From Pseudoglutamicibacter albus (lineage in GTDB: Bacteria > Actinomycetota > Actinomycetes > Actinomycetales > Micrococcaceae), in contig NZ_JAKRCW010000001.1 in NCBI RefSeq assembly GCF_022346425.1, positions 124,001 to 188,000 on the forward strand: a DNA stretch of 64,000 bases, in the 5' to 3' direction. Positions 1-64,000 of this stretch are shown piece by piece. Numbering within the stretch: position 1 is the stretch's first letter; each line of letters begins with the position of its first letter. Under the pieces are notes generated by a model. The model was not told the DNA's origin and did not search any database. It was given only the letters and a program-made list of their open reading frames with translations. The translations under genes and the position numbers were made by a program.

Positions 1-1
1 C

Positions 2-256
2 GGTGTTGGCTGGGTGACCGGTATTCTCCGATCGCTTGGCGTGGGTGAAACCGCGGCTGTGTTCTTGGCCTCGATGCCGCTGGACTTCATCGACAAGGTC
101 CCGTCTGCGTTCATCGCGTGGCTGATTATTCTGCGGATGCCTACCCGCGTGTTGGTCAAGTTGCCGTTGGGCGACAGGTATTTGAAGCCGCAGAAGACGC
201 ACGATGCGTTGGCTGATGAACAGAAGCATCCGGGCGAATTGACGTTGGGTCGGTGA
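2..256 (+). CDS. ECF transporter S component, C-terminal part (partial)
   Basis: Only the last ~84 residues are present; the reading frame is open from the first bases of the window, so the gene starts upstream. The tail has a hydrophobic helix (LDFIDKVPSAFIAWLIILRM) and a short basic cytoplasmic end, as expected for the last membrane segment of a small substrate-binding (S) subunit of an energy-coupling-factor importer. The call rests mainly on context: its stop overlaps the T-component start, and two ATPases follow. The substrate cannot be read from this fragment; the nucleoside hydrolase downstream suggests a nucleoside or nucleobase-like compound, possibly a queuosine precursor. Confidence 0.7.
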   Translation, partial: GVGWVTGILRSLGVGETAAVFLASMPLDFIDKVPSAFIAWLIILRMPTRVLVKLPLGDRYLKPQKTHDALADEQKHPGELTLGR

Positions 257-1104
257 TGGGAATGACTCAGAAAGCTCAGACTCAAGCCGCGCAGGTCGAG
301 GATCTGCGTGCCTACTATGTGGATCGCTATTCCCAGCCGTACCGGCTAGGGAACCCGATCCGGGACTTGAACCCGCTGGTTCTGTTCGTGTTCCTGTTGG
401 CGATTGCGATTGCGTCAGTCGCGTTGCCATGGCCTGTTCTGGCGCCCACCATCGGCTGTGTGCTGTTCGTGGTGATCGCGATTCTTGCGGGCCGCGCTAA
501 ACAGTTCATTCCTCTGTATCTCAAGCTGTTCCTCGGCGTGGGTTCGGTCCTGTTCATCCTGCGCGTGTTCTTGATCGCGCCGGAAGAAGGCGCGACCGTC
601 TACTGGAGCTGGGGCGACAACCTGGCGCTGTCTAGCACCTCGATCGCTGCGGCCGCCCGCTTCACGCTCGTCGTGATGTCTTTGTGCGGCGCTTTGGCGT
701 TGTTCTTCCAGCTGGTCCCAGCTAAGAACCTGATGCTCGCGTTGCAGGGCGTTGGGTTGTCTTCCCGCTCGACCTACGTTGTGCTCTCTTCCTTCCAGTC
801 GATCACTGATCTTCAGAAGATGTCGAAGGTTGTGGTGGATGCGCAGAAGGCTCGCGGTATTGAGATGGAGGGCGGTTTCTTCCGCCGCGTTGCAGCGTTC
901 TTCCCGATCATCACCCCGGTGTTCCTCGCGGCGATCGGTCAGACGGAGGAACGTGCGCTCGCTTTGGATGCGCGTGCGTTCAACGTTCCAGAGAAACCTT
1001 CACAGTTGTCGTTCCTGCCTAAAGTTGGCGTGGGACAGTGGCTACTGGTTTTGGTCTCGTTGGTGATTGCTGTGGGCTCCATCGTTCTGGCCGTGGTCCT
1101 GTAG
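253..1104 (+). CDS. ECF transporter T component (EcfT family)
   Basis: Integral membrane scaffold of an energy-coupling-factor importer that links the S subunit to the ATPases. About five or six hydrophobic segments are visible (for example around residues 40-75, 90-110, 130-155 and 260-283). The two cytoplasmic coupling motifs are present: QKARGIEME (~residues 198-206) and ALDARAF (~235-241), whose Ala-Arg-Gly/Ala-type helices dock onto the ATPases. Start is ambiguous among GTG 253, ATG 256 and ATG 262; all lie at the end of the S gene, so translation is coupled. Length (283 aa) is normal for EcfT. Confidence 0.88.
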   Translation: MMGMTQKAQTQAAQVEDLRAYYVDRYSQPYRLGNPIRDLNPLVLFVFLLAIAIASVALPWPVLAPTIGCVLFVVIAILAGRAKQFIPLYLKLFLGVGSVLFILRVFLIAPEEGATVYWSWGDNLALSSTSIAAAARFTLVVMSLCGALALFFQLVPAKNLMLALQGVGLSSRSTYVVLSSFQSITDLQKMSKVVVDAQKARGIEMEGGFFRRVAAFFPIITPVFLAAIGQTEERALALDARAFNVPEKPSQLSFLPKVGVGQWLLVLVSLVIAVGSIVLAVVL

Positions 1105-1113
1105 GGGGTTCTT

Positions 1114-2064
1114 GTGAACATTGTTGAGCTGAAGAACGTTTCGTTTTCGTACACGCATCAGCAGGAGCGCGCGCTGGATGGCGTGAACCTTGAGCTGGCC
1201 GGGGGGAAGCTGTATGGCGTGGTGGGCAGCAACGCCGCAGGTAAGTCCACGCTGGCTTCCCTGATGCGTGGTTTGATCCCGTACTTCCACTCGGGTGATC
1301 TGGAAGGTGAGGTCTTCTTGTGGGGCCGCGCGCTTGAAGAGTGGTCGCCTGCCGAGTTGTCTCGCCGGATCGGTTATGTGTTCCAGAACCCGTTCACGCA
1401 GATCTCCGGTGTGCGTGAGACGGTGTTTGAGGAGATCGCTTTCGGTTTGGAGAACCTGGGGCTCACGCGCGAAGAGATCGTTGATCGCGTGCTGCAGGTC
1501 GCTGAGCGGATGGACCTGCTCCCGCTGATGGAGAAGGACCCTAACGGTTTGTCGGGTGGTCAGCGTCAGAAGGTCGCGTTCGCTGCGGTGATCGCGATGG
1601 ACGCGGACTTCATTGTGATCGATGAGCCGACCTCGCAACTTGACCCGGAATCCTCGGAAGAGGTTTTCCGGATCATCGCCCAGTTGAAGGAGCGGGGTAA
1701 GACGCTGGTTCTGGTTGAACACAAAGTGGACTTGCTCGCCGAATACGCTGATGAGCTGATCGTGATCGATAAGGGCCGTGTCACGGCCGCTGGTCCTGCG
1801 CGTGAAGTGTTTGCTTCGCAACAGCTGGTCGATGCGGATGTTCCGCGCCCGGAGGTCACGCAGCTTGCGTTCGCGTTGCGTGAGGCCGGTGTTGCTGTTG
1901 ATCCGTTGCCGATCACGTGCGCGCAGGCGCTGGAGGCGTTCGCTTTCGTTGGTGGCGGCACTGCTACTGGTAGCACGGTTGCTGGCGGTGGCGTTGTGAA
2001 CGGCACCGCGCTGGGTAACAACACGTCTGTTGATGGTGGTTTGAAGGGTGAAGGTGGCAACTGA
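1114..2064 (+). CDS. ECF transporter ATPase 1 (CbiO/EcfA-like)
   Basis: Cytoplasmic ABC ATPase powering the ECF importer. Walker A GSNAAGKST (residues 38-46), Q-loop YVFQNPF, signature LSGGQRQK (~146-153), Walker B FIVIDEPTSQLD (~166-177) and an H-loop LVEHK are all intact, so this subunit should hydrolyse ATP. GTG start nine bases after ecfT. After the ABC domain there is a ~75-residue C-terminal extension rich in Gly/Ala/Thr/Val (residues ~240-316) that is not part of the catalytic fold. Stop and the next ATG share one base (TGATG), so the two ATPases are co-translated, probably as a heterodimer. Confidence 0.9.
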   Translation: MNIVELKNVSFSYTHQQERALDGVNLELAGGKLYGVVGSNAAGKSTLASLMRGLIPYFHSGDLEGEVFLWGRALEEWSPAELSRRIGYVFQNPFTQISGVRETVFEEIAFGLENLGLTREEIVDRVLQVAERMDLLPLMEKDPNGLSGGQRQKVAFAAVIAMDADFIVIDEPTSQLDPESSEEVFRIIAQLKERGKTLVLVEHKVDLLAEYADELIVIDKGRVTAAGPAREVFASQQLVDADVPRPEVTQLAFALREAGVAVDPLPITCAQALEAFAFVGGGTATGSTVAGGGVVNGTALGNNTSVDGGLKGEGGN

Positions 2065-2864
2065 TGTCGATTGAATTGAAGGATGTCGCCTTCGAATATG
2101 ACGAGCTCTCCCCGGTTCTGGCTGGGTTGAACATGTCGATCGCCGCGGGTGAGCGCGTTGCGATTGTGGGTCAGAACGGTGCTGGTAAAACCACCACGGT
2201 GAAGCTCATGAACGGCCTGCTGAAGCCTACGCGCGGTAGCGTTTTGGTCAACGGCACGGATACGGCGAAGATGACGAACGCGAAGATGGCGCAGACGGTT
2301 GCCTACGTGTTCCAGAACCCGGATGATCAGCTGTTCCAGTCGGACGTGTATTCCGAGCTCGCCTACATCCCGAAGTATCTGAAGTGGGGTAAGCAGGACA
2401 CGGAGCAGCGTCTTGAACGCGCGATCTCGATGACGGGTATCCGCCCGTTCGTGGACGATAACCCGGCGGACCTGCCGTTCGCGATCAAGAAGTTCGTTGC
2501 GATCGCTGCCGTGTTGGTTCCGCGCGTTGATTTCGTGATTCTGGATGAGCCAACCGCGGGCCTTGACGGCCGTGGCCTCGAGATCCTGCAACGCATGCTG
2601 GACCGGCTGCATGCCGACGGCATCGGGGTCATCACCATCACCCACGACATGCGTTTCGTGGCTGACTCGTTTGACCGGGTGATCGCGATGGCGCACGGCA
2701 AGATCCAAGCGGACGGCACCCCATCGGAGGTTTTCTCCCGCGACGATGTCCTGGCTGAGTGCCGCCTACAGAGGCCAACTGCGGCCCGCATCGCACGTGA
2801 ACTTGGCTTGGGCGATCACTTGGGTATCGAAGAGATCGCAGCCGCTATGACCGCTAAGAAATAG
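2064..2864 (+). CDS. ECF transporter ATPase 2 with altered signature motif
   Basis: Second ABC ATPase of the ECF module, 266 aa, starting inside the stop of the first. Walker A GQNGAGKTT (36-44), Q-loop YVFQNPDDQ, Walker B DFVILDEPTAGLD and H-loop ITHD are standard. The family signature LSGGQ is not recognisable: the aligned stretch before FVAIAAVL reads ADLPFAIKK. In an ABC heterodimer this would weaken one of the two ATP sites. Family membership is certain; the consequence of the altered signature is inference. Confidence 0.9.
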   Translation: MSIELKDVAFEYDELSPVLAGLNMSIAAGERVAIVGQNGAGKTTTVKLMNGLLKPTRGSVLVNGTDTAKMTNAKMAQTVAYVFQNPDDQLFQSDVYSELAYIPKYLKWGKQDTEQRLERAISMTGIRPFVDDNPADLPFAIKKFVAIAAVLVPRVDFVILDEPTAGLDGRGLEILQRMLDRLHADGIGVITITHDMRFVADSFDRVIAMAHGKIQADGTPSEVFSRDDVLAECRLQRPTAARIARELGLGDHLGIEEIAAAMTAKK

Positions 2865-2907
2865 CCCCGGTAAGCAATAGACCGAGCAAGCAGTAGCCCT
2901 AGCAAGA
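2860..2907. repeat. 3 x 16-bp stop-codon tandem repeat after ecfA2
   Basis: Three consecutive 16-bp units start at the ecfA2 stop: 2860-2875, 2876-2891 and 2892-2907. Each has TAG at position 3-5 (A-A/G-TAG-C/ACC...) and ends in AAG(C). Because 16 is not a multiple of 3, the three TAGs fall in all three frames. Same kind of array as those after several other genes in this window. Confidence 0.8.
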
Positions 2908-2948
2908 ATTACTCCTAACCTATTGACGGCGTTGAGCTGAGGAGGATC

Positions 2949-3932
2949 ATGTCTACTTTTCCTGTTGTGATGGATGTTGATACCGGCATCGATGACGCGA
3001 TGGCGTTGATGTATGCGGTGCGTAACCCGCATATGGATGTGCGTGCGGTGTCCACGGTGGCTGGCAATGTGTCGCTCAAGCAGGTTGTTGAGAACACGTT
3101 GAAGATCCTGGATCTGATGGGTGCCAGTGACATCCCGGTTGCCGCGGGTGCTGTGGCTCCACTGAATTCGCCGGCTCGTGACGCCTCCTATGTGCACGGC
3201 GCCGATGGCTTGGGTGGTGTCGAGTTGCCTGCGCCAACGCGTGAGCCTGTGGCTGAGCACGCGGTTGAGCTGATGCGCCGGACCATCATGGAGTCGGAGC
3301 AGAAGGTCACCCTGATCGCGTGCGCCCCGCAAACCAACCTCGCGTTGCTGTTGCGGATGCACCCGGAGGTCACGGAGAACCTTGAACGGATTGTGTTCAT
3401 GGGTGGTTCCGCGAGCGTGGGTAACGCAACCCCAGTCGCTGAGTTCAACATCTGGCATGACCCTGAGGCCGCGGACATCGTCGTGAAGTCTGGCGTGCCT
3501 CTGGTCATGTATGGTCTGGATGTTTTCAACCACGTGGCTATCCCGGACGATGTGGTGGCTGGGTTGAAGGCCTCTGACCATCCGGTGGCGCGTGCCTTGG
3601 GTGGCATCGCGGGCTTCACATACGGCGATGACGAGGATGAACCGCAAGCGTATTCGTTGATCGGTGACGCCGGCGCTGTCGTGGCCGCGGTGCATCCGGA
3701 GATGTTCGTGTCTTCCGAGCACCGCATCGAGATCTCGTTGGCTGATGAGATCACGCGCGGGCAGACCGTGGTGGATCAGCGAGCCCAGGTGGGCGAGGAC
3801 CGCCTGCACGGTAAGAAGATCGACGACATCCCGGTAGCTGAGGTCGTGTTCTCGGCGAAGGATGAGATGGAAGTGATCCGCGAATTCCTCGACGTAGTGC
3901 TCGAAGGCGAGCTCAAGGAACTCTACTCATAG
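2949..3932 (+). CDS. Nucleoside hydrolase (IunH/RihA-C family)
   Basis: Hydrolyses the N-glycosidic bond of ribonucleosides to base plus ribose in the cytoplasm. The Ca-binding N-terminal motif DVDTGIDDAMAL is at residues 9-20 and the later Asn/Asp active-site block FNIWHDPEAADIV is near residue 170; length 327 is typical. A strong ribosome site (GAGGAGGATC) precedes ATG 2949. It lies 84 bp after the ECF ATPases in the same direction, with no terminator seen between, so uptake and hydrolysis of one nucleoside-type substrate is likely. Members linked to ECF importers include queuosine-salvage enzymes; that specificity is only a possibility here. Confidence 0.9.
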   Translation: MSTFPVVMDVDTGIDDAMALMYAVRNPHMDVRAVSTVAGNVSLKQVVENTLKILDLMGASDIPVAAGAVAPLNSPARDASYVHGADGLGGVELPAPTREPVAEHAVELMRRTIMESEQKVTLIACAPQTNLALLLRMHPEVTENLERIVFMGGSASVGNATPVAEFNIWHDPEAADIVVKSGVPLVMYGLDVFNHVAIPDDVVAGLKASDHPVARALGGIAGFTYGDDEDEPQAYSLIGDAGAVVAAVHPEMFVSSEHRIEISLADEITRGQTVVDQRAQVGEDRLHGKKIDDIPVAEVVFSAKDEMEVIREFLDVVLEGELKELYS

Positions 3933-4018
3933 ACAGCGGTTCCTAGACAACGGAGCCTAGACGAAGAGTCCTAGACAACGGAGCCTAGGCAACGAGTCTC
4001 AGTCCCCGAGTCCTAGTT
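3928..4018. repeat. About seven 13-15-bp stop-codon repeats after the nucleoside hydrolase
   Basis: Degenerate tandem array starting at the gene's own stop. The unit is close to TCCTAGACAACGGAG. Inside it a 19-bp segment (CCTAGACAACGGAGCCTAG) occurs exactly twice, at 3942-3960 and 3970-3988. Most units contain TAG. Confidence 0.8.
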
Positions 4019-4058
4019 CACTGGCCGGTCAGCTAGATGGTTAGCTGACCGGCCAGTG
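4019..4058. terminator. Bidirectional hairpin terminator
   Basis: Perfect 17-bp inverted repeat (4019-4035 with 4042-4058) and a 6-base loop, between two convergent genes. No long T-run follows, but position and stem length fit a shared terminator. Confidence 0.75.
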
Positions 4059-4109
4059 TGCTGGTTATGTAGTTACTTGGTCGTGCGGAACCCACTGGGG
4101 TTGCGGAAC

Positions 4110-5270
4110 TTATTTCGATTTCTTTGACCAGGTGCCGCAACCCATCGAGGTGAAGTAGTCGCCTTCGCGCAGGTCAACGGTGGGGGTGCCCTTATCGATG
4201 GAACGGGAGAACTTCACATTCGAATAGCTGGAGTCTGAATAGACCGCGTAGATGCAGCGTTGTTTCACGCCGGATTTGGTGCGGTAGGTGCCGGATGGGA
4301 TGTCGTCTCCGACCTTCCAGCGGCCGCTACTGCTTGCCGGGCGGGACGTGATCTTGATGTCTTTGTCGAGCTTCTTGCGATCCTTTTTGAGTTTCTCTTG
4401 GTCCTTCTTGAGCTTCGCGCGATCTTTTTTCAGCTTCCGCTGATCACTTTTCAGCTTGTCTTGTTCTTTTTCTTGGTCTTTCTGTTGCGCGTTGAGTCCG
4501 CTCTCTTCGTCTTCGTAGGACGAGATGGTTTGCTCGAGCTCTTCGCGTTCCTGCTCACCCTTGGCCGCGCGGGAATCAACCTGGGACTTCTCGGAGGCGA
4601 GCTTCAAGTATTCCTCGGAGCGGGTCGGGTCTGGTGCGAGCGCGGCTTTGCTCAAGATCACACCGCCACCGATGCCCAATAGAGCCGCCAGCACAGTTGC
4701 GATCACCATGTTCTTGCTCGGCTTGCCCGACGAGCGGGTTGAGGAAGCCTCTGCCTCCTCTGTTGAGGCGGAGGCCATGAGCCCTGCCGCGGTCACGCCG
4801 GCGGCAACACTGGTGGCGCGGGCGGCATCGTTATCGTCTTCGTCACTGAGGTAGTCGTTAGAGGCAGGCGCGGTGACCGCGGCGTAGTTCGCGGTGTCGA
4901 AGGTCGCGGGGGAGTCTGAATACCACATCTCGGAGTCGAGGCCCTGGTACTCGCTGGTCGGCTCGGCCTCATCGAGTGCGGCTTGGCCCTTGAACGCGTC
5001 TAACGGCAAAGGAGCAGGCGGCGTTGAGTCGGCCGGGGCGGATTCCGTTGGCTCAGAATCAGCGGGCTTGGATGCTGAGTCTTCCGGAGCGGAACCCTGG
5101 GCGGCGGAATCCTTGTCGGCATCGGGTGTGGACCCTGCCGGAGTCTCGGTCGCGGGGTCCTTAGGGGTTGGAGGCAATGCTTGGGTAGCGTCGTCCTCAG
5201 GGCCAGGCGGAGGTGGGAAGGCCGGCTGGTTCGGCTTTGCCGCCTCGTCAGGACGTGAAGAATCAGACAT
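4110..5270 (-). CDS. Membrane protein: Pro/Glu-rich N-terminus, one TM, coiled coil, C-terminal domain
   Basis: No named family recognised. From ATG 5270 (preceded by GGATGGA; an ATG at 5288 also exists) the order is: acidic Pro/Ala/Glu/Ser-rich cytoplasmic region (~1-180), one transmembrane helix (MVIATVLAALLGIGGGVIL, ~residues 186-205), a charged heptad region of repeated KxQEKLKKD/DRKKL units (~220-310), and a compact end domain with GRWKVGDDIPSGTYRT, one Cys in QRCIYAVY and one in SMGCGTW. The end domain resembles small beta-rich modules found at the ends of exported actinobacterial proteins. A stalk displaying this module outside the membrane is inferred. Confidence 0.75.
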   Translation of the reverse strand: MSDSSRPDEAAKPNQPAFPPPPGPEDDATQALPPTPKDPATETPAGSTPDADKDSAAQGSAPEDSASKPADSEPTESAPADSTPPAPLPLDAFKGQAALDEAEPTSEYQGLDSEMWYSDSPATFDTANYAAVTAPASNDYLSDEDDNDAARATSVAAGVTAAGLMASASTEEAEASSTRSSGKPSKNMVIATVLAALLGIGGGVILSKAALAPDPTRSEEYLKLASEKSQVDSRAAKGEQEREELEQTISSYEDEESGLNAQQKDQEKEQDKLKSDQRKLKKDRAKLKKDQEKLKKDRKKLDKDIKITSRPASSSGRWKVGDDIPSGTYRTKSGVKQRCIYAVYSDSSYSNVKFSRSIDKGTPTVDLREGDYFTSMGCGTWSKKSK

Positions 5271-5324
5271 TGTTCCATCCACATTCATAACGATGACACA
5301 TTACTAACTCTCCATTGTGGCCTG

Positions 5325-5361
5325 TTGACAGCGATATTGCATAGCCGGGTAAAGTTCCGGC
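5325..5361 (+). promoter_or_regulatory. Candidate promoter, leaderless start at 5362
   Basis: TTGACA at 5325-5330 and TAAAGT at 5350-5355 (19-bp spacing) place +1 at or next to the ATG at 5362, which has no ribosome site before it. A leaderless mRNA is therefore likely. Confidence 0.45.
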
Positions 5362-6288
5362 ATGACGTACATCACATCGCCACAGAAGAAAAAGATCATC
5401 CCCGCAGTCCTCGCTGCCCCGGCTATTTTGGCGCTCGTCGGTGCACTGAGCGGATGCGGCAGTACAGGCCCGGCAAAAGACACAACCGAGCAGAGCAGCA
5501 CTGAGCAGAGCGGGCAGGCACAGAACACAGGGGAACAGGGCAGTGGGGAGCATGAAGAGCCGGAATCGCGGCTGGCTTCCATCAAGAAAGACGGCGTCAT
5601 CACGGTCTGCACAACGGGGGACTATGCACCGTTCACGGTTGAAAAGGATGGAAAATTCAGCGGGATTGATGTGAATTTGGCTGAGAAATTCGCCGAAAAC
5701 TTAGACGTCAAGGTTGAGTTCGTTGGGACTGAATGGAAGAGCCTTATGCCGGACTTCCTCAGCAAATGCGATATGGCGGTCGGCGGTATCTCTGTGAACG
5801 ATGAGCGCGCAAAGAAAGTTGATTTCAGTACGTCGCTTCTCAAGGATGGCAAGACGCCGATCGCTCGCTGCGAAGACAAAGACAAATACAAAAGCATCGA
5901 ACAGATCAACAAGCCCGGCGTGGTGAGCATCATGCCGGAAGGCGGAACCAACCAGGAATTCGCGAAGAAAAACTATCCGCAGGGCACGCTGAAAACTCAC
6001 GACAACAAAACGATCTTCGACGAGATCGTCAAAGGCAACGCTGACGTCATGACGACCGACCGCGCCGAAGTTCTCTACATCGACGAGAAGTATCCGGAAC
6101 TATGCGCGACTAACCCGGATCGTCCATTCGACCAGTTTGATAAGGCGTTCATGTTGCCCAAGGGCGACACTGAATTCAAGAAAGCCGTGGACGATTGGCT
6201 CGAAACGAGCTTCAAGGACGGAACCTACCGCAAGATCGAAGAACCGTGGGTAGGCGACCAGGAACTCAGTTACCGTACAGAGAAGTAG
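5362..6288 (+). CDS. Amino-acid-type ABC transporter substrate-binding lipoprotein (SBP family 3)
   Basis: Signal peptide with lipobox LSGC (Cys at residue 32), a Ser/Gln/Glu linker, then a bilobed binding domain: ITVCTTGDYAPFTVEKDGKFSGIDVNLA is the classic family-3 entry, followed by VDFSTSLLKDGKTPIA and the second lobe with MPEGGTNQEF. Anchored to the outer face of the membrane, it should present a polar amino acid or a cyclohexadienyl-type acid to an importer. No permease or ATPase is next to it, so it is an orphan here. The gene is more A/K-rich than its neighbours. Confidence 0.85.
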   Translation: MTYITSPQKKKIIPAVLAAPAILALVGALSGCGSTGPAKDTTEQSSTEQSGQAQNTGEQGSGEHEEPESRLASIKKDGVITVCTTGDYAPFTVEKDGKFSGIDVNLAEKFAENLDVKVEFVGTEWKSLMPDFLSKCDMAVGGISVNDERAKKVDFSTSLLKDGKTPIARCEDKDKYKSIEQINKPGVVSIMPEGGTNQEFAKKNYPQGTLKTHDNKTIFDEIVKGNADVMTTDRAEVLYIDEKYPELCATNPDRPFDQFDKAFMLPKGDTEFKKAVDDWLETSFKDGTYRKIEEPWVGDQELSYRTEK

Positions 6289-6318
6289 CCTCCGTGAAGC
6301 AACCCTGAGAAATAGCCT
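6280..6318. repeat. Duplicated stop-codon segment after the binding lipoprotein gene
   Basis: The 12-mer at 6280-6291 spanning the stop (GAGAAGTAGCCT) recurs at 6307-6318 with one change (GAGAAATAGCCT), a 27-bp period. Confidence 0.7.
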
Positions 6319-6383
6319 GTGACGTGGCCATGGCAGTAGCTCCGCGGTGCCTGCGGTGGGCCTCACCAGGCTAGTTGTTCCGG

Positions 6384-7175
6384 CTAGGTTGTTGCGGCCA
6401 CGAGGCGGGGGAGCACATCCTGGATCGGGTCGTTGACCACGGCGTCAGCGATCGAATCGAATGGGGTCGGTTCCGCGTTGATAATCACGACCTTCGCGCC
6501 GCACTCGGCAGCCAACGGGACTAAGCCAGCCACCGGGTACACCGTGAGGCTCGTACCGATCGCGAGCACCGCATCGCACGCTCGGGCCAGTTCGATGCTC
6601 GCTTGCATCGTCTCCTGATCCAGGGCCTCCTCAAACAAGATCACCGTCGCGCGAGTAATGCCACCGCACTCAGGGCACCGCGGATCAGTATCGCCGGCAT
6701 GAACACGAGCGATCATCTCCGCCATCGGGCCTTCAACGCCGCAGTCCTCGCACCGCCACCGCCGCTGATTCCCATGAACCTCATGCACCAACTCCGGCGA
6801 GTTGCCCGCCACCAAATGCAACCCATCCGTGTTCTGCGTGACAATGCCGGCCAACCGGCCCGAACGCTCCAACGCAACCAGCGCATCGTGCCCAGGGTTC
6901 GGTTGCGCCTTCAACGCGACCGAATCGGCACGCGCCTGCCACGCCTTACGGCGCACCACCTCATCACCCAAATACCACGACAACGTAGAGATACGTTCCG
7001 CCTCCGGGTCCTGAGTCCAACGGCCCTGTGGGCCACGGAAATCAGGGATGCCCGATGCGGTCGAGACACCCGCGCCCGTCAACGCAAGCACACGCTTCGC
7101 ACCCGCGAGCACGCCGACCGCGGCATCGAAAGCATCAACATCGAAGTTCTCAGAGCCAGATTCTGGAGGGGTCAT
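6384..7175 (-). CDS. Sir2-family NAD-dependent protein deacylase (sirtuin)
   Basis: Removes acyl groups from protein lysines using NAD. Visible are the NAD-binding GAGVSTASGIPDFRG, TQNTDGLH, the catalytic His in VHEVHGN, two zinc Cys pairs (CEDC and CPEC), and GTSLTVYPVA. ATG 7175 overlaps the upstream patatin stop in an ATGA tetranucleotide, which fixes the start better than the in-frame 7214 codon. It is 263 aa from 7175, the usual size. The product is co-translated with a lipase-like protein. Confidence 0.9.
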   Translation of the reverse strand: MTPPESGSENFDVDAFDAAVGVLAGAKRVLALTGAGVSTASGIPDFRGPQGRWTQDPEAERISTLSWYLGDEVVRRKAWQARADSVALKAQPNPGHDALVALERSGRLAGIVTQNTDGLHLVAGNSPELVHEVHGNQRRWRCEDCGVEGPMAEMIARVHAGDTDPRCPECGGITRATVILFEEALDQETMQASIELARACDAVLAIGTSLTVYPVAGLVPLAAECGAKVVIINAEPTPFDSIADAVVNDPIQDVLPRLVAATT

Positions 7176-8185
7176 TCGGGTACGGTTCCTGTTGCGTCGT
7201 CGCCTTTGAGCCATTCGCGCACGGCTTCGTGGCCGCGTTCGATGAGTTCTTCGTTGTCGTCGCTGTCGAGGTTGAAACTGATCGACGTGTAGGGTGCGGT
7301 GTCGATCACGATCACGTTCTGGCCGATCTCCTCATTGTCGAGGCGGCGGGTCTCCCGGCCCTCCAAAACGACCTGGCCCAACGCGCGCAACTGCGCCATC
7401 GGTTTACGTACCGACTCCAACTGTTCCTTGCCGGGGGTGCGCGGCGTTAAGTTGATACCGATGGTCGGCCAGTCAGCTTCCTTCTCCTCGTTATTGGCCA
7501 ACAGTTTGATTGGGAAGTTAGAAACCAGGCCGCCATCCGCGAACGTGACCGTTCCGCGTTCACCCGTGATCTCGACAGGCTGGAACACGCCAGGTAGAGC
7601 GGCGGAAGCGTGCACAGCATCGGCCACTGAAATCTCGTCCGGATCCAAGCCGTAGTCCTCGGCGTCCCACGGGAACACGGCCATCCGGCGCTGGCTGAGG
7701 TCGGTTGCGATCGTCACGAAACCGTAGCGGTGCGTGATGTCCTCATCAGCGTACGGGGAACCATCACGGCGGAAGTCGCCGAACTTTTCCGTCCCCAGGT
7801 CTTTCATGACTCCGGCGACCCACGAGTTCATGTAACGGCCCGGGTGCATACCGCCGTAGCGCATCAACCGGTACGGGATCGCCAGCTTAGACAGCGGACC
7901 GAACTTGCTCGCGATCGGCCCCGCATCCAAGATCTTACTGAAATCGAAAGAGGTCACCAGGTCAGCGAACTTATCTAGGCCCTCACCCGAATGCTTCAAC
8001 GCGGCAAGCAACGCGCCCGCAAGTGAACCGGACGAGCAACCGATAATCCGCTCAAACGTATAACCCGCCGCACGCAACTCATCCACCGCGCCCGCCAACG
8101 CGACAGCTTTCGCCCCGCCACCTTCAATCACCAGGTCGACCGGCTGCGGGGCTAGCCGCGCCTCCCTGAACGTTGCTTCAGACAC
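7172..8185 (-). CDS. Patatin-like phospholipase
   Basis: Patatin fold acyl hydrolase with a Ser-Asp dyad. Oxyanion loop EGGGAKAVAL (21-30), nucleophile elbow GCSSGS (Ser 51) and the Asp of FADGGLVSNFP are intact. The oxyanion motif is GGGAKA rather than GGGAKG. No signal peptide, so a cytoplasmic or membrane-surface enzyme acting on lipids is expected. It lies 8 bp downstream of the dehydrogenase stop and overlaps the sirtuin gene by 4 bp, so the three form one transcription unit. Confidence 0.88.
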   Translation of the reverse strand: MSEATFREARLAPQPVDLVIEGGGAKAVALAGAVDELRAAGYTFERIIGCSSGSLAGALLAALKHSGEGLDKFADLVTSFDFSKILDAGPIASKFGPLSKLAIPYRLMRYGGMHPGRYMNSWVAGVMKDLGTEKFGDFRRDGSPYADEDITHRYGFVTIATDLSQRRMAVFPWDAEDYGLDPDEISVADAVHASAALPGVFQPVEITGERGTVTFADGGLVSNFPIKLLANNEEKEADWPTIGINLTPRTPGKEQLESVRKPMAQLRALGQVVLEGRETRRLDNEEIGQNVIVIDTAPYTSISFNLDSDDNEELIERGHEAVREWLKGDDATGTVPE

Positions 8186-8193
8186 GTCCCCGG

Positions 8194-9663
8194 TTACACC
8201 GCCATCGTGATGAGTTTTTCGATCTGGTATTCCTCAATGCCGTTGTGGCCGCCTTCCTTACCCAGCCCGGAAGCCTTCACGCCACCGAACGGGGCGGCAG
8301 GATCAGCCACGGCAGGGCGATTCAGACCCACCATGCCGACCTCGAGTGCTTCAGCCGCGCGCATAGCCTGCATGATGTCCTGCGAATACACGTAAGCGAC
8401 CAAACCGAAACGGGTGTCGTTGGCAATCCGGATCGCTTCCTCGTCAGAATCGGCGATATACAGCGACGCGACGGGCCCGAAGATCTCGGTTGTCGCGATA
8501 TCGGAATCCAGTGGAGCGTTCTCAACCACGGTCGGGTTCAAGAAATAACCGGCACCCTCGGGGCAGTCGCCACCGGTCAGAACCGTGGCGCCCTTCTCCT
8601 GCGCATCCGCAAGCAAGCCCTGCACGCGGTCGCGCTGCTGGTCTGAGACCAGCGGCCCCACCGTCGTGTCCGGATCTGTCCCAGCACCCACGCGCAGGCG
8701 GGCGACCTCCTCGAGGAAGATCTGCTTGAACTCATCGGCGACATCCTTGTGCACGATGATGCGGTTGGCAGAAATACACACCTGGCCTGCGTTGCGGAAC
8801 TTCAAGCCTGCCGCGCCTTTAGCGGCCCAACGCACGTTGGCCTTGGACAAGACGAGGAACGGTCCGTTGCCACCCAACTCCATCGAGGAGGCCATCACGT
8901 TATCGGCCGCCTGCTTCAAAAGCTGGGTACCCACCGGGGTCGAACCCGTGAAAGAGACCTTCCGCAGCCGCTCATCTTTCATGAGATCCGCGGACTGGGC
9001 CGGGGCATCCACGGTTGGCACGAGGTTCACAACACCGGCCGGAACACCGGCCTCGTGGAGGATCTGAACGAACAGCGACATCGTCAACGGCGTCAGATCA
9101 GACGGCTTGAGCACCACGGTGCAACCCGCGGCGAGCGCGGCGCCGGCTTTGCGGGCGCCCATCGAGACAGGGAAGTTCCACGGGGTCACCAGGTAGGAGG
9201 GGCCTACCGGCTGGTAGGTGGTGATGATGCGGTAGCCGCCTTTCGGGGCGGGGGCGAAGTTGCCGGTCTGGTGTTGGACTTGTTCGGAGAACCAGCGCAG
9301 CATGTCTGCGGCGTCGGTGGCTTCGGTCTTGGCTTCGCGTAGTGGCTTGCCCATCTCCGTAGCGATCACGTGGGCGATGTCATCGGCGCGTTCCAGGATC
9401 AGTTCGTAGGCTGCGCGGAGGATGTCGGAGCGTTCCCGGGTTGTTGTGGCGCCCCATTCTTTCTGTGCCGCAACAGCGGCATCTAGGGCGCGGCGCGCGT
9501 CTTCGACTCCCGCATCGGCCACCTGCGTGATCTCCTTAGCTGTGGCCGGGTTCAGTACAGGAAACGATGCGCCACTGGCGGCCGCTGTCCACTCGCCGTC
9601 GATGAACAGGCCGGTCTGGACGTCGAAAGAACCATTCGGGCTGGTGAAGGATACAGAAGTCAT
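8194..9663 (-). CDS. gabD: NAD(P)-dependent succinate-semialdehyde dehydrogenase-type ALDH
   Basis: Aldehyde dehydrogenase superfamily, 489 aa from ATG 9663, which is preceded by GGGAGA; a longer in-frame form from 9702 has no such support. Key motifs: VTPWNFPVSM (cofactor loop), catalytic Glu in MELGGNGP, catalytic Cys in NAGQVCISANR, and PFGGVKASGLGKEGG near the end. The succinate-semialdehyde class is the closest resemblance (oxidises succinic semialdehyde to succinate). No GABA transaminase is next to it, so the exact aldehyde is uncertain. Confidence 0.85.
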   Translation of the reverse strand: MTSVSFTSPNGSFDVQTGLFIDGEWTAAASGASFPVLNPATAKEITQVADAGVEDARRALDAAVAAQKEWGATTTRERSDILRAAYELILERADDIAHVIATEMGKPLREAKTEATDAADMLRWFSEQVQHQTGNFAPAPKGGYRIITTYQPVGPSYLVTPWNFPVSMGARKAGAALAAGCTVVLKPSDLTPLTMSLFVQILHEAGVPAGVVNLVPTVDAPAQSADLMKDERLRKVSFTGSTPVGTQLLKQAADNVMASSMELGGNGPFLVLSKANVRWAAKGAAGLKFRNAGQVCISANRIIVHKDVADEFKQIFLEEVARLRVGAGTDPDTTVGPLVSDQQRDRVQGLLADAQEKGATVLTGGDCPEGAGYFLNPTVVENAPLDSDIATTEIFGPVASLYIADSDEEAIRIANDTRFGLVAYVYSQDIMQAMRAAEALEVGMVGLNRPAVADPAAPFGGVKASGLGKEGGHNGIEEYQIEKLITMAV

Positions 9664-9922
9664 ACATTGAGTCTCCCACGTCGCAGTCGCACACGTCACC
9701 ACGCGTCACACCTGCGGAACTGTATGTGAACTGTGGGTGTCATTGTGTACTTATTGCACGCGTTTCCGCGAATACACGGGGTTCACCTGCCTACAATGGT
9801 CAACAGCAAAAACACAGCAGCACGGATAACGGTGGCAGCCGGCGCTGGGTGACGGTGGTAGCCGTTGGGCAGTGGTGGTGGCGCAGTATCGTAAGCACGC
9901 AGCGAGGGAAGCGGGGAGAGGG

Positions 9923-10525
9923 ATGTCTCGTTCACCTATGGCCTCGACGTGGCGTACCGATTCCCGTGCCGTGCAGCTGCATAAGTCGGTGCGGGTGACG
10001 GTCGGTTCGATCGTTACTAACCTGATCCCTACCGCGATCGTTGCGTTCTTTGTCTATACCTCGGTTGCGGGCGCGGCCGTGGGTAAAGCCCTCATGTATA
10101 TAGGTATCCCGTTGGGTGGCTTGATTTTCCTGATCGCGATCGGTGGGGCCGTGGTCGCGCTCGTCGTGGCTTATACTGAACGCCGCCGCATCCGGGGCGA
10201 ATCGGGAACGCATGTGGCAAGCAACGGCTCCAGTACAGAGGTGACGGGGGCTCGGATCCCTATGCTGCGCCTCTGGATCCTGCTGGTGGTGACGGTAGCG
10301 GTGACGGTTTCCCGCATTATCGCTAACTGGTGGTTCTTCGAAACCAACGGGGCGGGTTCCGCGGCACGCACCGAGGTAGGGCCAGGCCCTGTGGTTCTGA
10401 CTTCGTGGATTCTCTATATCCTCGCCACGGTCGTAGCGTTCTGGACGTTCTTTGGGGTCCGCCGCTACGAAGACGCCGTAACGCTGCCGGCTGGTACGGC
10501 GGGATCAGAGCAGCGAGCCAGCTAA
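9923..10525 (+). CDS. Four-helix membrane protein of unknown function
   Basis: 200 aa from ATG 9923, chosen because of the strong upstream GGGGAGAGGG. Four hydrophobic segments are seen: SIVTNLIPTAIVAFFVYTS, GIPLGGLIFLIAIGGAVVA, LRLWILLVVTVAVTVSRII and VVLTSWILYILATVVAFWTF. No catalytic motif or family recognised. It stands alone and is convergent with the helicase gene. Confidence 0.7.
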   Translation: MSRSPMASTWRTDSRAVQLHKSVRVTVGSIVTNLIPTAIVAFFVYTSVAGAAVGKALMYIGIPLGGLIFLIAIGGAVVALVVAYTERRRIRGESGTHVASNGSSTEVTGARIPMLRLWILLVVTVAVTVSRIIANWWFFETNGAGSAARTEVGPGPVVLTSWILYILATVVAFWTFFGVRRYEDAVTLPAGTAGSEQRAS

Positions 10526-10554
10526 CGTTCCATAGCGGCCGGCTAACGTTCCAT
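10521..10554. repeat. Duplicated 13-mer covering both convergent stop codons
   Basis: GCTAACGTTCCAT occurs exactly at 10521-10533 and 10542-10554 (21-bp period). The first copy contains the TAA of the plus-strand gene. On the minus strand the second copy encodes the last codons and TAG of the helicase gene, and the first copy repeats them downstream. Confidence 0.85.
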
Positions 10555-12819
10555 GGCATCTAGGGCCGTGAGGAAGTCCGCGAGCGATACCATCGGTGTT
10601 CCGTACTTGCGTGCGTTGCGCGCCTTGCCTGATTCGCTGTTGATGTCCGCGAGCACTAAAAGGTCGGTGCGGGTTTTCGTGACGTTCGCGCTCGTGACGA
10701 AACCGCGTGCCTCGATGAACTTCGCGAACACGTCCCTATCCCACGCCTTCCCCTCCAGCGTGATGCTGCCGGTGAACGCGATCCGCGCCCCCAGCTTCAG
10801 GATGTCTTTGAGCGCGGGGCCGGCAGCTGGCGGCTCATAGGGGATCACGACGCCGTACTCCGCCTCAATGCTGCGTTTCAGTTGTTCTGTGGCCGGCCCG
10901 AGCGTGCGGCCGGCAAGCCGCGCCGCCAAGTGCTCGATGTGCACCCGCGTCATCCTCCCGCCCGCCGGTATGAATGTCAGGGGCTCGGGGTTGCTGCTGG
11001 GTGCGGCGGCAGTGTTGGGGGCGGAGACCGTGTCAGACCGGGCGGCGCGGGTGAGGAGGTAGCCCGAGGATGTGGTGTGTTCCCATGCGGTCCACGGGTC
11101 CGGATCGCCAGGCGCCTCGCTCGTTTCGACGAAGAGCGGCATGCGTTCTAGAACGCCGAGGCGGCGGAGCTCGAAGTCGATCAGCCCACGCAGAGTATCC
11201 GCGTTTGTGGCCACGACTGTCCTGCCCTCAAGCAGTGGACCGAGCGCGGTCAACGCTTGCGCCGTATCCGGGGCGAGGGTCAGCATGTCCGCATCAATCC
11301 CGTGCGTTGCCGCCGCATCTCCTAAGTCACGGCCGGGGTTCACCAGGGTTGAAGCCTGGCCTCCATCCGATGTGACTACCGAGACCTCGAGCGGCCGCGG
11401 ACGCCAGCCTCGACCTGCGTCCCCCACCGTGAGGACCGTGAGGAAGGCAAGCCCACCATCGTAAGCAGTGTTGCCGGGCCCAGGGTTACTGTTGGGTCCA
11501 GTGTTGCCGCCTCGGTTCAGGACGCGTTGGGTGCGCAGGAAGCGACGTAGCGAGGGGGCTACTTGGATGTCTTTCGGGAGTACGGTTCGCCGCAGGACGA
11601 GCCCCTCCAGCGAACGCACGCGGGAGAGCGCGACATAGAGTTGACCGTCGGTGAACACGCCGCCGCGGATGTCGACGATCGCGCGTTCGAGGGTTTGGCC
11701 TTGGGCTTTGTGGATGGTGATGGCCCAAGCGAGCCGCATGGGTAGCTGCCGGAACGTGCCCTGCACCGTGTTGGATAGTCGGCCGCTCTCGAGTGCGATA
11801 GGGGAGAGGACTTCCCACGTGTAGGGCCGGGCGATGAACATGTCCCCGCCGGGGGTCGCGACGGCGGCCCACGGTTCGCCGTCTTTGTCCCAGCCGAGGT
11901 CTGTGATTTCGCCGAGGGTTCCGTTGACCCACCTGTCCAGCGGGTCGTTGACCACCATCATGACTTGCGCGCCGATCCGCAGCTGAAGTTCGTGCGGGAC
12001 GGGCGGGTCGAAACCGGTAAGGTCGCCCACGGTATCGGCATCGGAGGTGAGTGAGAACGTAGCGAGCTTTTCGAGTTCGCGCCGGTTTGCGGCATCCGCC
12101 ATCCGGTTGGTGGTGGTCAGGGTCATCCACGGTTCGTCGGCGGGTGGTGTGAAGTGCGGGTCGACGCGTTCGTTGAGTTCCGCGAGCCCGCGCTGGGTCA
12201 GCGAGCCATCACGCACTCCGTTGAGTAGTTCCGTGAACCGGGAGCCGTGCTCTTGCCGGAACACGTGGCTGAGCTCGAAAACCGGGAAAGAATTCTCCGG
12301 GAAATGCCGCGCGGAAAAGAAATAGGGGCTGCCGTAGTCCCGCTCAAACTGTGCTTGTTCGGTCGGGGCGACGACGGGCGGCAGCTGATACACGTCCCCC
12401 ACCAGAACCAGCTGGACCCCGCCGAACTGCTCGCCAGGCCTCGGCCCATACAGTTCCAGCGCGGCGGCGAGCGCATCGAACAGATCGGCCCGCACCATCG
12501 AGGCCTCATCGATCACCAGAACATCCAGTTGCTCAAGCACTTCACGATGCGCGGCCGGCGAATAGCGCGGCGAACGGACGAACTCCTCCGTCACCCCAGG
12601 CCGGAAACTGAACAGCCGATGCAGGGTCAGCCCGCCGACGTTCAACGCCGCCATCCCCGTGGGGGCGGCAACCAGCACGTTGCGTGTGGTCTGCTCCATG
12701 AACAGCCGCACGAGCGTGGACTTACCCGTGCCTGCTTTACCCGTGATGAACGCGTGATTGCCCGCCTGAAGATGGTTGAGCGCGGCCCTTAACTCCGGGG
12801 TCATCACGATGCCAGACAT
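10543..12819 (-). CDS. PIF1-like SF1 helicase with degenerate exonuclease-like and BRCT domains
   Basis: 758 aa. The N-terminal PIF1/RecD2-like helicase has Walker A GKAGTGKST (26-34), Walker B VLVIDEASMV (~100-109), and the late motifs HKAQGQTLERAIVDI and QLYVALSRVRS. A middle region (~450-570; FLTVLTVGDAG, GPLLEGRTVVATNADTLRG) looks like a DnaQ/RNase-H-type fold but lacks an evident acidic DEDD set. The C-terminus (~670-758; ARIAFTGSITLEGKAWDRD, SGKARNARKYGTPMVSLADF) is a BRCT domain of the DNA-ligase/replication-factor type. A role in replication-fork or repair DNA unwinding is likely. A TAGGAT six bases before ATG 12819 suggests a leaderless mRNA. Confidence 0.88.
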   Translation of the reverse strand: MSGIVMTPELRAALNHLQAGNHAFITGKAGTGKSTLVRLFMEQTTRNVLVAAPTGMAALNVGGLTLHRLFSFRPGVTEEFVRSPRYSPAAHREVLEQLDVLVIDEASMVRADLFDALAAALELYGPRPGEQFGGVQLVLVGDVYQLPPVVAPTEQAQFERDYGSPYFFSARHFPENSFPVFELSHVFRQEHGSRFTELLNGVRDGSLTQRGLAELNERVDPHFTPPADEPWMTLTTTNRMADAANRRELEKLATFSLTSDADTVGDLTGFDPPVPHELQLRIGAQVMMVVNDPLDRWVNGTLGEITDLGWDKDGEPWAAVATPGGDMFIARPYTWEVLSPIALESGRLSNTVQGTFRQLPMRLAWAITIHKAQGQTLERAIVDIRGGVFTDGQLYVALSRVRSLEGLVLRRTVLPKDIQVAPSLRRFLRTQRVLNRGGNTGPNSNPGPGNTAYDGGLAFLTVLTVGDAGRGWRPRPLEVSVVTSDGGQASTLVNPGRDLGDAAATHGIDADMLTLAPDTAQALTALGPLLEGRTVVATNADTLRGLIDFELRRLGVLERMPLFVETSEAPGDPDPWTAWEHTTSSGYLLTRAARSDTVSAPNTAAAPSSNPEPLTFIPAGGRMTRVHIEHLAARLAGRTLGPATEQLKRSIEAEYGVVIPYEPPAAGPALKDILKLGARIAFTGSITLEGKAWDRDVFAKFIEARGFVTSANVTKTRTDLLVLADINSESGKARNARKYGTPMVSLADFLTALDAMER

Positions 12820-12901
12820 GCCCCGATCCTATCCGTGCCAGTTGCGTGTGGATCGGGTCTGGGTGTGCGAAGCCGGAGCGAGTGTGGTAGGAATGTATAG
12901 C

Positions 12902-12928
12902 TATTGCAAATGAGTCTCAATAGCAATA
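12902..12928. promoter_or_regulatory. Fur/Zur-like operator palindrome
   Basis: 27-bp inverted repeat in which 11 of 13 base pairs match; the arms begin TATTGC and end GCAATA, and the core reads AATGAGTCTCAAT. The AATGA-N3-TCAnT arrangement resembles actinobacterial Zur boxes. It sits just upstream of the surface-protein ATG (12961) and overlaps a TATAGC-like -10 region. It also argues against the in-frame TTG at 12904 being the start. Zinc-dependent repression of the metal ABC island is inferred. Confidence 0.6.
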
Positions 12929-12960
12929 ACGGTATTCTTCTCACTAGAAAGCGCACAGCC

Positions 12961-15663
12961 ATGCCGCCACTAGGGACACCAGGGAATCAGCTTCCCGCCA
13001 CCAACCCCGCTGAACGAGTCAGCGCTGACACACGTACCAGCGCCGATACCTTCAGTGTCGCCTCGCGTTCTGCTGACGTAGCTTCCAGCACCAAACAATT
13101 CGCCGCCAAGGGCGCGAAGGTCCGCATCGCCTCAACCACGGGTGTGTTGGCCCTGCTGTTGGCGGGAATCTCGCCGGTAGCGGCCGCGTACGCCAACACC
13201 GCGCCAGCCAACACTGCCGCGGCCCAGACATCGGTTGCGGGTTTGGGTGCTCATAACGCAACCGCGGGCTTGGCTGCCTATAACAGCGCTGCGGTTCCGG
13301 CTGCGGACCACCTGATCTTGGAGGCGGGCCACGTTGATGCGTTCAATGTCACCGCATCGAACGGTGCTTTGAAGCTCAATCTCAAAGAAGACGTCACTGG
13401 CTCCCATGTACACCGCGACCCGTCCAAGGTTGAGCTGCATGTCAAGGATGCCGCTAAGCGGAACATCCCAGCAGGCTGGCCGGGTGCTGGGCAAAGCTAT
13501 TTCTTGCCGCAAACCCAGGACCACAATCTGCTGTGGCCGGGGTGGGACACCCTCGGGACCCAGGGCGGCGGGGTCGGTAAGCACGTGGATCTCGTGTTCA
13601 CCTCTGTCCAAGGCCCGGGCAAGGTGTACTTGTTTGGGACTAACGGCTTCGGGCAGATGAGCCCACTTTTGAAGAACGGCGCGACCCAACTCACAGCGGG
13701 TGCGGTGCGCGAACAAACCTATCCGGCCCATACCCACGCGAACTGGGCCTTCACCAAACCGGGCCTGTACAAGATCACGCTCAAAGCACGTGGAACCCAA
13801 ACCAGCTCCGGGGCGACCATCGAATCCCCGGCGCAGACTTACTACTTCACCGTAGGGTCCGCCCACAAGGGAACAGCGTTCACCAAACCGGCACCCGCAC
13901 CTGCGCCGACACCAACGCCGACGCCGAAGCCGGCTCCGGAGAAACCAAAACCGGCACCGAAGCCAAAACCAGCGCCGAAACCGACGCCTCAACCAACTCC
14001 GACGCCAGCTCCTGAGAAGCCAACGCCAGCGCCGTCTGAGTCAGCCAAGCCGACCCCAGCGCCAGCTCCGGAGAAACCAAAACCGGCACCGGAAAAGCCG
14101 AAGCCGAAGCCGGCGCCGAAACCGGAACCATCTGAGTCGGCCTCGCCTGAGAAGCCAGCACCGAAGCCGAAGCCTGAGCAGCCGAAGCCAGAGAAAACGG
14201 CCCCAGCGAAGCCTGCGCCTGAGAAGCCAGCGCCAGCGCCGGGCACCGGAGAAGCTCCAGCTGACACCTCACCGCAGGCGCCGGGTGATGCTGCGCCGCA
14301 GGCACCCGCTCCAGAAGCTCCGGCTCCAGGTGCGCAAGTTCCCGGCGCGCAGGCTCCAGGCGCCCCGGCCGATGTGCCAGCACCGGGCGCGCCAGCTCCA
14401 GCGCCAGTAGCGCCTGCTGCGCCGGCGACCCCGGAGTGCACCCCGGTCGAGGAACCACGTGAGGCAACGCAGGCCGAAATCGATGCGGCCACATCGTCCG
14501 AGGATTCCACGGCAGAAGATTCCGAGGCGGAGGATTCCAAGACGGAAGACTCCACAGCCGAGGGTTCCAAGGGCTCTAAGGGCTCAACGGCCGACCGTTC
14601 CGCAACTACCGGCGGCGTCACCAGGGGCGGCACCAGCCTGTTCTCCGTGGCGGGTCTGCTGCCGACGTCACGGGTCAGCGGCAGTGTGACCATCCCAGCG
14701 AACTCGCACGTGCACCCGAACTGGGTGTTCTCCAAGCCGGGTTCCTACACGGTACAGATCCGGCAGAACGCAACCCTCAAGAGTGGCGGAACCGCCTCAG
14801 CGCGCGCAACGCTGCGTTTCAACGTCGGCCCAGGTGCCGCCGGTGTGACGGGCGGACACTTCGACCTCGGTTCGCAACTGAAAGGCTCCACCCTCAAGGC
14901 CTCGCTCAAAGACGACCGTAAACAGCCAGCCGCGTGGGTTGAGCCAGGTTCGCTCTCTTTCGCGCTCGGTGATGCCGCACGCACTTCCGCCCCGGCAGGC
15001 ATCGACTTCGTGGCACCGCAAGGCTCCAACGTGTGGATGGTCCCGTCCACACAGATCCCAGGTGTGCCGTGGATCGGCGCGAACACAATGCACCCATCCC
15101 TCAAAAACACCACCGGACCGGTTACATGGACGCTGGAATCCGTGTCCGGCCCCGGCAACGTAGCCGTGTTCACCTCCGGGAACTTCGGTCAAATCGTCGG
15201 CCAACGCTGGTTCCACTCCACCGCAAGCACCCCAACGCCAGGCCAGAAACCAAGCCAGCCACAGGGTGCCAAGCCAGGCCAGCCTGAACAGCAAGGCACA
15301 GGCCAGGGCGCAGACAAGGGCCAGGGTGCAGGCGGCGGCGCAGGCCAAGGTGAAGGTTCAGATGCGGCAGGTGGCACATCGGACGCTGGGGGCTCCGCAC
15401 CCAAGGTGACGGTGCCCGGGATCGCGAAAGACCAGGCCTCCGCCAAGGAAGGCCAGTTGTTCAAGAAGGACGGCAAGGTCATGATCATGGACACCGTGGG
15501 CCGCACCGCGGACGGCCAGCCGTGCGCACTGCCTGACGCTGGCGGGGCATCGCTGGCCCGCACCGGCGTGGACGCCGCACAGCTCGGCGCTGCCGGTGGC
15601 CTACTGACGGTGATCGGTGCGGCAGCGTTCATGCTGTACCGCCGCGCACGCCGCGCGGAGTAA
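12961..15663 (+). CDS. Sortase-anchored surface protein with choice-of-anchor M repeats
   Basis: 900 aa from ATG 12961. A late export signal ([20 protein letters not shown], ~residues 60-80) follows a long Ser/Ala-rich head. A complete actinobacterial surface-anchored repeat domain (~residues 118-305) contains HTHANWAF. Then come ~190 residues of Pro/Lys/Ala spacer ([12 protein letters not shown]-like), an acidic Ser/Glu patch, a half domain containing HVHPNWVF, and a half domain with [15 protein letters not shown]. It ends in LARTG (residues 865-869), a TM helix and RRARR, the LAxTG form used by class E sortase. It belongs to the family of large wall proteins encoded with anchored-repeat ABC transporters; metal capture is a likely but unproven role. 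Confidence 0.85.
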
Positions 15664-15666
15664 CGC

Positions 15667-17484
15667 GTGCGCGGACACCAACCGGATAACAGCCAGCCCG
15701 CCCCCAACGGGCCGGCACATGCGCGGGGGCTCTCGCGGCGAACGTTCATCACGCTCGCCGCGGGAGCCGCCACCGCGGCTGTTTTCCTTCCCGGCACAAC
15801 AAGTCGAGGCCTCACATCCGGCGGGCTACGGATCGTCGCAACCACCGGAATCCTCGCCGACCTGACCCGCAACGTAGTCGGAGCCGATGTGCACGTCAGC
15901 GCTTTGGTGCCCGAAGGCGCTGACCCGCACTCCTTCGAACCCACACCACGTGCGATGCGCGACATCGCGCTAGCCGACCTCGCGTTCTCCAACTACCTCA
16001 TGCTGGAAGAACAATCCATCATTCGCGCGATCGACGCCAACATTGGCGCGGACGCAACCCACATCGCGCTCGCCGAAGAAGCCTCCGGCTACGGCGCCGA
16101 AATCATTCCACTCGTTGAGTCACGATCCCTCGACACGGTCTGGCTCGGTTTGCGGGTCGCGACCGCCAATGTGGGTGAGGCTGGCGGCGGTGGTGATGCT
16201 GGCGGCGATAGTGGCGTCGGCGGTGGCGATGCTGGAAAAGCTGGCGGTAAAGGCGGTGGCACTGGCTCGGGGGCCCGCCGCGGTGATGCGACAAGGCTCG
16301 GGCTGGTATCGGCGGAGGGCCCGGGGACGGTGTTCGCGTTCGTGACGGGAACGTTCGGGCGGCCAGAGAAAGTCTTCGACTCCTCCCTGCCGGAGAACGC
16401 GCGCGAGAACATCACGAACCTGCCGCCCGGCGCCCACACGCATATGTCGTGGGCGTTCACCGAACCGGGCATCTATACGCTTTCCTTCCGCGCCACACCT
16501 GCCGCAAGCGGGACGCTTGGCAACAACTCAGGCGGGACACTCGGCGGCGAGGCCCGCGGCGCCGGTGCTGATACGGCCTCACCGGATGCCGCCGATGCTT
16601 CTGGCGCCGTGGTCTCGACGTTGCGGATCGCGGTGGGCGTGAACCCTGAGGAAGCCACCGCAAACATGCCGGCGGGGGTTGCGGGGGCGGGGCCGCGCAT
16701 CGTGGGCAAGGGGCATGCGGACATCACGGTGGACACAGCGAAGCGGCGGCTCGTGTTGCGTGTGGATGAACCGCAACCGGAGGACATTCCGTTGGAGAAC
16801 ACGGTGATCCATGTGCCACCGAAAGCGCTGCAACCGATCCCGGCTGACCCGGCGTTCAGGTTCATCGGCCGCCCCGGTACTGATGTGTATCAGCTGCCGC
16901 AAGCGGTGCTCGGTAAGCATGTTCACGGCGAAATCGACCCGCATTTGTGGCATGACGTAAGCAACGCGCAAGCCTATGTCGAGGTGATCCGTGACCAGGT
17001 GATCAAGAAAGATCCACGGAACGCGTCCCGTTACCGTAGCAACGCATCGGCCTATATCGCCCGCTTGGACGAGGTCGATGACTATGTGGCGCGTTCCATC
17101 GCTTCCATCCCGGAACGCAACCGGAACCTCGTGACCACACACGAGGCCTACGGGTATCTCGCGAACCGGTACGGGCTGGATGTTGCGGGGTCGGTTTCAC
17201 CCTCGCCGGGGCAGGAGCCATCGCTGGCTGAACGTCGCAGGCTCGCTGCGACCCTGCGTGACCTCAACGTTCCTGCCGTGTTCATCGAACAAACCGCGGG
17301 CGGTACCGCTCAATCCTTGCGAGACGCCGCGCAACTGGCCGGGGTGGGCGTCGCGCCGATCTGGGGTGACGCATTCACCCCCGGAGTCAACACATACGAA
17401 CTCTTGATGCGCGCCAACGCTGACTCGCTCGCTCGTTCACTCGGCGGCAAACCCCTAGGTGAGCACGATGCGCCCGGCCGCTAA
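15667..17484 (+). CDS. Anchored-repeat ABC transporter, metal-binding protein with inserted surface domain
   Basis: 605 aa, ZnuA/TroA-type cluster-9 binding protein. A Tat-like signal (SRRTFITLAAGA, RR at ~24-25) is followed by the first lobe (IVATTGILADLTRNVVG, metal His in DPHSFEPTPR). Residues ~150-410 are an insertion made of a Gly-rich linker (16180-16280) and a full surface-anchored repeat with HTHMSWAF. The binding protein then resumes with HVHGEIDPHLWHDV, VTTHEAYGYLANRYGL and VFIEQTAGGT. The ligands suggest Zn or Mn. GTG start 3 bp after the preceding stop, with GCGGAG before it. Same operon as the ATPase and permease. Confidence 0.88.
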   Translation: MRGHQPDNSQPAPNGPAHARGLSRRTFITLAAGAATAAVFLPGTTSRGLTSGGLRIVATTGILADLTRNVVGADVHVSALVPEGADPHSFEPTPRAMRDIALADLAFSNYLMLEEQSIIRAIDANIGADATHIALAEEASGYGAEIIPLVESRSLDTVWLGLRVATANVGEAGGGGDAGGDSGVGGGDAGKAGGKGGGTGSGARRGDATRLGLVSAEGPGTVFAFVTGTFGRPEKVFDSSLPENARENITNLPPGAHTHMSWAFTEPGIYTLSFRATPAASGTLGNNSGGTLGGEARGAGADTASPDAADASGAVVSTLRIAVGVNPEEATANMPAGVAGAGPRIVGKGHADITVDTAKRRLVLRVDEPQPEDIPLENTVIHVPPKALQPIPADPAFRFIGRPGTDVYQLPQAVLGKHVHGEIDPHLWHDVSNAQAYVEVIRDQVIKKDPRNASRYRSNASAYIARLDEVDDYVARSIASIPERNRNLVTTHEAYGYLANRYGLDVAGSVSPSPGQEPSLAERRRLAATLRDLNVPAVFIEQTAGGTAQSLRDAAQLAGVGVAPIWGDAFTPGVNTYELLMRANADSLARSLGGKPLGEHDAPGR

Positions 17485-17612
17485 CTGCGCACCGGCGCTG
17501 GCCCCGTTGCATGCTGGCGGCCGCCGTTGCCTGCCGCCGGGCCCGAGGCTAGCTGCCTCTTGCCGCTGACCCTACTCACTGCTGAAATCTGGAATTAATA
17601 AGGACACTCACG

Positions 17613-18725
17613 ATGCTGAAGTTACATACGCCATCGCATACAGCCGCGCCTGCAGCACACAGCGGATTGCCCCGGCTGTCCACGCTTTTGCTGGCCGCCA
17701 TGATCGCTTTCGCGCTCGTCGTTGTTGGGGTTCTCGCGGGTGGCCTCGGGCAGGTTCCTGCCGCGCACGCTGAGCCGTCCTCGGATGATCCAGCACTCGA
17801 GCAGACGGTGGAATCGGATGAACGCACCGTCACGGGCGAGGCCGCGGTTTTGGATGTGGGGCACGCTGATCTAGGGATGCGACGCGTGGATGGCAAGTGG
17901 GTTATGCAAGTGCGTGATGACCGGACTTCCCCTGCGGTGTGGCGCAACCTCGAAGACGTTGTGATCCAGGTGCATGACGCCGGTAAACAACAGATCCCGA
18001 AGAACGGCTACGAATTCACCGGCGCGAAAGGCGGGGATGAGGCCTGGGTTGTTCCTCAGGTGGAGATTTCCGGTGTGGTGTGGCTCGGCTGGAACACCCA
18101 GGACCCCGAGCTCATTAAACACGCAGACCGCGGCGTGACCATGAAGTTCAGCAAAGCAACCGGACCCGGGCAGATGACCCTGTTCCTGCAACCCGGTAAC
18201 TTCGGCGACCCGCAGCTACTGGTGGATAGCTCCAACCTCGCCGAACACAACAGCGTGTTCATCGAGAAGAACACGCACACGCACGCGAACTGGGTCTTCG
18301 CACGCCCCGGCCAGTACACGGTCCAGCTCACGATGACCGCCGAAGACAAGGACGGTAAGAAGGTCTCCGCCTCAGGTTCGCTCGTGTTCGCGGTAGGGGA
18401 CTCCACGAACACCGAAGAGGCGCTCGCCGCGGCCAAGGAAACCAACAGCGCCACTGGCAAGGATGCGGCGGGAGAGGCCGCCGGGCACGATGCGGCAGGC
18501 GACGATGCAGAGAACGATGGTGCGAACAACGGCTCCGGCGACAGCAAGGCGGCCGATGCCGCAGCCGATGCGGGCGAGACCAAGCCGGCAGGCGCGTCGT
18601 TGGCGTGGTGGCTTGCCGGTGGCGCCGCCGTCGTGATCGCGGCGGGCGTGGCTGTTGGTGTGGTGGTGCAACGCAAGCGCCGCGCAACCGAGGCGGAAGT
18701 GTGGGGTAGCGGTGCCGGTGAGTGA
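17613..18725 (+). CDS. Membrane-anchored surface protein with one choice-of-anchor M domain
   Basis: 370 aa. Signal peptide (LLLAAMIAFALVVVGVLAG, cleavage near AHA), one anchored-repeat domain (~residues 70-265: VLDVGHADLGMR, WVVPQVEISGVVWLGWNT, HTHANWVF), an acidic Ala/Asp/Gly spacer, then a TM helix (WWLAGGAAVVIAAGVAVGV) followed by QRKRR. It has no LPxTG/LAxTG, so membrane rather than wall anchoring is expected. AAGGA precedes ATG 17613. It lies between the binding protein and the ATPase, and the ATPase start overlaps its stop. Confidence 0.85.
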   Translation: MLKLHTPSHTAAPAAHSGLPRLSTLLLAAMIAFALVVVGVLAGGLGQVPAAHAEPSSDDPALEQTVESDERTVTGEAAVLDVGHADLGMRRVDGKWVMQVRDDRTSPAVWRNLEDVVIQVHDAGKQQIPKNGYEFTGAKGGDEAWVVPQVEISGVVWLGWNTQDPELIKHADRGVTMKFSKATGPGQMTLFLQPGNFGDPQLLVDSSNLAEHNSVFIEKNTHTHANWVFARPGQYTVQLTMTAEDKDGKKVSASGSLVFAVGDSTNTEEALAAAKETNSATGKDAAGEAAGHDAAGDDAENDGANNGSGDSKAADAAADAGETKPAGASLAWWLAGGAAVVIAAGVAVGVVVQRKRRATEAEVWGSGAGE

Positions 18726-19578
18726 GAATAACGGCATCGCGGTGCTTGAGGGCCGCGATGTGTGCGTGAATTTGGGGCAGCGGCCCGTGTTGGAGCACGC
18801 CTCGATCACCGCTTCCGCTGGTGAGATCCATGTTTTGCTTGGCCCGAATGGTGCGGGTAAAACCACGTTGATGCGTGCGTTGCAGGGGCTGGTTCCGTTA
18901 GCGGGCGGTTCGGTGAGTGTGGCTGGCCGTTTGGGTTATGTTCCGCAACGCCACGACATCGACTGGACGTTCCCTGTGACCGCAGCGGACGTGGTGCGGC
19001 TCGGTCTGGTGCGTTCGGTTTCCCGCTGGCGTCGCCTCAGTGTGGGGCATATGAAGCGGGTTGCGCACGCGTTGGAGCGGGTTTCGATGACGCACTTACG
19101 AAACCGTCCGATCTCGGAGATGTCTGGTGGGCAGCGGCAGCGGGTCATGATCGCTCGCGCGCTGGTTCTAGAGCCGAGCGTCTTGTTACTCGATGAGCCA
19201 TTCACGGGGCTAGATATGCCTACCCAGGAAGAACTGTCGGCCTTGTTCGTGGAGTTGGCGCGGCAGGGTGCGGCGATCGTGATGTCCACGCACGATCTCA
19301 GCCATGCCCTGACCATCGCCGACCGTGTCACGCTCTTGAACCGCACCGTGATCGCTAACGGCCCACCACACGCACTCGGCGATCCGGGGCTTTGGCAACG
19401 CACCTTCCAAGTCAGTGAAGCTTCGCCACTGCTCACCCAAGTCGGCGCCTTCACCGGCGCCGCCGCGGAGGCAGCAACCGCGCCGGAAGTAGCAACAGGA
19501 TCGGAGGCTGCCTTCACATCGGCCCCAGCCACCGCATCGGAGGCTGCAGTCATACAAGAAGGGGTGCGCTCATGCTGA
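18718..19578 (+). CDS. Anchored-repeat ABC transporter, ATP-binding subunit
   Basis: ABC ATPase of the cluster-9 (Zn/Mn) type. Walker A GPNGAGKTT, Q-loop YVPQRHDIDWTFP (the Asp-Trp-x-Phe form typical of metal importers), signature MSGGQRQR, Walker B VLLLDEPFTGLD and H-loop STHDLSH are all present. GTG 18718 overlaps the preceding stop by 8 bp; GTG 18712 is equally possible. The last ~40 residues are an Ala/Glu/Thr-rich tail outside the ABC fold. Operon partner of the permease, overlapping it by 7 bp. Confidence 0.9.
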   Translation: MSENNGIAVLEGRDVCVNLGQRPVLEHASITASAGEIHVLLGPNGAGKTTLMRALQGLVPLAGGSVSVAGRLGYVPQRHDIDWTFPVTAADVVRLGLVRSVSRWRRLSVGHMKRVAHALERVSMTHLRNRPISEMSGGQRQRVMIARALVLEPSVLLLDEPFTGLDMPTQEELSALFVELARQGAAIVMSTHDLSHALTIADRVTLLNRTVIANGPPHALGDPGLWQRTFQVSEASPLLTQVGAFTGAAAEAATAPEVATGSEAAFTSAPATASEAAVIQEGVRSC

Positions 19579-20495
19579 CGCCGTTGGATTTTCTACAGGA
19601 TCTGTTCAACCCGCAGCTCGCGTTTCTGCCGAAGGCGCTGGTGGTTGCGACGTTCTCGGCACTGGTGTGCGCGGTGGTGGGCACGCACGTGGTGTTGCGG
19701 GGGATGACGTTCATGGGGGACGCGATTTCGCATGCCGTGTTCCCGGGGCTTGCGGTGGCGTTTGTGTTGCAGGGTTCGCTGCTGTGGGGCGGGCTGATCG
19801 CTGGCGTGGTGACCGCGGTTCTGATCGCGGTGTTGAGCCAGAATGAGCGGCTGCGTTCGGATACGGTGATCGGTATTTTGATGGTCACGATGTTCGCGAT
19901 CGGCATTGTGGTGATGTCTCGCGCGCCCGGCTATTCGGGAAGCCTCAGCACGTTCTTGTTTGGTTCGTTGACCGGTATCCCGGATTCGGCGCTGGTGACC
20001 ACGGTGCTGGGGTCCATGCTGATCCTCGCTGTTTTGGCGGTGTTCCACCGTGATTTGGTGATGGTCGGGCTGGACCGCGGTTACGCTACGGCGATCGGGA
20101 TGCGGGTCATGGCGTTGGATATTGTGCTGGCGGTTGTGGTGACCTTCGCAGTGGTCATGAGTGTGCAGACGATCGGCAACATCCTGGTGATTGCGCTTCT
20201 GGTGACCCCGGCGGCGGCCGCGCGGATGGTGTGCGACAGGATGGTTCCGATGATGCTCACCGCCGCGTGCTTTGGTGTGCTGGGTGCGTTCGTGGGGATC
20301 TATGTTTCGTGGGCTGTTGACCTGCCGACGGGTGGCGCCGTAGTGCTGGTGTGCGCGGTGATTTTTGTGCTGGCGTGGCTTTTGGGACCGCGCCACGGTG
20401 TGCTCGCCCGGCAGCGCGGCGTACGCGAACGCGGTATGCGTGAACAGAACGGCCGGGGAAGCGTCCGCGCGGGTGCAGTGGCGACCGACGCCTAG
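19572..20495 (+). CDS. Anchored-repeat ABC transporter, permease subunit (ZnuB-like)
   Basis: 307-aa ABC-3 family permease with about eight hydrophobic helices; typical stretches are GTHVVLRGMTFMGDAISHAV near the N-terminus and MSVQTIGNILVIALLVTPAAAAR, as in ZnuB/MntB proteins. It imports a divalent metal using the ATPase and binding protein encoded just upstream. Last gene of the island. A short Arg-rich cytoplasmic tail follows the final helix. Confidence 0.9.
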   Translation: MLTPLDFLQDLFNPQLAFLPKALVVATFSALVCAVVGTHVVLRGMTFMGDAISHAVFPGLAVAFVLQGSLLWGGLIAGVVTAVLIAVLSQNERLRSDTVIGILMVTMFAIGIVVMSRAPGYSGSLSTFLFGSLTGIPDSALVTTVLGSMLILAVLAVFHRDLVMVGLDRGYATAIGMRVMALDIVLAVVVTFAVVMSVQTIGNILVIALLVTPAAAARMVCDRMVPMMLTAACFGVLGAFVGIYVSWAVDLPTGGAVVLVCAVIFVLAWLLGPRHGVLARQRGVRERGMREQNGRGSVRAGAVATDA

Positions 20496-20592
20496 ATTTA
20501 TCTCGTGCGCTTATCAATTCACTCCAAATATATATTTCAGTTCCTATTGATTGCTCCTTATTCTTAAAGAAGAGTTATCAAAGGAGGTGGCT

Positions 20593-21537
20593 GTGGAAAT
20601 CAAAGCGTTGAGGTACTTCACGGCAGTGGCTGAAACCCTCCACTTCGGCGAGGCCGCGATGCGGTTGCATATCGCTCAGCCCGTACTTTCGCAGACGATC
20701 GCCCGGCTAGAAAAAGAACTCGGCACAACGCTGCTGAACCGTACTACCCGCAAGGTTGAACTCACGGACGCTGGCGCTTATCTGAACCGGGAGGCCCGCC
20801 GCGTTCTGGCCGATGTGGATTCGATGTTCGCTGGTGTGCGCAACATCGCCGGCGGCTCGGCAGGCATCATCCGCATCGGGTTCACCGGAACCACGGGTTT
20901 CGCACAACTGGCCCGCATCAAACAAGCCGTGGGTGAAGCCCTACCGAACATCACGCTGGAAGTGCACACTGACCTGCTCACTCCGGCCCAGCTTGAACGG
21001 ATCCGCAACGGCCAACTGGACATGGGGATTCTGCGTGGCCACACATCGGACCCTGAGCTGGAAACCTATCCGTTAGGAACCGAGAAGCTCGTGGCAGCGA
21101 TGCCGGAAGGGCACCGGCTCGCATCCGTAGAAGGCGAGCTCGCTCTCAAAGAGTTCGAGGAAGAGCACTTCATCGCTTTCGGCGACCCGCGCTCCAACGT
21201 CAACGCCCGTGCGGCAGCAAGCTGCCATGCCGCGGGATTCACCCCGCACATCGCGCACACCGCCCCAGGCACGGCAGGGCTACTCGCGTTGGTTGCCGCG
21301 GGAGCTGGGGTCGCGTTCATCCCCGAATCCGTGCAAGCCCTACGTCCGCAGGGTGTGGTGTTCAAGTCCGTGCCGGAAACCCTGCCGACTGACCTCGCGC
21401 TCGTGACCCGCGCCGGAACATCCAGCCCCGTAGTGAAGCACGTCATCGAAGCGCTCGTGGACAACGACGTCGTCAGCGCCGACGCAGACAATCCAGACCG
21501 ACTCAACAACAAACAAATACCCGTAACGCAGGCTTAG
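20593..21537 (+). CDS. LysR-type transcriptional regulator
   Basis: N-terminal winged HTH (IKALRYFTAVAETLHFGEAA, RLHIAQPVLSQTIARLEKEL) and a co-inducer-binding domain of two alpha/beta lobes; 314 aa from GTG 20593. The site AAAGGAGGTG just upstream decides this start over the longer frame from 20551. The preceding 97 bp are AT-rich, with a 12-bp palindrome AAATATATATTT at 20526-20537. The CoA-transferase genes follow 26 bp downstream in the same direction, so it may control them, although LysR genes more often diverge from their targets. Confidence 0.88.
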   Translation: MEIKALRYFTAVAETLHFGEAAMRLHIAQPVLSQTIARLEKELGTTLLNRTTRKVELTDAGAYLNREARRVLADVDSMFAGVRNIAGGSAGIIRIGFTGTTGFAQLARIKQAVGEALPNITLEVHTDLLTPAQLERIRNGQLDMGILRGHTSDPELETYPLGTEKLVAAMPEGHRLASVEGELALKEFEEEHFIAFGDPRSNVNARAAASCHAAGFTPHIAHTAPGTAGLLALVAAGAGVAFIPESVQALRPQGVVFKSVPETLPTDLALVTRAGTSSPVVKHVIEALVDNDVVSADADNPDRLNNKQIPVTQA

Positions 21538-21563
21538 GTAGGACTCACTGAAGGGAGATCGAT

Positions 21564-22256
21564 GTGGCACAGACACGGTTCCATGAATCCGCGCTCGCCG
21601 CAGTAGAAGGCATCAAGGACGGCTCGACTGTACTGATTGGCGGTTTCGGTATGGCGGGGATGCCCGTCACGCTGATTGACGCGCTGATTCAGCAGGGGGC
21701 GAGCGACCTCACGGTCGTATCGAACAACGCTGGTAACGGTTATACGGGACTCGCGGCGCTGCTGCAGGCGGGACGCGTACGGAAGATGGTGTGCTCGTTT
21801 CCACGCCAATCCGATTCCTACGTGTTCGATGAGCTCTACCGCGCGGGCAAGATCGAGCTTGAGGTGGTGCCGCAGGGCAACCTCGCCGAGCGTATGCGTG
21901 CCGCTGGTGCCGGCATCGGCGCTTTCTTCTGCCCAACCAGCTACGGAACCCCGCTCGCAGAAGGTAAGGAAACCCGCGAGATTGACGGCCGTAACTATGT
22001 GCTGGAGTACCCGATCAAGGGCGATGTGGCGCTGATTCACGCGGAGACCGCGGACAAGATGGGCAACCTCGTGTACCGGAAGACGGCCCGGAACTTCGCG
22101 CCAGTCATGGCGACCGCCTCGACCCGCACGATCGTTGAGGTCAACAACGTGGTTGAGGTGGGCGAGCTGGACCCAGAGAACATTGTGACCCCGAAGATTT
22201 ACACCGACGACGTCCTCGACTTGTCGGCCCTGCCAAAGGAGGAGACCGCAGCATGA
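21564..22256 (+). CDS. pcaI: 3-oxoacid / 3-oxoadipate CoA-transferase subunit A
   Basis: Class I CoA-transferase alpha subunit, 230 aa, with the start-region glycine loop LIGGFGMAGMP and the conserved GNLAERMRAAGAGIGAFF block. With subunit B it moves CoA from succinyl-CoA to 3-oxoadipate (beta-ketoadipate pathway) or acetoacetate. Sequence alone does not separate PcaIJ from ScoAB; the presence of an aromatic cluster elsewhere in the window favours the first. GTG start with AAGGGAGAT before it. Confidence 0.82.
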   Translation: MAQTRFHESALAAVEGIKDGSTVLIGGFGMAGMPVTLIDALIQQGASDLTVVSNNAGNGYTGLAALLQAGRVRKMVCSFPRQSDSYVFDELYRAGKIELEVVPQGNLAERMRAAGAGIGAFFCPTSYGTPLAEGKETREIDGRNYVLEYPIKGDVALIHAETADKMGNLVYRKTARNFAPVMATASTRTIVEVNNVVEVGELDPENIVTPKIYTDDVLDLSALPKEETAA

Positions 22257-22993
22257 GCCAGGACAACGTGAAGAATCAAGCCGTAGGCGCCACTGACGCT
22301 GTAGGCGCTGACGTGGCGGGCGCTGACGTGGCGCGCGGCACGGTTGAGCACACGGACCGCGGCCCACTGGAGAAGACCGAGATGGCGCAGATGGTGGCGC
22401 GGGACATCCCGGATCACTCGTTCGTGAACTTGGGTATTGGGCAGCCGACGCTGGTCGCTGACTACCTGGATGCTGATTCCGGCGTGACGCTGCACACCGA
22501 GAACGGGATGCTCGGCATGGGCCCAGCCGCTAAGGAGGATGAGGTTGATGAGGAGCTCATCAACGCCGGCAAGATTCCAGTGACCGAGTTGCCGGGGGCG
22601 AGCTTCTTTCATCACGCGGATTCGTTCGCGATGATGCGCGGCGGCCACCTGGACGTGTGTGTTTTGGGTGCGTTCCAGGTTTCCGGTGGCGGCGACTTGG
22701 CGAATTGGTCCACGGGCGCCCCGGACGCGATCCCGGCGGTGGGCGGCGCGATGGACTTGGCGATCGGCGCGAAGGACGTGCTGGTCATGATGACGCTGTT
22801 CACCAAGGACGGCAAACCGAAGCTGGTTCCGGAATGCACCTACCCGTTGACCGGTACGGGCTGTGTTTCCCGCGTTTACACGGATCGCGCGATCTTCGAC
22901 CTGACCGACGACGGCGTGGTTGTTCTGGAGACGTTCGGGATGAGCTTCGACGAACTTCAGGAAGCCCTCGACATCGAACTCAAGCGCGCATAG
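22253..22993 (+). CDS. pcaJ: 3-oxoacid / 3-oxoadipate CoA-transferase subunit B
   Basis: Beta subunit, 246 aa, overlapping subunit A by ATGA. The catalytic Glu is in TENGMLGMGP; GGHLDVCVLGAFQVS and AVDLAIGAKD-like blocks follow. The first ~38 residues (Ala/Val/Gly/Asp repeats such as GADVAGADVARG) precede the family core, which begins at EMAQMVARDIPD. A strong terminator follows. Confidence 0.85.
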   Translation: MSQDNVKNQAVGATDAVGADVAGADVARGTVEHTDRGPLEKTEMAQMVARDIPDHSFVNLGIGQPTLVADYLDADSGVTLHTENGMLGMGPAAKEDEVDEELINAGKIPVTELPGASFFHHADSFAMMRGGHLDVCVLGAFQVSGGGDLANWSTGAPDAIPAVGGAMDLAIGAKDVLVMMTLFTKDGKPKLVPECTYPLTGTGCVSRVYTDRAIFDLTDDGVVVLETFGMSFDELQEALDIELKRA

Positions 22994-23013
22994 TTAGCGC
23001 TCGATTAGTTAGC
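22991..23013. repeat. Duplicated stop segment TAGTTAGC
   Basis: TAGTTAGC at 22991-22998 (containing the pcaJ stop) is repeated exactly at 23006-23013, a 15-bp period keeping frame. Confidence 0.6.
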
Positions 23014-23027
23014 CCGAGAGGCGGCGA

Positions 23028-23067
23028 CGGGGCCGGCTTGGTTGCGTACCAGGCCGGCCCCGTTGTT
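23028..23067 (+). terminator. Rho-independent-like terminator after pcaJ
   Basis: 10-bp GC stem 23028-23037 with 23053-23062 (CGGGGCCGGC/GCCGGCCCCG), an inner TGGT/ACCA extension in the loop, then GTTGTTGTTGG. Confidence 0.8.
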
Positions 23068-23199
23068 GTTGGTATAGGATTCAGGATGTTGTGTTGTAGG
23101 TCACATTGTGGTCGCGCTGTTGAGGGGCTGCGGTGATGAGGGCTGTGTTGTTGAGGGGCTGCGCTGTTATCTGGGTCCCATTGCCAGAAATGAGTTGTC

Positions 23200-24492
23200 A
23201 TGGGTGTGGTTAATCGCCGGTTGCGGTTGGCGAAAGCCTCGAACGCTACTGACGCGTTTTTCGTGCAGGCGTTCGGGCCGTGGATTGAGATTGTCGCGGT
23301 TGCCCTCCTCGCCGCGAGCGCGTGGCAGATGGGTCTACTGAACGCGCTGACCATGGTGGCGTTCATGATTCTGGGCATCCCCATCGGCGTTTTTGTTGAC
23401 CGTTTCGAGGCAGTCCGGGTTTTGAAGCTTGCACTCGTGGCGAAGGTTGCGCTCGCCGCAGTGCTTGTTGCGGTGGCGGCGAGTGGGCACCTGAGCATCC
23501 CCTTTCTACTCGTGTTCGCGACCGTCATGGGTATTGTGACGGTCGCGACGGAGACCGCGCAGGTGTCCACGGTCCCTGCTCTTGTGGATCATGACGGACA
23601 GATCAGCCGGACTGTAGCGAACATCGCCACGTGGGACCGGATCGCTTCACTTGTTGCGCCGGTCGCTGTCGCTTATGGCGTCACGAGGTTGGGCGCTAAC
23701 TGGACGCTGCTGGCGGCCGTCGGTTTCGCGGTGCTCGCGATGATTCTCGCGCTCCTGATTACGAAGCCAGCCGCAACGCAGGCTGCGCCGGAAGAGTCGG
23801 ACGCATCGGACGCGGACGTAGAGGCCGGCGTCGACGCCGAGCCAGCCGCCGCGCAGGCACCTGCGAAGCAGACGTTTTGGGAACAGGTCAAGGATGGCTG
23901 GGCGGTTTTGGTCGCTGACCGTCAGTTGGCGGGTATGACGTGGCTTTCGGCGTTCACTAACGCCGGCTTGTCGATGGGTGCCGCGGTCGAATCGATTCTG
24001 GTCATTCAAACTTTGGATTTGGGTGTCGAGTGTTACGGCATTCTTGGTTCCTTGGCGGCTGTTTCGGGGGTTGCGGCGTCGTTCGTCTCGGGCCGTATTG
24101 CTGATGCAGTTCCGGTCAGGAAACTGTACGTGTGGGGCGGTATGGGGCAGTGTGTTGCCGCGTCCTTGCCGCTGTTCGCGTTCGCGGCGCCGCAAGCGGC
24201 CGTCGTGTTGCTGATTATTCACACGATGGCGTGGGGCCTCATCTTGACCATCACGAACGTGGCCTCGCAAATTTATGCCGCGACCACCGTCGAACAGCGC
24301 CTGCTTGGCCGGATTTCTGCGTTCCGCCGCACACTCACGAGGGGGTTGGTTCCGCTGGGCAGTATTCTCGGCGGTGTGCTGGGCACGGTTGCCGGACTAT
24401 GGTTACCGCTGCTTTTGTGGCCGGTTTTCACGCTGTTCGGTGTGCTGATCTACATGACGCTGGATCGCCGCCGCGGCCCGGACACAGCCTAG
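23200..24492 (+). CDS. MFS transporter, drug/solute efflux-like
   Basis: 430 aa with two sets of about six TM helices separated by a hydrophilic Ala/Glu/Asp loop (~residues 185-225). GIPIGVFVDRFEAVRVL is the MFS loop 2-3 motif; similar FVSGRIADAVPVRKL occurs in the second half. Resembles MFS_3-type exporters of the actinobacteria. No substrate clue in the sequence; monocistronic. Confidence 0.8.
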   Translation: MGVVNRRLRLAKASNATDAFFVQAFGPWIEIVAVALLAASAWQMGLLNALTMVAFMILGIPIGVFVDRFEAVRVLKLALVAKVALAAVLVAVAASGHLSIPFLLVFATVMGIVTVATETAQVSTVPALVDHDGQISRTVANIATWDRIASLVAPVAVAYGVTRLGANWTLLAAVGFAVLAMILALLITKPAATQAAPEESDASDADVEAGVDAEPAAAQAPAKQTFWEQVKDGWAVLVADRQLAGMTWLSAFTNAGLSMGAAVESILVIQTLDLGVECYGILGSLAAVSGVAASFVSGRIADAVPVRKLYVWGGMGQCVAASLPLFAFAAPQAAVVLLIIHTMAWGLILTITNVASQIYAATTVEQRLLGRISAFRRTLTRGLVPLGSILGGVLGTVAGLWLPLLLWPVFTLFGVLIYMTLDRRRGPDTA

Positions 24493-24506
24493 AGAGGCGA
24501 CTAGGC

Positions 24507-26138
24507 TCAGGCGGCGGTGAAGACTTTCTTTCCGGCGAACCACGTGCTGACCGGCTGAATCGTGATGATGTCCTCGACCGGGCAGGTGAGCGGATCGGTT
24601 TCTAGGATCACAAAGTCCGCCGCCTTACCTTCAGTGATGGAGCCGGTCTGTTCACCGAGGCCCATCGCGCGGGCGGAGTTGATCGTGTAGGTAGCCAGCG
24701 CTTCCTCACGGGTGAGTGCTTGTTCCGGCCACAGCTCGCCCGGGAATTCCCCGGAAGGGTCTTTGCGGGTCACGAGCCCATAGATCGCTTCCCACGGATT
24801 CGGTGAAACGGACACAGGCCAGTCGGAACCGGCCGCGATCAGCGCCCCAGCCTCCGTCAAGGCACGGTTCGGGTGTGCCTTGCTTCCGCGTTCTTCACCC
24901 AGGACAGACTTGATCGCTTCGATGATCACGCCAGGGAACCACAGCGACGGCGAAATATCCGCCGCAACATTCAGTTCAGCGAAGCGCGGGATGTCTTCTT
25001 CGGTGATGAACTGGCCGTGCGCAACCTGGTAGAGCACGTCGTCGTAGCCAGCTTCGCGGACCTTCTGCACCGCATCCAGGACGGAACGCACCGAGGCATC
25101 GCCCGTGCAGTGGATCTTCGCGGAGATCCCGCGTTCAGCGGTACGCAGCAGCCACGTCTCAAGCTCCTCATACGGCATGGTCATGTGGCCGTGAGTGCAC
25201 GCGTGCCCGTCCGTGGGAAGGTACGGTTCAACGAACGCCGCCGTCAAAGCCGGCGGGACGCCGTCGAGGAAAATCTTGATGAAATCAGGTTTATGGTGCT
25301 CGCTACGGGTGTGCTCCATCCCGAAAATGACGTCTTCCCCGACCGGCTGATAACCGAAAATGAACTCCTCAACCGGGGTGCTGGAAACAACCCACGAGTT
25401 CAACTCGCCAGCATCATCCAACGCCTTGACGGCCTCCATGATCTGCAGTGAGGCGGCGGCATCCTGGAAACCCGTGATGCCGTACGCGTTGAGCATCTCA
25501 ACCGCTTTGGCCGTGGACGCCTTGAGAGCCTCCGCCGACTCCGGCTGATCCGCCGCCTTAGCCAACTCCACTAGAACGCCCGCGGATTCGATGAGCCAAC
25601 CCGTCGCGTTGCCGGCGCCATCGCGGGAGATGACCCCGCCGTCGGGGTTAGGGGTGTCCGCGCTGATCCCTGCCTTCTGCATCGCCAGCGAGTTAGCCCA
25701 CCGGTTATGAAGCGAATCATCCGTGAGCAGCACAGGGTGGTCGCCCGAGGCCTCATCGAGTGCGGCTAGGGCTTCGGCGGTGTCGATGGTGCCGATGAGG
25801 CCAGAACCAGCGGAGCCGCCGTAGATCCACTCACCTGCAGGGATAGCGGACGCGCGGGAGCGTACCGCAGCGAGGATTTCTTCCAGGTTGGCGGTGGGCG
25901 GGAACGTGAGGTCGGTGAGCTCGCGGCGGCCACCATGATTGTGGTGGTTATGTACGTCGATGATGCCCGGCAGGACCGTGTAACCCGTCAGATTGACGGA
26001 TTCCGCGCCCTGTTCTAGTAGCGCGCGGGCGGCGTCACCCACAGCGACGATGTGGCCGGTGTCCACCGCGAAGGCATCCGTTTCCGGGGCGGCGGCGTCC
26101 ATAGTGTGAACCGTGGCGGAATGAAAAACAGTCGTCAT
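24507..26138 (-). CDS. Amidohydrolase family protein (YtcJ-like)
   Basis: 543 aa from ATG 26138, with GGAGG five bases before it. Metal-dependent amidohydrolase of the long YtcJ type: strand-one metal ligands in DVHNHHNHGG, a further His in IHCTGDASV and VAHGQFITEED, and the late catalytic Asp in AAGSDWPVSV. The start MTTVFHSATVHTMD and the end SITEGKAADFVILETDPL form the usual flanking beta-sandwich. Cytoplasmic hydrolase of an unknown amide or cyclic substrate. Confidence 0.87.
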   Translation of the reverse strand: MTTVFHSATVHTMDAAAPETDAFAVDTGHIVAVGDAARALLEQGAESVNLTGYTVLPGIIDVHNHHNHGGRRELTDLTFPPTANLEEILAAVRSRASAIPAGEWIYGGSAGSGLIGTIDTAEALAALDEASGDHPVLLTDDSLHNRWANSLAMQKAGISADTPNPDGGVISRDGAGNATGWLIESAGVLVELAKAADQPESAEALKASTAKAVEMLNAYGITGFQDAAASLQIMEAVKALDDAGELNSWVVSSTPVEEFIFGYQPVGEDVIFGMEHTRSEHHKPDFIKIFLDGVPPALTAAFVEPYLPTDGHACTHGHMTMPYEELETWLLRTAERGISAKIHCTGDASVRSVLDAVQKVREAGYDDVLYQVAHGQFITEEDIPRFAELNVAADISPSLWFPGVIIEAIKSVLGEERGSKAHPNRALTEAGALIAAGSDWPVSVSPNPWEAIYGLVTRKDPSGEFPGELWPEQALTREEALATYTINSARAMGLGEQTGSITEGKAADFVILETDPLTCPVEDIITIQPVSTWFAGKKVFTAA

Positions 26139-26193
26139 CGAAACCTCCAAAGCATCTTCGGGTGGGGCGCGGGAATTTGCGGATGGGGCAGAG

Positions 26194-27030
26194 CTATTTG
26201 TGGACGGGGCGGATGGCTAGGTTTTCGATCATCGCCTCCGGCGTTGCGTCCACCGCGAGCCGGACCGTCGCCGCAACCGATTCGGGGCGGATGTACAGCG
26301 AGCCGTCGTAGTTGTGGTTGCCGTAGGAGGCCTGCAGTTCGACCTGCATGTCAGTATCCACGCGGCCCGGATGGATCGAGGTGACCCGCACCGATCCGCG
26401 TTCCTCCTCCCGCACCGCATCCGAAAACGCACGTAGAGCGAACTTAGAACCCGAATAGACGGCAGCCCCCACGCCGGAGAAGTAGCCGGAACCGGAGTTG
26501 ATCGTCACAACCTGACCACGCGCCGCACGCAGCGCAGGTAGCAACAGACGCGTGAGCTCAGCGACCGCGAAAACATTCACGGAGAACACCCGCTCATACA
26601 CATCCCATTGAGTCTCCGCGACCGTCTTGCCATCAGCCACACCCGCCGAATGAACCAACACATCCAGCCGCGGGAGGGCATCCGCGCCCTCGCCAAAACC
26701 GCTTGCGGTGGCACCTTCGCCGGAACCCGCGCCCTCGCCGGAACCCGCGCCCTCGCCGGAACCGCCGCCGAAGCCGGCGTCCGCGACAGCGCGGGCGATC
26801 GCGTCCTTATCTGTCAGCTCGGCGATGAACGGGCGGGCACCCGGGAACTCGGCCAGCACATCGGCCAGTGAATCCTTACTAGAGGCGCCCAAGATCAGGT
26901 CATGCGTCGAGGACAGCTCGCGGGCGATCGCCAACCCGATCCCACGCGAAGCACCCGTAATCAACGCAACCGGCTTACCGGATTCAGCAGCCTCGGCAGA
27001 TTCAGCAACAGAACCATGTGAAGTACTCAT
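26194..27030 (-). CDS. Short-chain dehydrogenase with internal GSGEGA repeats
   Basis: SDR oxidoreductase, 278 aa from ATG 27030 (an in-frame 27075 start lacks support). NAD(P) motif TGASRGIG, VLVHSAGVADG in place of NNAG, Ser in TINSGSGYFSG, and YSGSKFAL for the catalytic Tyr/Lys. Between strand 3 and VLVHSAG there is an extra Gly/Ser/Glu stretch with GSGEGA three times, encoded by an 18-bp tandem repeat near 26,715-26,765; this should be a surface loop. Substrate unknown. Confidence 0.85.
   Translation of the reverse strand: MSTSHGSVAESAEAAESGKPVALITGASRGIGLAIARELSSTHDLILGASSKDSLADVLAEFPGARPFIAELTDKDAIARAVADAGFGGGSGEGAGSGEGAGSGEGATASGFGEGADALPRLDVLVHSAGVADGKTVAETQWDVYERVFSVNVFAVAELTRLLLPALRAARGQVVTINSGSGYFSGVGAAVYSGSKFALRAFSDAVREEERGSVRVTSIHPGRVDTDMQVELQASYGNHNYDGSLYIRPESVAATVRLAVDATPEAMIENLAIRPVHK
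26708..26765. repeat. 18-bp coding tandem repeat
   Basis: About three copies of a unit close to CCGGAACCCGCGCCCTCG, encoding GSGEGA on the minus strand inside the SDR gene. Confidence 0.75.
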
Positions 27031-27231
27031 GCAACCAACGTAGCGGGTCAACGTCGCGCGGGAAACAGGTGGCATGGAAATCGCTGACCAAAGGGACAGA
27101 ATCGCTGACCAAAGGAGCAGCCAACCGGGAAACAGTCACCGGGCAACCGTTGCGTTGGGTGACCGCCGCTCTGGAAGTCGAGTTCCGGATTCGGACCGCT
27201 TACGTTTAGCATGAGAGGCACATCACTCTTT

Positions 27232-27248
27232 ACTGTTTCATTAACAGT
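27232..27248. promoter_or_regulatory. Inverted repeat upstream of the DASS symporter
   Basis: ACTGTT-N5-AACAGT, exact 6-bp arms, in the AT-richer stretch 85 bp upstream of ATG 27334. Possible operator; no regulator known. Confidence 0.35.
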
Positions 27249-27333
27249 TCTTTGTTGTTCGCGATAGGTCGGGTGCCAACGGACCGCTGTCGCTCGATTC
27301 TGCGTTTGAACTATATGCACCCAGGAGGTTGGC

Positions 27334-28995
27334 ATGGCTGAGCCGAAGATGCCGGAGTATCTGGAGAGTCTTCGTCCGGACCCGTCGAAGGGCCGTGACG
27401 TTAAGCAGAAGTCGCCGGGCGAGTTGGATCCGGCCGTTGAGAAGCGCACGGTGAATGTGCGTTGGGGTGGGCTCGCGCTCGGTGTGGTGTTGAGCGTGCT
27501 GATCTATTTCATCCTCCCGGATTCGATGTCGCATAACGCGCGTTTGACTGCCGCTACCGCGATTGTGATGGCGGTGTGGTGGATGACCGAGGCGCTACCG
27601 ATCCCGGCTACGGCACTGCTGCCGCTCGTGATTTTCCCTGTGCTGGCTCAGCCGATTCAGGCGGAGGGGAAGGACCCGGAGCCGGTCACTTTCAACATGT
27701 TGGGTGCCTCGTATGGCTCTGACACGATCTTCTTGTTTATGGGCGGGTTCTTCATCGCGTTGGCGATGCAGCGGTGGAATCTGCACCGGCGGATCGCGTT
27801 GGGTGTTTTGCGGGTCATGCCGAATAGGCCTGGCGCGATGATCGCGGGCTTCATGATTGCGACCGGTTTCGTTTCGATGTGGGTTTCGAACACGGCTACC
27901 GCGGTGATGATGTTGCCGATCGGTATGTCTGTGTTGTCGCTGGTGAACCAGATTACGCAGAATGATGACGCGAACCCGAAGACCGGTTCGATCGCACTCA
28001 ACGCAGATGGCGAACCGGTGACGTCCGCGGTTGATTTGATCCGCACTAACTTCGGTTCCGCTTTGATGTTGGGTATCGCGTATGCCGCCTCGATCGGTTC
28101 GCTGGGCACCCTGATCGGTACTCCGCCGAACGCGTTGTTGGCGGGCATGATGAGCGATAACTTGGGCGTCACAATCGGTTTCGCTCAGTGGATGGTCGTG
28201 GGTGTCCCGATTTCTATCGTGATGATGGCGGTCGCATGGTTCTTGCTGGTCAAGGTTCTGTTCAAGCCGGAGATCGATGAGATCCCGGGTGGCCGTGATC
28301 TGATCCGTTCGGAGCTGAGCAAGCTTGGCCCGATGTCCCAGGGCGAGATCCGTGTGATCGTCGTGTTCATTGCGACTGCGCTTGCGTGGATCATCATCCC
28401 GACGGTCGCTCAGCTGAATGGTGGTACGGCGATTATTTCTGACGCGGGCATCGCGATGGTCGCGGGTGTTGTGTTGTTCATGATGCCGGCTGGTGCTGAG
28501 CGCGGTGTGCGCCTGTTGGATTGGAAGACCGCTAAGGAACTTCCGTGGGATGTGCTGTTGCTGTTCGGTGGCGGCCTGGCGCTTTCCAGCATGTTCAGCA
28601 AGTCCGGTTTGACGAAGGACATCGGTACGTTTGCGGGCAAGCTGGACGGTGTCCCGCCGGTTCTGGTTGTCGCGATCCTGGCGGCGGCGATCCTGTTCTT
28701 GACTGAGCTGACCTCGAACACGGCTACTGCGGCGACGTTCATTCCGGTGGCGATGGGTATCGCATCGGGTATGGGCGCTGATCCGTTGCTGTTCGCAGCA
28801 CCTGTCGCGTTGGCTGCCACGTGCGCGTTCATGCTTCCGGTGGCGACCCCGCCGAACGCGGTCGCCTACGGTTCCGGTTACGTCACGATCGGCGAGATGG
28901 TCAAGGGCGGCGTGTGGCTGAACCTCATCGGCATCGGCGTCATCACGCTCGCGTGCTCGACCCTGCTCGTGTGGGTGTTTGGTCTCGCGCTGTAA
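27334..28995 (+). CDS. DASS (SLC13) family sodium:dicarboxylate/anion symporter
   Basis: 553 aa, 11-12 hydrophobic segments. The two SNT motifs that form the Na/substrate sites are present: VSNTATAVMMLPIG and TSNTATAATFIPVAMG, each matched by a later Pro-Pro-Asn motif (GTPPNALLAG and TPPNAVAYGSG). Imports C4-dicarboxylates or related anions with sodium. CCAGGAGG precedes ATG 27334; a strong terminator follows, so it is monocistronic. Confidence 0.9.
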   Translation: MAEPKMPEYLESLRPDPSKGRDVKQKSPGELDPAVEKRTVNVRWGGLALGVVLSVLIYFILPDSMSHNARLTAATAIVMAVWWMTEALPIPATALLPLVIFPVLAQPIQAEGKDPEPVTFNMLGASYGSDTIFLFMGGFFIALAMQRWNLHRRIALGVLRVMPNRPGAMIAGFMIATGFVSMWVSNTATAVMMLPIGMSVLSLVNQITQNDDANPKTGSIALNADGEPVTSAVDLIRTNFGSALMLGIAYAASIGSLGTLIGTPPNALLAGMMSDNLGVTIGFAQWMVVGVPISIVMMAVAWFLLVKVLFKPEIDEIPGGRDLIRSELSKLGPMSQGEIRVIVVFIATALAWIIIPTVAQLNGGTAIISDAGIAMVAGVVLFMMPAGAERGVRLLDWKTAKELPWDVLLLFGGGLALSSMFSKSGLTKDIGTFAGKLDGVPPVLVVAILAAAILFLTELTSNTATAATFIPVAMGIASGMGADPLLFAAPVALAATCAFMLPVATPPNAVAYGSGYVTIGEMVKGGVWLNLIGIGVITLACSTLLVWVFGLAL

Positions 28996-29044
28996 AACAG
29001 CGTGACTGTGTAGAAGCGAGCTGACCTCGTCAGCATCCACATCA

Positions 29045-29082
29045 GCGGCCCCACAACCAATGTTGGTTGTGGGGTCGCTTTT
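29045..29082 (+). terminator. Strong rho-independent terminator
   Basis: 16-bp stem (29045-29060 with 29063-29078, one G-T pair) capped by a very short loop and followed by TTTT. Confidence 0.9.
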
Positions 29083-29138
29083 GATGTTGTGGTTGCGGTC
29101 ACGGTAGTGTGAAAGGTTCCTCAACGAAAAGAGAGAGC

Positions 29139-30629
29139 ATGGCTGCCGAGAGTCCCGGCGAAGCAACATACGGTTCATCCCTCACCAAGGCGGAGCCGTA
29201 CGGAACGGAACAGATCCCCGATGTAGAGAGGCACGGTAGCCCACGCAGCCAGTTCACGCTCTGGTTCGCCGCGAACATGGTGCTCGCGGTCATGGTGTCC
29301 GGTTTCTTCTCCGCGCAATTCGGGTTGTCAGTGGTGCAGGGCCTCACCGCGGTTGCCGCTGGAACGCTGTGCGGCGTGCTGGTCATGGGGTTGCTGGCCG
29401 GTATCGGCAGCAAGCTGGGTGTCCCGCAGCAGGTCCAGGGCCGCGGCCCGATGGGTTTCTACGGGAACTACCTACCGATCACGTTGCTCACCATTGTCTC
29501 CGCGATCGGGTGGACGGCCGTGAACACGGTGTTCGCGGTGATCGCGCTCCAAGTTTTGGTGGACATCAACTTCGCGCTCGCCGCGGCACTCATGTTCGCG
29601 GTGCAGGCGGTGTTCGCGGTGTGGGGCCACAACGTGGTGCATGTTGTGAATAAGGTAGCCACCGTCGTACTGACGGTGTTGTTCCTGGTGATCTCGGTGC
29701 TTTCGCTGCGTGAGGCTGACTTCACGCTCGCCGCTAACCCCGATGCGGGCAGCTACATGGGCCCGGTCGCCGGCTGGATCACGTTCGCCGGTTTCTTCTT
29801 CGCCTACGTGATGACGTGGACTCCGTTCGCATCGGATTTCTCGCGGTATCTTCCGCGCCGCACCCCGCATTCGAAGGTCGTGCTCTATACCGCTGGCGGC
29901 AGCTTCTTAGCGCTGACGTGGCTGGGCAGCATCGGGGTTCTGGTTTCCAGTTTCGCGGGCGAGCTGGATGCGATCCCCGCGTTGGCGCAGCTGACGGGTT
30001 CGTGGACGCCGGTCGCGATGATCACGGTGGTGCTCTCCACGATCCCGGTGAGCGCGATGAACCTCTATGGCGGCGCGCTATCCCTGTTGACGTTGAAGGT
30101 CCCGGTGAGCCGTATTGTTGCGGTGGTCATCGTGGCTGTGGTGAGTCTCGGCATGACCTTGTTGATGCAGGATGACCCGTACGGCGGGTTCTATAACTTC
30201 CTCTCAGTGCTTGCCTACCTCGTGGTTCCGTTCAGCACGGTGTTGCTGTTGGACTATTACTTGCGGATGCGTAAACCCGCCGTGGATAGCTCCGTGGAGC
30301 TGTATAACACCGGGCGCCGGTTCGAGTGGGGCTTCTTCGCATGGATCGGCGGATGCTTGGTCTCGATGCTGTTCTGGGATACCGAACTGCTGGCCGGCCC
30401 GCTCGCTGAACTCTCCCGTTCAATGGGGGACCTCGGGTTCCTCGCCGGGATCCTGGGCGCCGGGGTGCTCTATATGCTGATGTATAAGATGCCTGTGCCG
30501 ACGGGCCTGTTGCGTACGCGGAAGGCGGCCCGCCAGCAGGCAGAAGCCGGGGCGGCCGCTGAAGCTGACTCCGCCGTCGAAACTGGCCCCGCCACTGAAA
30601 CTAAGCCCGCCACTGAACTGGAAGGTTGA
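29139..30629 (+). CDS. NCS1-family purine/cytosine-type permease
   Basis: 496 aa from ATG 29139 (GAGAGAG before it; GTG 29109 is a longer option). About 12 TM helices; NCS1 hallmarks include PRSQFTLWFAANM, VPQQVQGRGPMGFYGNYLP and SDFSRYLPRRTP. Imports a nucleobase, hydantoin or related heterocycle with protons or sodium. The C-terminal ~40 residues are an Ala/Glu/Thr spacer. It is followed within 6 bp by a cysteine hydrolase, suggesting that the imported compound is an amide- or ureide-type molecule. Confidence 0.87.
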   Translation: MAAESPGEATYGSSLTKAEPYGTEQIPDVERHGSPRSQFTLWFAANMVLAVMVSGFFSAQFGLSVVQGLTAVAAGTLCGVLVMGLLAGIGSKLGVPQQVQGRGPMGFYGNYLPITLLTIVSAIGWTAVNTVFAVIALQVLVDINFALAAALMFAVQAVFAVWGHNVVHVVNKVATVVLTVLFLVISVLSLREADFTLAANPDAGSYMGPVAGWITFAGFFFAYVMTWTPFASDFSRYLPRRTPHSKVVLYTAGGSFLALTWLGSIGVLVSSFAGELDAIPALAQLTGSWTPVAMITVVLSTIPVSAMNLYGGALSLLTLKVPVSRIVAVVIVAVVSLGMTLLMQDDPYGGFYNFLSVLAYLVVPFSTVLLLDYYLRMRKPAVDSSVELYNTGRRFEWGFFAWIGGCLVSMLFWDTELLAGPLAELSRSMGDLGFLAGILGAGVLYMLMYKMPVPTGLLRTRKAARQQAEAGAAAEADSAVETGPATETKPATELEG

Positions 30630-30635
30630 GGATTG

Positions 30636-31238
30636 ATGAGTACCGCATCGGACGCCGCTGCACCGGCTGCAGGGCAGCAAGCACCTGAGACGGGCACGCC
30701 GCACAAGGGTGCGCTGGTGTTTATTGATATGCAGAACATTTTCGCTGACCAGGACGGCCAGTGGGGTGTCTCGAATTATGCCGAGGTTGAGCAGGCGATG
30801 GCGCGGTTGCGTGAGCGGGATGGTTCGCCGGTGATTTGGACTCGCTTTGTGCGGGACCCGGACGAGCATGGCGCGTGGGCGGACTATTACGACCGCTGGG
30901 ACGAATGCCGCGCCGAACCCGAATCCGAGGTGTGGGACTTGACCTCCCCGGTGCGCGAGAGCGACCAGGTGTTGTCGATGCCGACGTTCTCCAAGTGGGG
31001 CGAACAGCTCGCCGAAATGACGAAGGACTATGACCGCCTAGTGTTGGCGGGGGTCGCGACGGACTGTTGCGTGATCGGGACCGCGCTGGGCGCCGTGGAT
31101 GCCGGCAAATGGGTTACGGTGCTCACGGATGCGTGCGGCGGCGGAACCAAGGAAGTACATGACCAAGCGATGGCGATCATGGACTGCTTCAACCCGATGC
31201 TCACGCTCATGACCGTGGACGAATACTTGAACGCGTGA
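30636..31238 (+). CDS. Isochorismatase-family cysteine hydrolase
   Basis: 200 aa from ATG 30636 (GAGGA upstream; TTG at 30633 also in frame). Catalytic triad visible: Asp31 in VFIDMQN, Lys120 in TFSKWG, Cys in VATDCCVIG (~144). Such enzymes hydrolyse nicotinamide, N-carbamoyl or ureidoacrylate-type amides. Operon with an NCS1 permease upstream and a HAD phosphatase overlapping downstream, so a nitrogen-heterocycle salvage role is reasonable but not proven. Confidence 0.85.
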   Translation: MSTASDAAAPAAGQQAPETGTPHKGALVFIDMQNIFADQDGQWGVSNYAEVEQAMARLRERDGSPVIWTRFVRDPDEHGAWADYYDRWDECRAEPESEVWDLTSPVRESDQVLSMPTFSKWGEQLAEMTKDYDRLVLAGVATDCCVIGTALGAVDAGKWVTVLTDACGGGTKEVHDQAMAIMDCFNPMLTLMTVDEYLNA

Positions 31239-31945
31239 GCGGACTGAAACGCGTAACTGGAGAGGACGTGGCCGTTGTGGCTGGTTCACCGCGCTGGAAG
31301 ACGGTGCTGTTTGACCTGGATGGGACGCTGATCAACACGATCCCGTTGATTGTGGCGACGTTCCACCGCACCTTTGAGCATTTCGGGGTGCAGGCCCCGG
31401 ATGATGAGGTCATGAAGTCGTGGATCGGGTTGACGTTGGAGGACACGTTCCGCCCCGTGGCCGGCGAGGACGCGGCCGATGAGTGGGTGGCTGTGTACCG
31501 GAAGTTCAACCAAGAGATGCACGACGACGCGGTGGCCCCATTCCCCGCCGTGGATAAGGTGCTCGCTGATCTTGAGGCCGCTGGCTGCACGGTGGGTGTT
31601 GTGACGGCGAAGCTGCCGGAGATGGCGCGGCGCGGCCTGCGGGTGTGTGGTTTGCCAGAGCTGAGCCCGCTGGTGGGTAACGGTGATGTTGAACGGCATA
31701 AGCCGGCACCCGATCCGGTGTTGAAGGCGCTCCAGTTGGCGGGCGTTGAGGCGGTTGGTGGCCCGGGCGGGGCGGTGTACGTGGGGGATGCGCCTACCGA
31801 TATTCAGGCGGGCAACGCCGCCGGTGTGGACACGGTGGGCGTGACGTGGGGCGCGGCGACGCGTGAACAGATCGACGCCGCGCACCCAGGCCAGGTCGCT
31901 ACGAGCATGGCGGAGCTACACAAGATCCTGCTACCGGGCGGTTAG
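31235..31945 (+). CDS. HAD-superfamily phosphatase (PGP/PpaX-like)
   Basis: HAD hydrolase subfamily IA. Nucleophile/acid motif FDLDGTLINT, motif II in VVTAK, Lys in GDVERHKPAPDP and metal Asp in VYVGDAPTDIQAG. GTG 31235 overlaps the preceding stop as GTGA, but GGAGAGG at 31259-31265 better serves GTG 31277, giving an N-terminus five residues before the core. Acts on small phosphate esters or pyrophosphate; the substrate is not evident. Confidence 0.85.
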   Translation: MSGLKRVTGEDVAVVAGSPRWKTVLFDLDGTLINTIPLIVATFHRTFEHFGVQAPDDEVMKSWIGLTLEDTFRPVAGEDAADEWVAVYRKFNQEMHDDAVAPFPAVDKVLADLEAAGCTVGVVTAKLPEMARRGLRVCGLPELSPLVGNGDVERHKPAPDPVLKALQLAGVEAVGGPGGAVYVGDAPTDIQAGNAAGVDTVGVTWGAATREQIDAAHPGQVATSMAELHKILLPGG

Positions 31946-31972
31946 TCCAGCTTTTCTTAGCCCGTGAGGCAA

Positions 31973-32947
31973 CTACTGCTTTGCCGGCGTCTGTGAGTAG
32001 GGCCGGCTTTCGGGACGGGCGCCGCCTTCGAACACGGCAAGGTAGGAATCGGAGATGTGCCCAACATCGACTGCTTGGCGTCCGGTTTCGGCGATCTTGT
32101 GGGATAGAACCGTGCCTGCGGGGCCGAGCGCGACTAGGAAAATGTCCGTATCGGTGGCCTTGTGGACCTCGTTCATGATCCGTGGGATGTCCGCGTAGGC
32201 GTGACGGTCTTGTGAATCGATGCGGTCAGAACCTGCCAGGTTGCCGAACAGCTGTGGGATCAGGTCGAATCTTGAGCTTTTACCGGTGATGATGGTCGCT
32301 TTCTTGCCAGCCCAGACGCTACGCCATGCTTCCACGCCTTGCTCGCCTTCGGAAGCGAAGAACAACGGCCGGGTCGCGTGCGCGTTGCCAAGGCGGGTGG
32401 CTGGCGCGATGACTTCGCGGAATTCGGGCCAGTATTGGGCCCAGATCATGCTCCAGTGGCGGTCACGGTAGGTGTGCGGGGTGCCGAAGATGATGTCGTC
32501 ACGGTTGAGGCTTCCGCTCATGGCTTCGTTGAGGTCTTTTTGAAGTGCCGTTGAGTTCTTCTGGAAACCAAGGTTTGCGGTGATGTCGAAAGCGAGCTTG
32601 AGTTCGCCGTCGCCGATGCGCACAAAGGAGAGATTGTTTTCAGAAACGGTCTGCACTGTTTCAAGCAGACCCAGCTGCTTCGCCCGGTATTCCTTCCGCA
32701 TTTCTTCAAACAGCGGCATCGTAGCCAGGCTACGCATCGCATCGTCGTGGCGGCGCTGAAGTGTGGCTTCCTTGCGTAGCGTTTCCAGTTCCTTCTGGAT
32801 CTGCGCAAGTGCTTCATTGGTGGACGTGTTCGCGGCATCCAGTGCCTTCTTGATGGAGCCGAGAGTCCTGTTATTGGTTTTCAGGCTCTCGGTGTAGTTG
32901 AAATTGAGCAACCGCCGAATATTGCTTATGAACTTTGGTTTTGCCAT
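31973..32947 (-). CDS. GT-D fold glycosyltransferase (DUF1792-type) with N-terminal coiled coil
   Basis: 324 aa from ATG 32947 (ATG 32965 also in frame). The N-terminus is a coiled coil (EALAQIQKELETLRKEATLQ). From ~residue 100 the GT-D fold begins: LSFVRIGDGELKL with the DxE-like core, NRDDIIFGTPHTYRDRHW, then ALGPAGTVLSHKIAETGRQ and VDVGHISDSYLA. Related streptococcal enzymes add sugars to serine-rich adhesins or glycans. It stands alone, with no adhesin neighbour; the donor and acceptor are unknown. Confidence 0.8.
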   Translation of the reverse strand: MAKPKFISNIRRLLNFNYTESLKTNNRTLGSIKKALDAANTSTNEALAQIQKELETLRKEATLQRRHDDAMRSLATMPLFEEMRKEYRAKQLGLLETVQTVSENNLSFVRIGDGELKLAFDITANLGFQKNSTALQKDLNEAMSGSLNRDDIIFGTPHTYRDRHWSMIWAQYWPEFREVIAPATRLGNAHATRPLFFASEGEQGVEAWRSVWAGKKATIITGKSSRFDLIPQLFGNLAGSDRIDSQDRHAYADIPRIMNEVHKATDTDIFLVALGPAGTVLSHKIAETGRQAVDVGHISDSYLAVFEGGARPESRPYSQTPAKQ

Positions 32948-33045
32948 GCCTGTAGCTTCTTTCATCAGGGTTTCTTCAATTCTGCCTGAGTTTGCTCGCG
33001 GGCTGGTTAAAGGAAGCGTGTGGTGTCACCTGGCGGGTCGCGAAA

Positions 33046-33127
33046 CTGTAACCCGGGCGCGGTGCCTGCAGCGCGGGGCGCGGTGCTGCAATACCGGGCG
33101 TGGTGTCTGTAACGCCGGGCGCGGCGT
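33046..33127. repeat. 4 x 20-21-bp GC-rich tandem repeat
   Basis: Units at 33046-33065, 33066-33085, 33086-33106 and 33107-33127, consensus near CTGTAACxCCGGGCGCGGTG. It lies in the ~350-bp gap between the divergent glycosyltransferase and secreted-protein genes. The rest of that gap (33128-33295) is AT-richer and probably holds the promoter of the next gene. Confidence 0.75.
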
Positions 33128-33295
33128 CTAGGAGTTTCCCTCTTCCTTGGTTATGATCAATCCGGGCACTGACTCTTTTTCGTTACTTTAATGCCGATTT
33201 GAACTTGTACACATCTGGACTGGGGCAGCTTCATCATCGAATTCGTTGAGTATTTCTGCGCCCATATTTAGCTCGTTCTAGTTTGAGGAATGTGT

Positions 33296-34009
33296 ATGAA
33301 ACGGTTCTTCCGTGCATTCGCGATTGTTCTGGTTGCCGTTGGGCTGAACGCCGGCACCGCGGTCCCAAGCCAAGCGGCACCACGCCTGGTGGACGTGACC
33401 GGGTTCAGCGCCAAGTCCATCGTGGTTTCCAACTATTCCAACTCCAACTGTCGTGACGTGGCGGTCGCTATGCGGAAAACCATGTCCCCGAAGGTTGGCT
33501 CTTGGGACGTCATGTCCGGTGTGTACCGTGGTGGCAGCTCGGTGGACACGGCATTTTATTCAGACTCTGGCGACCGCTCAAAGACTCGTGTTACGGTCTG
33601 TCCTTGGGTGCACGGCCTCGGTAAGTACACGGTTGGTCCTTCATACGTATCTGCCGACACCCGGGACGGCTACGACTACCAGTCCTATACCGACTGGACC
33701 AAGGGACACTTCTACGTCCGGGCTAAGGGCAAGGCCGCGCTGAAGGGGAAGCGTAAGGGGAACACTGTGACCCTGACCGCGTCGGCTCAGCGCTATAACC
33801 CTAAGCCCAACAAGTACGTCGCGCATGGGGCTAAGAAGGCTCGGGTGCAGGTGAAGTCGGGGAAGAAGTGGAAGACCGTGAAGACGGTCAAGCTGAAGAA
33901 GGGTAAGGCGACTGTCAAGGTGAAGACGAAGCTCAAGAAGCAGTACCGCTTCGTCTTCGATCAGACGAGTGCGACCACTGGCGCCACATCGAAGACCATC
34001 AGGATCTAG
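33296..34009 (+). CDS. Secreted basic protein of unknown function
   Basis: 237 aa from ATG 33296, chosen because GAGG lies 7 bp upstream (the ATG at 33290 would overlap it). Signal peptide MKRFFRAFAIVLVAVGLNAG ending near SQA-AP. The exported part has two Cys (SNCRDVAV and VTVCPWVHG) that could pair, and a C-terminal, strongly basic beta-strand-like region (RVQVKSGKKWKTVKTVKLKK) resembling repeats of bacterial surface/Ig-like modules. No family recognised. Its stop lies ~10 bp before a decapitated SDR. Confidence 0.7.
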   Translation: MKRFFRAFAIVLVAVGLNAGTAVPSQAAPRLVDVTGFSAKSIVVSNYSNSNCRDVAVAMRKTMSPKVGSWDVMSGVYRGGSSVDTAFYSDSGDRSKTRVTVCPWVHGLGKYTVGPSYVSADTRDGYDYQSYTDWTKGHFYVRAKGKAALKGKRKGNTVTLTASAQRYNPKPNKYVAHGAKKARVQVKSGKKWKTVKTVKLKKGKATVKVKTKLKKQYRFVFDQTSATTGATSKTIRI

Positions 34010-34013
34010 CCAC

Positions 34014-34538
34014 ATCCGGGCGTATGGTCAGCTGAACTATGCGGTCAACAACGCGGGAATCGGTGACCCGGCAGCACCGGCCGGTGAGACTGACCTTGAG
34101 GCTTGGGACAAGGTCATCGGCATCAACCTCAACGGTGTTCTGTACGGGATGCGTTACCAGATCCCTGAGATGTTGAAGGCTGGCGCGGGTGAGTCCGCGA
34201 TTGTGAACATGGCATCGATTCATGGCTCGGTCGCGGCGATCGGCAATGGCGCTTACACCGCCGCGAAGCACGGCGTTGTGGGTATCACCAAGAACGCGGC
34301 CGCGGAGTATGGCCCGGAGGGGTTGCGCATTAACTCTGTTGGCCCGGCCTATATCGATACCCCGTTGCTGGCTAACCTGTCGGAAGAGATCCGCGATGCG
34401 CTCGTCGCTAAGCATCCGATGGGTCGCTTGGGTCGCCCGGAGGAAGTCGCGAACCTGGTTCTGTACTTGCTCTCGGATTACGCGTCCTTCGTCACGGGCG
34501 CCTACTACCTGGTTGACGGCGGCTACACCGCCGTCTAA
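34014..34538 (+). pseudogene. SDR oxidoreductase remnant lacking the Rossmann N-terminus
   Basis: Homology starts abruptly at ~34020 with AYGQLNYAVNNAGIG and continues to a normal SDR end (YYLVDGGYTAV). The Ser in NMASIHGS, the YTAAKHG Tyr/Lys and the PMGRLGRPEEVA region are intact, but the first ~85 residues with TGxxxGIG are missing. The in-frame GTG at 33969 reads through the end of the secreted-protein gene and gives unrelated residues. The join at ~34010-34020 is probably a deletion or insertion breakpoint. Confidence 0.8.
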
Positions 34539-34542
34539 GAAA

Positions 34543-34570
34543 CGAAGAAAACCCAACCGAAGAAAACCCA
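34543..34570. repeat. 13-bp direct repeat after the SDR remnant
   Basis: CGAAGAAAACCCA occurs exactly at 34543-34555 and 34558-34570 (15-bp period), five bases after the stop. Confidence 0.7.
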
Positions 34571-34630
34571 AGAGAATCTGCGGTGGGTGGTTGATACACG
34601 CCGGTAGAGGCGGGTGCAACGAGAACCGGA

Positions 34631-34664
34631 TGGAACGGGTGCGGCTTGGGCCGCACCCGTTCCA
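34631..34664. terminator. Bidirectional terminator hairpin
   Basis: Perfect 15-bp stem 34631-34645/34650-34664 (TGGAACGGGTGCGGC) with loop TTGG between convergent genes. Confidence 0.8.
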
Positions 34665-34715
34665 CGTTTAAGTGCTGTGTCTAGTAGCTGTGTTTAAGCG
34701 CCGTGTTTAGGCGCT
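34664..34715. repeat. 4 x 13-bp stop-codon tandem repeat
   Basis: Units at 34664, 34677, 34690 and 34703, consensus GTGTTTAAGCGCT. Read on the minus strand, each has TAA or TAG; the rightmost contains the methyltransferase stop. The 13-bp period places the extra stops in every frame. Confidence 0.85.
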
Positions 34716-35705
34716 GTAGAGCGGCGGGACGGCGCGGTCTGTGCGTTCCAGGATGAACCAGTAGTTGCCGCTTTCGGCCGTCCGCTGTTGTTGCGCATCG
34801 AGCGGTTGGAATTCGTCTTCGTCGACAACGCTGTGCACTGTCCAAAGGCCTTCGGCGGTGAAGAGGCTGTGCCAGCCCGTGATCGACGAGGAGAGCTGGA
34901 ACAGGAGTTCATCGACAATGAGTTCCTTGCCACTCCACACGCGTACCCGTTCCGTTTCGAGGTCGTAACCGTCGTGAGGTTCCCGCTTCGCCAGCTCCCA
35001 ACGCACCGTGATGTCCTGGTATTCGGGATTCTCGGTTGGGTCGCCGAAGCCTTCCCATTCGCCGTATTCACCGGGCTGTGGGCGTTCGGTCAGGTCAGCG
35101 CCGAAGGAGTCGAGGTGGATCAGGTATTTGCCGCCGGTGGTGACGCTCATCGCGGCGCGACGCAGGTGGGCGGCAACCAGTTCGGGGGTGGGGAGGCAAC
35201 GCACGGTGTTGAGTGCGGAGAAAGCCCCCGGGTATGTGGGTAGGAGTGCGACTTCGGTGAGGTCGCCGAGGATCAGCCGTGGGGTGTGTTTGGTTTTCCG
35301 TTCGGCCGCCGCTTCGCTGAGGTGGGTGAGGGCGTCGCTCGAGGAGTCGATGCCGTCCACTTGGTAGCCGCGTTCCAGCAACGGAAGTAGCACGCGGCCG
35401 GACCCGCACCCGAACTCTATGAGCCGGTCGGCATTGGTGGTGGAGGTGATGAAGTCGAGTTCTTCGCTCGCGTCCCAGCCGAAGATGTTGTCGTAGAGAA
35501 CCGGGTTATCGAATAACCGAGCGCCGGGTGCCTCATAGTTTTCGGTATCGCTTGGCGGTTCAGATGAGTGGGCCACCATCTTGGCGACCTTCTCGTGCGG
35601 GCATGGTGACTGCGCGGGTGACTGGGTGTGTGTCTGGTCGGTGCCGGCGTCGTGGTCCAAAGCGACCTTGGGCGTCCACGTGCCCTGCGGGGTTTCAATG
35701 ATCAA
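34707..35705 (-). CDS. Class I SAM-dependent methyltransferase
   Basis: Start TTG 35705, supported by GAGGAG six bases upstream; 332 aa. After ~80 variable residues comes a class I fold: motif I LIEFGCGSGRVLLPL, the acidic loop VDGIDSSSDAL, LILGDLTEVALLP and the motif III region GGKYLIHLDS. A C-terminal beta-rich half (ITVRWELAKREPHDGYD) is seen in small-molecule methyltransferases. The substrate is unknown and no neighbour gives a clue. Confidence 0.82.
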   Translation of the reverse strand: MIIETPQGTWTPKVALDHDAGTDQTHTQSPAQSPCPHEKVAKMVAHSSEPPSDTENYEAPGARLFDNPVLYDNIFGWDASEELDFITSTTNADRLIEFGCGSGRVLLPLLERGYQVDGIDSSSDALTHLSEAAAERKTKHTPRLILGDLTEVALLPTYPGAFSALNTVRCLPTPELVAAHLRRAAMSVTTGGKYLIHLDSFGADLTERPQPGEYGEWEGFGDPTENPEYQDITVRWELAKREPHDGYDLETERVRVWSGKELIVDELLFQLSSSITGWHSLFTAEGLWTVHSVVDEDEFQPLDAQQQRTAESGNYWFILERTDRAVPPLYSA

Positions 35706-35855
35706 GGAATCTCCTCGGGTGATGTGCTGAATCCTTGCACTAGAGAATAACCGCAACGAGCCGCGAACGACTAGGCCAGACCAGGCCGGGGCTGGCCAGG
35801 TCGGGCGCTTCGTCCAGGCGGTGTTTGGCTGGCTACCGCGTGAGTAGCCCTGGGA

Positions 35856-36935
35856 TCATGGTTCGCGGCCGATGGCGTGGGTGACTTCCGCTGCCGGGCG
35901 CGGCTGAATCAGGTGTGCGTTGGCGCCGGCCCAGTGTGGCGCCATTCCTGCGGAGCCGCTCTTAGCGGCCGCGGCAGACAGCGCTTTGTTCGCCGAGTAG
36001 GCGACGGGGAAGACCGGCGGGGTTGGCGCATCGGGCGCTTCAGCGAACTCCATAAACGCGGTAGGCAACCCGCGGGCTGGCCGCCCCGAGAACACGCGAG
36101 TCAAGCGAGTTTCAGCGCCGCCGCTTGCGTGCTGAGCGGCGTGCGCGGCTTGAACTAGAGCCTCACGGTAGGAATCTTTGGCCCCGGATTCGGGGCTCGT
36201 GATGAGTGCGGTGCCGACCTGAACGGCGGAAGCCCCTAGGCTGAACATGTGCTCGGCGCGTTCGCGGGTCATGATGCCGCCCGCTGCGACCACAGGCAGC
36301 TGTGTTGCTGAGGCGATCTGCTGAACGAGGCGCCCGGTAGGGGTCTGTTCATCGGGGCCGTTTTCGTCGAAGATTCCTCGGTGCCCGCCGGCCTCGATCC
36401 CTTGGGCGATGACCACATCCAAGCCCGCTTCCTCGATTACGCGCGCCTCAGCCTGGCTAGTGGCGGAAGCCATCAACAGGGTGCCGGCTTCGTGCAGTGC
36501 GTTGATGGTTGCGACGTCGGGGACACCGAAGTGGAAACTGACCACGGCGGGTTTTTCGTCCACGAGTAGTTGGAGCAGCGCGGTATCGCCGAGGAACGAT
36601 TCATAGGACGGGCTGAGCTCTGCTGGCGGTTGGGTGCCGAGCGAGCGAAAGAGAGGGGCCAAGTAGTCGAGCCATGCGGACTCGACGGCGGGGTCCCGGT
36701 GAGGTTCGGCGTGACAGAAGAAGTTCAGGTTGAATGGCCGGGTGGTGAGGGCTTTAAGTTCGCGGATGGCCTCGCGAACCTGGTCAACGTTCTTACCCGC
36801 CAAACCAAGTGATCCGAGCCCGCCTGCGTTGCTGACCGCCGCGACGAGTTGCGGGGTGGAGGTGCCGGCCATCGGCGCACCAATGAACGGCAGTTCGATT
36901 CCGGTGAGGTCAGTGAAAGCGCTTGGGTTCCGCAA
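35856..36935 (-). CDS. Nitronate monooxygenase (2-nitropropane dioxygenase family)
   Basis: 359 aa, TTG start at 36935 with GAGGAG six bases before it. FMN TIM barrel: PFIGAPMAGTSTPQLVAAVSN, NAGGLGSLGLAG, catalytic His in GIEAGGHRGIFD, PVVAAGGIMTRE, and phosphate loop LGASAVQVGTALI. Oxidises alkyl nitronates such as propionate-3-nitronate, a detoxification role. Divergent from the nuclease/helicase pair. Confidence 0.88.
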   Translation of the reverse strand: MRNPSAFTDLTGIELPFIGAPMAGTSTPQLVAAVSNAGGLGSLGLAGKNVDQVREAIRELKALTTRPFNLNFFCHAEPHRDPAVESAWLDYLAPLFRSLGTQPPAELSPSYESFLGDTALLQLLVDEKPAVVSFHFGVPDVATINALHEAGTLLMASATSQAEARVIEEAGLDVVIAQGIEAGGHRGIFDENGPDEQTPTGRLVQQIASATQLPVVAAGGIMTRERAEHMFSLGASAVQVGTALITSPESGAKDSYREALVQAAHAAQHASGGAETRLTRVFSGRPARGLPTAFMEFAEAPDAPTPPVFPVAYSANKALSAAAAKSGSAGMAPHWAGANAHLIQPRPAAEVTHAIGREP

Positions 36936-37128
36936 CGTGGGCTCCTCGGCGTATCGCGTGGTGTTGGATGTTTGCTGGGTGTTGGCTATTCCAACTGTGC
37001 CATGCGGCGGGGCCCGGGTGGGAAACTTCGCGACGCTGTCAGGTACTGCGGAGGCCGGGGGCGGTGACGTAGGTTAGGTGAGGTCACCGCGGGCTGGCCG
37101 CGGTGTGTGTTTCAGGAGCCTGAACGAT

Positions 37129-38046
37129 ATGGCCACACCGACGTCGATTGAGTTGTTCCTCGCCGATGGGACCCCGGGCGGCCTGATTGCCGCGGAAATT
37201 TCCGGGTGGACCGGCAAGATCATCGCCGCGCCGCGGCAGTCGCTGAGCGCGATGCTGGCCCGTGAAGAGGCGCAGTCAAACGGCGTCTACATACTCTTGG
37301 GCGAAGACGCCGAATCCATTAACAACACGTGGTGCTACATCGGCAGGTCGGAGAATTTCGCGGAGCGGTTGCGTAACCATCACGCGAATAAACCCAAGTG
37401 GCAGCGGGCCATCATCATCCTGAGCCTGCACCATTCCTTCAACGAAGGGCACTGGGGATACATGGAAGCCAAGCTGCTGCAGATGGCGCGGAAGGCCGGC
37501 CGGTGCAGCTTGGATGAGAACAAGAACAACCCGCGCTCTCGGAAGCTGTCCGAATCGCAAGAGGCTTCCGTCAACGATTTCATTCGCAAAGTGAAGTTGA
37601 TTTTGCCGATGCTGGGCGTGAACATCTTGCGGTCCGCTGTCGGGGAGGAAAGCGCGACGCCTTCCGTTCAGCGTGGGGTCAAGGATGAATCGCCGCTGTT
37701 TACGCTGGTGCACCCGAGCCGTGGTGTGGATGCGCAGATGCGGCCGGTGGATGGCGAACTGTTCGTGCTGGAAGGTTCGCGCCTGATCAAGCAGTGGGAC
37801 ACCAGCGCGGCGCGCTCGGAGCACACCCGCCGCAGCTATGAGGCGTTGGCACAGCAGCATCGCAAGCTGATTGCTGACGGTTCGCTACGGGTGGAGGACG
37901 ATGCGTGTGTTGCTACCCGCGACATCGTGTTCAACTCGCCGTCCACGGCGGCGGCGATATGCCTCGGCCGTAGTAGTAACGGCCGGACGGCCTGGAAAAC
38001 CAGTGACGGAATGACGTACGCGCAGTGGGAAGCCGCCGCGCAGTAG
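37129..38046 (+). CDS. GIY-YIG nuclease-family protein with DUF4357 C-terminus
   Basis: 305 aa from ATG 37129 (CAGGAG upstream). Residues ~48-130 form a GIY-YIG domain: GVYILLGE as the GIY strand, CYIGRSENFAERLRNH with YIG and the catalytic Arg, and GYMEAKLLQMA with the metal-binding Glu. The C-terminal ~80 residues (SYEALAQQHRKLIADGSLR, AAAICLGRSSNGRTAWKT) match the DUF4357 module common to restriction-like nucleases. It ends 28 bp before the helicase gene. A phage-defence or DNA-processing pair is inferred from domain types, not from known function. Confidence 0.82.
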   Translation: MATPTSIELFLADGTPGGLIAAEISGWTGKIIAAPRQSLSAMLAREEAQSNGVYILLGEDAESINNTWCYIGRSENFAERLRNHHANKPKWQRAIIILSLHHSFNEGHWGYMEAKLLQMARKAGRCSLDENKNNPRSRKLSESQEASVNDFIRKVKLILPMLGVNILRSAVGEESATPSVQRGVKDESPLFTLVHPSRGVDAQMRPVDGELFVLEGSRLIKQWDTSAARSEHTRRSYEALAQQHRKLIADGSLRVEDDACVATRDIVFNSPSTAAAICLGRSSNGRTAWKTSDGMTYAQWEAAAQ

Positions 38047-38074
38047 CGGTGGCGTGAGGAATGAGGCAACACCG

Positions 38075-41000
38075 ATGAGTGATGAGTTTGTGGACCCTCT
38101 TTTGGTAGGTCTGCGTGAAGACCTGGTCACTAGTGACCTGCGGCGCGCACTGGATGCGACGGCGCTTGAAACTCAGATTGCTAAGGTTGACAAGGCCGAT
38201 TTCCCGCACGTCGCAGCCCGTTTTGTTGCAGAACGCCTCAAGCAGGAACTCCAGCTAATCAGCGGCGCAGAAGAACGCATCGAATTCGTGAACCGACTTC
38301 TGGCAACCATGAATTCCGTGAACCACGGAGACCACATCGAAGGGCCGGAACCTCAGCAACTATTGAGTACCGCTAAGCCCCCGCACGCGGCACCGCAGTC
38401 ACCGTCAATTCCGATCTCCGAGGTCGCCTTACTGACGAATGCGCAAGGCGACCCCCGCCTTGGCCCGGAGCTCAAAACCGAAATGCTCAGCGCTGACGCC
38501 GTCGACGTGGTGATGTCCTTTGTTCGCTGGTCCGGCATCCGGCTGATCGCTCAGGAACTCCAAGAGCTCAACCGGCGCGGAGTCCCGGTCCGCCTCCTCA
38601 CTACTACTTATATGGGTGCAACCGAGAAACGCGCGCTGGACTATCTGGTGAATGAGTGCGGCGCCGAAGTCCGCATCAGTTACGACACCCAAACCACCCG
38701 GCTGCACGCCAAAGCATGGGTCTTCCGCCGCAACACCGGCTTTCACACCGGCTACATCGGCAGCTCCAACCTCAGTAAAGCGGCGATGGTGGACGGGCTC
38801 GAATGGAACGTGCGGGTCTCCAACATCCAGACCCCAGCGTTGGTTGAAAAGTTCGAGGCCACGTTCGAAAGCTACTGGCAGTCGCCGATCTTCGAACCCT
38901 ACATCCCTGAAAAGGATGGGGAACGACTCCAGCAAGCACTCAACAACGGCGCCGCGGACAAGGTTCCGGACTCGCTGTTGGCCACGAACCTGGATGTTCG
39001 CCCGTACCCGCACCAGGCGATCATCCTGGACGATCTCCAACACGAACGCGAAGTCCTCAACCGTCACCGCAACCTTGTGGTTGCGGCCACCGGTATCGGT
39101 AAGACCGTGATCGCCGCGCTGGACTATCGCCGCCTATGCGAAAACACCAAGGGCCCGCGTCCGCGGTTGCTGTTCGTGGCGCATCGTCGTGAAATCCTGG
39201 AGCAATCCCTGCGAACCTTCCGAGACGTGCTGGGTGACGGCTCTTTCGGCGAGCTGTTGCGCGGGAACTACCGGCCTACCAAGTGGGACCATGTGTTCGC
39301 GTCCATCCAGACGCTGTCTCAGGAAACGGTCTACACCAAGCTGGACCGTGATCACTTCGATGTGGTGATCATCGACGAATTCCACCACAGCGCAGGCGCT
39401 ACGTACGAACGCGTCATCAAGCATTTCGATGGGTGCAAAGAGTTCCTGGGGCTGACCGCAACCCCTGAGCGGATGGACGGCCAGAACATCGCGGCCGAAT
39501 ACTTTGACGGCCGGATCGCGAGCGGACTCCGGCTCTGGACGGCTTTGGACAACGACCTTCTGGTTCCTTTCCACTACTTCGGCATCGCCGATGGTGTGGA
39601 CTTGTCCGGTGCCCAGTTCAGCGCCGGCGGCTACAGGGTTGCAGACCTGGACCGTCTCTATACCGGCAACGATCAGCGCGCTAAGAAAATCATCCAAGCC
39701 ACCCGCGAGATCGTGACCGACACCGGCAACATGAAAGCCCTCGGCTTCTGCGTCTCCGTTGACCACGCCACCTACATGGCCGAGGTTTTCAACCAGGCCG
39801 GCATCGCATCCGGCGTTGTCACGGGCAAGACCTCACGCGAGGACCGCGACCAAGCGATCAAACGGCTAGCCACAGGCGAACTCAACTGCCTCATGGCGGT
39901 CGATGTTTTCAACGAGGGCTTCGACCTGCCAGCCATCGACACGGTCCTGATGATGCGGCCCACCCAGTCCGCGACCATCTTCATCCAGCAGCTGGGGCGC
40001 GGCCTGCGCCGAGCGAAGAACAAGAGCGTCTTGACGGTTCTGGATTTCGTAGGGCACCAGCACAAAAACTTCCGTTTCGACATCAAACTACACGCACTCA
40101 CCGGCCAAGACCGGAAACAGTTGCAGCGGTCGGCGGAACACAACTTCCCGGTGCTGCCGGCGGGATGCCAGATTGTGCTCGATGAGGTCACGCAGAAGGA
40201 GGTTGTCGCTAACCTTCGGAGCCAGGTGACGATGAGCACCAAGGACTTCCTGGTGGATGTGCGACAGATGAGCACGGCGGCTGAGGTGAAGGCTGGCCTG
40301 CACCTCAAGGACTATTTGGAGCGGTCTGATCGTGACCTGCCGTCGGTATATAAACCGGGCGCGACCCGAACATACCTCGGCGATAAAGGCCCGAACGCTT
40401 GGGTTCAATATGAAGCGTGGGCGAATGATCGGAGCTCGTTCCGTCCGAGCGAAGCCGAAAGCAAGCTGCTGCAGCGAGCCAACAAGTTTGTGCACGTGGA
40501 TGACCCAGCCCGTTTTGAGGGATATCTGCGAGTATTGAACAGCGGCAAGGTCACGCCTGAGTTGCTGCAGGATCCGCTGGCGTTGATGCTGTATTACTCG
40601 TTCTGGCCGTCTGGTCATGAGAAGGGACTGGCCGCTGGGATGGCGGAGCTTCTGAACGCTCGGTTTGTGAGGGAAGAGCTGGCGCAGATCATGCAGTTCC
40701 GGGAAGTGGTTTCGAGGGTCGTCCCGCGGCCACTATCCGGCGGTCTTGAGACCCAACCCATCCGAAGCCACGCGACATATACGCGTGAGGAGCTGCTCGC
40801 GGGCCTGGGTGTGGGGTCGCTGAACTCGGAGAAGCCCGGCAGTATCCGCGAAGGCGTGAAGTGGATTCCGGAACTGCAGACGGATGTGTTGCTGGTGACG
40901 TTGAAGAAGTCGGAGGCCGACTATTCGCCGACCACGATGTATCACGACTACGCGTTGACGGACACGCTGTTCCATTGGGAATCGCAAAGCCTCACTCGGG

Positions 41001-41227
41001 AAGCGTCGCCTACCGGGCAGCGCTACATCAACCACGAATCGGAAGGCTCTAATGTGGTGCTGTTTGTCCGCAAGGCGAAGAACGGTGAGATCGGAACGGA
41101 GCCGTACACGTGCCTCGGTAACGCCCGCTATGTGAAGCATTCAGGGGAGAAGCCGATGCAGATCATTTGGGAGCTTGAACGCCCGATGCCTGCGAGCTTA
41201 TTCGAAATCGCACGCGCAGCAAAATAG
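38075..41227 (+). CDS. PLD-like / SF2 helicase / DUF3427 protein
   Basis: 1050 aa. Domains: N-terminal helical region; PLD-like nuclease domain (~140-280) with RLHAKAWVF and YIGSSNLSKAAM (HxK and GSxN, but the Asp of HKD is not obvious); SF2 DEAD/H helicase with VAATGIGKTVIA (~335), IIDEFHHSAG, LTATPERMDG and motif VI QQLGRGLRRAKNK (~640); then a ~350-residue DUF3427 end (RFEGYLRVLNSGK, YEAWANDRSSFR, MYHDYALTDTLFHWESQS). This architecture is widespread in mobile and defence loci. It follows the GIY-YIG gene directly, so the two probably act together on foreign or damaged DNA. Confidence 0.88.
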   Translation: MSDEFVDPLLVGLREDLVTSDLRRALDATALETQIAKVDKADFPHVAARFVAERLKQELQLISGAEERIEFVNRLLATMNSVNHGDHIEGPEPQQLLSTAKPPHAAPQSPSIPISEVALLTNAQGDPRLGPELKTEMLSADAVDVVMSFVRWSGIRLIAQELQELNRRGVPVRLLTTTYMGATEKRALDYLVNECGAEVRISYDTQTTRLHAKAWVFRRNTGFHTGYIGSSNLSKAAMVDGLEWNVRVSNIQTPALVEKFEATFESYWQSPIFEPYIPEKDGERLQQALNNGAADKVPDSLLATNLDVRPYPHQAIILDDLQHEREVLNRHRNLVVAATGIGKTVIAALDYRRLCENTKGPRPRLLFVAHRREILEQSLRTFRDVLGDGSFGELLRGNYRPTKWDHVFASIQTLSQETVYTKLDRDHFDVVIIDEFHHSAGATYERVIKHFDGCKEFLGLTATPERMDGQNIAAEYFDGRIASGLRLWTALDNDLLVPFHYFGIADGVDLSGAQFSAGGYRVADLDRLYTGNDQRAKKIIQATREIVTDTGNMKALGFCVSVDHATYMAEVFNQAGIASGVVTGKTSREDRDQAIKRLATGELNCLMAVDVFNEGFDLPAIDTVLMMRPTQSATIFIQQLGRGLRRAKNKSVLTVLDFVGHQHKNFRFDIKLHALTGQDRKQLQRSAEHNFPVLPAGCQIVLDEVTQKEVVANLRSQVTMSTKDFLVDVRQMSTAAEVKAGLHLKDYLERSDRDLPSVYKPGATRTYLGDKGPNAWVQYEAWANDRSSFRPSEAESKLLQRANKFVHVDDPARFEGYLRVLNSGKVTPELLQDPLALMLYYSFWPSGHEKGLAAGMAELLNARFVREELAQIMQFREVVSRVVPRPLSGGLETQPIRSHATYTREELLAGLGVGSLNSEKPGSIREGVKWIPELQTDVLLVTLKKSEADYSPTTMYHDYALTDTLFHWESQSLTREASPTGQRYINHESEGSNVVLFVRKAKNGEIGTEPYTCLGNARYVKHSGEKPMQIIWELERPMPASLFEIARAAK

Positions 41228-41310
41228 CTGCGTGGTTAAGAGTGGCCCGGACTGATAGGTGTGGCAACCAACCTGCCGCGGAAGGCACTTGCAACGGTTA
41301 GGCTAGCGAC

Positions 41311-43095
41311 GTGCCCATCACCCGCTCCATCCACGCGACCGCCGCCAAGCATCCCGAACGGCCCGCCATCACCACCAGCAACCGTTCCCTCACCTACCGC
41401 GAACTCGTGCGCGAAAGCCGCCACACCATCGCCGCCGCCAGCTGGCTGCACCGCAAAGTGCGGTTGGAAACACAGCCGACGACGAGGCGGGCTGCGTCGG
41501 TAGGTGCGGCTGCGGTGGCGGGGCGGACTGGTTCGGCGGGGAAAGCTGAGCTAGCGGCGCGGCCGGTGACCGCGGTATGCACCGCATCGGCGTTTGCGGC
41601 AGCACGGATCATGGCGGCGCTCGCCGGCACCGACCACATCTTCGCCGCGATTGACCCACGCTGGCCGGCCGAACACCAACGCAACATCGTCCTCGCGGCG
41701 GGCATCGGCGTAGTGATCGTCGATGACACGCAAGCCGCCACAACCCTCCGTAGCTCCCTCGGTACAGACTGGGGCGGGGTCATCTGCACGATGCCGGAGT
41801 TCCGCAACCTCGAACACACGGCTGCTACTGACAGCGGCGAAGCAGGGGACAGCACTACGGGAGACGGTGCGGCCGGTGTTGCTGATGTTGCGGAGCGCCG
41901 CCCCGACACTTCTCGTCCCGATTCTGAGCCGTTCCTGATGCTGTTCTCCTCCGGGACCACCGCCGCGCCGAAAGCGTTCCTCAAGACCCGCGGGCAATAC
42001 CGGGCGAACCTCGCCGTCTCCAAGCGGCACCTCGGGCTGGGGCCTGGCGTGGTCACGTTCGCTCCGGGACCATTCGCGTACTCGCTCACCCTCTACGCCG
42101 CGGTCGAAACACTCGCAACCGGCGGCACCATCCACCTCGCAAGCAACACTGACACTCTCACGTTGGCCGGCCTGGGGGAGCGAGTCGCGCGCGAAAACAT
42201 CACCCGCATCGTGACCGTTCCCGCGATGCTGCGCGGCATCATCACCCAAGCCACCCGCACGCCTGAACAGTTTGCAGACCTGGACCTCATCGTCGTGGGC
42301 GGCGCCGACCTCCCCGAAAACCTCCGCAACGAGCTCGCCGCCGTGCTCCCTCACACCGAACTCATCAGCTACTACGGGGCCGCGGAAATCGGGTTCATCG
42401 GCCAAGGAATCCCCGACCACCCCGGCTGGCACGAGGTCTACGACGGGGTGGAGGTCCAGATCCGCAGCGAGGACGGGGAGCCCATGCCCGATGGTGAACT
42501 GGGCACAATCTGGGTGCGGGCCGCATCGTGCTCGGACGGGTATGTGGTCGGCGGCGGCCCTATGGATGGCGGCGGTGCTGGCAGTGACAATGCTGACGGT
42601 TCTGCCAGCCGCCTGCTGGATGAGCACGGATGGGCGAGCGTCGGCGACCAAGGCCGCGTCCGCATCGTGGACGGTCGGCAGCAGGTCCAGGTTGTCGGCC
42701 GGGCCGGAGACACCATCAACACTGGCGGCCACAAAGTCGCACTCCCGGAAGTGACTCGCGCCTACGCCGGCCTCACCGTGGATGGACAGGCGTTCGAGGC
42801 TGTTGCGGTGGGGCTGCCGGATGCGACGCTTGGGACGGTGCTCGCGCTCGCCGTCGAAGACTCCGGACTGGGGACCGGGGGCGGTGGCGCCCGCGTCAAC
42901 CCCCGCCTGACCAAGGCCGCGCTGCGTGAGTGGGGTCGCGCGCGGTTGGCGCCGCAATTCGTTCCAGCACAGTATTACGTGGTGTCGCGGATACCGCGAA
43001 CCGTGGGCGGCAAGGTCAAGACCGCTGAACTCGCCGAACTGCTCCGCTCCGGCGCGACAGCCCGAACAAGCAGCGAAGGAGTGCAACGCTTGTGA
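41311..43095 (+). CDS. AMP-binding acyl/aryl-acid ligase
   Basis: 594-aa ANL-superfamily adenylating enzyme. The ATP-loop is FLMLFSSGTTAAPKAFLKTR, then SYYGAAEIGFIGQG, GELGTIWVRA, WASVGDQGRV and a C-terminal Lys in RTVGGKVKTAEL. It should activate a carboxylic acid to acyl-AMP and then acyl-CoA or acyl-ACP. Long Ala/Gly-rich insertions (~residues 55-90, 180-205) enlarge it. A TAGGCT (41299-41304) six bases before GTG 41311 and a TTGCAA upstream suggest leaderless transcription. Overlaps the ketosynthase gene by 4 bp. Confidence 0.83.
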   Translation: MPITRSIHATAAKHPERPAITTSNRSLTYRELVRESRHTIAAASWLHRKVRLETQPTTRRAASVGAAAVAGRTGSAGKAELAARPVTAVCTASAFAAARIMAALAGTDHIFAAIDPRWPAEHQRNIVLAAGIGVVIVDDTQAATTLRSSLGTDWGGVICTMPEFRNLEHTAATDSGEAGDSTTGDGAAGVADVAERRPDTSRPDSEPFLMLFSSGTTAAPKAFLKTRGQYRANLAVSKRHLGLGPGVVTFAPGPFAYSLTLYAAVETLATGGTIHLASNTDTLTLAGLGERVARENITRIVTVPAMLRGIITQATRTPEQFADLDLIVVGGADLPENLRNELAAVLPHTELISYYGAAEIGFIGQGIPDHPGWHEVYDGVEVQIRSEDGEPMPDGELGTIWVRAASCSDGYVVGGGPMDGGGAGSDNADGSASRLLDEHGWASVGDQGRVRIVDGRQQVQVVGRAGDTINTGGHKVALPEVTRAYAGLTVDGQAFEAVAVGLPDATLGTVLALAVEDSGLGTGGGGARVNPRLTKAALREWGRARLAPQFVPAQYYVVSRIPRTVGGKVKTAELAELLRSGATARTSSEGVQRL

Positions 43096-44462
43096 CGCAC
43101 GAACGAGTCACCATCACCGGCCTCGGCGCCATCACCCCGAGCGGGCTGACCGTCTCCGAAATGTGGGACGCCGTCGCCAACGGCCGTAGCGGCATCCGCG
43201 TCCTGGAAGGCGACGAATTCGAAACCCAGCACGCCCGCGAACTTGGGGTGCGCATCGGCGGTCAGGTCCGCGGTTTCAATCCCGAAGACTACGTACCGCG
43301 CCCGCTCGCTCGCCGTCTCGACGACATGCACGTGTGGGCCATTGCCGCCGCCGACCAAGCCCTCGCCCAAGCCAGTGGTGGCCCCGCCGCAACAACTGCC
43401 GCTGTAGCCGAAGCAACAGGCGTCGCACCCGGTGCAGCGTTGCCGTGGGATCCGGCGCGGGTCATGGTCGTGGTGGGTACGGGGTCGGGGCCGTTGCGCT
43501 CGCATCATCAGGCGGCGCTCGCGTTCGAACACAAGGGCCAGCGCGGCGTCCCGTTGAGCCTCACGATGCACGGCGCATCCGACGCTCCCGCCGCGCTCAT
43601 CAGTCAGCGGTACGGGGTCACGGGGCCGGCCCGCGCGGTGTCGGCGACGTGCGCGTCCGGTGCCGTTGCGCTGGGGGAGGCGATGCGCGCGCTACGCCAC
43701 GGATACGCCGATGCAGCGATCGTGGTCGGTGTTGAGGACTGCGTAAACCCGATCAACGTGTCCTCCAACGCGAACGTTCGGGCGCTCGCCGCAGGCTACG
43801 AGGCCCGCCCGGCGCAAGCATCGCGGCCCTTCGATCGCAGCCGGACCGGGTTCGTGGTCTCCGCCGGAGCCGCAGCGATGGTTCTGGAACGGGAAGCCGT
43901 TGCGCGCAACCGCGGTGCGAATGTACTCGCGGAACTCGCGGGCTACGGTGCGTCCTCGGACGCCCATCACGCCACGGCCCCTCTGCCCGATGGTCGCGGC
44001 GCCGCGTCCGCGATGCGCGCGGCCCTCGCTGACGCTGGCCTCACGCCGGAACAGTTTGCCACGGGCGCTCCCGATGGCGGCCCGCTCGGCCACGTGAACG
44101 CGCATGGAACCGGGACAGTTGCAGGCGACGCAGCTGAAGCAGCCGCCCTCACAGCCGTGTTCGGCGGCGGTGTCGAAACGAGCCCGGCAAGCAACACCGC
44201 TCCCCAGGTCCCGATCACCGCGACCAAGTCTTCGACCGGTCACCTGCTGGGTGCCGCGGGTGTCCTCGAAGCGGTGATCAGTGTGTGTTCGCTGCGGGAG
44301 GGGATCATCCCGCCAACCATCAACCTCGACGATCCCGCGTTCCCGGAGCTCAGCATCGTGCGCAAACCGTGCCCGGTGGCGGCGGAGAACAACACGATGG
44401 TGCTATCCAACTCCTTCGGGTTCGGCGGGCATAACGCCTCGATCCTCATTACGACGAGGTAG
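43092..44462 (+). CDS. FabF-like beta-ketoacyl synthase
   Basis: 456 aa, GTG start overlapping the ligase stop (GTGA). Thiolase fold with the elongating Cys-His-His triad: Cys187 in SATCASGAVALG, His338 in HVNAHGTGT and His384 in STGHLLGAAG, followed by FGFGGHNAS. Catalyses decarboxylative Claisen condensation. No ACP, malonyl transferase or ketoreductase is adjacent. Coupled to an acid-activating ligase, it may build a short specialised acyl chain or load an unusual starter; this pairing is inference. Confidence 0.87.
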   Translation: MTHERVTITGLGAITPSGLTVSEMWDAVANGRSGIRVLEGDEFETQHARELGVRIGGQVRGFNPEDYVPRPLARRLDDMHVWAIAAADQALAQASGGPAATTAAVAEATGVAPGAALPWDPARVMVVVGTGSGPLRSHHQAALAFEHKGQRGVPLSLTMHGASDAPAALISQRYGVTGPARAVSATCASGAVALGEAMRALRHGYADAAIVVGVEDCVNPINVSSNANVRALAAGYEARPAQASRPFDRSRTGFVVSAGAAAMVLEREAVARNRGANVLAELAGYGASSDAHHATAPLPDGRGAASAMRAALADAGLTPEQFATGAPDGGPLGHVNAHGTGTVAGDAAEAAALTAVFGGGVETSPASNTAPQVPITATKSSTGHLLGAAGVLEAVISVCSLREGIIPPTINLDDPAFPELSIVRKPCPVAAENNTMVLSNSFGFGGHNASILITTR

Positions 44463-44465
44463 CCG

Positions 44466-44494
44466 CGTTGGCGGGGGGACGCCCTGCCAACGTG
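44466..44494. terminator. Hairpin after the ketosynthase gene
   Basis: CGTTGGC (44467-44473) pairs with GCCAACG (44487-44493), with a further GGG/CCC inside; lies between convergent coding regions. Confidence 0.55.
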
Positions 44495-44511
44495 GCCCGC
44501 TCGGCAGTGGT

Positions 44512-44922
44512 TTAGTGCTGGCGAGCGCGCCTCATCAGAAGCAGACCGCCTATCAACACCGCGGCCGCAAAACCGGTGAGCCCCGCGACCTCCGCGCTGG
44601 TCGGAGCCAAGCCGCGCTCACGGGCTTCCGGTTGCTCCGGAGTAGGTGAAGGCTCCTGCGACGGCTCCTCAAGTGGCGTCGGTTCGTCGCTTGGCTCCGG
44701 TTCGCGGGTGTCTATGACGGTGAACTGGGCGGAGGTGCGCATCCGCATCTTCGTGTTCTCAGCACGGCCCACAGCCTTGTTGACCACAACATCGCCGTCC
44801 TGAGCCTCGCGCAGCTCAGCTTTGACGGTGATGGTCTGCTTCTCGCCGTAAGCCAGCGGCGCCTCGGTCACTACGCGGACGAGTCGGGGTGCTGAGCGGC
44901 GAGCCGGGGAAGGTGGTGAGCG
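44512..44922 (-). pseudogene. C-terminal remnant of a wall-anchored surface protein
   Basis: The tail of a large exported protein remains: a beta-sandwich end (TEAPLAYGEKQTITVKAELR, AQFTVID), a Pro/Glu/Ser spacer, LAPTS, a TM helix (VAGLTGFAAAVLIGGLLLM) and RRARQH. The frame stays open past the GTG at 44871 (RLVRVVTEAPLAYG looks native) until the TGA that also ends the protease gene at 44923. No signal peptide or N-terminus exists. The upstream part was lost when the protease/MerR module came to lie here, or by an associated deletion. Confidence 0.72.
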
Positions 44923-45834
44923 TCAGGCGCTGGTGTTGAGCCCCAGTCGAGGCAGAGCGACGTTCAGAATCTCCTCGGCAGGAGTTCTAAGGCATTCCGT
45001 TGCAGTACGGCCGGTCGCATCGAGGTACTCCTGTACGATGCGCGTTCCAGCGGCGTAACCGGCGCCGGTCGGCAGGCCGACGGGCGATGACCCAAAGAGT
45101 CGGGCACTCGCGTCGCCAAGCACCCAGCCCGCAAAGTGCTGCATGCCCGTGGTGTTGAGACCTTTGGAGACGCGGCGAAGTACGTCATCGCTTTCTCGTG
45201 TCTGTTCAGAAACAAAGTGGGTGTAGCCTCGCAGGCCGCAGTAGCGGACAGCGAAAAGGTCGGCCAGACCTTCAGCCACGACGTGCTCTCCAACAGTCAC
45301 GGTCATCGGATTCCATACAATCCCGCCGGGTGAATAGCGGAGGTTGTGATGTAACTCGTGTAACGCAATAGCTTCAAGCCGGTTGAGGATCACATCGGTG
45401 GGCCAGATGGTGATTGCGATGTAGCCGCTGATACCGCCGAAGGCTGAAAGCCCTTGCAATTCCTCCATAAAGTGCCGGTTGGTCGGGTCTCCCAACAGCA
45501 ACAACACAGTGATGTCCGGTATCTCAAGGCCGGGGATTGCGGTAGCTAAATCTGTTGCACCCTGAATCAGTGCTTGCTTGATGCGGTCCCATGCATCGGC
45601 CTTTTCCAAGCTATCTAGCGCATCGAGCATCCGCTGTTTTGGGGCCGCTGGGTCGAAGCCGAAGTTCTGAGCGTGAACTGCTACGAGGTCAGGCTCGCTA
45701 GGACCGAAAGAGTACATGCCTGCCACAGGTTGCCACAACCGGCGGAGAGCATCGTTTCGTTGCTCCCGTGAACAATCCAGTAGAGCGCGCATTTCGACGC
45801 CGCTTTCGACCACCGTGATGTGTGTGCTATTCAT
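44923..45834 (-). CDS. DUF2268-type putative zinc protease
   Basis: 303 aa, no signal peptide. A gluzincin-like active site is seen in IALHELHHNLRYSPGG (HExHH, ~residues 155-160), with a downstream Glu in VVAEGLADLFAVRYCG acting as third ligand candidate. The domain is the DUF2268 'predicted Zn-dependent protease'. It lies 22 bp after the MerR gene stop and is co-transcribed with it; such pairs recur in Gram-positive genomes. The target is unknown. Confidence 0.82.
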   Translation of the reverse strand: MNSTHITVVESGVEMRALLDCSREQRNDALRRLWQPVAGMYSFGPSEPDLVAVHAQNFGFDPAAPKQRMLDALDSLEKADAWDRIKQALIQGATDLATAIPGLEIPDITVLLLLGDPTNRHFMEELQGLSAFGGISGYIAITIWPTDVILNRLEAIALHELHHNLRYSPGGIVWNPMTVTVGEHVVAEGLADLFAVRYCGLRGYTHFVSEQTRESDDVLRRVSKGLNTTGMQHFAGWVLGDASARLFGSSPVGLPTGAGYAAGTRIVQEYLDATGRTATECLRTPAEEILNVALPRLGLNTSA

Positions 45835-45856
45835 GTTGAACCTTATGACCTGGGGC

Positions 45857-46651
45857 TTATGCCCACTCAGGGTTGTTGATATTCACTCCGCTGGTTACTG
45901 CGACAGCTTCAATTGCATCGGCAAGCCACCGGGCAAGGCCGGGTTGCCTGGCGTCGTAGTGGTTGGTGAAACTCTTGACGGTGATGTAGCTACGTGAGAT
46001 CAAATAATGCTTGGCCGGCGTGACAGGGAAAAACTCACCAAGTGCTTCGCGGTGCTTCTGGACTAGCATTGCTGCCTCATCGCTGGAGGCGGAAACGTTA
46101 TTGCGCACGGCTTCGGCGCACTGTTCTTCAACGCTGTTGAACCTATCGTTACACGCGGCCCAATCAGCATGACTCCACTCGGCGGTTCGTTGTTGACTTA
46201 TGCTCCAATCGTCAGTGTCGCCATAAGCGTCTTCAGCTTGTGAACGATATTCAACGAAGCGGGCTTCGCCTAGAATTTCTCCGATTTCGCTCAACGTTGG
46301 TTTCTTCGTGGCTGTTTCCTTGGCTATCAGCTTGTCGATCACGCTGAGCATTTCTTGAGTCTGCTGGATTTGAGACGTGAGAATTTCTCGTTGCCTCCGC
46401 AGATGTGCGATGTGTTCTGTGCCCGCCGCAAGTACGTCCTTGATGGTTGCAAGCTTCATGCCGGTGGCCCGATAGATCATGATCTGCTGGATTGTATCCA
46501 GGTCAGCGCGCGTATAGAGCCTGTAGTTTGAGCAGGTGCGCTCGGAAGGGCGGACAAGACCGAGGTCTTCCCAATGATGCAACGTACGCACCGTTATTTT
46601 GAACTGCCGGGCAACCTCCCCGACGGAGTAATGATCTTCATGGCTGTTCAT
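45857..46651 (-). CDS. MerR-family regulator with TipAS-like ligand domain
   Basis: 264 aa. The N-terminal MerR HTH (YSVGEVARQFKITVRTLHHW, YRLYTRADLDTIQQIM) and dimer coiled coil (LRRQREILTSQIQQTQEML) are followed by a TipA-type antibiotic-binding all-helical domain (EYRSQAEDAYGDTDDWSISQ through PAKHYLISRSYI). TipA proteins are activated by thiopeptides. It should act on its own promoter, which has the required 19-bp spacer, and so induce the DUF2268 protease. Confidence 0.88.
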   Translation of the reverse strand: MNSHEDHYSVGEVARQFKITVRTLHHWEDLGLVRPSERTCSNYRLYTRADLDTIQQIMIYRATGMKLATIKDVLAAGTEHIAHLRRQREILTSQIQQTQEMLSVIDKLIAKETATKKPTLSEIGEILGEARFVEYRSQAEDAYGDTDDWSISQQRTAEWSHADWAACNDRFNSVEEQCAEAVRNNVSASSDEAAMLVQKHREALGEFFPVTPAKHYLISRSYITVKSFTNHYDARQPGLARWLADAIEAVAVTSGVNINNPEWA

Positions 46652-46658
46652 GAACGTA

Positions 46659-46689
46659 ATTCTGATGCCTGACGTTACGTGAGGGTCAA
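46659..46689 (-). promoter_or_regulatory. MerR/TipA-type promoter and operator
   Basis: On the minus strand, -35 TTGACC (46684-46689) and -10 CAGAAT (46659-46664) are separated by 19 bp, the overlong spacer used by MerR activators. Overlapping it, 46668-46684 forms an inverted repeat (CCTGACGTTACGTGAGG, one mismatch), close to known TipA operators. Confidence 0.75.
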
Positions 46690-46799
46690 GTCGGTCTTAG
46701 CGGTGGGCCAGGCGCGTGCTCGCTAGGAAGTTGCGTTGATGGGCGGGCTGGTAGGTCATGATGTCACCTTACAGAAGTGAGCTGTACCCGGCGAGGGGC

Positions 46800-47110
46800 C
46801 TACGACGCAGCCTCAGTCGGCCTGTTGCGGCGCGCTCCGACGGCAATCATGATGAGCCCAGCCGCGATCCACGCTGACTGAGCCCAGGGTCCGCTGACCG
46901 GCAGAGGTGAGCTGGATAGCGAGCAGAACAGCCGAAGCCATGCCACCAAAGATGAGCGGCAGCAACGCTGAGTTCAGCCCCACGCCTTGAGGGTCCTCGG
47001 CGGTCACGGGTGCGACGTCGTTGACGGTGACTTCCTGCCCTTCGGCTTCCAGCTGGGTTGCCATCCCTTTGAGGGCGGCCGCATAGGGTGCACGCAAGTG
47101 AGCGCCTTCT
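46800..47110 (-). pseudogene. ABC-2/DUF3533-like permease remnant, truncated and frameshifted
   Basis: One frame reads QEVTVNDVAPVTAEDPQGVG and LNSALLPLIFGGMASAVLLA, typical of the last part of a TetR-linked membrane permease. After ~46915 the homologous reading moves to another frame (AWIAAGLIMIAVGARRNR) ending at 46800. The N-terminal part is absent; the remnant stops at ~47,100, where a TetR fragment begins on the other strand. Confidence 0.65.
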
Positions 47111-47112
47111 TG

Positions 47113-47367
47113 ATGTCACTGGGTGAAAACAATCAGGAATTTGTTGAATCGGAGAGGGTTGCGGAGGTTCGCGCGGACCGGCTGGCTCGCCTCGAACCTA
47201 TCCTTAGGCGGGCGCGTGAAGCCGGGTTGATAGGGGACATTGACGCGATGCGATTCCTGGTTGGGATCGCTGCGGCAACCCGACCACTACCAGACTTCGT
47301 GGAGGGGCACATCCCAGATGTGCATGAGTGGCTCATCGACGTCTACTTGCGTGGGCTCCGGCCGTAA
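47113..47367 (+). pseudogene. TetR-family regulator remnant (C-terminal half)
   Basis: ATG 47113 opens 84 residues ending LIDVYLRGLRP. The sequence (ERVAEVRADRLARLEPILRR, FLVGIAAATRPLPDF) fits the ligand-binding helices of a TetR regulator, but the DNA-binding HTH is missing. The same deletion appears to have removed the start of the divergent permease gene. Confidence 0.65.
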
Positions 47368-47453
47368 GGGTCTAGCGTTTATTCGTGCGGCTGTGGTGAA
47401 ATAAAGCCAACATGGGCTTGCATCCATCGTTTTTTGAGTTTGAAAGGCTCCGT

Positions 47454-48212
47454 ATGCGTCGCACCACAGCTGCTCTCTCCGCCCTGCTCATAAGCGTTGG
47501 CTTGGCCAGCTGCTCCCAGAACCAGGGCCAGAACGATGGGCAACAACAGGGGCAGAATCTGAGCGAACGGCTGATGCCGCAGCAGTCGCAAGACCAACAG
47601 CAGTCGCAACAGCCGGGGCAACAATCGGCACCGAGCCAGCAGTCGCCTGCGCCGAGCCCTTCCGTGCAACAGAATCAGCCAGGTGCTGGCGGCCTGAAAC
47701 CTGACCTTTCGGAGCCGACCCCGCCGTCGGGCCCTTATGAAAAGGCTACGGTTCAGCATCCCGCGCGGAATGTGCCTATCCCGCAATTGGACCCGAATAT
47801 TAGAAACGATAAAGCCGGGGTCAAGGAGGTCGTGAGGTACTTCATGGCTTCTCAGGAGTACATCAGGCAGACCGGTAACGCGAGGCCGCTAACTCAAGTG
47901 GCGCCGACGAGCTGCGCGGGATGCTGGGTGTATGCCAGCAGTGCGAACTATCTGACCTATTCGAAGGGCAGCTGGTATGTCGGTAAGGGCATCGAATATA
48001 AGGAAAGGACGTTACAGGTAAAGCCGCACCCCGACCGGCCGGGCCAGGTTGTCGCGACGTTCGATTTCTTTGAGAACGAGGTCACCCTCGTTGAGAACGG
48101 CAAACCGCAAGTGGTGGCGAGCCCGAACACGTTCCGCTCCACCATGGTCCTGGAATACGACTTTTCTCTGGACAAATGGATTATTCGCGAGCTGGAGAAC
48201 AGGCCGCGGTGA
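47454..48212 (+). CDS. DUF6318-like lipoprotein
   Basis: 252 aa from ATG 47454 (GAAAGG upstream). Lipobox VGLASC (Cys 20), then a Gln/Ser/Pro-rich linker of ~90 residues (QQSQDQQQSQQ), then a ~150-residue NTF2-like domain: AGVKEVVRYFMASQEYIRQT, SCAGCWVYASSANY with a conserved Cys pair, and a final strand WIIRELEN. This DUF6318 type is common and uncharacterised in Micrococcales. Exported and lipid-anchored. Confidence 0.78.
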   Translation: MRRTTAALSALLISVGLASCSQNQGQNDGQQQGQNLSERLMPQQSQDQQQSQQPGQQSAPSQQSPAPSPSVQQNQPGAGGLKPDLSEPTPPSGPYEKATVQHPARNVPIPQLDPNIRNDKAGVKEVVRYFMASQEYIRQTGNARPLTQVAPTSCAGCWVYASSANYLTYSKGSWYVGKGIEYKERTLQVKPHPDRPGQVVATFDFFENEVTLVENGKPQVVASPNTFRSTMVLEYDFSLDKWIIRELENRPR

Positions 48213-48234
48213 CGTAAACCAGGAGTCAATCGGC

Positions 48235-49047
48235 ATGACAGCCCCTGAATCCGCGCCAAAGTCGGTGACCGGGCGGATCTTGAGCATTCTGACGCTCTTC
48301 GAATCCGGGCAACGCTCCATTTCACTCACCGACATCGCTACCCGCACCGGCTTGCCGCTGTCCACCGTGCACCGCTTGGTTGGAGAGCTCGTCGAATGGC
48401 GGTTCTTGGCCAAGAATGAGACCGGCCGCTATCAGCTTGGCATCCGGTTGTGGGCGCTCGCCCAAAACACTGGCCGTCAGCTTCGCGATGCGGCGAAACC
48501 TCTGTTGCAGGACTTGTTCTCCTTGACTGGGGAAACCACCCACCTCGCCATTCGCGAGGGCAATGAGGCTCTCTATATTGAGAGGCTTTACTCGACCAAA
48601 CGGCTGGCTCGCGCAGCAAAAGTGGGCGGCTCTCTGCCGCTACACGCCACCGCCGTGGGTAAATGCATTCTGGCTTTCGAAGAGGACTGGGTCCGGGACG
48701 CGTACCTGCAGTTACCTTTGAAGGCTTTCACCCCCTTTACTGAAGTGAATCCGCACCGTCTAGCTGCCCAGCTGGCCAAGTTCCATAAGCAGGGCTATGC
48801 GACGGCGCACGAGGAAGTCACGATCGGCTCGAGTTCCATTGCCGTTCCCATTTTTCATACGGGCAGGCTCGGTGGGGCGTTGGGCCTAGTTGTCTACTCA
48901 TCTCAGGCTCCGGACATGACAAAGTACCTTCCGGCGATGCAAGCGATCTCCCGCAAGATCGAGAAAGCGACCGAGTTCATCCCGCTCGAATCCCTCCATG
49001 ACGCTCATAAGGAACCGTTGCCCGAGTCAGGAAACATGCAGGGCTGA
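48235..49047 (+). CDS. creR: IclR-family regulator of the alkylphenol cluster
   Basis: 270 aa from ATG 48235 (CAGGAG upstream; the longer frame starts inside the lipoprotein gene). Winged HTH in SISLTDIATRTGLPLSTVHRLVGEL, then the GAF-like effector domain with GETTHLAIREGNEALYIERL, GSLPLHATAVGKCIL and GYATAHEEVTIGSSSIAVPI. IclR regulators of aromatic catabolism bind the substrate or an intermediate. It is transcribed toward the P450, and two perfect palindromes lie between them. The symbol is by position. Confidence 0.82.
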   Translation: MTAPESAPKSVTGRILSILTLFESGQRSISLTDIATRTGLPLSTVHRLVGELVEWRFLAKNETGRYQLGIRLWALAQNTGRQLRDAAKPLLQDLFSLTGETTHLAIREGNEALYIERLYSTKRLARAAKVGGSLPLHATAVGKCILAFEEDWVRDAYLQLPLKAFTPFTEVNPHRLAAQLAKFHKQGYATAHEEVTIGSSSIAVPIFHTGRLGGALGLVVYSSQAPDMTKYLPAMQAISRKIEKATEFIPLESLHDAHKEPLPESGNMQG

Positions 49048-49087
49048 CTAACCGGTTCAGCTTCCGGAAAGCCCCCGCAAGAATGTC

Positions 49088-49106
49088 ACTTCCACTGAGT
49101 GGAAGT
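49088..49106. promoter_or_regulatory. Perfect 19-bp palindrome upstream of creJ (operator 1)
   Basis: ACTTCCACT-G-AGTGGAAGT, exact 9-bp arms around one base. Probable IclR-family operator. Confidence 0.65.
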
Positions 49107-49122
49107 TTCTCCTCGCCGGTGG

Positions 49123-49142
49123 AGTGTGAGGCGGCTCACACT
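49123..49142. promoter_or_regulatory. Second palindrome upstream of creJ (operator 2)
   Basis: AGTGTGAG-GCGG-CTCACACT, exact 8-bp arms, 44 bp before the TTG start of the P450. Confidence 0.6.
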
Positions 49143-49185
49143 AGGTGGAGCAGTTATCCATCCATTGGTTTTCTGAGGAGTCGTT

Positions 49186-50463
49186 TTGACTGACACCACT
49201 TCCACGACCGGTTGCCCGTACGCCGCAGCTGTGTCCGGCGCGGACAAGGACTACCACGGCTACAAGCCGTTTGATCTGAAAGACCCGTTCGGCGCCTACG
49301 CTGAGCTACGCGAGGAAGCGCCGGTCATGTTCGATGACCGCGTGGGCCTCTACGTTGTGACCCGCTACGACGACGTGAAGGCCGTCTTTGACGACTGGGA
49401 GACGTTCTCTTCTGAGAACGCCCAGGCTCCTGTACGTAGGCGGGGCCCTCAGGCCACCAAGATCATGGAAGAAGGCGGCTTCACGGCCTACTCCGGGCTT
49501 TCGGCCCGTATCCCGCCGGAGCACACGCGTATTCGTTCGATTGTGCAGAAGGCTTTCACCCCACGCCGATACAAAGTGATGGAGCCATTCATCCGGCAGA
49601 ACGTGGTGGATCTGCTTTCCGCAATGCTGGATAACCCGGATAACCAGGGCGACATCCTGCGGGATCTGGCCTACGACCTGCCGACCATCACCATCCTGAC
49701 CCTAATTGGCGCGGACGTTGAGAAGATTGACGATTTCAAACGCTGGTCGGACTCACGGGCAGCGATGACATGGGGCGATTTGAGCGATGAAGAGCAGATC
49801 CCACACGCCCACAACTTGGTTGAGTACTGGCAGGAATGCCAGCGCCTGGTAGCTGAGGCCCACGCGAACGGTGGGGATAACCTCACGGCTGACTTGGTCA
49901 AGGCTCAAGACGAGGGCGCTGAGATCACCGACCACGAGATCGCGTCCGTTCTCTACTCGCTGCTGTTTGCCGGGCATGAGACCACAACCACGCTGATCTC
50001 TAACTGCATGCGTGTGCTGTTGAACCACCCGGAGGACTGGCAAGCACTGATCGATGACCCTAAGAAGATCCCGGGTGCCATCAACGAGGTCCTGCGTTAC
50101 TCGGGTTCGATTGTCGCTTGGCGCCGTAAGGCACTCAAAGACACCGAGGTTGGCGGGGTAAAGATCCCTAAGGGTGGGGAACTGTTGCTGGTCATGGGTT
50201 CCGCGAACCGTGATGAGAGCCAGTTCGAGAACGGTGAAGAGTTCGATATTTCCCGCCCGAACGCCTCCGAACATTTGTCTTTCGGTTACGGCATCCACTA
50301 TTGCCTCGGCCAGATGCTGGCCCGGCTGCAAACCAAGATCGCGTTGGAAGAGATCGTCAAGATCGCCCCGCATCTGCAGCTGGTGGCACCGGAAGAGATC
50401 ACCTTCCGGGAGAACATTTCCTTCCGCGTCCCCGAGTCCGTTCCGGTGCGCTGGGCTAGCTAG
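49186..50463 (+). CDS. creJ: Cytochrome P450 of the alkylphenol-phosphate pathway
   Basis: 425 aa, class I bacterial P450. I-helix AGHETT (~262-267), ExxR region in INEVLRYSG with WRRKA following, and heme loop FGYGIHYCLGQ with Cys373. TTG start with GAGGAG five bases before. It should hydroxylate the alkyl side chain of the aryl phosphate stepwise, fed by the ferredoxin and reductase encoded downstream. First gene of an eight-gene run in the order seen for creJ-C of Corynebacterium glutamicum, which is the main reason for the symbol. Confidence 0.88.
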   Translation: MTDTTSTTGCPYAAAVSGADKDYHGYKPFDLKDPFGAYAELREEAPVMFDDRVGLYVVTRYDDVKAVFDDWETFSSENAQAPVRRRGPQATKIMEEGGFTAYSGLSARIPPEHTRIRSIVQKAFTPRRYKVMEPFIRQNVVDLLSAMLDNPDNQGDILRDLAYDLPTITILTLIGADVEKIDDFKRWSDSRAAMTWGDLSDEEQIPHAHNLVEYWQECQRLVAEAHANGGDNLTADLVKAQDEGAEITDHEIASVLYSLLFAGHETTTTLISNCMRVLLNHPEDWQALIDDPKKIPGAINEVLRYSGSIVAWRRKALKDTEVGGVKIPKGGELLLVMGSANRDESQFENGEEFDISRPNASEHLSFGYGIHYCLGQMLARLQTKIALEEIVKIAPHLQLVAPEEITFRENISFRVPESVPVRWAS

Positions 50464-50482
50464 GTTCTAGGAGTTTCAAGCG

Positions 50483-51604
50483 ATGAAATCTAATGAGTTG
50501 ATTCAGTTCTTTGATGGCGGCATCGAGCCTGAACTTGAGCAGCTAGGCGGTAAGGGTGCCTCCCTGGTTTCGATGACTGCGGCTGGTATGCCGGTCCCGC
50601 CAGGTTTTGTGGTGACGTGCGCTTTGTTCGATGAGTTCATGGCCGCTCACAACCTCCACCATAAGGTTCGGGAAGCGCTCGAAGGTCTCAATCCGGATGA
50701 TGTGGATGAGGTCGAAGAGATCTCCAAGAAGGTTCGGGAGAAGATTCTGTCCGCTCCGGTCCCGCCAGCTTCCTCCGAGCTGACTCGCCAGGCCCACGAG
50801 GCGCTCATGGAGCGTTTTGAGGAGCCGGTCCCGGTCGCTGTGCGTTCTTCGGCGACCGCGGAAGACCTGCCGGATGCGTCCTTTGCAGGCCAGCAGGACA
50901 CCTACCTGTGGCTGGAAGGCTTCGACACGGTTGGTGAGCATATCCGTAAGTGCTGGGCCAGCCTCTATACGGCGCGGGCTATCTTGTACCGCCTGAAAAA
51001 CAACATCCCTGACGAGGGGCTGTCCATGGCGGTGGTCGTCCAGAAGATGGTCAACGCTAAGGTCTCCGGGGTCGCTATGACCCTTGATCCGGCCACCGGG
51101 GACCGCTCCAAGATCACCGTTGATTCCTCTTATGGTGTGGGCGAGATGGTGGTTTCCGGTCAGGTCACCCCGGACAACATCATGGTGGACAAGGTCACCA
51201 TGGGGCTCGTTTCCGAGCATATTGGTAACAAGCACGCAGAGCTGGTCCCGGATGTAGCAGCTAAGACGCTGATTGAGAGGGAAGTGGACGCTGAACGCCG
51301 TGCGGTGCGTTCCTTGAACGATGAGGAACTCACCCAGGTGGCTGCCATGGCTAAGCGTGCAGAAAAGCATTACGGCTGCCCACAGGACATCGAATGGGCC
51401 CTAGATGCTGACCTCCCAGACGGGGAGAACTTGCTGTTGCTGCAGTCTCGCCCCGAGACTGTCCATTCCTCCAAGAAGCCTGCCGTGAAACCGGCCAGCA
51501 CCGGTGGATACGCAGCGAACCTGACCGGTTCCCTCACTGGTGCCGCCGGCAACGGTGGCTCCTTCTCCCTGTCCTCTATCACCTCCGCTTTTATTAAGAA
51601 CTAA
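50483..51604 (+). CDS. creI: Alkylphenol phosphate synthase, ATP-grasp (PPDK_N) subunit
   Basis: 373 aa matching only the N-terminal ATP/pyruvate-binding part of PEP synthase: LGGKGASLVSMTAAGMPVPP, VRSSATAEDLPDASFAGQQ, VVVQKMVNAKVSGVAMT and IEWALD...LLLLQSRPET. The mobile His domain is missing and is supplied by the next gene. Such split pairs are phenylphosphate synthases, which use ATP to phosphorylate the phenolic OH. The H/I naming follows gene order and could be reversed. Confidence 0.85.
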   Translation: MKSNELIQFFDGGIEPELEQLGGKGASLVSMTAAGMPVPPGFVVTCALFDEFMAAHNLHHKVREALEGLNPDDVDEVEEISKKVREKILSAPVPPASSELTRQAHEALMERFEEPVPVAVRSSATAEDLPDASFAGQQDTYLWLEGFDTVGEHIRKCWASLYTARAILYRLKNNIPDEGLSMAVVVQKMVNAKVSGVAMTLDPATGDRSKITVDSSYGVGEMVVSGQVTPDNIMVDKVTMGLVSEHIGNKHAELVPDVAAKTLIEREVDAERRAVRSLNDEELTQVAAMAKRAEKHYGCPQDIEWALDADLPDGENLLLLQSRPETVHSSKKPAVKPASTGGYAANLTGSLTGAAGNGGSFSLSSITSAFIKN

Positions 51605-51614
51605 GGAACGCATC

Positions 51615-53483
51615 ATGGCGATGAAGTCTTTCCCTAAGCCCTCTGAACTACCAGTCCCTGAGGGGGCTGAAGGCTGGGAGAAAATCTATCCGTATTATCT
51701 GGTCTTCCAAGACAAGCTCAAGGACGAAGAGGATCAGAAGTTCTGGTTCTGCGATTCGCAGCACTGGCCTACCGTTTTCAAGCCGTTTGAGACTATCGGC
51801 GCTGAGTTCGCTGTGAAGTGCTTAGGCCAATACAACGCACGCCACTTGATGATCCCTACCGCTAAGGGCATCGAGTTCCGCGTGCACCTGGGGTACTTGT
51901 ACATGTCTCCGATCCCGGTTCCTGAAGAAGAGATCGCTGAACGGGTTCCGGAGTTTGAAGCCCGCATCGGGCACTACTTCCAGAACTGGCAGCCGCTACT
52001 GGATCAGTGGCACACCAAGGTGCGCGACACCTTGAATGAGATGGAGTCGATCGAGTTCGAGCCCTTGCCGGACATGGTGCCTATGCAGGACATCCAGGAC
52101 GGTGTGGGCAAGGACGGCTCGGAGCGGCTGCTGGAGGATTACGACCGCCTGATCCAGCTGGCTTACCAGAACTGGCAGTACCACTTTGAGTTCCTGAACC
52201 TGGGCTACATCGCTTATCTGGACTTCTTCAACTTCTGTAAGGAAGTGTTCCCGAACATCCCGGAGCAGAACATTGCCGTGATGGTTCAGGGCGAGGACAT
52301 GGAGCTGTTCCGTCCGGATGATGAGCTGAAGCATCTGGCGGTCAAGGCTGTGGATCTGAATCTGCAGGAACACTTCACCAACACGGACGATGCGGAAGCA
52401 ACTCTGGCCGCGATCGCCGCCGCTGAGGGTGGGGATCAGTGGCTGGCTCAGTGGGAAGAGGCGCAGGATCCGTGGTTCAACTTCACCACCGGTAACGGCT
52501 TCTACTGCCACGATAAGTACTGGCGCGACCATTTGGACATCCCGCTGGGCTTCATCGCTGACTACATCCACCGCTTGGAGCAGGGCCAGCAGATTCTGCG
52601 CCCGATGGCCGAGCTCGTTGCCGAGCGTGAGCGCATCATCAGCGAATACCAGGACTTGCTGGATGAAGAGACCGCAGCGATCTTCGATGCCAAGCGTTCC
52701 CTGGCAGCTACCGCGTACCCGTATGTGGAGAACCACAACTTCTACATCGAGCACTGGACCATGGGCATCTTCTGGCGCAAGGTCCGTGCCTTGTCTAAGG
52801 TCTTCGCAGACGCCGGTTTCTGGGCAGATGACGAGGACATGCTGTACCTATCCCGCACCGAGGTCCGCGACGCCCTGTTCGATCTGGTCAACTCGCACGG
52901 CATCGGCGCTAAGGCGATCGGTCCAGTGTACTGGCCGGACGTTATCGCTGAGCGCAAGAGCATCGTGACCGCCTTGAAGAAGGCCCGCCCAGCGCCAGCG
53001 TTGAACACGCCACCGGAAGCAATCACCGAGCCGTTCACCCGCATGCTCTGGGGCATCACCACCGAACAGGTCCAGCAGTGGCTGGCAGGCGATGACGTCA
53101 ACGAGTCTGGCCTGAAAGGCATGGCTGCGTCCCCAGGCACTGCGGAAGGCTACGCCCGCGTGATCATGGATGCCGATGAGATCGGTCAGGTCCAGCAGGG
53201 CGAGATCCTGGTGGCGCCGGTGACCGCCCCGAGCTGGGGTCCGATCTTCGGCAAGATCAAGGCCGCAGTGACCGACATCGGCGGCATGATGTCCCACGCT
53301 GCGATCGTGTGTCGCGAATACGCACTACCGGCGGTCACGGGCACAGGTTCGGCATCCACCACCATCCAGACGGGCCAGTACCTGCGCGTCAACGGCACCG
53401 CCGGCACCGTGGAAATCCTCGACGGACCGTCTGATGAGGGCGCCGAAGCCGAGTCAGCTACCGCGGAGGCAGCGCTCTCATGA
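51615..53483 (+). CDS. creH: Alkylphenol phosphate synthase, phosphohistidine subunit
   Basis: 622 aa from ATG 51615. The first ~500 residues are the acceptor-binding part (FWFCDSQHWPTVFKPFE, WQYHFEFLNLGYIAYL, FFNFCKEVFPN). The C-terminus is the PEP-utilising mobile domain: GMAASPGTAEGYARVI, GEILVAPVTAPSWGPIF and phospho-His in DIGGMMSHAAIVCREY (His561). Phosphate passes from ATP via the ATP-grasp subunit to this His and then to the phenol. Size and pairing match the large subunit of phenylphosphate synthase and CreH. Confidence 0.86.
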   Translation: MAMKSFPKPSELPVPEGAEGWEKIYPYYLVFQDKLKDEEDQKFWFCDSQHWPTVFKPFETIGAEFAVKCLGQYNARHLMIPTAKGIEFRVHLGYLYMSPIPVPEEEIAERVPEFEARIGHYFQNWQPLLDQWHTKVRDTLNEMESIEFEPLPDMVPMQDIQDGVGKDGSERLLEDYDRLIQLAYQNWQYHFEFLNLGYIAYLDFFNFCKEVFPNIPEQNIAVMVQGEDMELFRPDDELKHLAVKAVDLNLQEHFTNTDDAEATLAAIAAAEGGDQWLAQWEEAQDPWFNFTTGNGFYCHDKYWRDHLDIPLGFIADYIHRLEQGQQILRPMAELVAERERIISEYQDLLDEETAAIFDAKRSLAATAYPYVENHNFYIEHWTMGIFWRKVRALSKVFADAGFWADDEDMLYLSRTEVRDALFDLVNSHGIGAKAIGPVYWPDVIAERKSIVTALKKARPAPALNTPPEAITEPFTRMLWGITTEQVQQWLAGDDVNESGLKGMAASPGTAEGYARVIMDADEIGQVQQGEILVAPVTAPSWGPIFGKIKAAVTDIGGMMSHAAIVCREYALPAVTGTGSASTTIQTGQYLRVNGTAGTVEILDGPSDEGAEAESATAEAALS

Positions 53484-54238
53484 GTGCCAACAACCCGCAA
53501 ACCGCTCTGATCACCGGGGCAGCCGGCGGCCTGGGCCGAGTCTTCGCACTCGGCTTCGCCGCTGCCGGCTACCGGGTGGTCTGCGCAGACCGCAACCTCG
53601 AAGGCGCACAAGAGACCGCGAACATGGTCAACACCGAACGCGGAGAAGACACCGCGCTCGCCGTCGCAGTTGATGTCACTGACGTGGACTCAACGGAGGC
53701 CTGCGCCGCTGCCGCCGCTGAATTCGGGCACGGCAGCATCGACGTTCTGATCAACAACGCGGCGATCTACGCGACCATCACCCGAAGCCCCTTCGAAGAC
53801 ATCGACCCTGCCGAGTGGGATCAAGTCATGGCCGTGAACCTTAAAGGTCCGTGGCTCATGTCCAAGGCCTGCTCGCCGCATATGCAAGACGGCGCGCGCA
53901 TCGTGAACCTGGCCTCAGCCACCGTGTATTCCGGTTCCGAACAGTGGGCCCACTATGTGGCATCCAAGGCCGGGGTCATCGGGCTCAGCCGGGTACTGGC
54001 CAAGGAGATGGGCCGGCGCAACATCCGCGTCAATGCGCTCGCTCCAGGCTTCACACTCACCGAGGCCTCGCTCGGACTCATGGAGGACGCTGCCAGCTAC
54101 GGGGTGGACCGAGGCGCTTTGCGCCGGGCTTCCGAACCCGAAGACATGCTGGGCGCCGCCCTGTTCCTAGCCTCCGACCAATCCGGTTACGTCGCCGGGC
54201 AGACCCTGGTAGTCGACGGCGGCCGCCAATTCATCTAA
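53480..54238 (+). CDS. creG: SDR alcohol dehydrogenase
   Basis: 252 aa, ATGA overlap with creH. NAD motif TGAAGGLGRVFA, DVTDVDS, VLINNAAIYA, the Ser of NLASATVYSG, YVASKAG with catalytic Tyr/Lys, and GQTLVVDGGRQFI. Expected to oxidise 4-hydroxybenzyl alcohol (after dephosphorylation) to the aldehyde. Full length with all catalytic residues, unlike the SDR remnant at 34 kb. Confidence 0.85.
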   Translation: MSANNPQTALITGAAGGLGRVFALGFAAAGYRVVCADRNLEGAQETANMVNTERGEDTALAVAVDVTDVDSTEACAAAAAEFGHGSIDVLINNAAIYATITRSPFEDIDPAEWDQVMAVNLKGPWLMSKACSPHMQDGARIVNLASATVYSGSEQWAHYVASKAGVIGLSRVLAKEMGRRNIRVNALAPGFTLTEASLGLMEDAASYGVDRGALRRASEPEDMLGAALFLASDQSGYVAGQTLVVDGGRQFI

Positions 54239-54280
54239 AGACTTACTCCCACTGTTCTTATCTCAAGGAAGGACACCACA

Positions 54281-54601
54281 ATGAGCAACGTAGTTTTCAC
54301 TGACGCTTCCGGCGTGGAACGCACCGCGACCGCTCAAGCCGGCGATTCAGTCATGCAGACCGCAAAACGCAACGGCATCCCCGGCATCACCGCCGAATGC
54401 GGCGGCGCGCTCTCGTGCGCAACCTGCCACGTATTCGTCGATGAACGCAGCCAAGACGCGTTCGAACCCATGGAAGAGCTGGAAGACGAAATGCTGTGGG
54501 GCACCTCCGAAGACCGGGAAGACAACTCCCGCCTCTCTTGCCAGCTACCTGCCGACGCCGCCGAGACCATCTACGTCACCACCCCGGCCACCCAGGTCTA
54601 G
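54281..54601 (+). CDS. creF: [2Fe-2S] ferredoxin
   Basis: 106 aa adrenodoxin/putidaredoxin-type ferredoxin. Cluster ligands: CGGALSCATC (three Cys) and LSCQL (fourth). Acidic helix FEPMEELEDEMLWG should dock with P450 and reductase. AAGGAAGG precedes ATG 54281. Carries electrons from CreE to the P450. Confidence 0.92.
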   Translation: MSNVVFTDASGVERTATAQAGDSVMQTAKRNGIPGITAECGGALSCATCHVFVDERSQDAFEPMEELEDEMLWGTSEDREDNSRLSCQLPADAAETIYVTTPATQV

Positions 54602-54636
54602 GCGTTAGCCGACCGCAAAGAATCTAGGACATACAC

Positions 54637-55908
54637 ATGAAAACGGATGTGCTGATCATCGGAGCCTCCCAGGCGGGGGTGCAGTTGGCCATTTCGCTAC
54701 GCGAAGATGGCTTTACCGGCACCATCACCATGGTGGGCGAAGAAAACCACCGCCCCTACCAGCGCCCCGCGCTATCCAAAGAGTTCCTGGCCGGGGAAAT
54801 CGAATCAGAGCAACTGATTTTCCGCAGCAATGACTTCTGGGATGAGCAACGCATCACCCTGCTCAAGAACACACGGATCACCGAAGTGGACGGCGCAGCC
54901 AAGACCGCCACGACCGATGCGGGAGAAGAGATCCACTACGGCCGGCTCGTTTTGGCTACAGGTGCACGCGCTCGCCGTTTGGCCGCGCCAGGGCTGGAAT
55001 CCAACCCGGCAGGTGTGCACTACCTCCGCACCGCTGATGACGCTTTGGAATTGAAGGCTGTTGTGCCTGATGTTCAGAACGTCGTGGTGATCGGTGGCGG
55101 GTTCATCGGCCTGGAGGCAGCGTGTTCGCTGCACGGAATGGGTAAGGCAGTGACCGTGGTTGAGGCTGGGCCTCGTCTTGTGGGCCGGGCGGTTTCGGCT
55201 GAAGTCGCGGAGCTGTTCCTTGAAAAGCACCGTGAGCGTGGCCTTGATATCCGGTTGGAAACCGGGCTTGACTCCGTTGAAGTCGATGAGCAAACCAATA
55301 AGATCACCGCGGTGATCCTCAGCGACGGAAGCCGCATCCCGGCTGACCTGTTACTGGTCGGCATCGGAGTTATCCCCAACACCGAGCTTGCGGAACAGCT
55401 CGGATTGAAGGTAGACGGCGGCATTGTGGTGGACGAATACGCACGCACATCTGACGGCCACACCTTGGCGGTGGGGGACTGCACCATCCTGCCTAACCCG
55501 CTGCCGGACCACCTGAAGGCGCCGTCCGTGCACGGCACCCCGGCGAGCGACCAGGTGCGGATCGAGTCAGTCAACCACGCCATCGAACAGGCTAAGACCG
55601 CGTCCCAGACCGTTCTCGGCCGCCACGTCCGCTACGAATCAGTGCCGTGGTTCTGGTCCAATCAGGCAGATCTACGGCTACAGATCGCGGGTCTGAAAGA
55701 TGGCTACACCGACACCGTGACGCGTTCGGTACCGGAGAAGAACAAACACACCGTGCTGTATTACCGCGACGGCAAGATACTGGCGGCCGACTGCATCAAC
55801 GCGCCTCTAGATTTCATGGCTGTCCGGCAGGCCTTGACCGTAGGGAAGAACATTCCAGCGGATGAGGCCGCGGACCCGAACACCATGCTGAAGAAAGTGA
55901 TTGGCTAA
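54637..55908 (+). CDS. creE: NAD(P)H:ferredoxin reductase (FAD)
   Basis: 423 aa, putidaredoxin-reductase family. FAD motif IIGASQAGVQLAISLRE, NAD motif VVIGGGFIGLEAACSL, FAD ribityl-binding AVGDCTILPNPL, and the interface domain VPWFWSNQADLRLQIAGL. Completes the class I electron chain NADH-CreE-CreF-P450. Confidence 0.92.
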   Translation: MKTDVLIIGASQAGVQLAISLREDGFTGTITMVGEENHRPYQRPALSKEFLAGEIESEQLIFRSNDFWDEQRITLLKNTRITEVDGAAKTATTDAGEEIHYGRLVLATGARARRLAAPGLESNPAGVHYLRTADDALELKAVVPDVQNVVVIGGGFIGLEAACSLHGMGKAVTVVEAGPRLVGRAVSAEVAELFLEKHRERGLDIRLETGLDSVEVDEQTNKITAVILSDGSRIPADLLLVGIGVIPNTELAEQLGLKVDGGIVVDEYARTSDGHTLAVGDCTILPNPLPDHLKAPSVHGTPASDQVRIESVNHAIEQAKTASQTVLGRHVRYESVPWFWSNQADLRLQIAGLKDGYTDTVTRSVPEKNKHTVLYYRDGKILAADCINAPLDFMAVRQALTVGKNIPADEAADPNTMLKKVIG

Positions 55909-55919
55909 GGAGAGCCTCC

Positions 55920-56654
55920 ATGACGTCCACGCAAGAAACCACCGCGGAAGCGGACCCGCGGGCTGAGGCCTTCGCGGTAGCCTACCCGGTCCGGCCTATC
56001 CCTACCGAGCAGCCCATCAACACTGACCCGATCTCCTGCCCGCTCAGCGCAGAAGCAGAGGCGGAGCTGGCTAAGTACAACCCGATCTGGGAAAGGATTG
56101 TCCCGGAATCCCGCACCCGCGGCAACGACATTCACTTGCCGATCTCGCTACGTTTCGCTCAACGCTTGTGCGACGCCTACCCGGATGCGGACCGCGACCT
56201 GGTGATGATCTCGGTGATTCTGCACGACACCGGGTGGGCACATGTTGATGAGTCCCGTATCTTGTCCGAAGGTTTCGGCGACAACTGGCGTAAAGCGGCC
56301 ATCCGGTTCGAGCACGAAGAACAGGGTTGCAACGTGGCCCAGCGAGTTCTGGGGGAGTTGGATTACTCGGAAGAGTTCATCGAGAAGGTTTGCGAGATCA
56401 TCGATGGGCATGACACCCGCCCGGTCGCTTACAGCCTGGAAGATGCGTTGATGCGCGATTCCGACCGGTTGTGGCGCTTCGACCACGCGGGTATCTCGCT
56501 TGCGGCTTCCTGGTTTGGTCAGGACCCGGCCTGGTACACGGACCGTTTGACGGTCGAGATCATCCCGGAGTTGCTGACTCAGGCTGGTTACGAGATGGGC
56601 ACCACTGATTTGGCGCGCAGCAAGGAGCTACTGCAGACGGGGATTCTGCGATGA
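55920..56654 (+). CDS. creD: HD-domain phosphohydrolase
   Basis: 244 aa. HD metal motif in ISVILHDTGWAHVDES, with downstream His in RFEHEEQGCNVA and IIDGHDTRPV as further ligands. GGAGAG precedes ATG 55920. In the Corynebacterium pathway CreD removes phosphate from the oxidised aryl phosphate; the context fits, and no other phosphatase is in the cluster. Overlaps the aldehyde dehydrogenase gene by ATGA. Confidence 0.83.
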   Translation: MTSTQETTAEADPRAEAFAVAYPVRPIPTEQPINTDPISCPLSAEAEAELAKYNPIWERIVPESRTRGNDIHLPISLRFAQRLCDAYPDADRDLVMISVILHDTGWAHVDESRILSEGFGDNWRKAAIRFEHEEQGCNVAQRVLGELDYSEEFIEKVCEIIDGHDTRPVAYSLEDALMRDSDRLWRFDHAGISLAASWFGQDPAWYTDRLTVEIIPELLTQAGYEMGTTDLARSKELLQTGILR

Positions 56655-58165
56655 GCACTCTCAACCTGGAAAACAGTCCTCGCACGGTGCGGGCTGAGCT
56701 GGATATTCCATACCGGCATGTGGACACACACTTTATCGGTGGCCAGTGGGTTCAGGCGCACGCGAGCGAGCGTGCGGATGTGGTGGATCCTGCAACCGGT
56801 CAAGTGTGGGGTTCTGTCCCGCGAGGTAACGATGATGACCTGAACGCGGCCGTTGCAGCAGCTAAGGATGCGTTCGATGCCGGCGCTTGGTCCGGGCTTG
56901 AGGCCGCTGAACGCGCACAGTATCTGAACCGGATTGCGGATGAGATTGAGGCGCGGGCCGAGATCTTGTCATGGACTAACTCGCTAGAGAACGGTTCCCC
57001 GGTCGCAGAGAGTGCTGGTGCCGCGGCGAACGCGGCCGGTATTTTCCGGTATTTCGCGACCCTGGCGCACGTTATCGATGAGGAGGACGTGCGCCCAGCT
57101 CCTCGGGGTGGGTTTTCCTCGACCGTGAAGCGGGACCCGGTTGGGGTGTGCGCGTTGATCGCGCCGTGGAACTTCCCGATCAACCTGGTTGCTATCAAGC
57201 TGGCGCCAGCTTTGTTGGCTGGCTGCACTGTGGTTATCAAGCCCGCCTCGCCTACGCCGGTGTCTATCCGCATCGTCATGGATGCCATCGCAGCTGCAGG
57301 GGTGCCGGCCGGTATGGTGAATATGGTGACGGGGTCCGGCCAGATGGGCGACAAGCTGGTTCGGCATCCGGACGTGGCGAAGGTCGCGTTCACGGGGTCT
57401 ACTCCAGTGGGCCGGAAGATCGCGGCGGCGTGTGGCGAGTTGTTGCGGCCAGTCACGCTTGAGTTGGGCGGTAAGTCTTCGGCTGTGATTCTGCCGGATG
57501 TTGATGTGGAGGTTCTGCGCGCTAACCTAGTGCGGTCCTGCCTGAGGAATACGGGGCAGACGTGCTACATTTCCACGCGGTTGATCGTTCCTACGTCACG
57601 GTACGAGGAGATCGTGCAACTAGTGGCTGAGGAGATCAGCGGGGCAGCCCAGGGGGATCCGTTGGCGGAGGCGACGGTGTTTGGGCCGTGCGCTACGGAG
57701 TCTCAATACAACACCGTGTTGGAGTACATCGATTCGGCTAAAGCCGAGGGTGCGCGATGCGTGACGGGCGGTGAGCCGGCCGACCTTGCTGGGGAGCTGG
57801 GGCAGGGTTTCTTTGTGAAACCCACCGTTTTCGCGGACGTCACACCGGACATGCGGATTGCACGGGAAGAGATTTTCGGCCCGGTGATCTCGATGATCAA
57901 GTACGACGACAGCTCGGGTGTTGAAGAGGCGATCGCGATTGCTAACAACACTGAGTTCGGTCTGGGCGGCATCGTTTTCACGGCCGACGAGGAGGCGGGC
58001 AGAGCGGTTGCCGAGAAGATCGATTCCGGGTCGGTTGGGGTGAATTTCTTCGCATCGAACCATGCGGCACCGTTCGGTGGCCGGCACGATTCGGGTATGG
58101 GTGTCGAGTACGGTCCGGAAGGGCTCCACGCCTACCTGTCCTATAAATCGATCCACCACCGGTAA
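56651..58165 (+). CDS. creC: Aldehyde dehydrogenase (4-hydroxybenzaldehyde-type)
   Basis: 504 aa NAD-dependent ALDH. APWNFPINLVAIKL, catalytic Glu in LELGGKSSAVI, catalytic Cys in LRNTGQTCYISTR, EEIFGPVISM and APFGGRHDSGMGVEYG. It should oxidise the benzaldehyde to 4-hydroxybenzoate, the last cluster step. A 22-bp hairpin follows. Confidence 0.85.
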   Translation: MSTLNLENSPRTVRAELDIPYRHVDTHFIGGQWVQAHASERADVVDPATGQVWGSVPRGNDDDLNAAVAAAKDAFDAGAWSGLEAAERAQYLNRIADEIEARAEILSWTNSLENGSPVAESAGAAANAAGIFRYFATLAHVIDEEDVRPAPRGGFSSTVKRDPVGVCALIAPWNFPINLVAIKLAPALLAGCTVVIKPASPTPVSIRIVMDAIAAAGVPAGMVNMVTGSGQMGDKLVRHPDVAKVAFTGSTPVGRKIAAACGELLRPVTLELGGKSSAVILPDVDVEVLRANLVRSCLRNTGQTCYISTRLIVPTSRYEEIVQLVAEEISGAAQGDPLAEATVFGPCATESQYNTVLEYIDSAKAEGARCVTGGEPADLAGELGQGFFVKPTVFADVTPDMRIAREEIFGPVISMIKYDDSSGVEEAIAIANNTEFGLGGIVFTADEEAGRAVAEKIDSGSVGVNFFASNHAAPFGGRHDSGMGVEYGPEGLHAYLSYKSIHHR

Positions 58166-58213
58166 AGCGATATTCACGTAACGGTTCCGGGCGGACTATA
58201 TTCAGCTGGATTC

Positions 58214-58258
58214 GCGGAAGCGCCGGTAGCTAGCAGTGCTAGCTACCGGCGCTTCCGC
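58214..58258. terminator. Long perfect bidirectional terminator hairpin
   Basis: 22-bp perfect inverted repeat (58214-58235/58237-58258) with a single central base, between convergent creC and the DUF2848 gene. Confidence 0.9.
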
Positions 58259-58284
58259 TGTTGCACTACGAGCGGGGCGGCGTT

Positions 58285-58971
58285 TTACCCGATCGGTTCT
58301 GGCATTGGCTTGACGGTGTATGCCAGGTCGATGCTGTCTCCAGTGTCCCGGTTGGTCATGACCACGCGCCATTTGCTGGCGAACTGGTTGACTTTACTGT
58401 TCATTGGGATGGTGCCGGAGATCAGGATGGTGCCTTCTTCGGCATCACCGCGCTCGGTGAGCTTTTCGATCCAGTATTTAGGTGGCAGAAGTTCAGCCAA
58501 AGTGCCGTTTTGAATCTGCTGTTCGCTCCCGTCGGAGTCGGTCACGAATGCTTCAAGCCGGATGGAATCGAGGTTTTCCTCAACGTCCTTCAAGCGCCAC
58601 GCCTTCTTGCCCAACACATCCGGTGACGCGTTCTTGCTCCAGGCAACGCCGTGTTCTTCAAGCGCACGGTCCGTGTGATCGCATGCCACGGTGAGCAAGA
58701 TGTCGTTAGCTGTAAAAATGATGGCCCATTCAGCCTCGCCGGAGGTCTTGTTGTGTTGAACGTCGACTAGCTCAGTCTGCTGCGCAAGATATGGCGACAC
58801 CGGGTAAAGAGACGGAATGGTAGTTGGGGCGGGCACACCGAGCTCGGCCAGTTCATCGATGTGGGCCTGGACGTCCTCTTGATTGCGGCCAGCATAGCCA
58901 GCGTTGAGGAGCTTCTGGACAGTGATTGTTTCGGTTGATCCGTCAGGTAGTTCGAAGCTGAGCGTCGTCAT
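58285..58971 (-). CDS. DUF2848 family protein
   Basis: 228 aa, soluble. Characteristic blocks of DUF2848 are seen: YPVSPYLAQQTELVDVQ, KTSGEAEWAIIFTA, ACDHTDRALEEHGVAWSKN and KAWRLKDVEENLDSI, then ILISGTIPMNS. The family looks like a fumarylacetoacetate-hydrolase-type fold but is uncharacterised. Divergent from the MHS symporter, across a shared control region with GntR-type sites, and close to a nitrilase-family hydrolase. Confidence 0.8.
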   Translation of the reverse strand: MTTLSFELPDGSTETITVQKLLNAGYAGRNQEDVQAHIDELAELGVPAPTTIPSLYPVSPYLAQQTELVDVQHNKTSGEAEWAIIFTANDILLTVACDHTDRALEEHGVAWSKNASPDVLGKKAWRLKDVEENLDSIRLEAFVTDSDGSEQQIQNGTLAELLPPKYWIEKLTERGDAEEGTILISGTIPMNSKVNQFASKWRVVMTNRDTGDSIDLAYTVKPMPEPIG

Positions 58972-59034
58972 TTTGGCGTGTCCTTTCGAGCGTTCTCACA
59001 TGCGTCGTCGAGGTCAGGTTTTCAGAATGCATTC

Positions 59035-59055
59035 TTGTATACAACTTGTATATAA
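59035..59055. promoter_or_regulatory. Tandem GntR-type operator over a TATAAT promoter
   Basis: TTGTATACAA (59035-59044, perfect palindrome) is followed one base later by TTGTATATAA (59046-59055, one mismatch), which overlaps a -10 TATAAT at 59051-59056. FCD-type GntR repressors bind TTGTATACAA-like sites. It lies in the divergent region between DUF2848 and the symporter. Confidence 0.7.
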
Positions 59056-59100
59056 TCAACGATACCTGTGATCTGCCTCACGAGTGAAAGGGTGTTCGAA

Positions 59101-60459
59101 GTGAGCTCGGCGCCTAGTTCGGCCAACGCAAAGCCGGAAGTTTCAAAGAAAGATTTATACAAAGCCTTTACCGCGAGTCTGAGCGGTACCACGCTTGAGT
59201 GGTACGACTTCGCGATCTATTCAGCGGCAGCGGCAATCGTATTTCCGCAACTGTTCTTCCCAACCGATGACCCAATGACCGGCGTCCTGCTGGCGTTCTC
59301 CACCTACGCGGTGGGTTACATTTCGCGTCCGGTTGGCGGTATCGTGTTTGGCCGCCTCGGGGACCGGGTCGGGCGCAAGAACATCCTGGTGTGGACGCTC
59401 ATCTTGATCGGTATCGCGACTGTCCTCATCGGTCTTTTGCCAACCTACGCACAGATCGGTGTTATTGCGCCGATCATCCTGGTCTTGCTGCGATTCGCGC
59501 AAGGCGTTGGGGTAGGCGGCGAATGGGGCGGAGCCGTCTTGCTCTCCGGCGAATACGGAGAACCTGAACGTCGCGGATTCTGGTCTTCTGCGGCACAGAT
59601 TGGTCCTCCTGCAGGCAACTTGCTCGCTAAGGGCGCTTTCGCTTTGCTCTCCCTCATCCTCACGAACGATCAGTTCATGGCGTGGGGCTGGCGTGTGGCC
59701 TTCCTGGTTTCTGCACTTCTGGTTGCTTTCGGTTTGTGGATTCGCCTCAAGCTGGAGGACACCCCAGTGTTCCGCGCTGTCGAGGAATCTGGCGATAAGC
59801 CAGAGAAGCCGATCACTGAGTTACTCAAGTCTGAACCTAAGCAACTGGTTTCCGCGATCCTTTCCCGCATCGGTCCGGACGTGACGTACGCGCTGTTCAC
59901 TGTGTTCACGCTGGCTTACGGCACGCTGGTTCTGGGTCTTGAACGCACGATGGTGTTGTCGGCTGTCATGATCGGTTCCGTTTTCCAGCTGGTGTGCATC
60001 CCGCTGGCCGGGCACATCTCGGACAAGATCAACCGCCGCTGGGTTTACGGTGTTTCCGCTGTAGCGGCGGCAACGTGGGGATTCATTTTCTTCCTGCTGT
60101 TGCACACCAACCCGACTCTGTGGATGTACGTGGGTATCCCGATTGGTCTGTTCTTCCACTCGTTCATGTATGGCCCGCAGGCTGCGTTTGTGATCGAGCA
60201 GTTCCACCCTCGTTTGCGTTACACGGGTGCATCCCTCGCGTACACCATCGCTGGTGTTTTGGGTGGTGCTATCGCTCCGGCCATGTTCACGCTGCTGCTC
60301 GATAAGACTGGCACGTGGGTCTTCGTCGCGCTCTACTTGACGGTTGCATGCTGCGTGACCATCATCGGTTTGGTGATGGGCCGCGATAACAACGTGGAAG
60401 AGGACTACGAATACCTCGAGTCCATCAATAAGTCCCGTCCGGTCGTCGCGGGGAACTAA
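59101..60459 (+). CDS. MFS metabolite:H+ symporter (MHS family)
   Basis: 452 aa from GTG 59101 (AAAGGG upstream). 12 TM helices; MHS hallmarks SGTTLEWYDFAIYSAAAAIV, RPVGGIVFGRLGDRVGRKN, RFAQGVGVGGEWGGAVLL and FHSFMYGPQAAFVIEQF. Imports organic acids or related small metabolites with protons. The preceding promoter is overlapped by GntR-type sites, so it is probably induced by its substrate. Confidence 0.88.
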   Translation: MSSAPSSANAKPEVSKKDLYKAFTASLSGTTLEWYDFAIYSAAAAIVFPQLFFPTDDPMTGVLLAFSTYAVGYISRPVGGIVFGRLGDRVGRKNILVWTLILIGIATVLIGLLPTYAQIGVIAPIILVLLRFAQGVGVGGEWGGAVLLSGEYGEPERRGFWSSAAQIGPPAGNLLAKGAFALLSLILTNDQFMAWGWRVAFLVSALLVAFGLWIRLKLEDTPVFRAVEESGDKPEKPITELLKSEPKQLVSAILSRIGPDVTYALFTVFTLAYGTLVLGLERTMVLSAVMIGSVFQLVCIPLAGHISDKINRRWVYGVSAVAAATWGFIFFLLLHTNPTLWMYVGIPIGLFFHSFMYGPQAAFVIEQFHPRLRYTGASLAYTIAGVLGGAIAPAMFTLLLDKTGTWVFVALYLTVACCVTIIGLVMGRDNNVEEDYEYLESINKSRPVVAGN

Positions 60460-60496
60460 AGATCAGCTGCGGTTCCGCGGTCCGTGACCGGCACGG

Positions 60497-61165
60497 TTAC
60501 CAGGGGAAGCTCTTCCCTCGGTCAAGCTGGCCGAGGAGGATATCCCGGGTGATGGTGATGTGTTCACGGATCGCGGCGACTGCGGCGTCTGTATCGCCGG
60601 CGTCCAGCGCGTCGAAGATGGCGTGGTGTTCACGCAGGACCTCTTGAAAGCGGCCTTCGTTCATGGCGGCACTGATGCCAAATCGCATGTGGCTGACGCG
60701 CAGCTTTTGGTACATCTGCGACATGACTGCGTTGTCTGCGGCGTTGACGAGCGATGCGTGGAAGGCCTGGTCGATAGAGATGAACTCTTTGCGGTTTGCG
60801 GTGGCGATGTCGAGGGTTTCTTGTTCGGCTAGGAGGGATCGCATCGCGGTGCGGGGTACGGTGCCGGCGGCGATGGTCGCGCGGGCGCAGTGTTCTTCGA
60901 TGAGGGACCGCATCGCGAAGGTGTCGCGGACGTTTTTGGCTGTTGTCGGCGGGACGTACGCACCACGGTGGGGGATCAACTCAACGAACTCATCGGCAGC
61001 GAGCATGATGAGGGCTTCGCGAATTGGGGTTCGCGAAAGCCCCAGCCGCTCCACCAAGGTGGCTTCGGTGAGGAAGGTTCCCTGCACTTCAGGGTCAGTG
61101 AGTACGAGCTCCCGCAACCGCTCATATGCGGCGATGCGGGCAGCCGGACCAACAAGTTTAGCCAT
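60497..61165 (-). CDS. GntR-family regulator, FCD type
   Basis: 222 aa. Winged HTH with LVERLGLSRTPIREALIML, then FCD effector domain with metal-binding His/Asp set (MRSLIEEHC, DQAFHASLVNAA, LREHHAIFDALD). Convergent with the symporter gene and divergent from the nitrilase-family gene; the likely repressor of both via TTGTATACAA sites. The second target is an inference. Confidence 0.88.
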   Translation of the reverse strand: MAKLVGPAARIAAYERLRELVLTDPEVQGTFLTEATLVERLGLSRTPIREALIMLAADEFVELIPHRGAYVPPTTAKNVRDTFAMRSLIEEHCARATIAAGTVPRTAMRSLLAEQETLDIATANRKEFISIDQAFHASLVNAADNAVMSQMYQKLRVSHMRFGISAAMNEGRFQEVLREHHAIFDALDAGDTDAAVAAIREHITITRDILLGQLDRGKSFPW

Positions 61166-61264
61166 AATTTCAACCCTAGCCTTTCGCTATTTAGATGTTC
61201 ATAGCAGGCCAACGTTCGTGTCGACAAGAACCGGCGCAGTAGCTGGGGTGAGGAAGGAAGTTCA

Positions 61265-62098
61265 GTGAAGGTAGCAATCGCTCAGATCAATTCGAGCTCG
61301 GATAAGCAGAAGAACCTAGACCTGATTCAGCGCAACGTTGCGGACGCCGCTGGACATGGGGCGCGGCTGGTGGTGTTCCCGGAGGCGACGATGGCCCCGT
61401 TCGGTAGCAACCTGGCTGATGCCGCGGAGGAGTTGGATGGTCCGTTTGCTCAGCGTGTGCGTGAGCTGGCGGCTGAAGCTGGCGTGGTGGTAGCCGTAGG
61501 CATGTTCCGTCCGGGTAGCGGTGGCCGTGTCATCAATACGTTGTTCGTGACGGGTGTCGATGCTTCCGGCGAACGGGTCGAGGCGCATTACGACAAGATT
61601 CACCTCTTCGACGCGTTTGGGCACAAGGAGTCTGATGCGGTGGTTCCGGGGGATGCTCTTGTTGCGGTGAACATCGATGGAGTCACTGTGGGCTTGACGA
61701 TCTGTTACGACGTGCGGTTCCCGGCCTTGTACACCTCGTTGGCACGTGCAGGTGCTGACGTGATTGTGTGCTCGATTTCGTGGGGTTCGGGTGAGGGTAA
61801 GGTTGAGCAGCTTGAGCTGTTGGGCCGCGCACGCGCCTTGGATTCTACGACGTATGTTGTTGGCTGTGACCAAGCTGATACCGCGGTGACCGGTGCGGAA
61901 TCGACTCCAGGTTCCCCGAATGGGGTGGGGCATTCCTTTGTTGCGGGGCCGGACGGCAACATGATCGCATCAGCGGGAAGTGGCGTTGAGCTGTTGGTGG
62001 TTGACCTTGATGTGGATGCGGTGGCGCCAGCGCGGGAGAAGCTGCCGGTATTGCAGAACTCCCGCTTGGAAAGTGAGAACCGTGTCCGCGTGATGTGA
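61265..62098 (+). CDS. Carbon-nitrogen hydrolase (nitrilase superfamily)
   Basis: 277 aa. Catalytic Glu in VVFPEATMAPFG, Lys in HYDKIHLFDAFG and Cys in GLTICYDVRFPALY. Hydrolyses an amide or N-carbamoyl bond (omega-amidase/carbamoylase class). GTG start. Clustered with GntR, a metabolite symporter and DUF2848, so the group may degrade an imported amide; the substrate is unknown. Confidence 0.87.
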   Translation: MKVAIAQINSSSDKQKNLDLIQRNVADAAGHGARLVVFPEATMAPFGSNLADAAEELDGPFAQRVRELAAEAGVVVAVGMFRPGSGGRVINTLFVTGVDASGERVEAHYDKIHLFDAFGHKESDAVVPGDALVAVNIDGVTVGLTICYDVRFPALYTSLARAGADVIVCSISWGSGEGKVEQLELLGRARALDSTTYVVGCDQADTAVTGAESTPGSPNGVGHSFVAGPDGNMIASAGSGVELLVVDLDVDAVAPAREKLPVLQNSRLESENRVRVM

Positions 62099-62253
62099 GT
62101 GATGCACTTGTAAGGGGCAGGTGAGTAGCGTGCTGTGGGCGAGGTTTACTCGGCACCCAAGCGGCGGCTCCGGATGCAAACTTCTCCGAGGGGAAGCGGA
62201 TTATCTTCCACCTCGATAATCGGCCGCGGTAACGCTGGCGCATGAATCTCATT

Positions 62254-62306
62254 CTTACCCGGAAATACAACGACCCCGAGCGTGAAGCGCGGGGTCGTGG
62301 GGTAAG
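62254..62306. repeat. Nested inverted repeat in the 62.1-62.46 kb gap
   Basis: Outer arms CTTACCC/GGGTAAG (62254-62260/62300-62306) enclose inner 9-bp arms ACGACCCCG/CGGGGTCGT (62270-62278/62290-62298). Possibly a terminator for the nitrilase-family gene. No gene is supported elsewhere in 62,099-62,457; a 7-bp GATTATC/GATAATC pair lies at 62199-62221. Confidence 0.55.
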
Positions 62307-62457
62307 GTGCACCGATCTACATCGGCGCTCGATGCCATTGTAAGCAGCCGGCTCAACGACATGCTGTCGGTCGGCGGTTAGCTTCGGTCAATGCGCGAGA
62401 TGCGCAAGACGTAGCGCTAGACATCAAGAGCAGAGCGTTGCAAGCTTCCTCGTCTCG

Positions 62458-62940
62458 TCACTTCCTGCGCGTCAGGGCGAGTAGTGTCAGCCCGATGCCT
62501 GCCACGGTCCAGGCCGCCAGTACCAGCAGAGCCTGCCCACCGACGGAGTAGGTGTCAGAGACCAGTCCGGCGCGGATCACGTCCCCGGCGGGCATGACCG
62601 GCAGTAGCTTGTGCACTCGGGCGTACCAGTCGGGTAGCCGTTCCACCGGGAAGGTCACGGGGGAGAACATGAGCACGAAGAACACCATCACCTGGCTGAC
62701 GACCTGCGCCAGCATCGCCGGTAGGGTCACAGCGATCGCGTAGCCCACAGCGGTGGCCATCACGGTCACCAGGAGCGCTCCGGTAATCAGCAGCGGCCAG
62801 TCTAAAGAGAACTCCACATCGAACCGCCACCACGCTGCCAGTCCGGCAACCACCACGCTGGGCAGGGCCACGAGCACCCAGAAGGTGAGGTAGGCGGTTA
62901 GCGCCCCTGCCGACCGGGGCGTGACGCTGCTGGTCCGGGA
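62458..62940 (-). pseudogene. ABC-2 type permease fragment
   Basis: The C-terminal half of an ABC-2 exporter permease: about four TM helices (VLVALPSVVVAGLAAWW, PLLITGALLVTVMATAVGYA, SQVMVFFVLMFSPVTFPVE, LLVLAAWTVAGIGLTLLAL). The frame runs on upstream of the GTG at 62877 with native-looking AYLTFWVLVALP, but the first helices and any ATPase gene are missing. Probably decayed. Confidence 0.65.
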
Positions 62941-63000
62941 CGTTGAAATGGTGCCGCGGGGTGTGGCGGTTCCGGTGAGTCGAAGCCTGGCACGCGAAGC

Positions 63001-63096
63001 GGGGCCGAGGCGCTCAGCGCCAAGACGCGCGAGGCCCTGCGTGAGGCGATGGGTCAGCGGCTGCGTCGGGTGATGCCGAAGCCGACCGCTGACTAG
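63001..63096 (+). other. Possible C-terminal coding scrap
   Basis: An open frame (from 62947) ends LSAKTREALREAMGQRLRR...PTAD-stop, which looks like a protein end but has no start. May be the tail of a lost gene; weak. Confidence 0.25.
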
Positions 63097-63138
63097 CTGG
63101 ATGCGCGAGGCCTCCCGACCAGCGTAGAACTTCTTGCC

Positions 63139-64000
63139 TCAGCTCTGTGCCGGCCTGCCTGGTACGGGTCGGTTCGGTTCGCTGATGCGGGTATCGAACC
63201 GGGTGCTCGCCCACTTTCGTTGGGTTGAGTTCAGCAATTCAATGAGGTCTTTGGAAACGAAACCGCGTTTCCCCTTTCCCACATTGAGTGACTCAAGCAC
63301 CCCGGTTTTCAAGAGATGGTCAAGAGCGTTCTTCGCTGACGTGGTGGTTGTTCCGGTTAGTTGGGCTGCCAGGCCGACGGTGAGCATCGGGAGCTTGGGT
63401 AGAACATCAAGAATTTTCCACACGGTTGAGTCTTCCCGCGGTATTCGTTTGCCGGTCTGCTCGGCATAGGTGGCGACCATCTCGCGGGCATCGCGTTCAA
63501 ACTCGTCGAGCTCATCCCTGAGCGCAGCCGCAAGATCCACAGCGTCATCAGCGGCCGCGATGAATGTCCGGAGCCATGTGTTGATGCCTTCGCTGACGTT
63601 GAGCTCGCGGACAGGTTCAGCGTCCGATGCGAGCTCAGCACCGTTCGGGATGCCACGGAACGCCATGAGCCCGGCAATGTATTCATCTGAGCGTGTGAGT
63701 AGAACCTGGCTGATGGGCAGTACGGAGCTTTCTGTGAGGCCGCCCCGGACAAGTACGGTGTGGATGAGCGCGCGGCCGATGCGCCCGTTGCCGTCAGCGA
63801 AAGGGTGCAGGGTTTCGAACTGCGCATGCACCAGGCCGGCCTGGATAAGGCACCCTACGGCGGCGCCGCTCATGAATTCCACGAGGTCCTCCACGGCAGG
63901 AACTAGAACGTCTTCCGTGGGAGGGATGAACTCGGCTTCCCCTGGGTGGATCTCGCTCCCGCCCACCCAGTTCTGCCTGTCACGAATCCCTGAGGCGCCA
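63139..64000 (-). CDS. Fic-family protein, C-terminal part (partial)
   Basis: The frame is open to the window edge (RDRQNWVGGSEIHPGEAEF is native Fic sequence), so the N-terminus lies beyond 64,000. The Fic active loop HPFADGNGRIGRAL is complete with catalytic His, and the following region holds a C-terminal winged HTH (LAAQLTGTTTTSAKNALDHL). Fic enzymes transfer AMP to protein hydroxyls. The inhibitory helix, if present, is outside the visible part. Confidence 0.9.
   Translation of the reverse strand, partial: GASGIRDRQNWVGGSEIHPGEAEFIPPTEDVLVPAVEDLVEFMSGAAVGCLIQAGLVHAQFETLHPFADGNGRIGRALIHTVLVRGGLTESSVLPISQVLLTRSDEYIAGLMAFRGIPNGAELASDAEPVRELNVSEGINTWLRTFIAAADDAVDLAAALRDELDEFERDAREMVATYAEQTGKRIPREDSTVWKILDVLPKLPMLTVGLAAQLTGTTTTSAKNALDHLLKTGVLESLNVGKGKRGFVSKDLIELLNSTQRKWASTRFDTRISEPNRPVPGRPAQS

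Follow-up and report, generated by a model that had tools for sequence, protein, structure and literature searches.

Enzymes of the SauUSI type are strong barriers against plasmid and phage DNA. SauUSI itself, a Type IV, ATP-dependent restriction enzyme from Staphylococcus aureus (PDB 7clg), is described as one chain in the order PLD nuclease, SF2 ATPase, coupler and SRA domain, with the base-pocket residues Y831, D858 and W868 (PMC7913695). CglI and NgoAVII have PLD and SF2 parts too, but in the account given there these are split between R and H subunits and combined with a B3 reader (PMC7913695). Nucleases of the GIY-YIG fold have likewise been found fused to putative readers of modified bases. 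The winged-helix type, wH-GIY-YIG, is represented by assayed enzymes, whereas GIY-YIG-RAMA fusions are known by proposal, namely that they may serve in the same way as the winged-helix fusions, which read 6mA, according to the part of that work considered here (PMC11037411).

In Pseudoglutamicibacter albus, genes for both kinds of nuclease lie side by side. Within the window, i.e. the whole stretch of 64,000 nucleotides that was analysed, a gene for a GIY-YIG/DUF4357 nuclease of the PADLOC family PDC-S14 (37129..38046, plus strand; 305 aa from ATG, with an alternative GTG start at 37078) is followed on the same strand by the gene for a SauUSI-type Type IV restriction enzyme (38075..41227; 1050 aa from ATG, the GTG at 38054 also lying in the ORF). 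The 28-bp gap from the stop of the nuclease gene to the ATG of the restriction gene, as well as the initial annotation of a 305-aa nuclease-type and a 1050-aa PLD/SF2 helicase/DUF3427 protein, are confirmed by ORFs, sequence and Pfam. Judged from the spacing, the two genes probably share one transcript; a promoter scan found 0 promoters. The flanks are indeed unrelated metabolic genes, for a nitronate monooxygenase (35856-36935, minus strand) and an AMP-binding enzyme (41311-43095, plus strand), but they mask a defence slot which holds Gabija or AbiE in sister genomes.

The larger protein matches the Pfam families PLDc_2, ResIII, Helicase_C and DUF3427, all over the cut-off, and the PADLOC profile mREase_IV (PDLC03659) with E 4.9e-296. 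Its profile alignment to SauUSI (PDB 7clg) is near full-length, covering residues 119-1021 against 29-919 (E 3.5e-117). On the grounds of sequence and structure model, it is assigned to the SauUSI-type Type IV, i.e. modified-cytosine-dependent, restriction enzymes, hence to an already named kind, and its architecture and catalytic residues are read from the same sources. The predicted PLD nuclease domain (38540..38878, plus strand; Pfam PLDc_2 with E 3.3e-12 and SauUSI alignment) carries the HxK pair H211 and K213, numbered from the ATG at 38075, which align with SauUSI H119 and K121 and are kept in 23/23 relatives collected by profile. The pair was left uncounted in our larger set of 77 sequences (the window protein plus 76 of the 80 SauUSI-type loci), because the scan peptides included TRLHAKAW and frames were chosen by LHAKAW. 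As a point against the SauUSI reading, the acidic residue of the SauUSI motif H(X)K(X)4E is replaced, here by R218, and R stands at this position in 67/77 sequences. The SF2 helicase-like ATPase (38999..40009, plus strand; ResIII and Helicase_C in Pfam) has the Walker A lysine K343 and the DE box residues D434 and E435 in 77/77. Motif I reads ATGIGKT in the window, with I for T at 341, versus ATGTGKT in three congeners, so that the ATPase of the window copy could be impaired.

DUF3427 might at first be taken for an extra domain with no assigned role, which we rejected, since the alignment to SauUSI and the structure match identify its end as the SRA reader. This target-recognition domain (40736..41224, plus strand) was assigned from an AF2 model (pLDDT 87.2 for the C-terminal domain) and from residue conservation. 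In a structure comparison SauUSI came first (Z 13.2, 134 residues, rmsd 2.8), followed by SUVH5/6 solved with methylated DNA (Z 9.3-9.9) and also by modification-dependent nucleases. The residues W930, D958 and W968 correspond to SauUSI Y831, D858 and W868; D958 and W968 are present in 77/77 sequences and an aromatic residue (W, Y or F) at 930 in 75/77. Hence, the larger protein is predicted to possess a C-terminal reader of SRA fold with a 5mC pocket. The order PLD nuclease, SF2 ATPase, coupler and SRA domain in one chain, HxK, pocket D and W and the SRA fold are common to SauUSI and the window protein, whereas the sequences are distant (19% identity over 134 aligned SRA residues), the pocket tyrosine is changed to W (or Y/F) in the window family, and a GIY-YIG gene lies upstream in the window. 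The comparison places an actinobacterial branch firmly within the SauUSI-type family. By analogy with SauUSI, the SRA domain would flip out and read modified cytosine (5mC or 5hmC in SauUSI, from which the substrate is transferred), and this reading would turn on the SF2 motor, so that the enzyme translocates. The paired PLD active sites might then cut and shred invading DNA, shredding again being transferred from SauUSI. Searching the genome assembly with PF00145 gave no intact C5-methyltransferase, and its single partial match is interrupted by an in-frame stop.

The smaller protein belongs to PDC-S14 by profile, with PDLC04923 matching residues 1-303 of 305 (E 1.8e-102); the S presumably marks a single-gene candidate. 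Its Pfam GIY-YIG match (E 8.4e-4, 20.0 bits) stays under the cut-off of 22.6, but the assignment is supported by eight positions that are unchanged in 30/30 sequences of the family alignment (G52, Y54, Y70, G72, R80, H84, E113 and N131) and which we take to be the catalytic ones; they define the catalytic region at residues 52-131 (37282..37521, plus strand). Towards the C-terminus, DUF4357 (E 2.2e-19) occupies residues 246-296 (37864..38016, plus strand). We call it RAMA-like rather than RAMA, because the RAMA profile PF18755 scores below its Pfam cut-off (E 0.0011, 19.3 bits against 35.2) and the hhalign match of DUF4357 to RAMA (97.4% probability, E 1e-11) spans 52 columns in the second half of RAMA only; the control half gave 0.4% probability. 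The RAMA set used here retrieves CcrM and MPND, and the RAMA profile gave a signal in 16/30 family members at E up to 10. The role of RAMA as a 6mA reader is disputed, as a structural study, in the part considered here, saw no 6mA preference for MPND (PMC9963953). Moreover, general 6mA reading by DUF4357 would endanger hosts with a 6mA-making Type I methylase, so the target may differ. Sequence searches against the PDB gave SLX1 as best match of the whole protein (E 0.56) and no match up to E 10 for its C-terminal half, and NCBIfam gave no match; a single-sequence AF2 model of the protein alone was poor (pLDDT 42) and was set aside. Probably, the GIY-YIG endonuclease would cut DNA recognised by its RAMA-like domain and thus act as a second nuclease with another aim.

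The initial annotation suspected a two-gene defence cassette, proposed neighbourhood statistics as a check and named rarity of the pair as one outcome that would speak against it. A SauUSI-type match (>800 bits) occurs in 78/295 Micrococcaceae genomes and a PDC-S14 match (>100 bits) in 34/295, but the adjacent pair was found in only 2/295, the window and one congener of the same genus. Among 14 other genomes of the phylum with PDC-S14 the adjacent pair occurs in 0, and a SauUSI-type match in 2, on different contigs; around 80 SauUSI-type loci (61 with at least 20 kb of sequence) there was one weak, partial GIY-YIG relative. The pair is thus rare and fails this check of the initial annotation, and a conserved SauUSI and GIY-YIG pair was dismissed. 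There is good evidence that both genes serve in defence, but not that they form an unnamed two-gene system, since the larger protein is of the SauUSI type and the pair is not conserved. On the level of whole genomes the two genes co-occur in 15/34 cases compared to about 9 expected (p 0.014), and without the genus of the window in 13/32 (p 0.034), kinship being ignored in both tests. This mild excess over chance counts against separable modules, because a true partnership would give the same.

The comparison of congeners revealed an exchangeable slot ahead of the SauUSI-type gene (37008..38071). In another genome of the same species (G001) it holds gajA-gajB and no GIY-YIG match; Gabija and GIY-YIG proteins are unrelated, so that position is shared rather than homology, and finding Gabija in its place is an independent, positional argument that the GIY-YIG gene serves in defence. 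The SauUSI-type gene of G001, considered as a pseudogene with one TGA, has an open frame of 1056 aa, which rules this out. A second congener (G002) keeps both genes intact, with AbiE in the same locus, whereas in a third (G003), where AbiE genes occur too, the open SauUSI-type ORF is fused straight to the four initial GIY-YIG codons, and only fragments of the GIY-YIG gene remain. The joint of this deletion matches a 7-bp direct repeat, ACACCGA, present in the window inside the GIY-YIG start region (37135..37141, plus strand) and at the SauUSI-type start codon (38069..38075, plus strand). Altogether, the SauUSI-type gene is retained in 4/4 genomes of the genus, and the GIY-YIG gene is absent or fragmentary in 2/4.

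Elsewhere, members of PDC-S14 are recurrently found near or inside operons of motor-driven restriction systems, namely Type I, Type ISP-like and, here, Type IV. Type I hsd genes lie near 33/71 sampled loci versus 0/18 random regions (7/30 in Micrococcaceae, 10/14 in the phylum, 16/27 on plasmids), and a Type ISP-like gene stands beside the GIY-YIG gene in 2/71. The nearest hsd match is within 0.5 kb in 27/33 loci and within 2.8 kb in the remaining ones, on the opposite strand in L232. According to annotations, some family members share 1-8 bp with the neighbouring gene of another motor-driven restriction system, and some sit between hsdS and hsdR with a few-base overlap. In 36/71 loci, neither hsd nor ISP-like nor SauUSI genes turned up in the surroundings of the GIY-YIG gene; in the window and G002 it has no hsdM, hsdS or hsdR beside it, and among the reference types only the SauUSI-type gene was present. 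The Micrococcaceae contrast with the controls (7/30 vs 0/18) gave p 0.028 in Fisher's test and the total (33/71 vs 0/18) p 7e-5. For the total the control is unmatched, as the 18 random 20-kb stretches come from Micrococcaceae and not from plasmids or further families. A draw that overlapped a PDC-S14 locus was swapped for a hand-chosen stretch. The neighbour control contained no Type I matches, and other PADLOC models (mad3, DinG, HamB, DruE, BrxH, SngC, SspH, mad8, PDC-M23B) matched in one or two proteins each. It must be mentioned that the plasmid count leans on itself, because the Hsd reference proteins were taken from those plasmids, while this does not apply to the Micrococcaceae and phylum counts. 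The 30 Micrococcaceae loci are what is left of the 34 after removal of the window genome and G002, which were treated separately, and of G067 and G104, whose contigs are short. The phylum count of 10/14 includes L239 at 69 bits, and four of its 14 contigs are <6 kb. From 48 plasmid records at 1e-5, 27 were opened and most near-duplicate species skipped; as L220 has no annotation, the plasmid hsd count is 15/26 by annotation and 16/27 by tblastn. ORFs around the loci were called with a home-made picker, and the neighbour result for L079 rests on the L198 reference and a separate check.

We consider it rather probable that two separable restriction modules share one defence locus, a SauUSI-type enzyme and an independent GIY-YIG/RAMA-like nuclease, neither needing the other. 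The modules are regarded as separable because G001 has Gabija without GIY-YIG and G003 keeps an open SauUSI-type ORF with a GIY-YIG remnant. In this genus, the genes were probably united by exchange of the slot, and rather than a new two-gene system the arrangement appears to be a local combination at a hot spot of defence genes. The more useful result concerns the small gene, since the hsd proximity in 33/71 loci together with the RAMA-like reader suggests a concrete candidate function for a family of defence candidates, i.e. a modification-aware or motor-coupled nuclease. It is a tentative and rather doubtful extension that GIY-YIG/RAMA-like proteins are generally exchangeable accessory nucleases shared by SF2-motor restriction enzymes (Type I, ISP-like and IV); if so, the module would add a second cut or a second modification-reading specificity to motor-captured DNA, and the window would be the first Type IV case.

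A true two-gene system, in which the GIY-YIG protein forms a functional subunit of the SauUSI-type enzyme or activates it, e.g. by nicking or resolving DNA around the translocating motor, would fit the common strand and 28-bp gap, the intact pair in G002, the family-level co-occurrence and the 1-8 bp overlaps of relatives with other motor-driven systems. Nevertheless, we regard it as improbable, given the restriction of adjacency to one genus, the GIY-YIG losses beside open SauUSI-type ORFs, the single weak match around the 80 SauUSI-type loci, the separate contigs in the phylum and the description of SauUSI as acting as a single protein (PMC7913695). Equally, the GIY-YIG protein might be silent until a phage inhibits the adjoining restriction enzyme and then kill cell or phage. 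PrrC-like proteins act as such guards for Type I enzymes, and the placement between hsdS and hsdR, AbiE at G002 and G003, and AbiE or Abi genes near the family gene in two plasmids would agree with this. But no sensor of restriction status was identified and 36/72 tree rows are labelled "none" for a nearby restriction gene, which makes such a guard an unlikely solution. The GIY-YIG fold is also common among homing enzymes, and a free-standing homing-type endonuclease spreading through defence loci, with no defence role, would explain the patchy distribution and the loss in sister genomes; a homing origin has been floated, in the part of that study considered here, for a GIY-YIG gene adjoining HsdS on a plasmid (PMC4420470). 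We give this origin very little weight, because the family is scarce in phages (tblastn with the window protein matched 2/50,697 records, and two peptide-pattern scans of IMG/VR, able to detect close relatives only, gave 0 and 1 locus) and members are placed within operons with hsd genes. Furthermore, partner labels are clustered on the tree, from which L107, L222 and L261 (short or broken) were left out and in which four long branches were flagged, with 16 changes of the Type I label versus 23.7 after shuffling and 2/500 shuffles as low.

The window carries, both on the + strand, a GIY-YIG/DUF4357 gene at 37129-38046 and, after a gap of 28 bp, a PLD-SF2-DUF3427 gene at 38075-41227 (open reading frames and Pfam), as the initial annotation had correctly described. 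Its suggestion that the pair may be an unnamed two-gene defence system does not hold; as a new pair the arrangement is ordinary. The locus is common to four genomes of the genus, i.e. that of the window, G001 from the same species, G002 and G003. In G001, gajA (E 4.9e-232) and gajB (E 2.7e-194) stand in place of the GIY-YIG gene, for which no match was found anywhere in that genome. G002 has an intact GIY-YIG gene with AbiEi/AbiEii 5' of it. AbiE is also present in G003, where a GIY-YIG fragment of approximately 44 residues is left farther upstream and the frame of the large, SauUSI-type gene opens with the first four GIY-YIG codons, directly followed by its own start. This joint lies inside the 7-bp repeat ACACCGA, which occurs in the window at both gene starts (37135-37141 and 38069-38075) and suggests a deletion in G003 via short-repeat recombination. 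The SauUSI-type frame is open in all four genomes. Hence, the SauUSI-type gene is the constant part of the locus and the GIY-YIG gene is dispensable to it; the clean natural swap at this slot and the small gene itself are the points of moderate interest. Shortly 5' of the GIY-YIG gene, a hairpin with an 8-bp stem (CACCGCGGGCTGGCCGCGGTG, 37085-37105) lies at the left border of the segment common to the window and G002.

The large protein was assigned by PADLOC to mREase_IV (PDLC03659, E 4.9e-296, residues 109-1053 counted from GTG), and its nearest solved chain is SauUSI (7clg). A profile of 23 sequences aligned over residues 29-919 of SauUSI (E 3.5e-117), and H211, K213, K343, D434, E435, W930, D958 and W968 (counted from the ATG at 38075) are invariant in these 23 profile-found sequences. 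According to passages of PMC7913695, the counterparts in SauUSI are the HxK nuclease pair and a proposed 5mC pocket of Y831, D858 and W868. In a larger set of 77 sequences, consisting of the window protein and 76 of the 80 fetched SauUSI-type loci, K343, D434, E435, D958 and W968 remained invariant and position 930 was W, Y or F in 75 cases; HxK was left uncounted here because it was used to select frames. SauUSI-like action of the enzyme is strongly supported by its anatomy. Such relatives are widespread, with at least 580 in the genome contigs searched and matches above 800 bits in 78 of 295 Micrococcaceae genomes.

When the last 191 residues were modelled with AF2 (53 sequences, pLDDT 87.2), SauUSI was again the top structural match (Foldseek E 3.9e-5; Z 13.2), followed by SUVH5/6 with methylated DNA, MspJI, ScoMcrA, AbaSI, PvuRts1I and UHRF1. 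By these matches, DUF3427 of the large protein ends in an SRA reader. The architecture alone leaves the modification read unfixed, because HKD (PLD)-SF2 fusions are also reported next to phosphorothioation genes in the passages seen of PMC10853773; it is the predicted SRA fold that points to cytosine as the base read. A search of the window's genome with PF00145 (C5-methyltransferase) matched only a remnant that covers about half of the profile and contains an in-frame stop (contig C28, 184123-184737), which fits a host barred from making 5mC at the enzyme's sites. The PF02384 (N6-methylase, HsdM-like) match is split into two pieces approximately 10 kb apart on one strand (contig C11, 199115-210724, 11-23 kb past the right end of the window), as if interrupted by an insertion.

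Motif I of the window protein reads ATGIGKT and that of its three congeners ATGTGKT, a difference at residue 341 (39095-39097) that could mean a weaker ATPase of this copy. The G001 protein (locus L076, 10690-13860) shows a four-residue duplication, GFHTGFHT, shortly after the PLD HxK motif, which is found neither in the window nor in G002 or G003.

The small protein corresponds to the PADLOC candidate PDC-S14. Its GIY-YIG active-site positions are invariant across 30 members with 24-93% identity to the window protein, which indicates that its catalysis is, as judged from sequence, under selection. Furthermore, DUF4357 and RAMA have the block SPSxAA...NGxxxW in common. Pfam RAMA matched DUF4357 weakly and below the cut-off (E 0.0011), and at E up to 10 it matched 16 of the 30 family members. 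A profile of 20 RAMA domains, validated by its retrieval of CcrM and MPND, matched DUF4357 at 97.4% (E 1e-11), over 52 columns only, and the nuclease half, used as control, at 0.4%. GIY-YIG-RAMA fusions are named in passing as possible modification-dependent enzymes in a 2024 study (PMC11037411, in the passages seen), and the passages seen on DUF4357 in other papers draw no connection to RAMA.

Elsewhere, the small gene often keeps other company. Among the 120 proteins flanking 30 Micrococcaceae PDC-S14 loci (two genes per side, E <= 1e-20, most frequent single PADLOC model of each type counted), six matched a Type I methylase, six a Type I nuclease and six a specificity subunit, compared to none of these among 116 proteins at 29 random anchors, where a few proteins matched other PADLOC models, chiefly helicases. 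A search with Hsd references found hsd genes near the GIY-YIG gene in 7/30 Micrococcaceae, 10/14 phylum and 16/27 plasmid loci and in 0/18 random regions; in 27 of the 33 linked loci the match lies within 0.5 kb. The orders hsdM-hsdS-GIY-hsdR and hsdS-GIY-hsdR were seen, and in several loci the annotation has the GIY-YIG gene overlapping an hsd gene by 1-8 bp. The next gene upstream in L079 encodes a fused restriction enzyme-methylase of 1673 aa (PADLOC REase_MTase_IIG/REase_MTase_I), for which 'Type ISP-like' is our own label, and on a plasmid from Rhodococcus the gene for a DEAD helicase of 1653 aa overlaps the GIY-YIG gene by 1 bp. In the other 36 of 71 loci, the references (Type I, Type ISP-like, SauUSI-type) had no match near the GIY-YIG gene.

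Mapped onto a tree of 72 rows, the Type I label required 16 changes compared to 23.7 in shuffles, of which 2/500 were as low. The window and G002 fall into a well supported six-row set (100/99), of whose other four members two are linked to Type I genes and two are unlinked. This tree is compatible with a lineage that exchanged its Type I partner for the SauUSI-type gene, without forcing that reading. For the small protein itself, we prefer an independent nuclease with a RAMA-like reader. An accessory coupled to the motor of a partner enzyme would come second and a guard third. A homing enzyme is placed last; in the passages seen of PMC4420470, an RM-like or homing origin was guessed for a GIY-YIG gene adjoining HsdS on a Lactococcus garvieae plasmid, and the other passages seen on GIY-YIG with HsdR/HsdS describe no further such adjacency. 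A small protein that read 6mA in general next to Type I enzymes producing 6mA would harm its own host, so its reader probably targets a special context or another modification.

In seven hsd-linked loci (L082-L084, L192, L228, L229 and L236), a short gene on the same strand follows shortly 3' of hsdR; it is annotated as SprT-family zinc metalloprotease in the last four, and for L082-L084 this identity is a guess from size and position. In L081, the PDC-S14 gene lies directly behind a 1050-aa protein (10606-13755, - strand) matching PADLOC ZacC (E 2.6e-301), possibly another partner system of PDC-S14.
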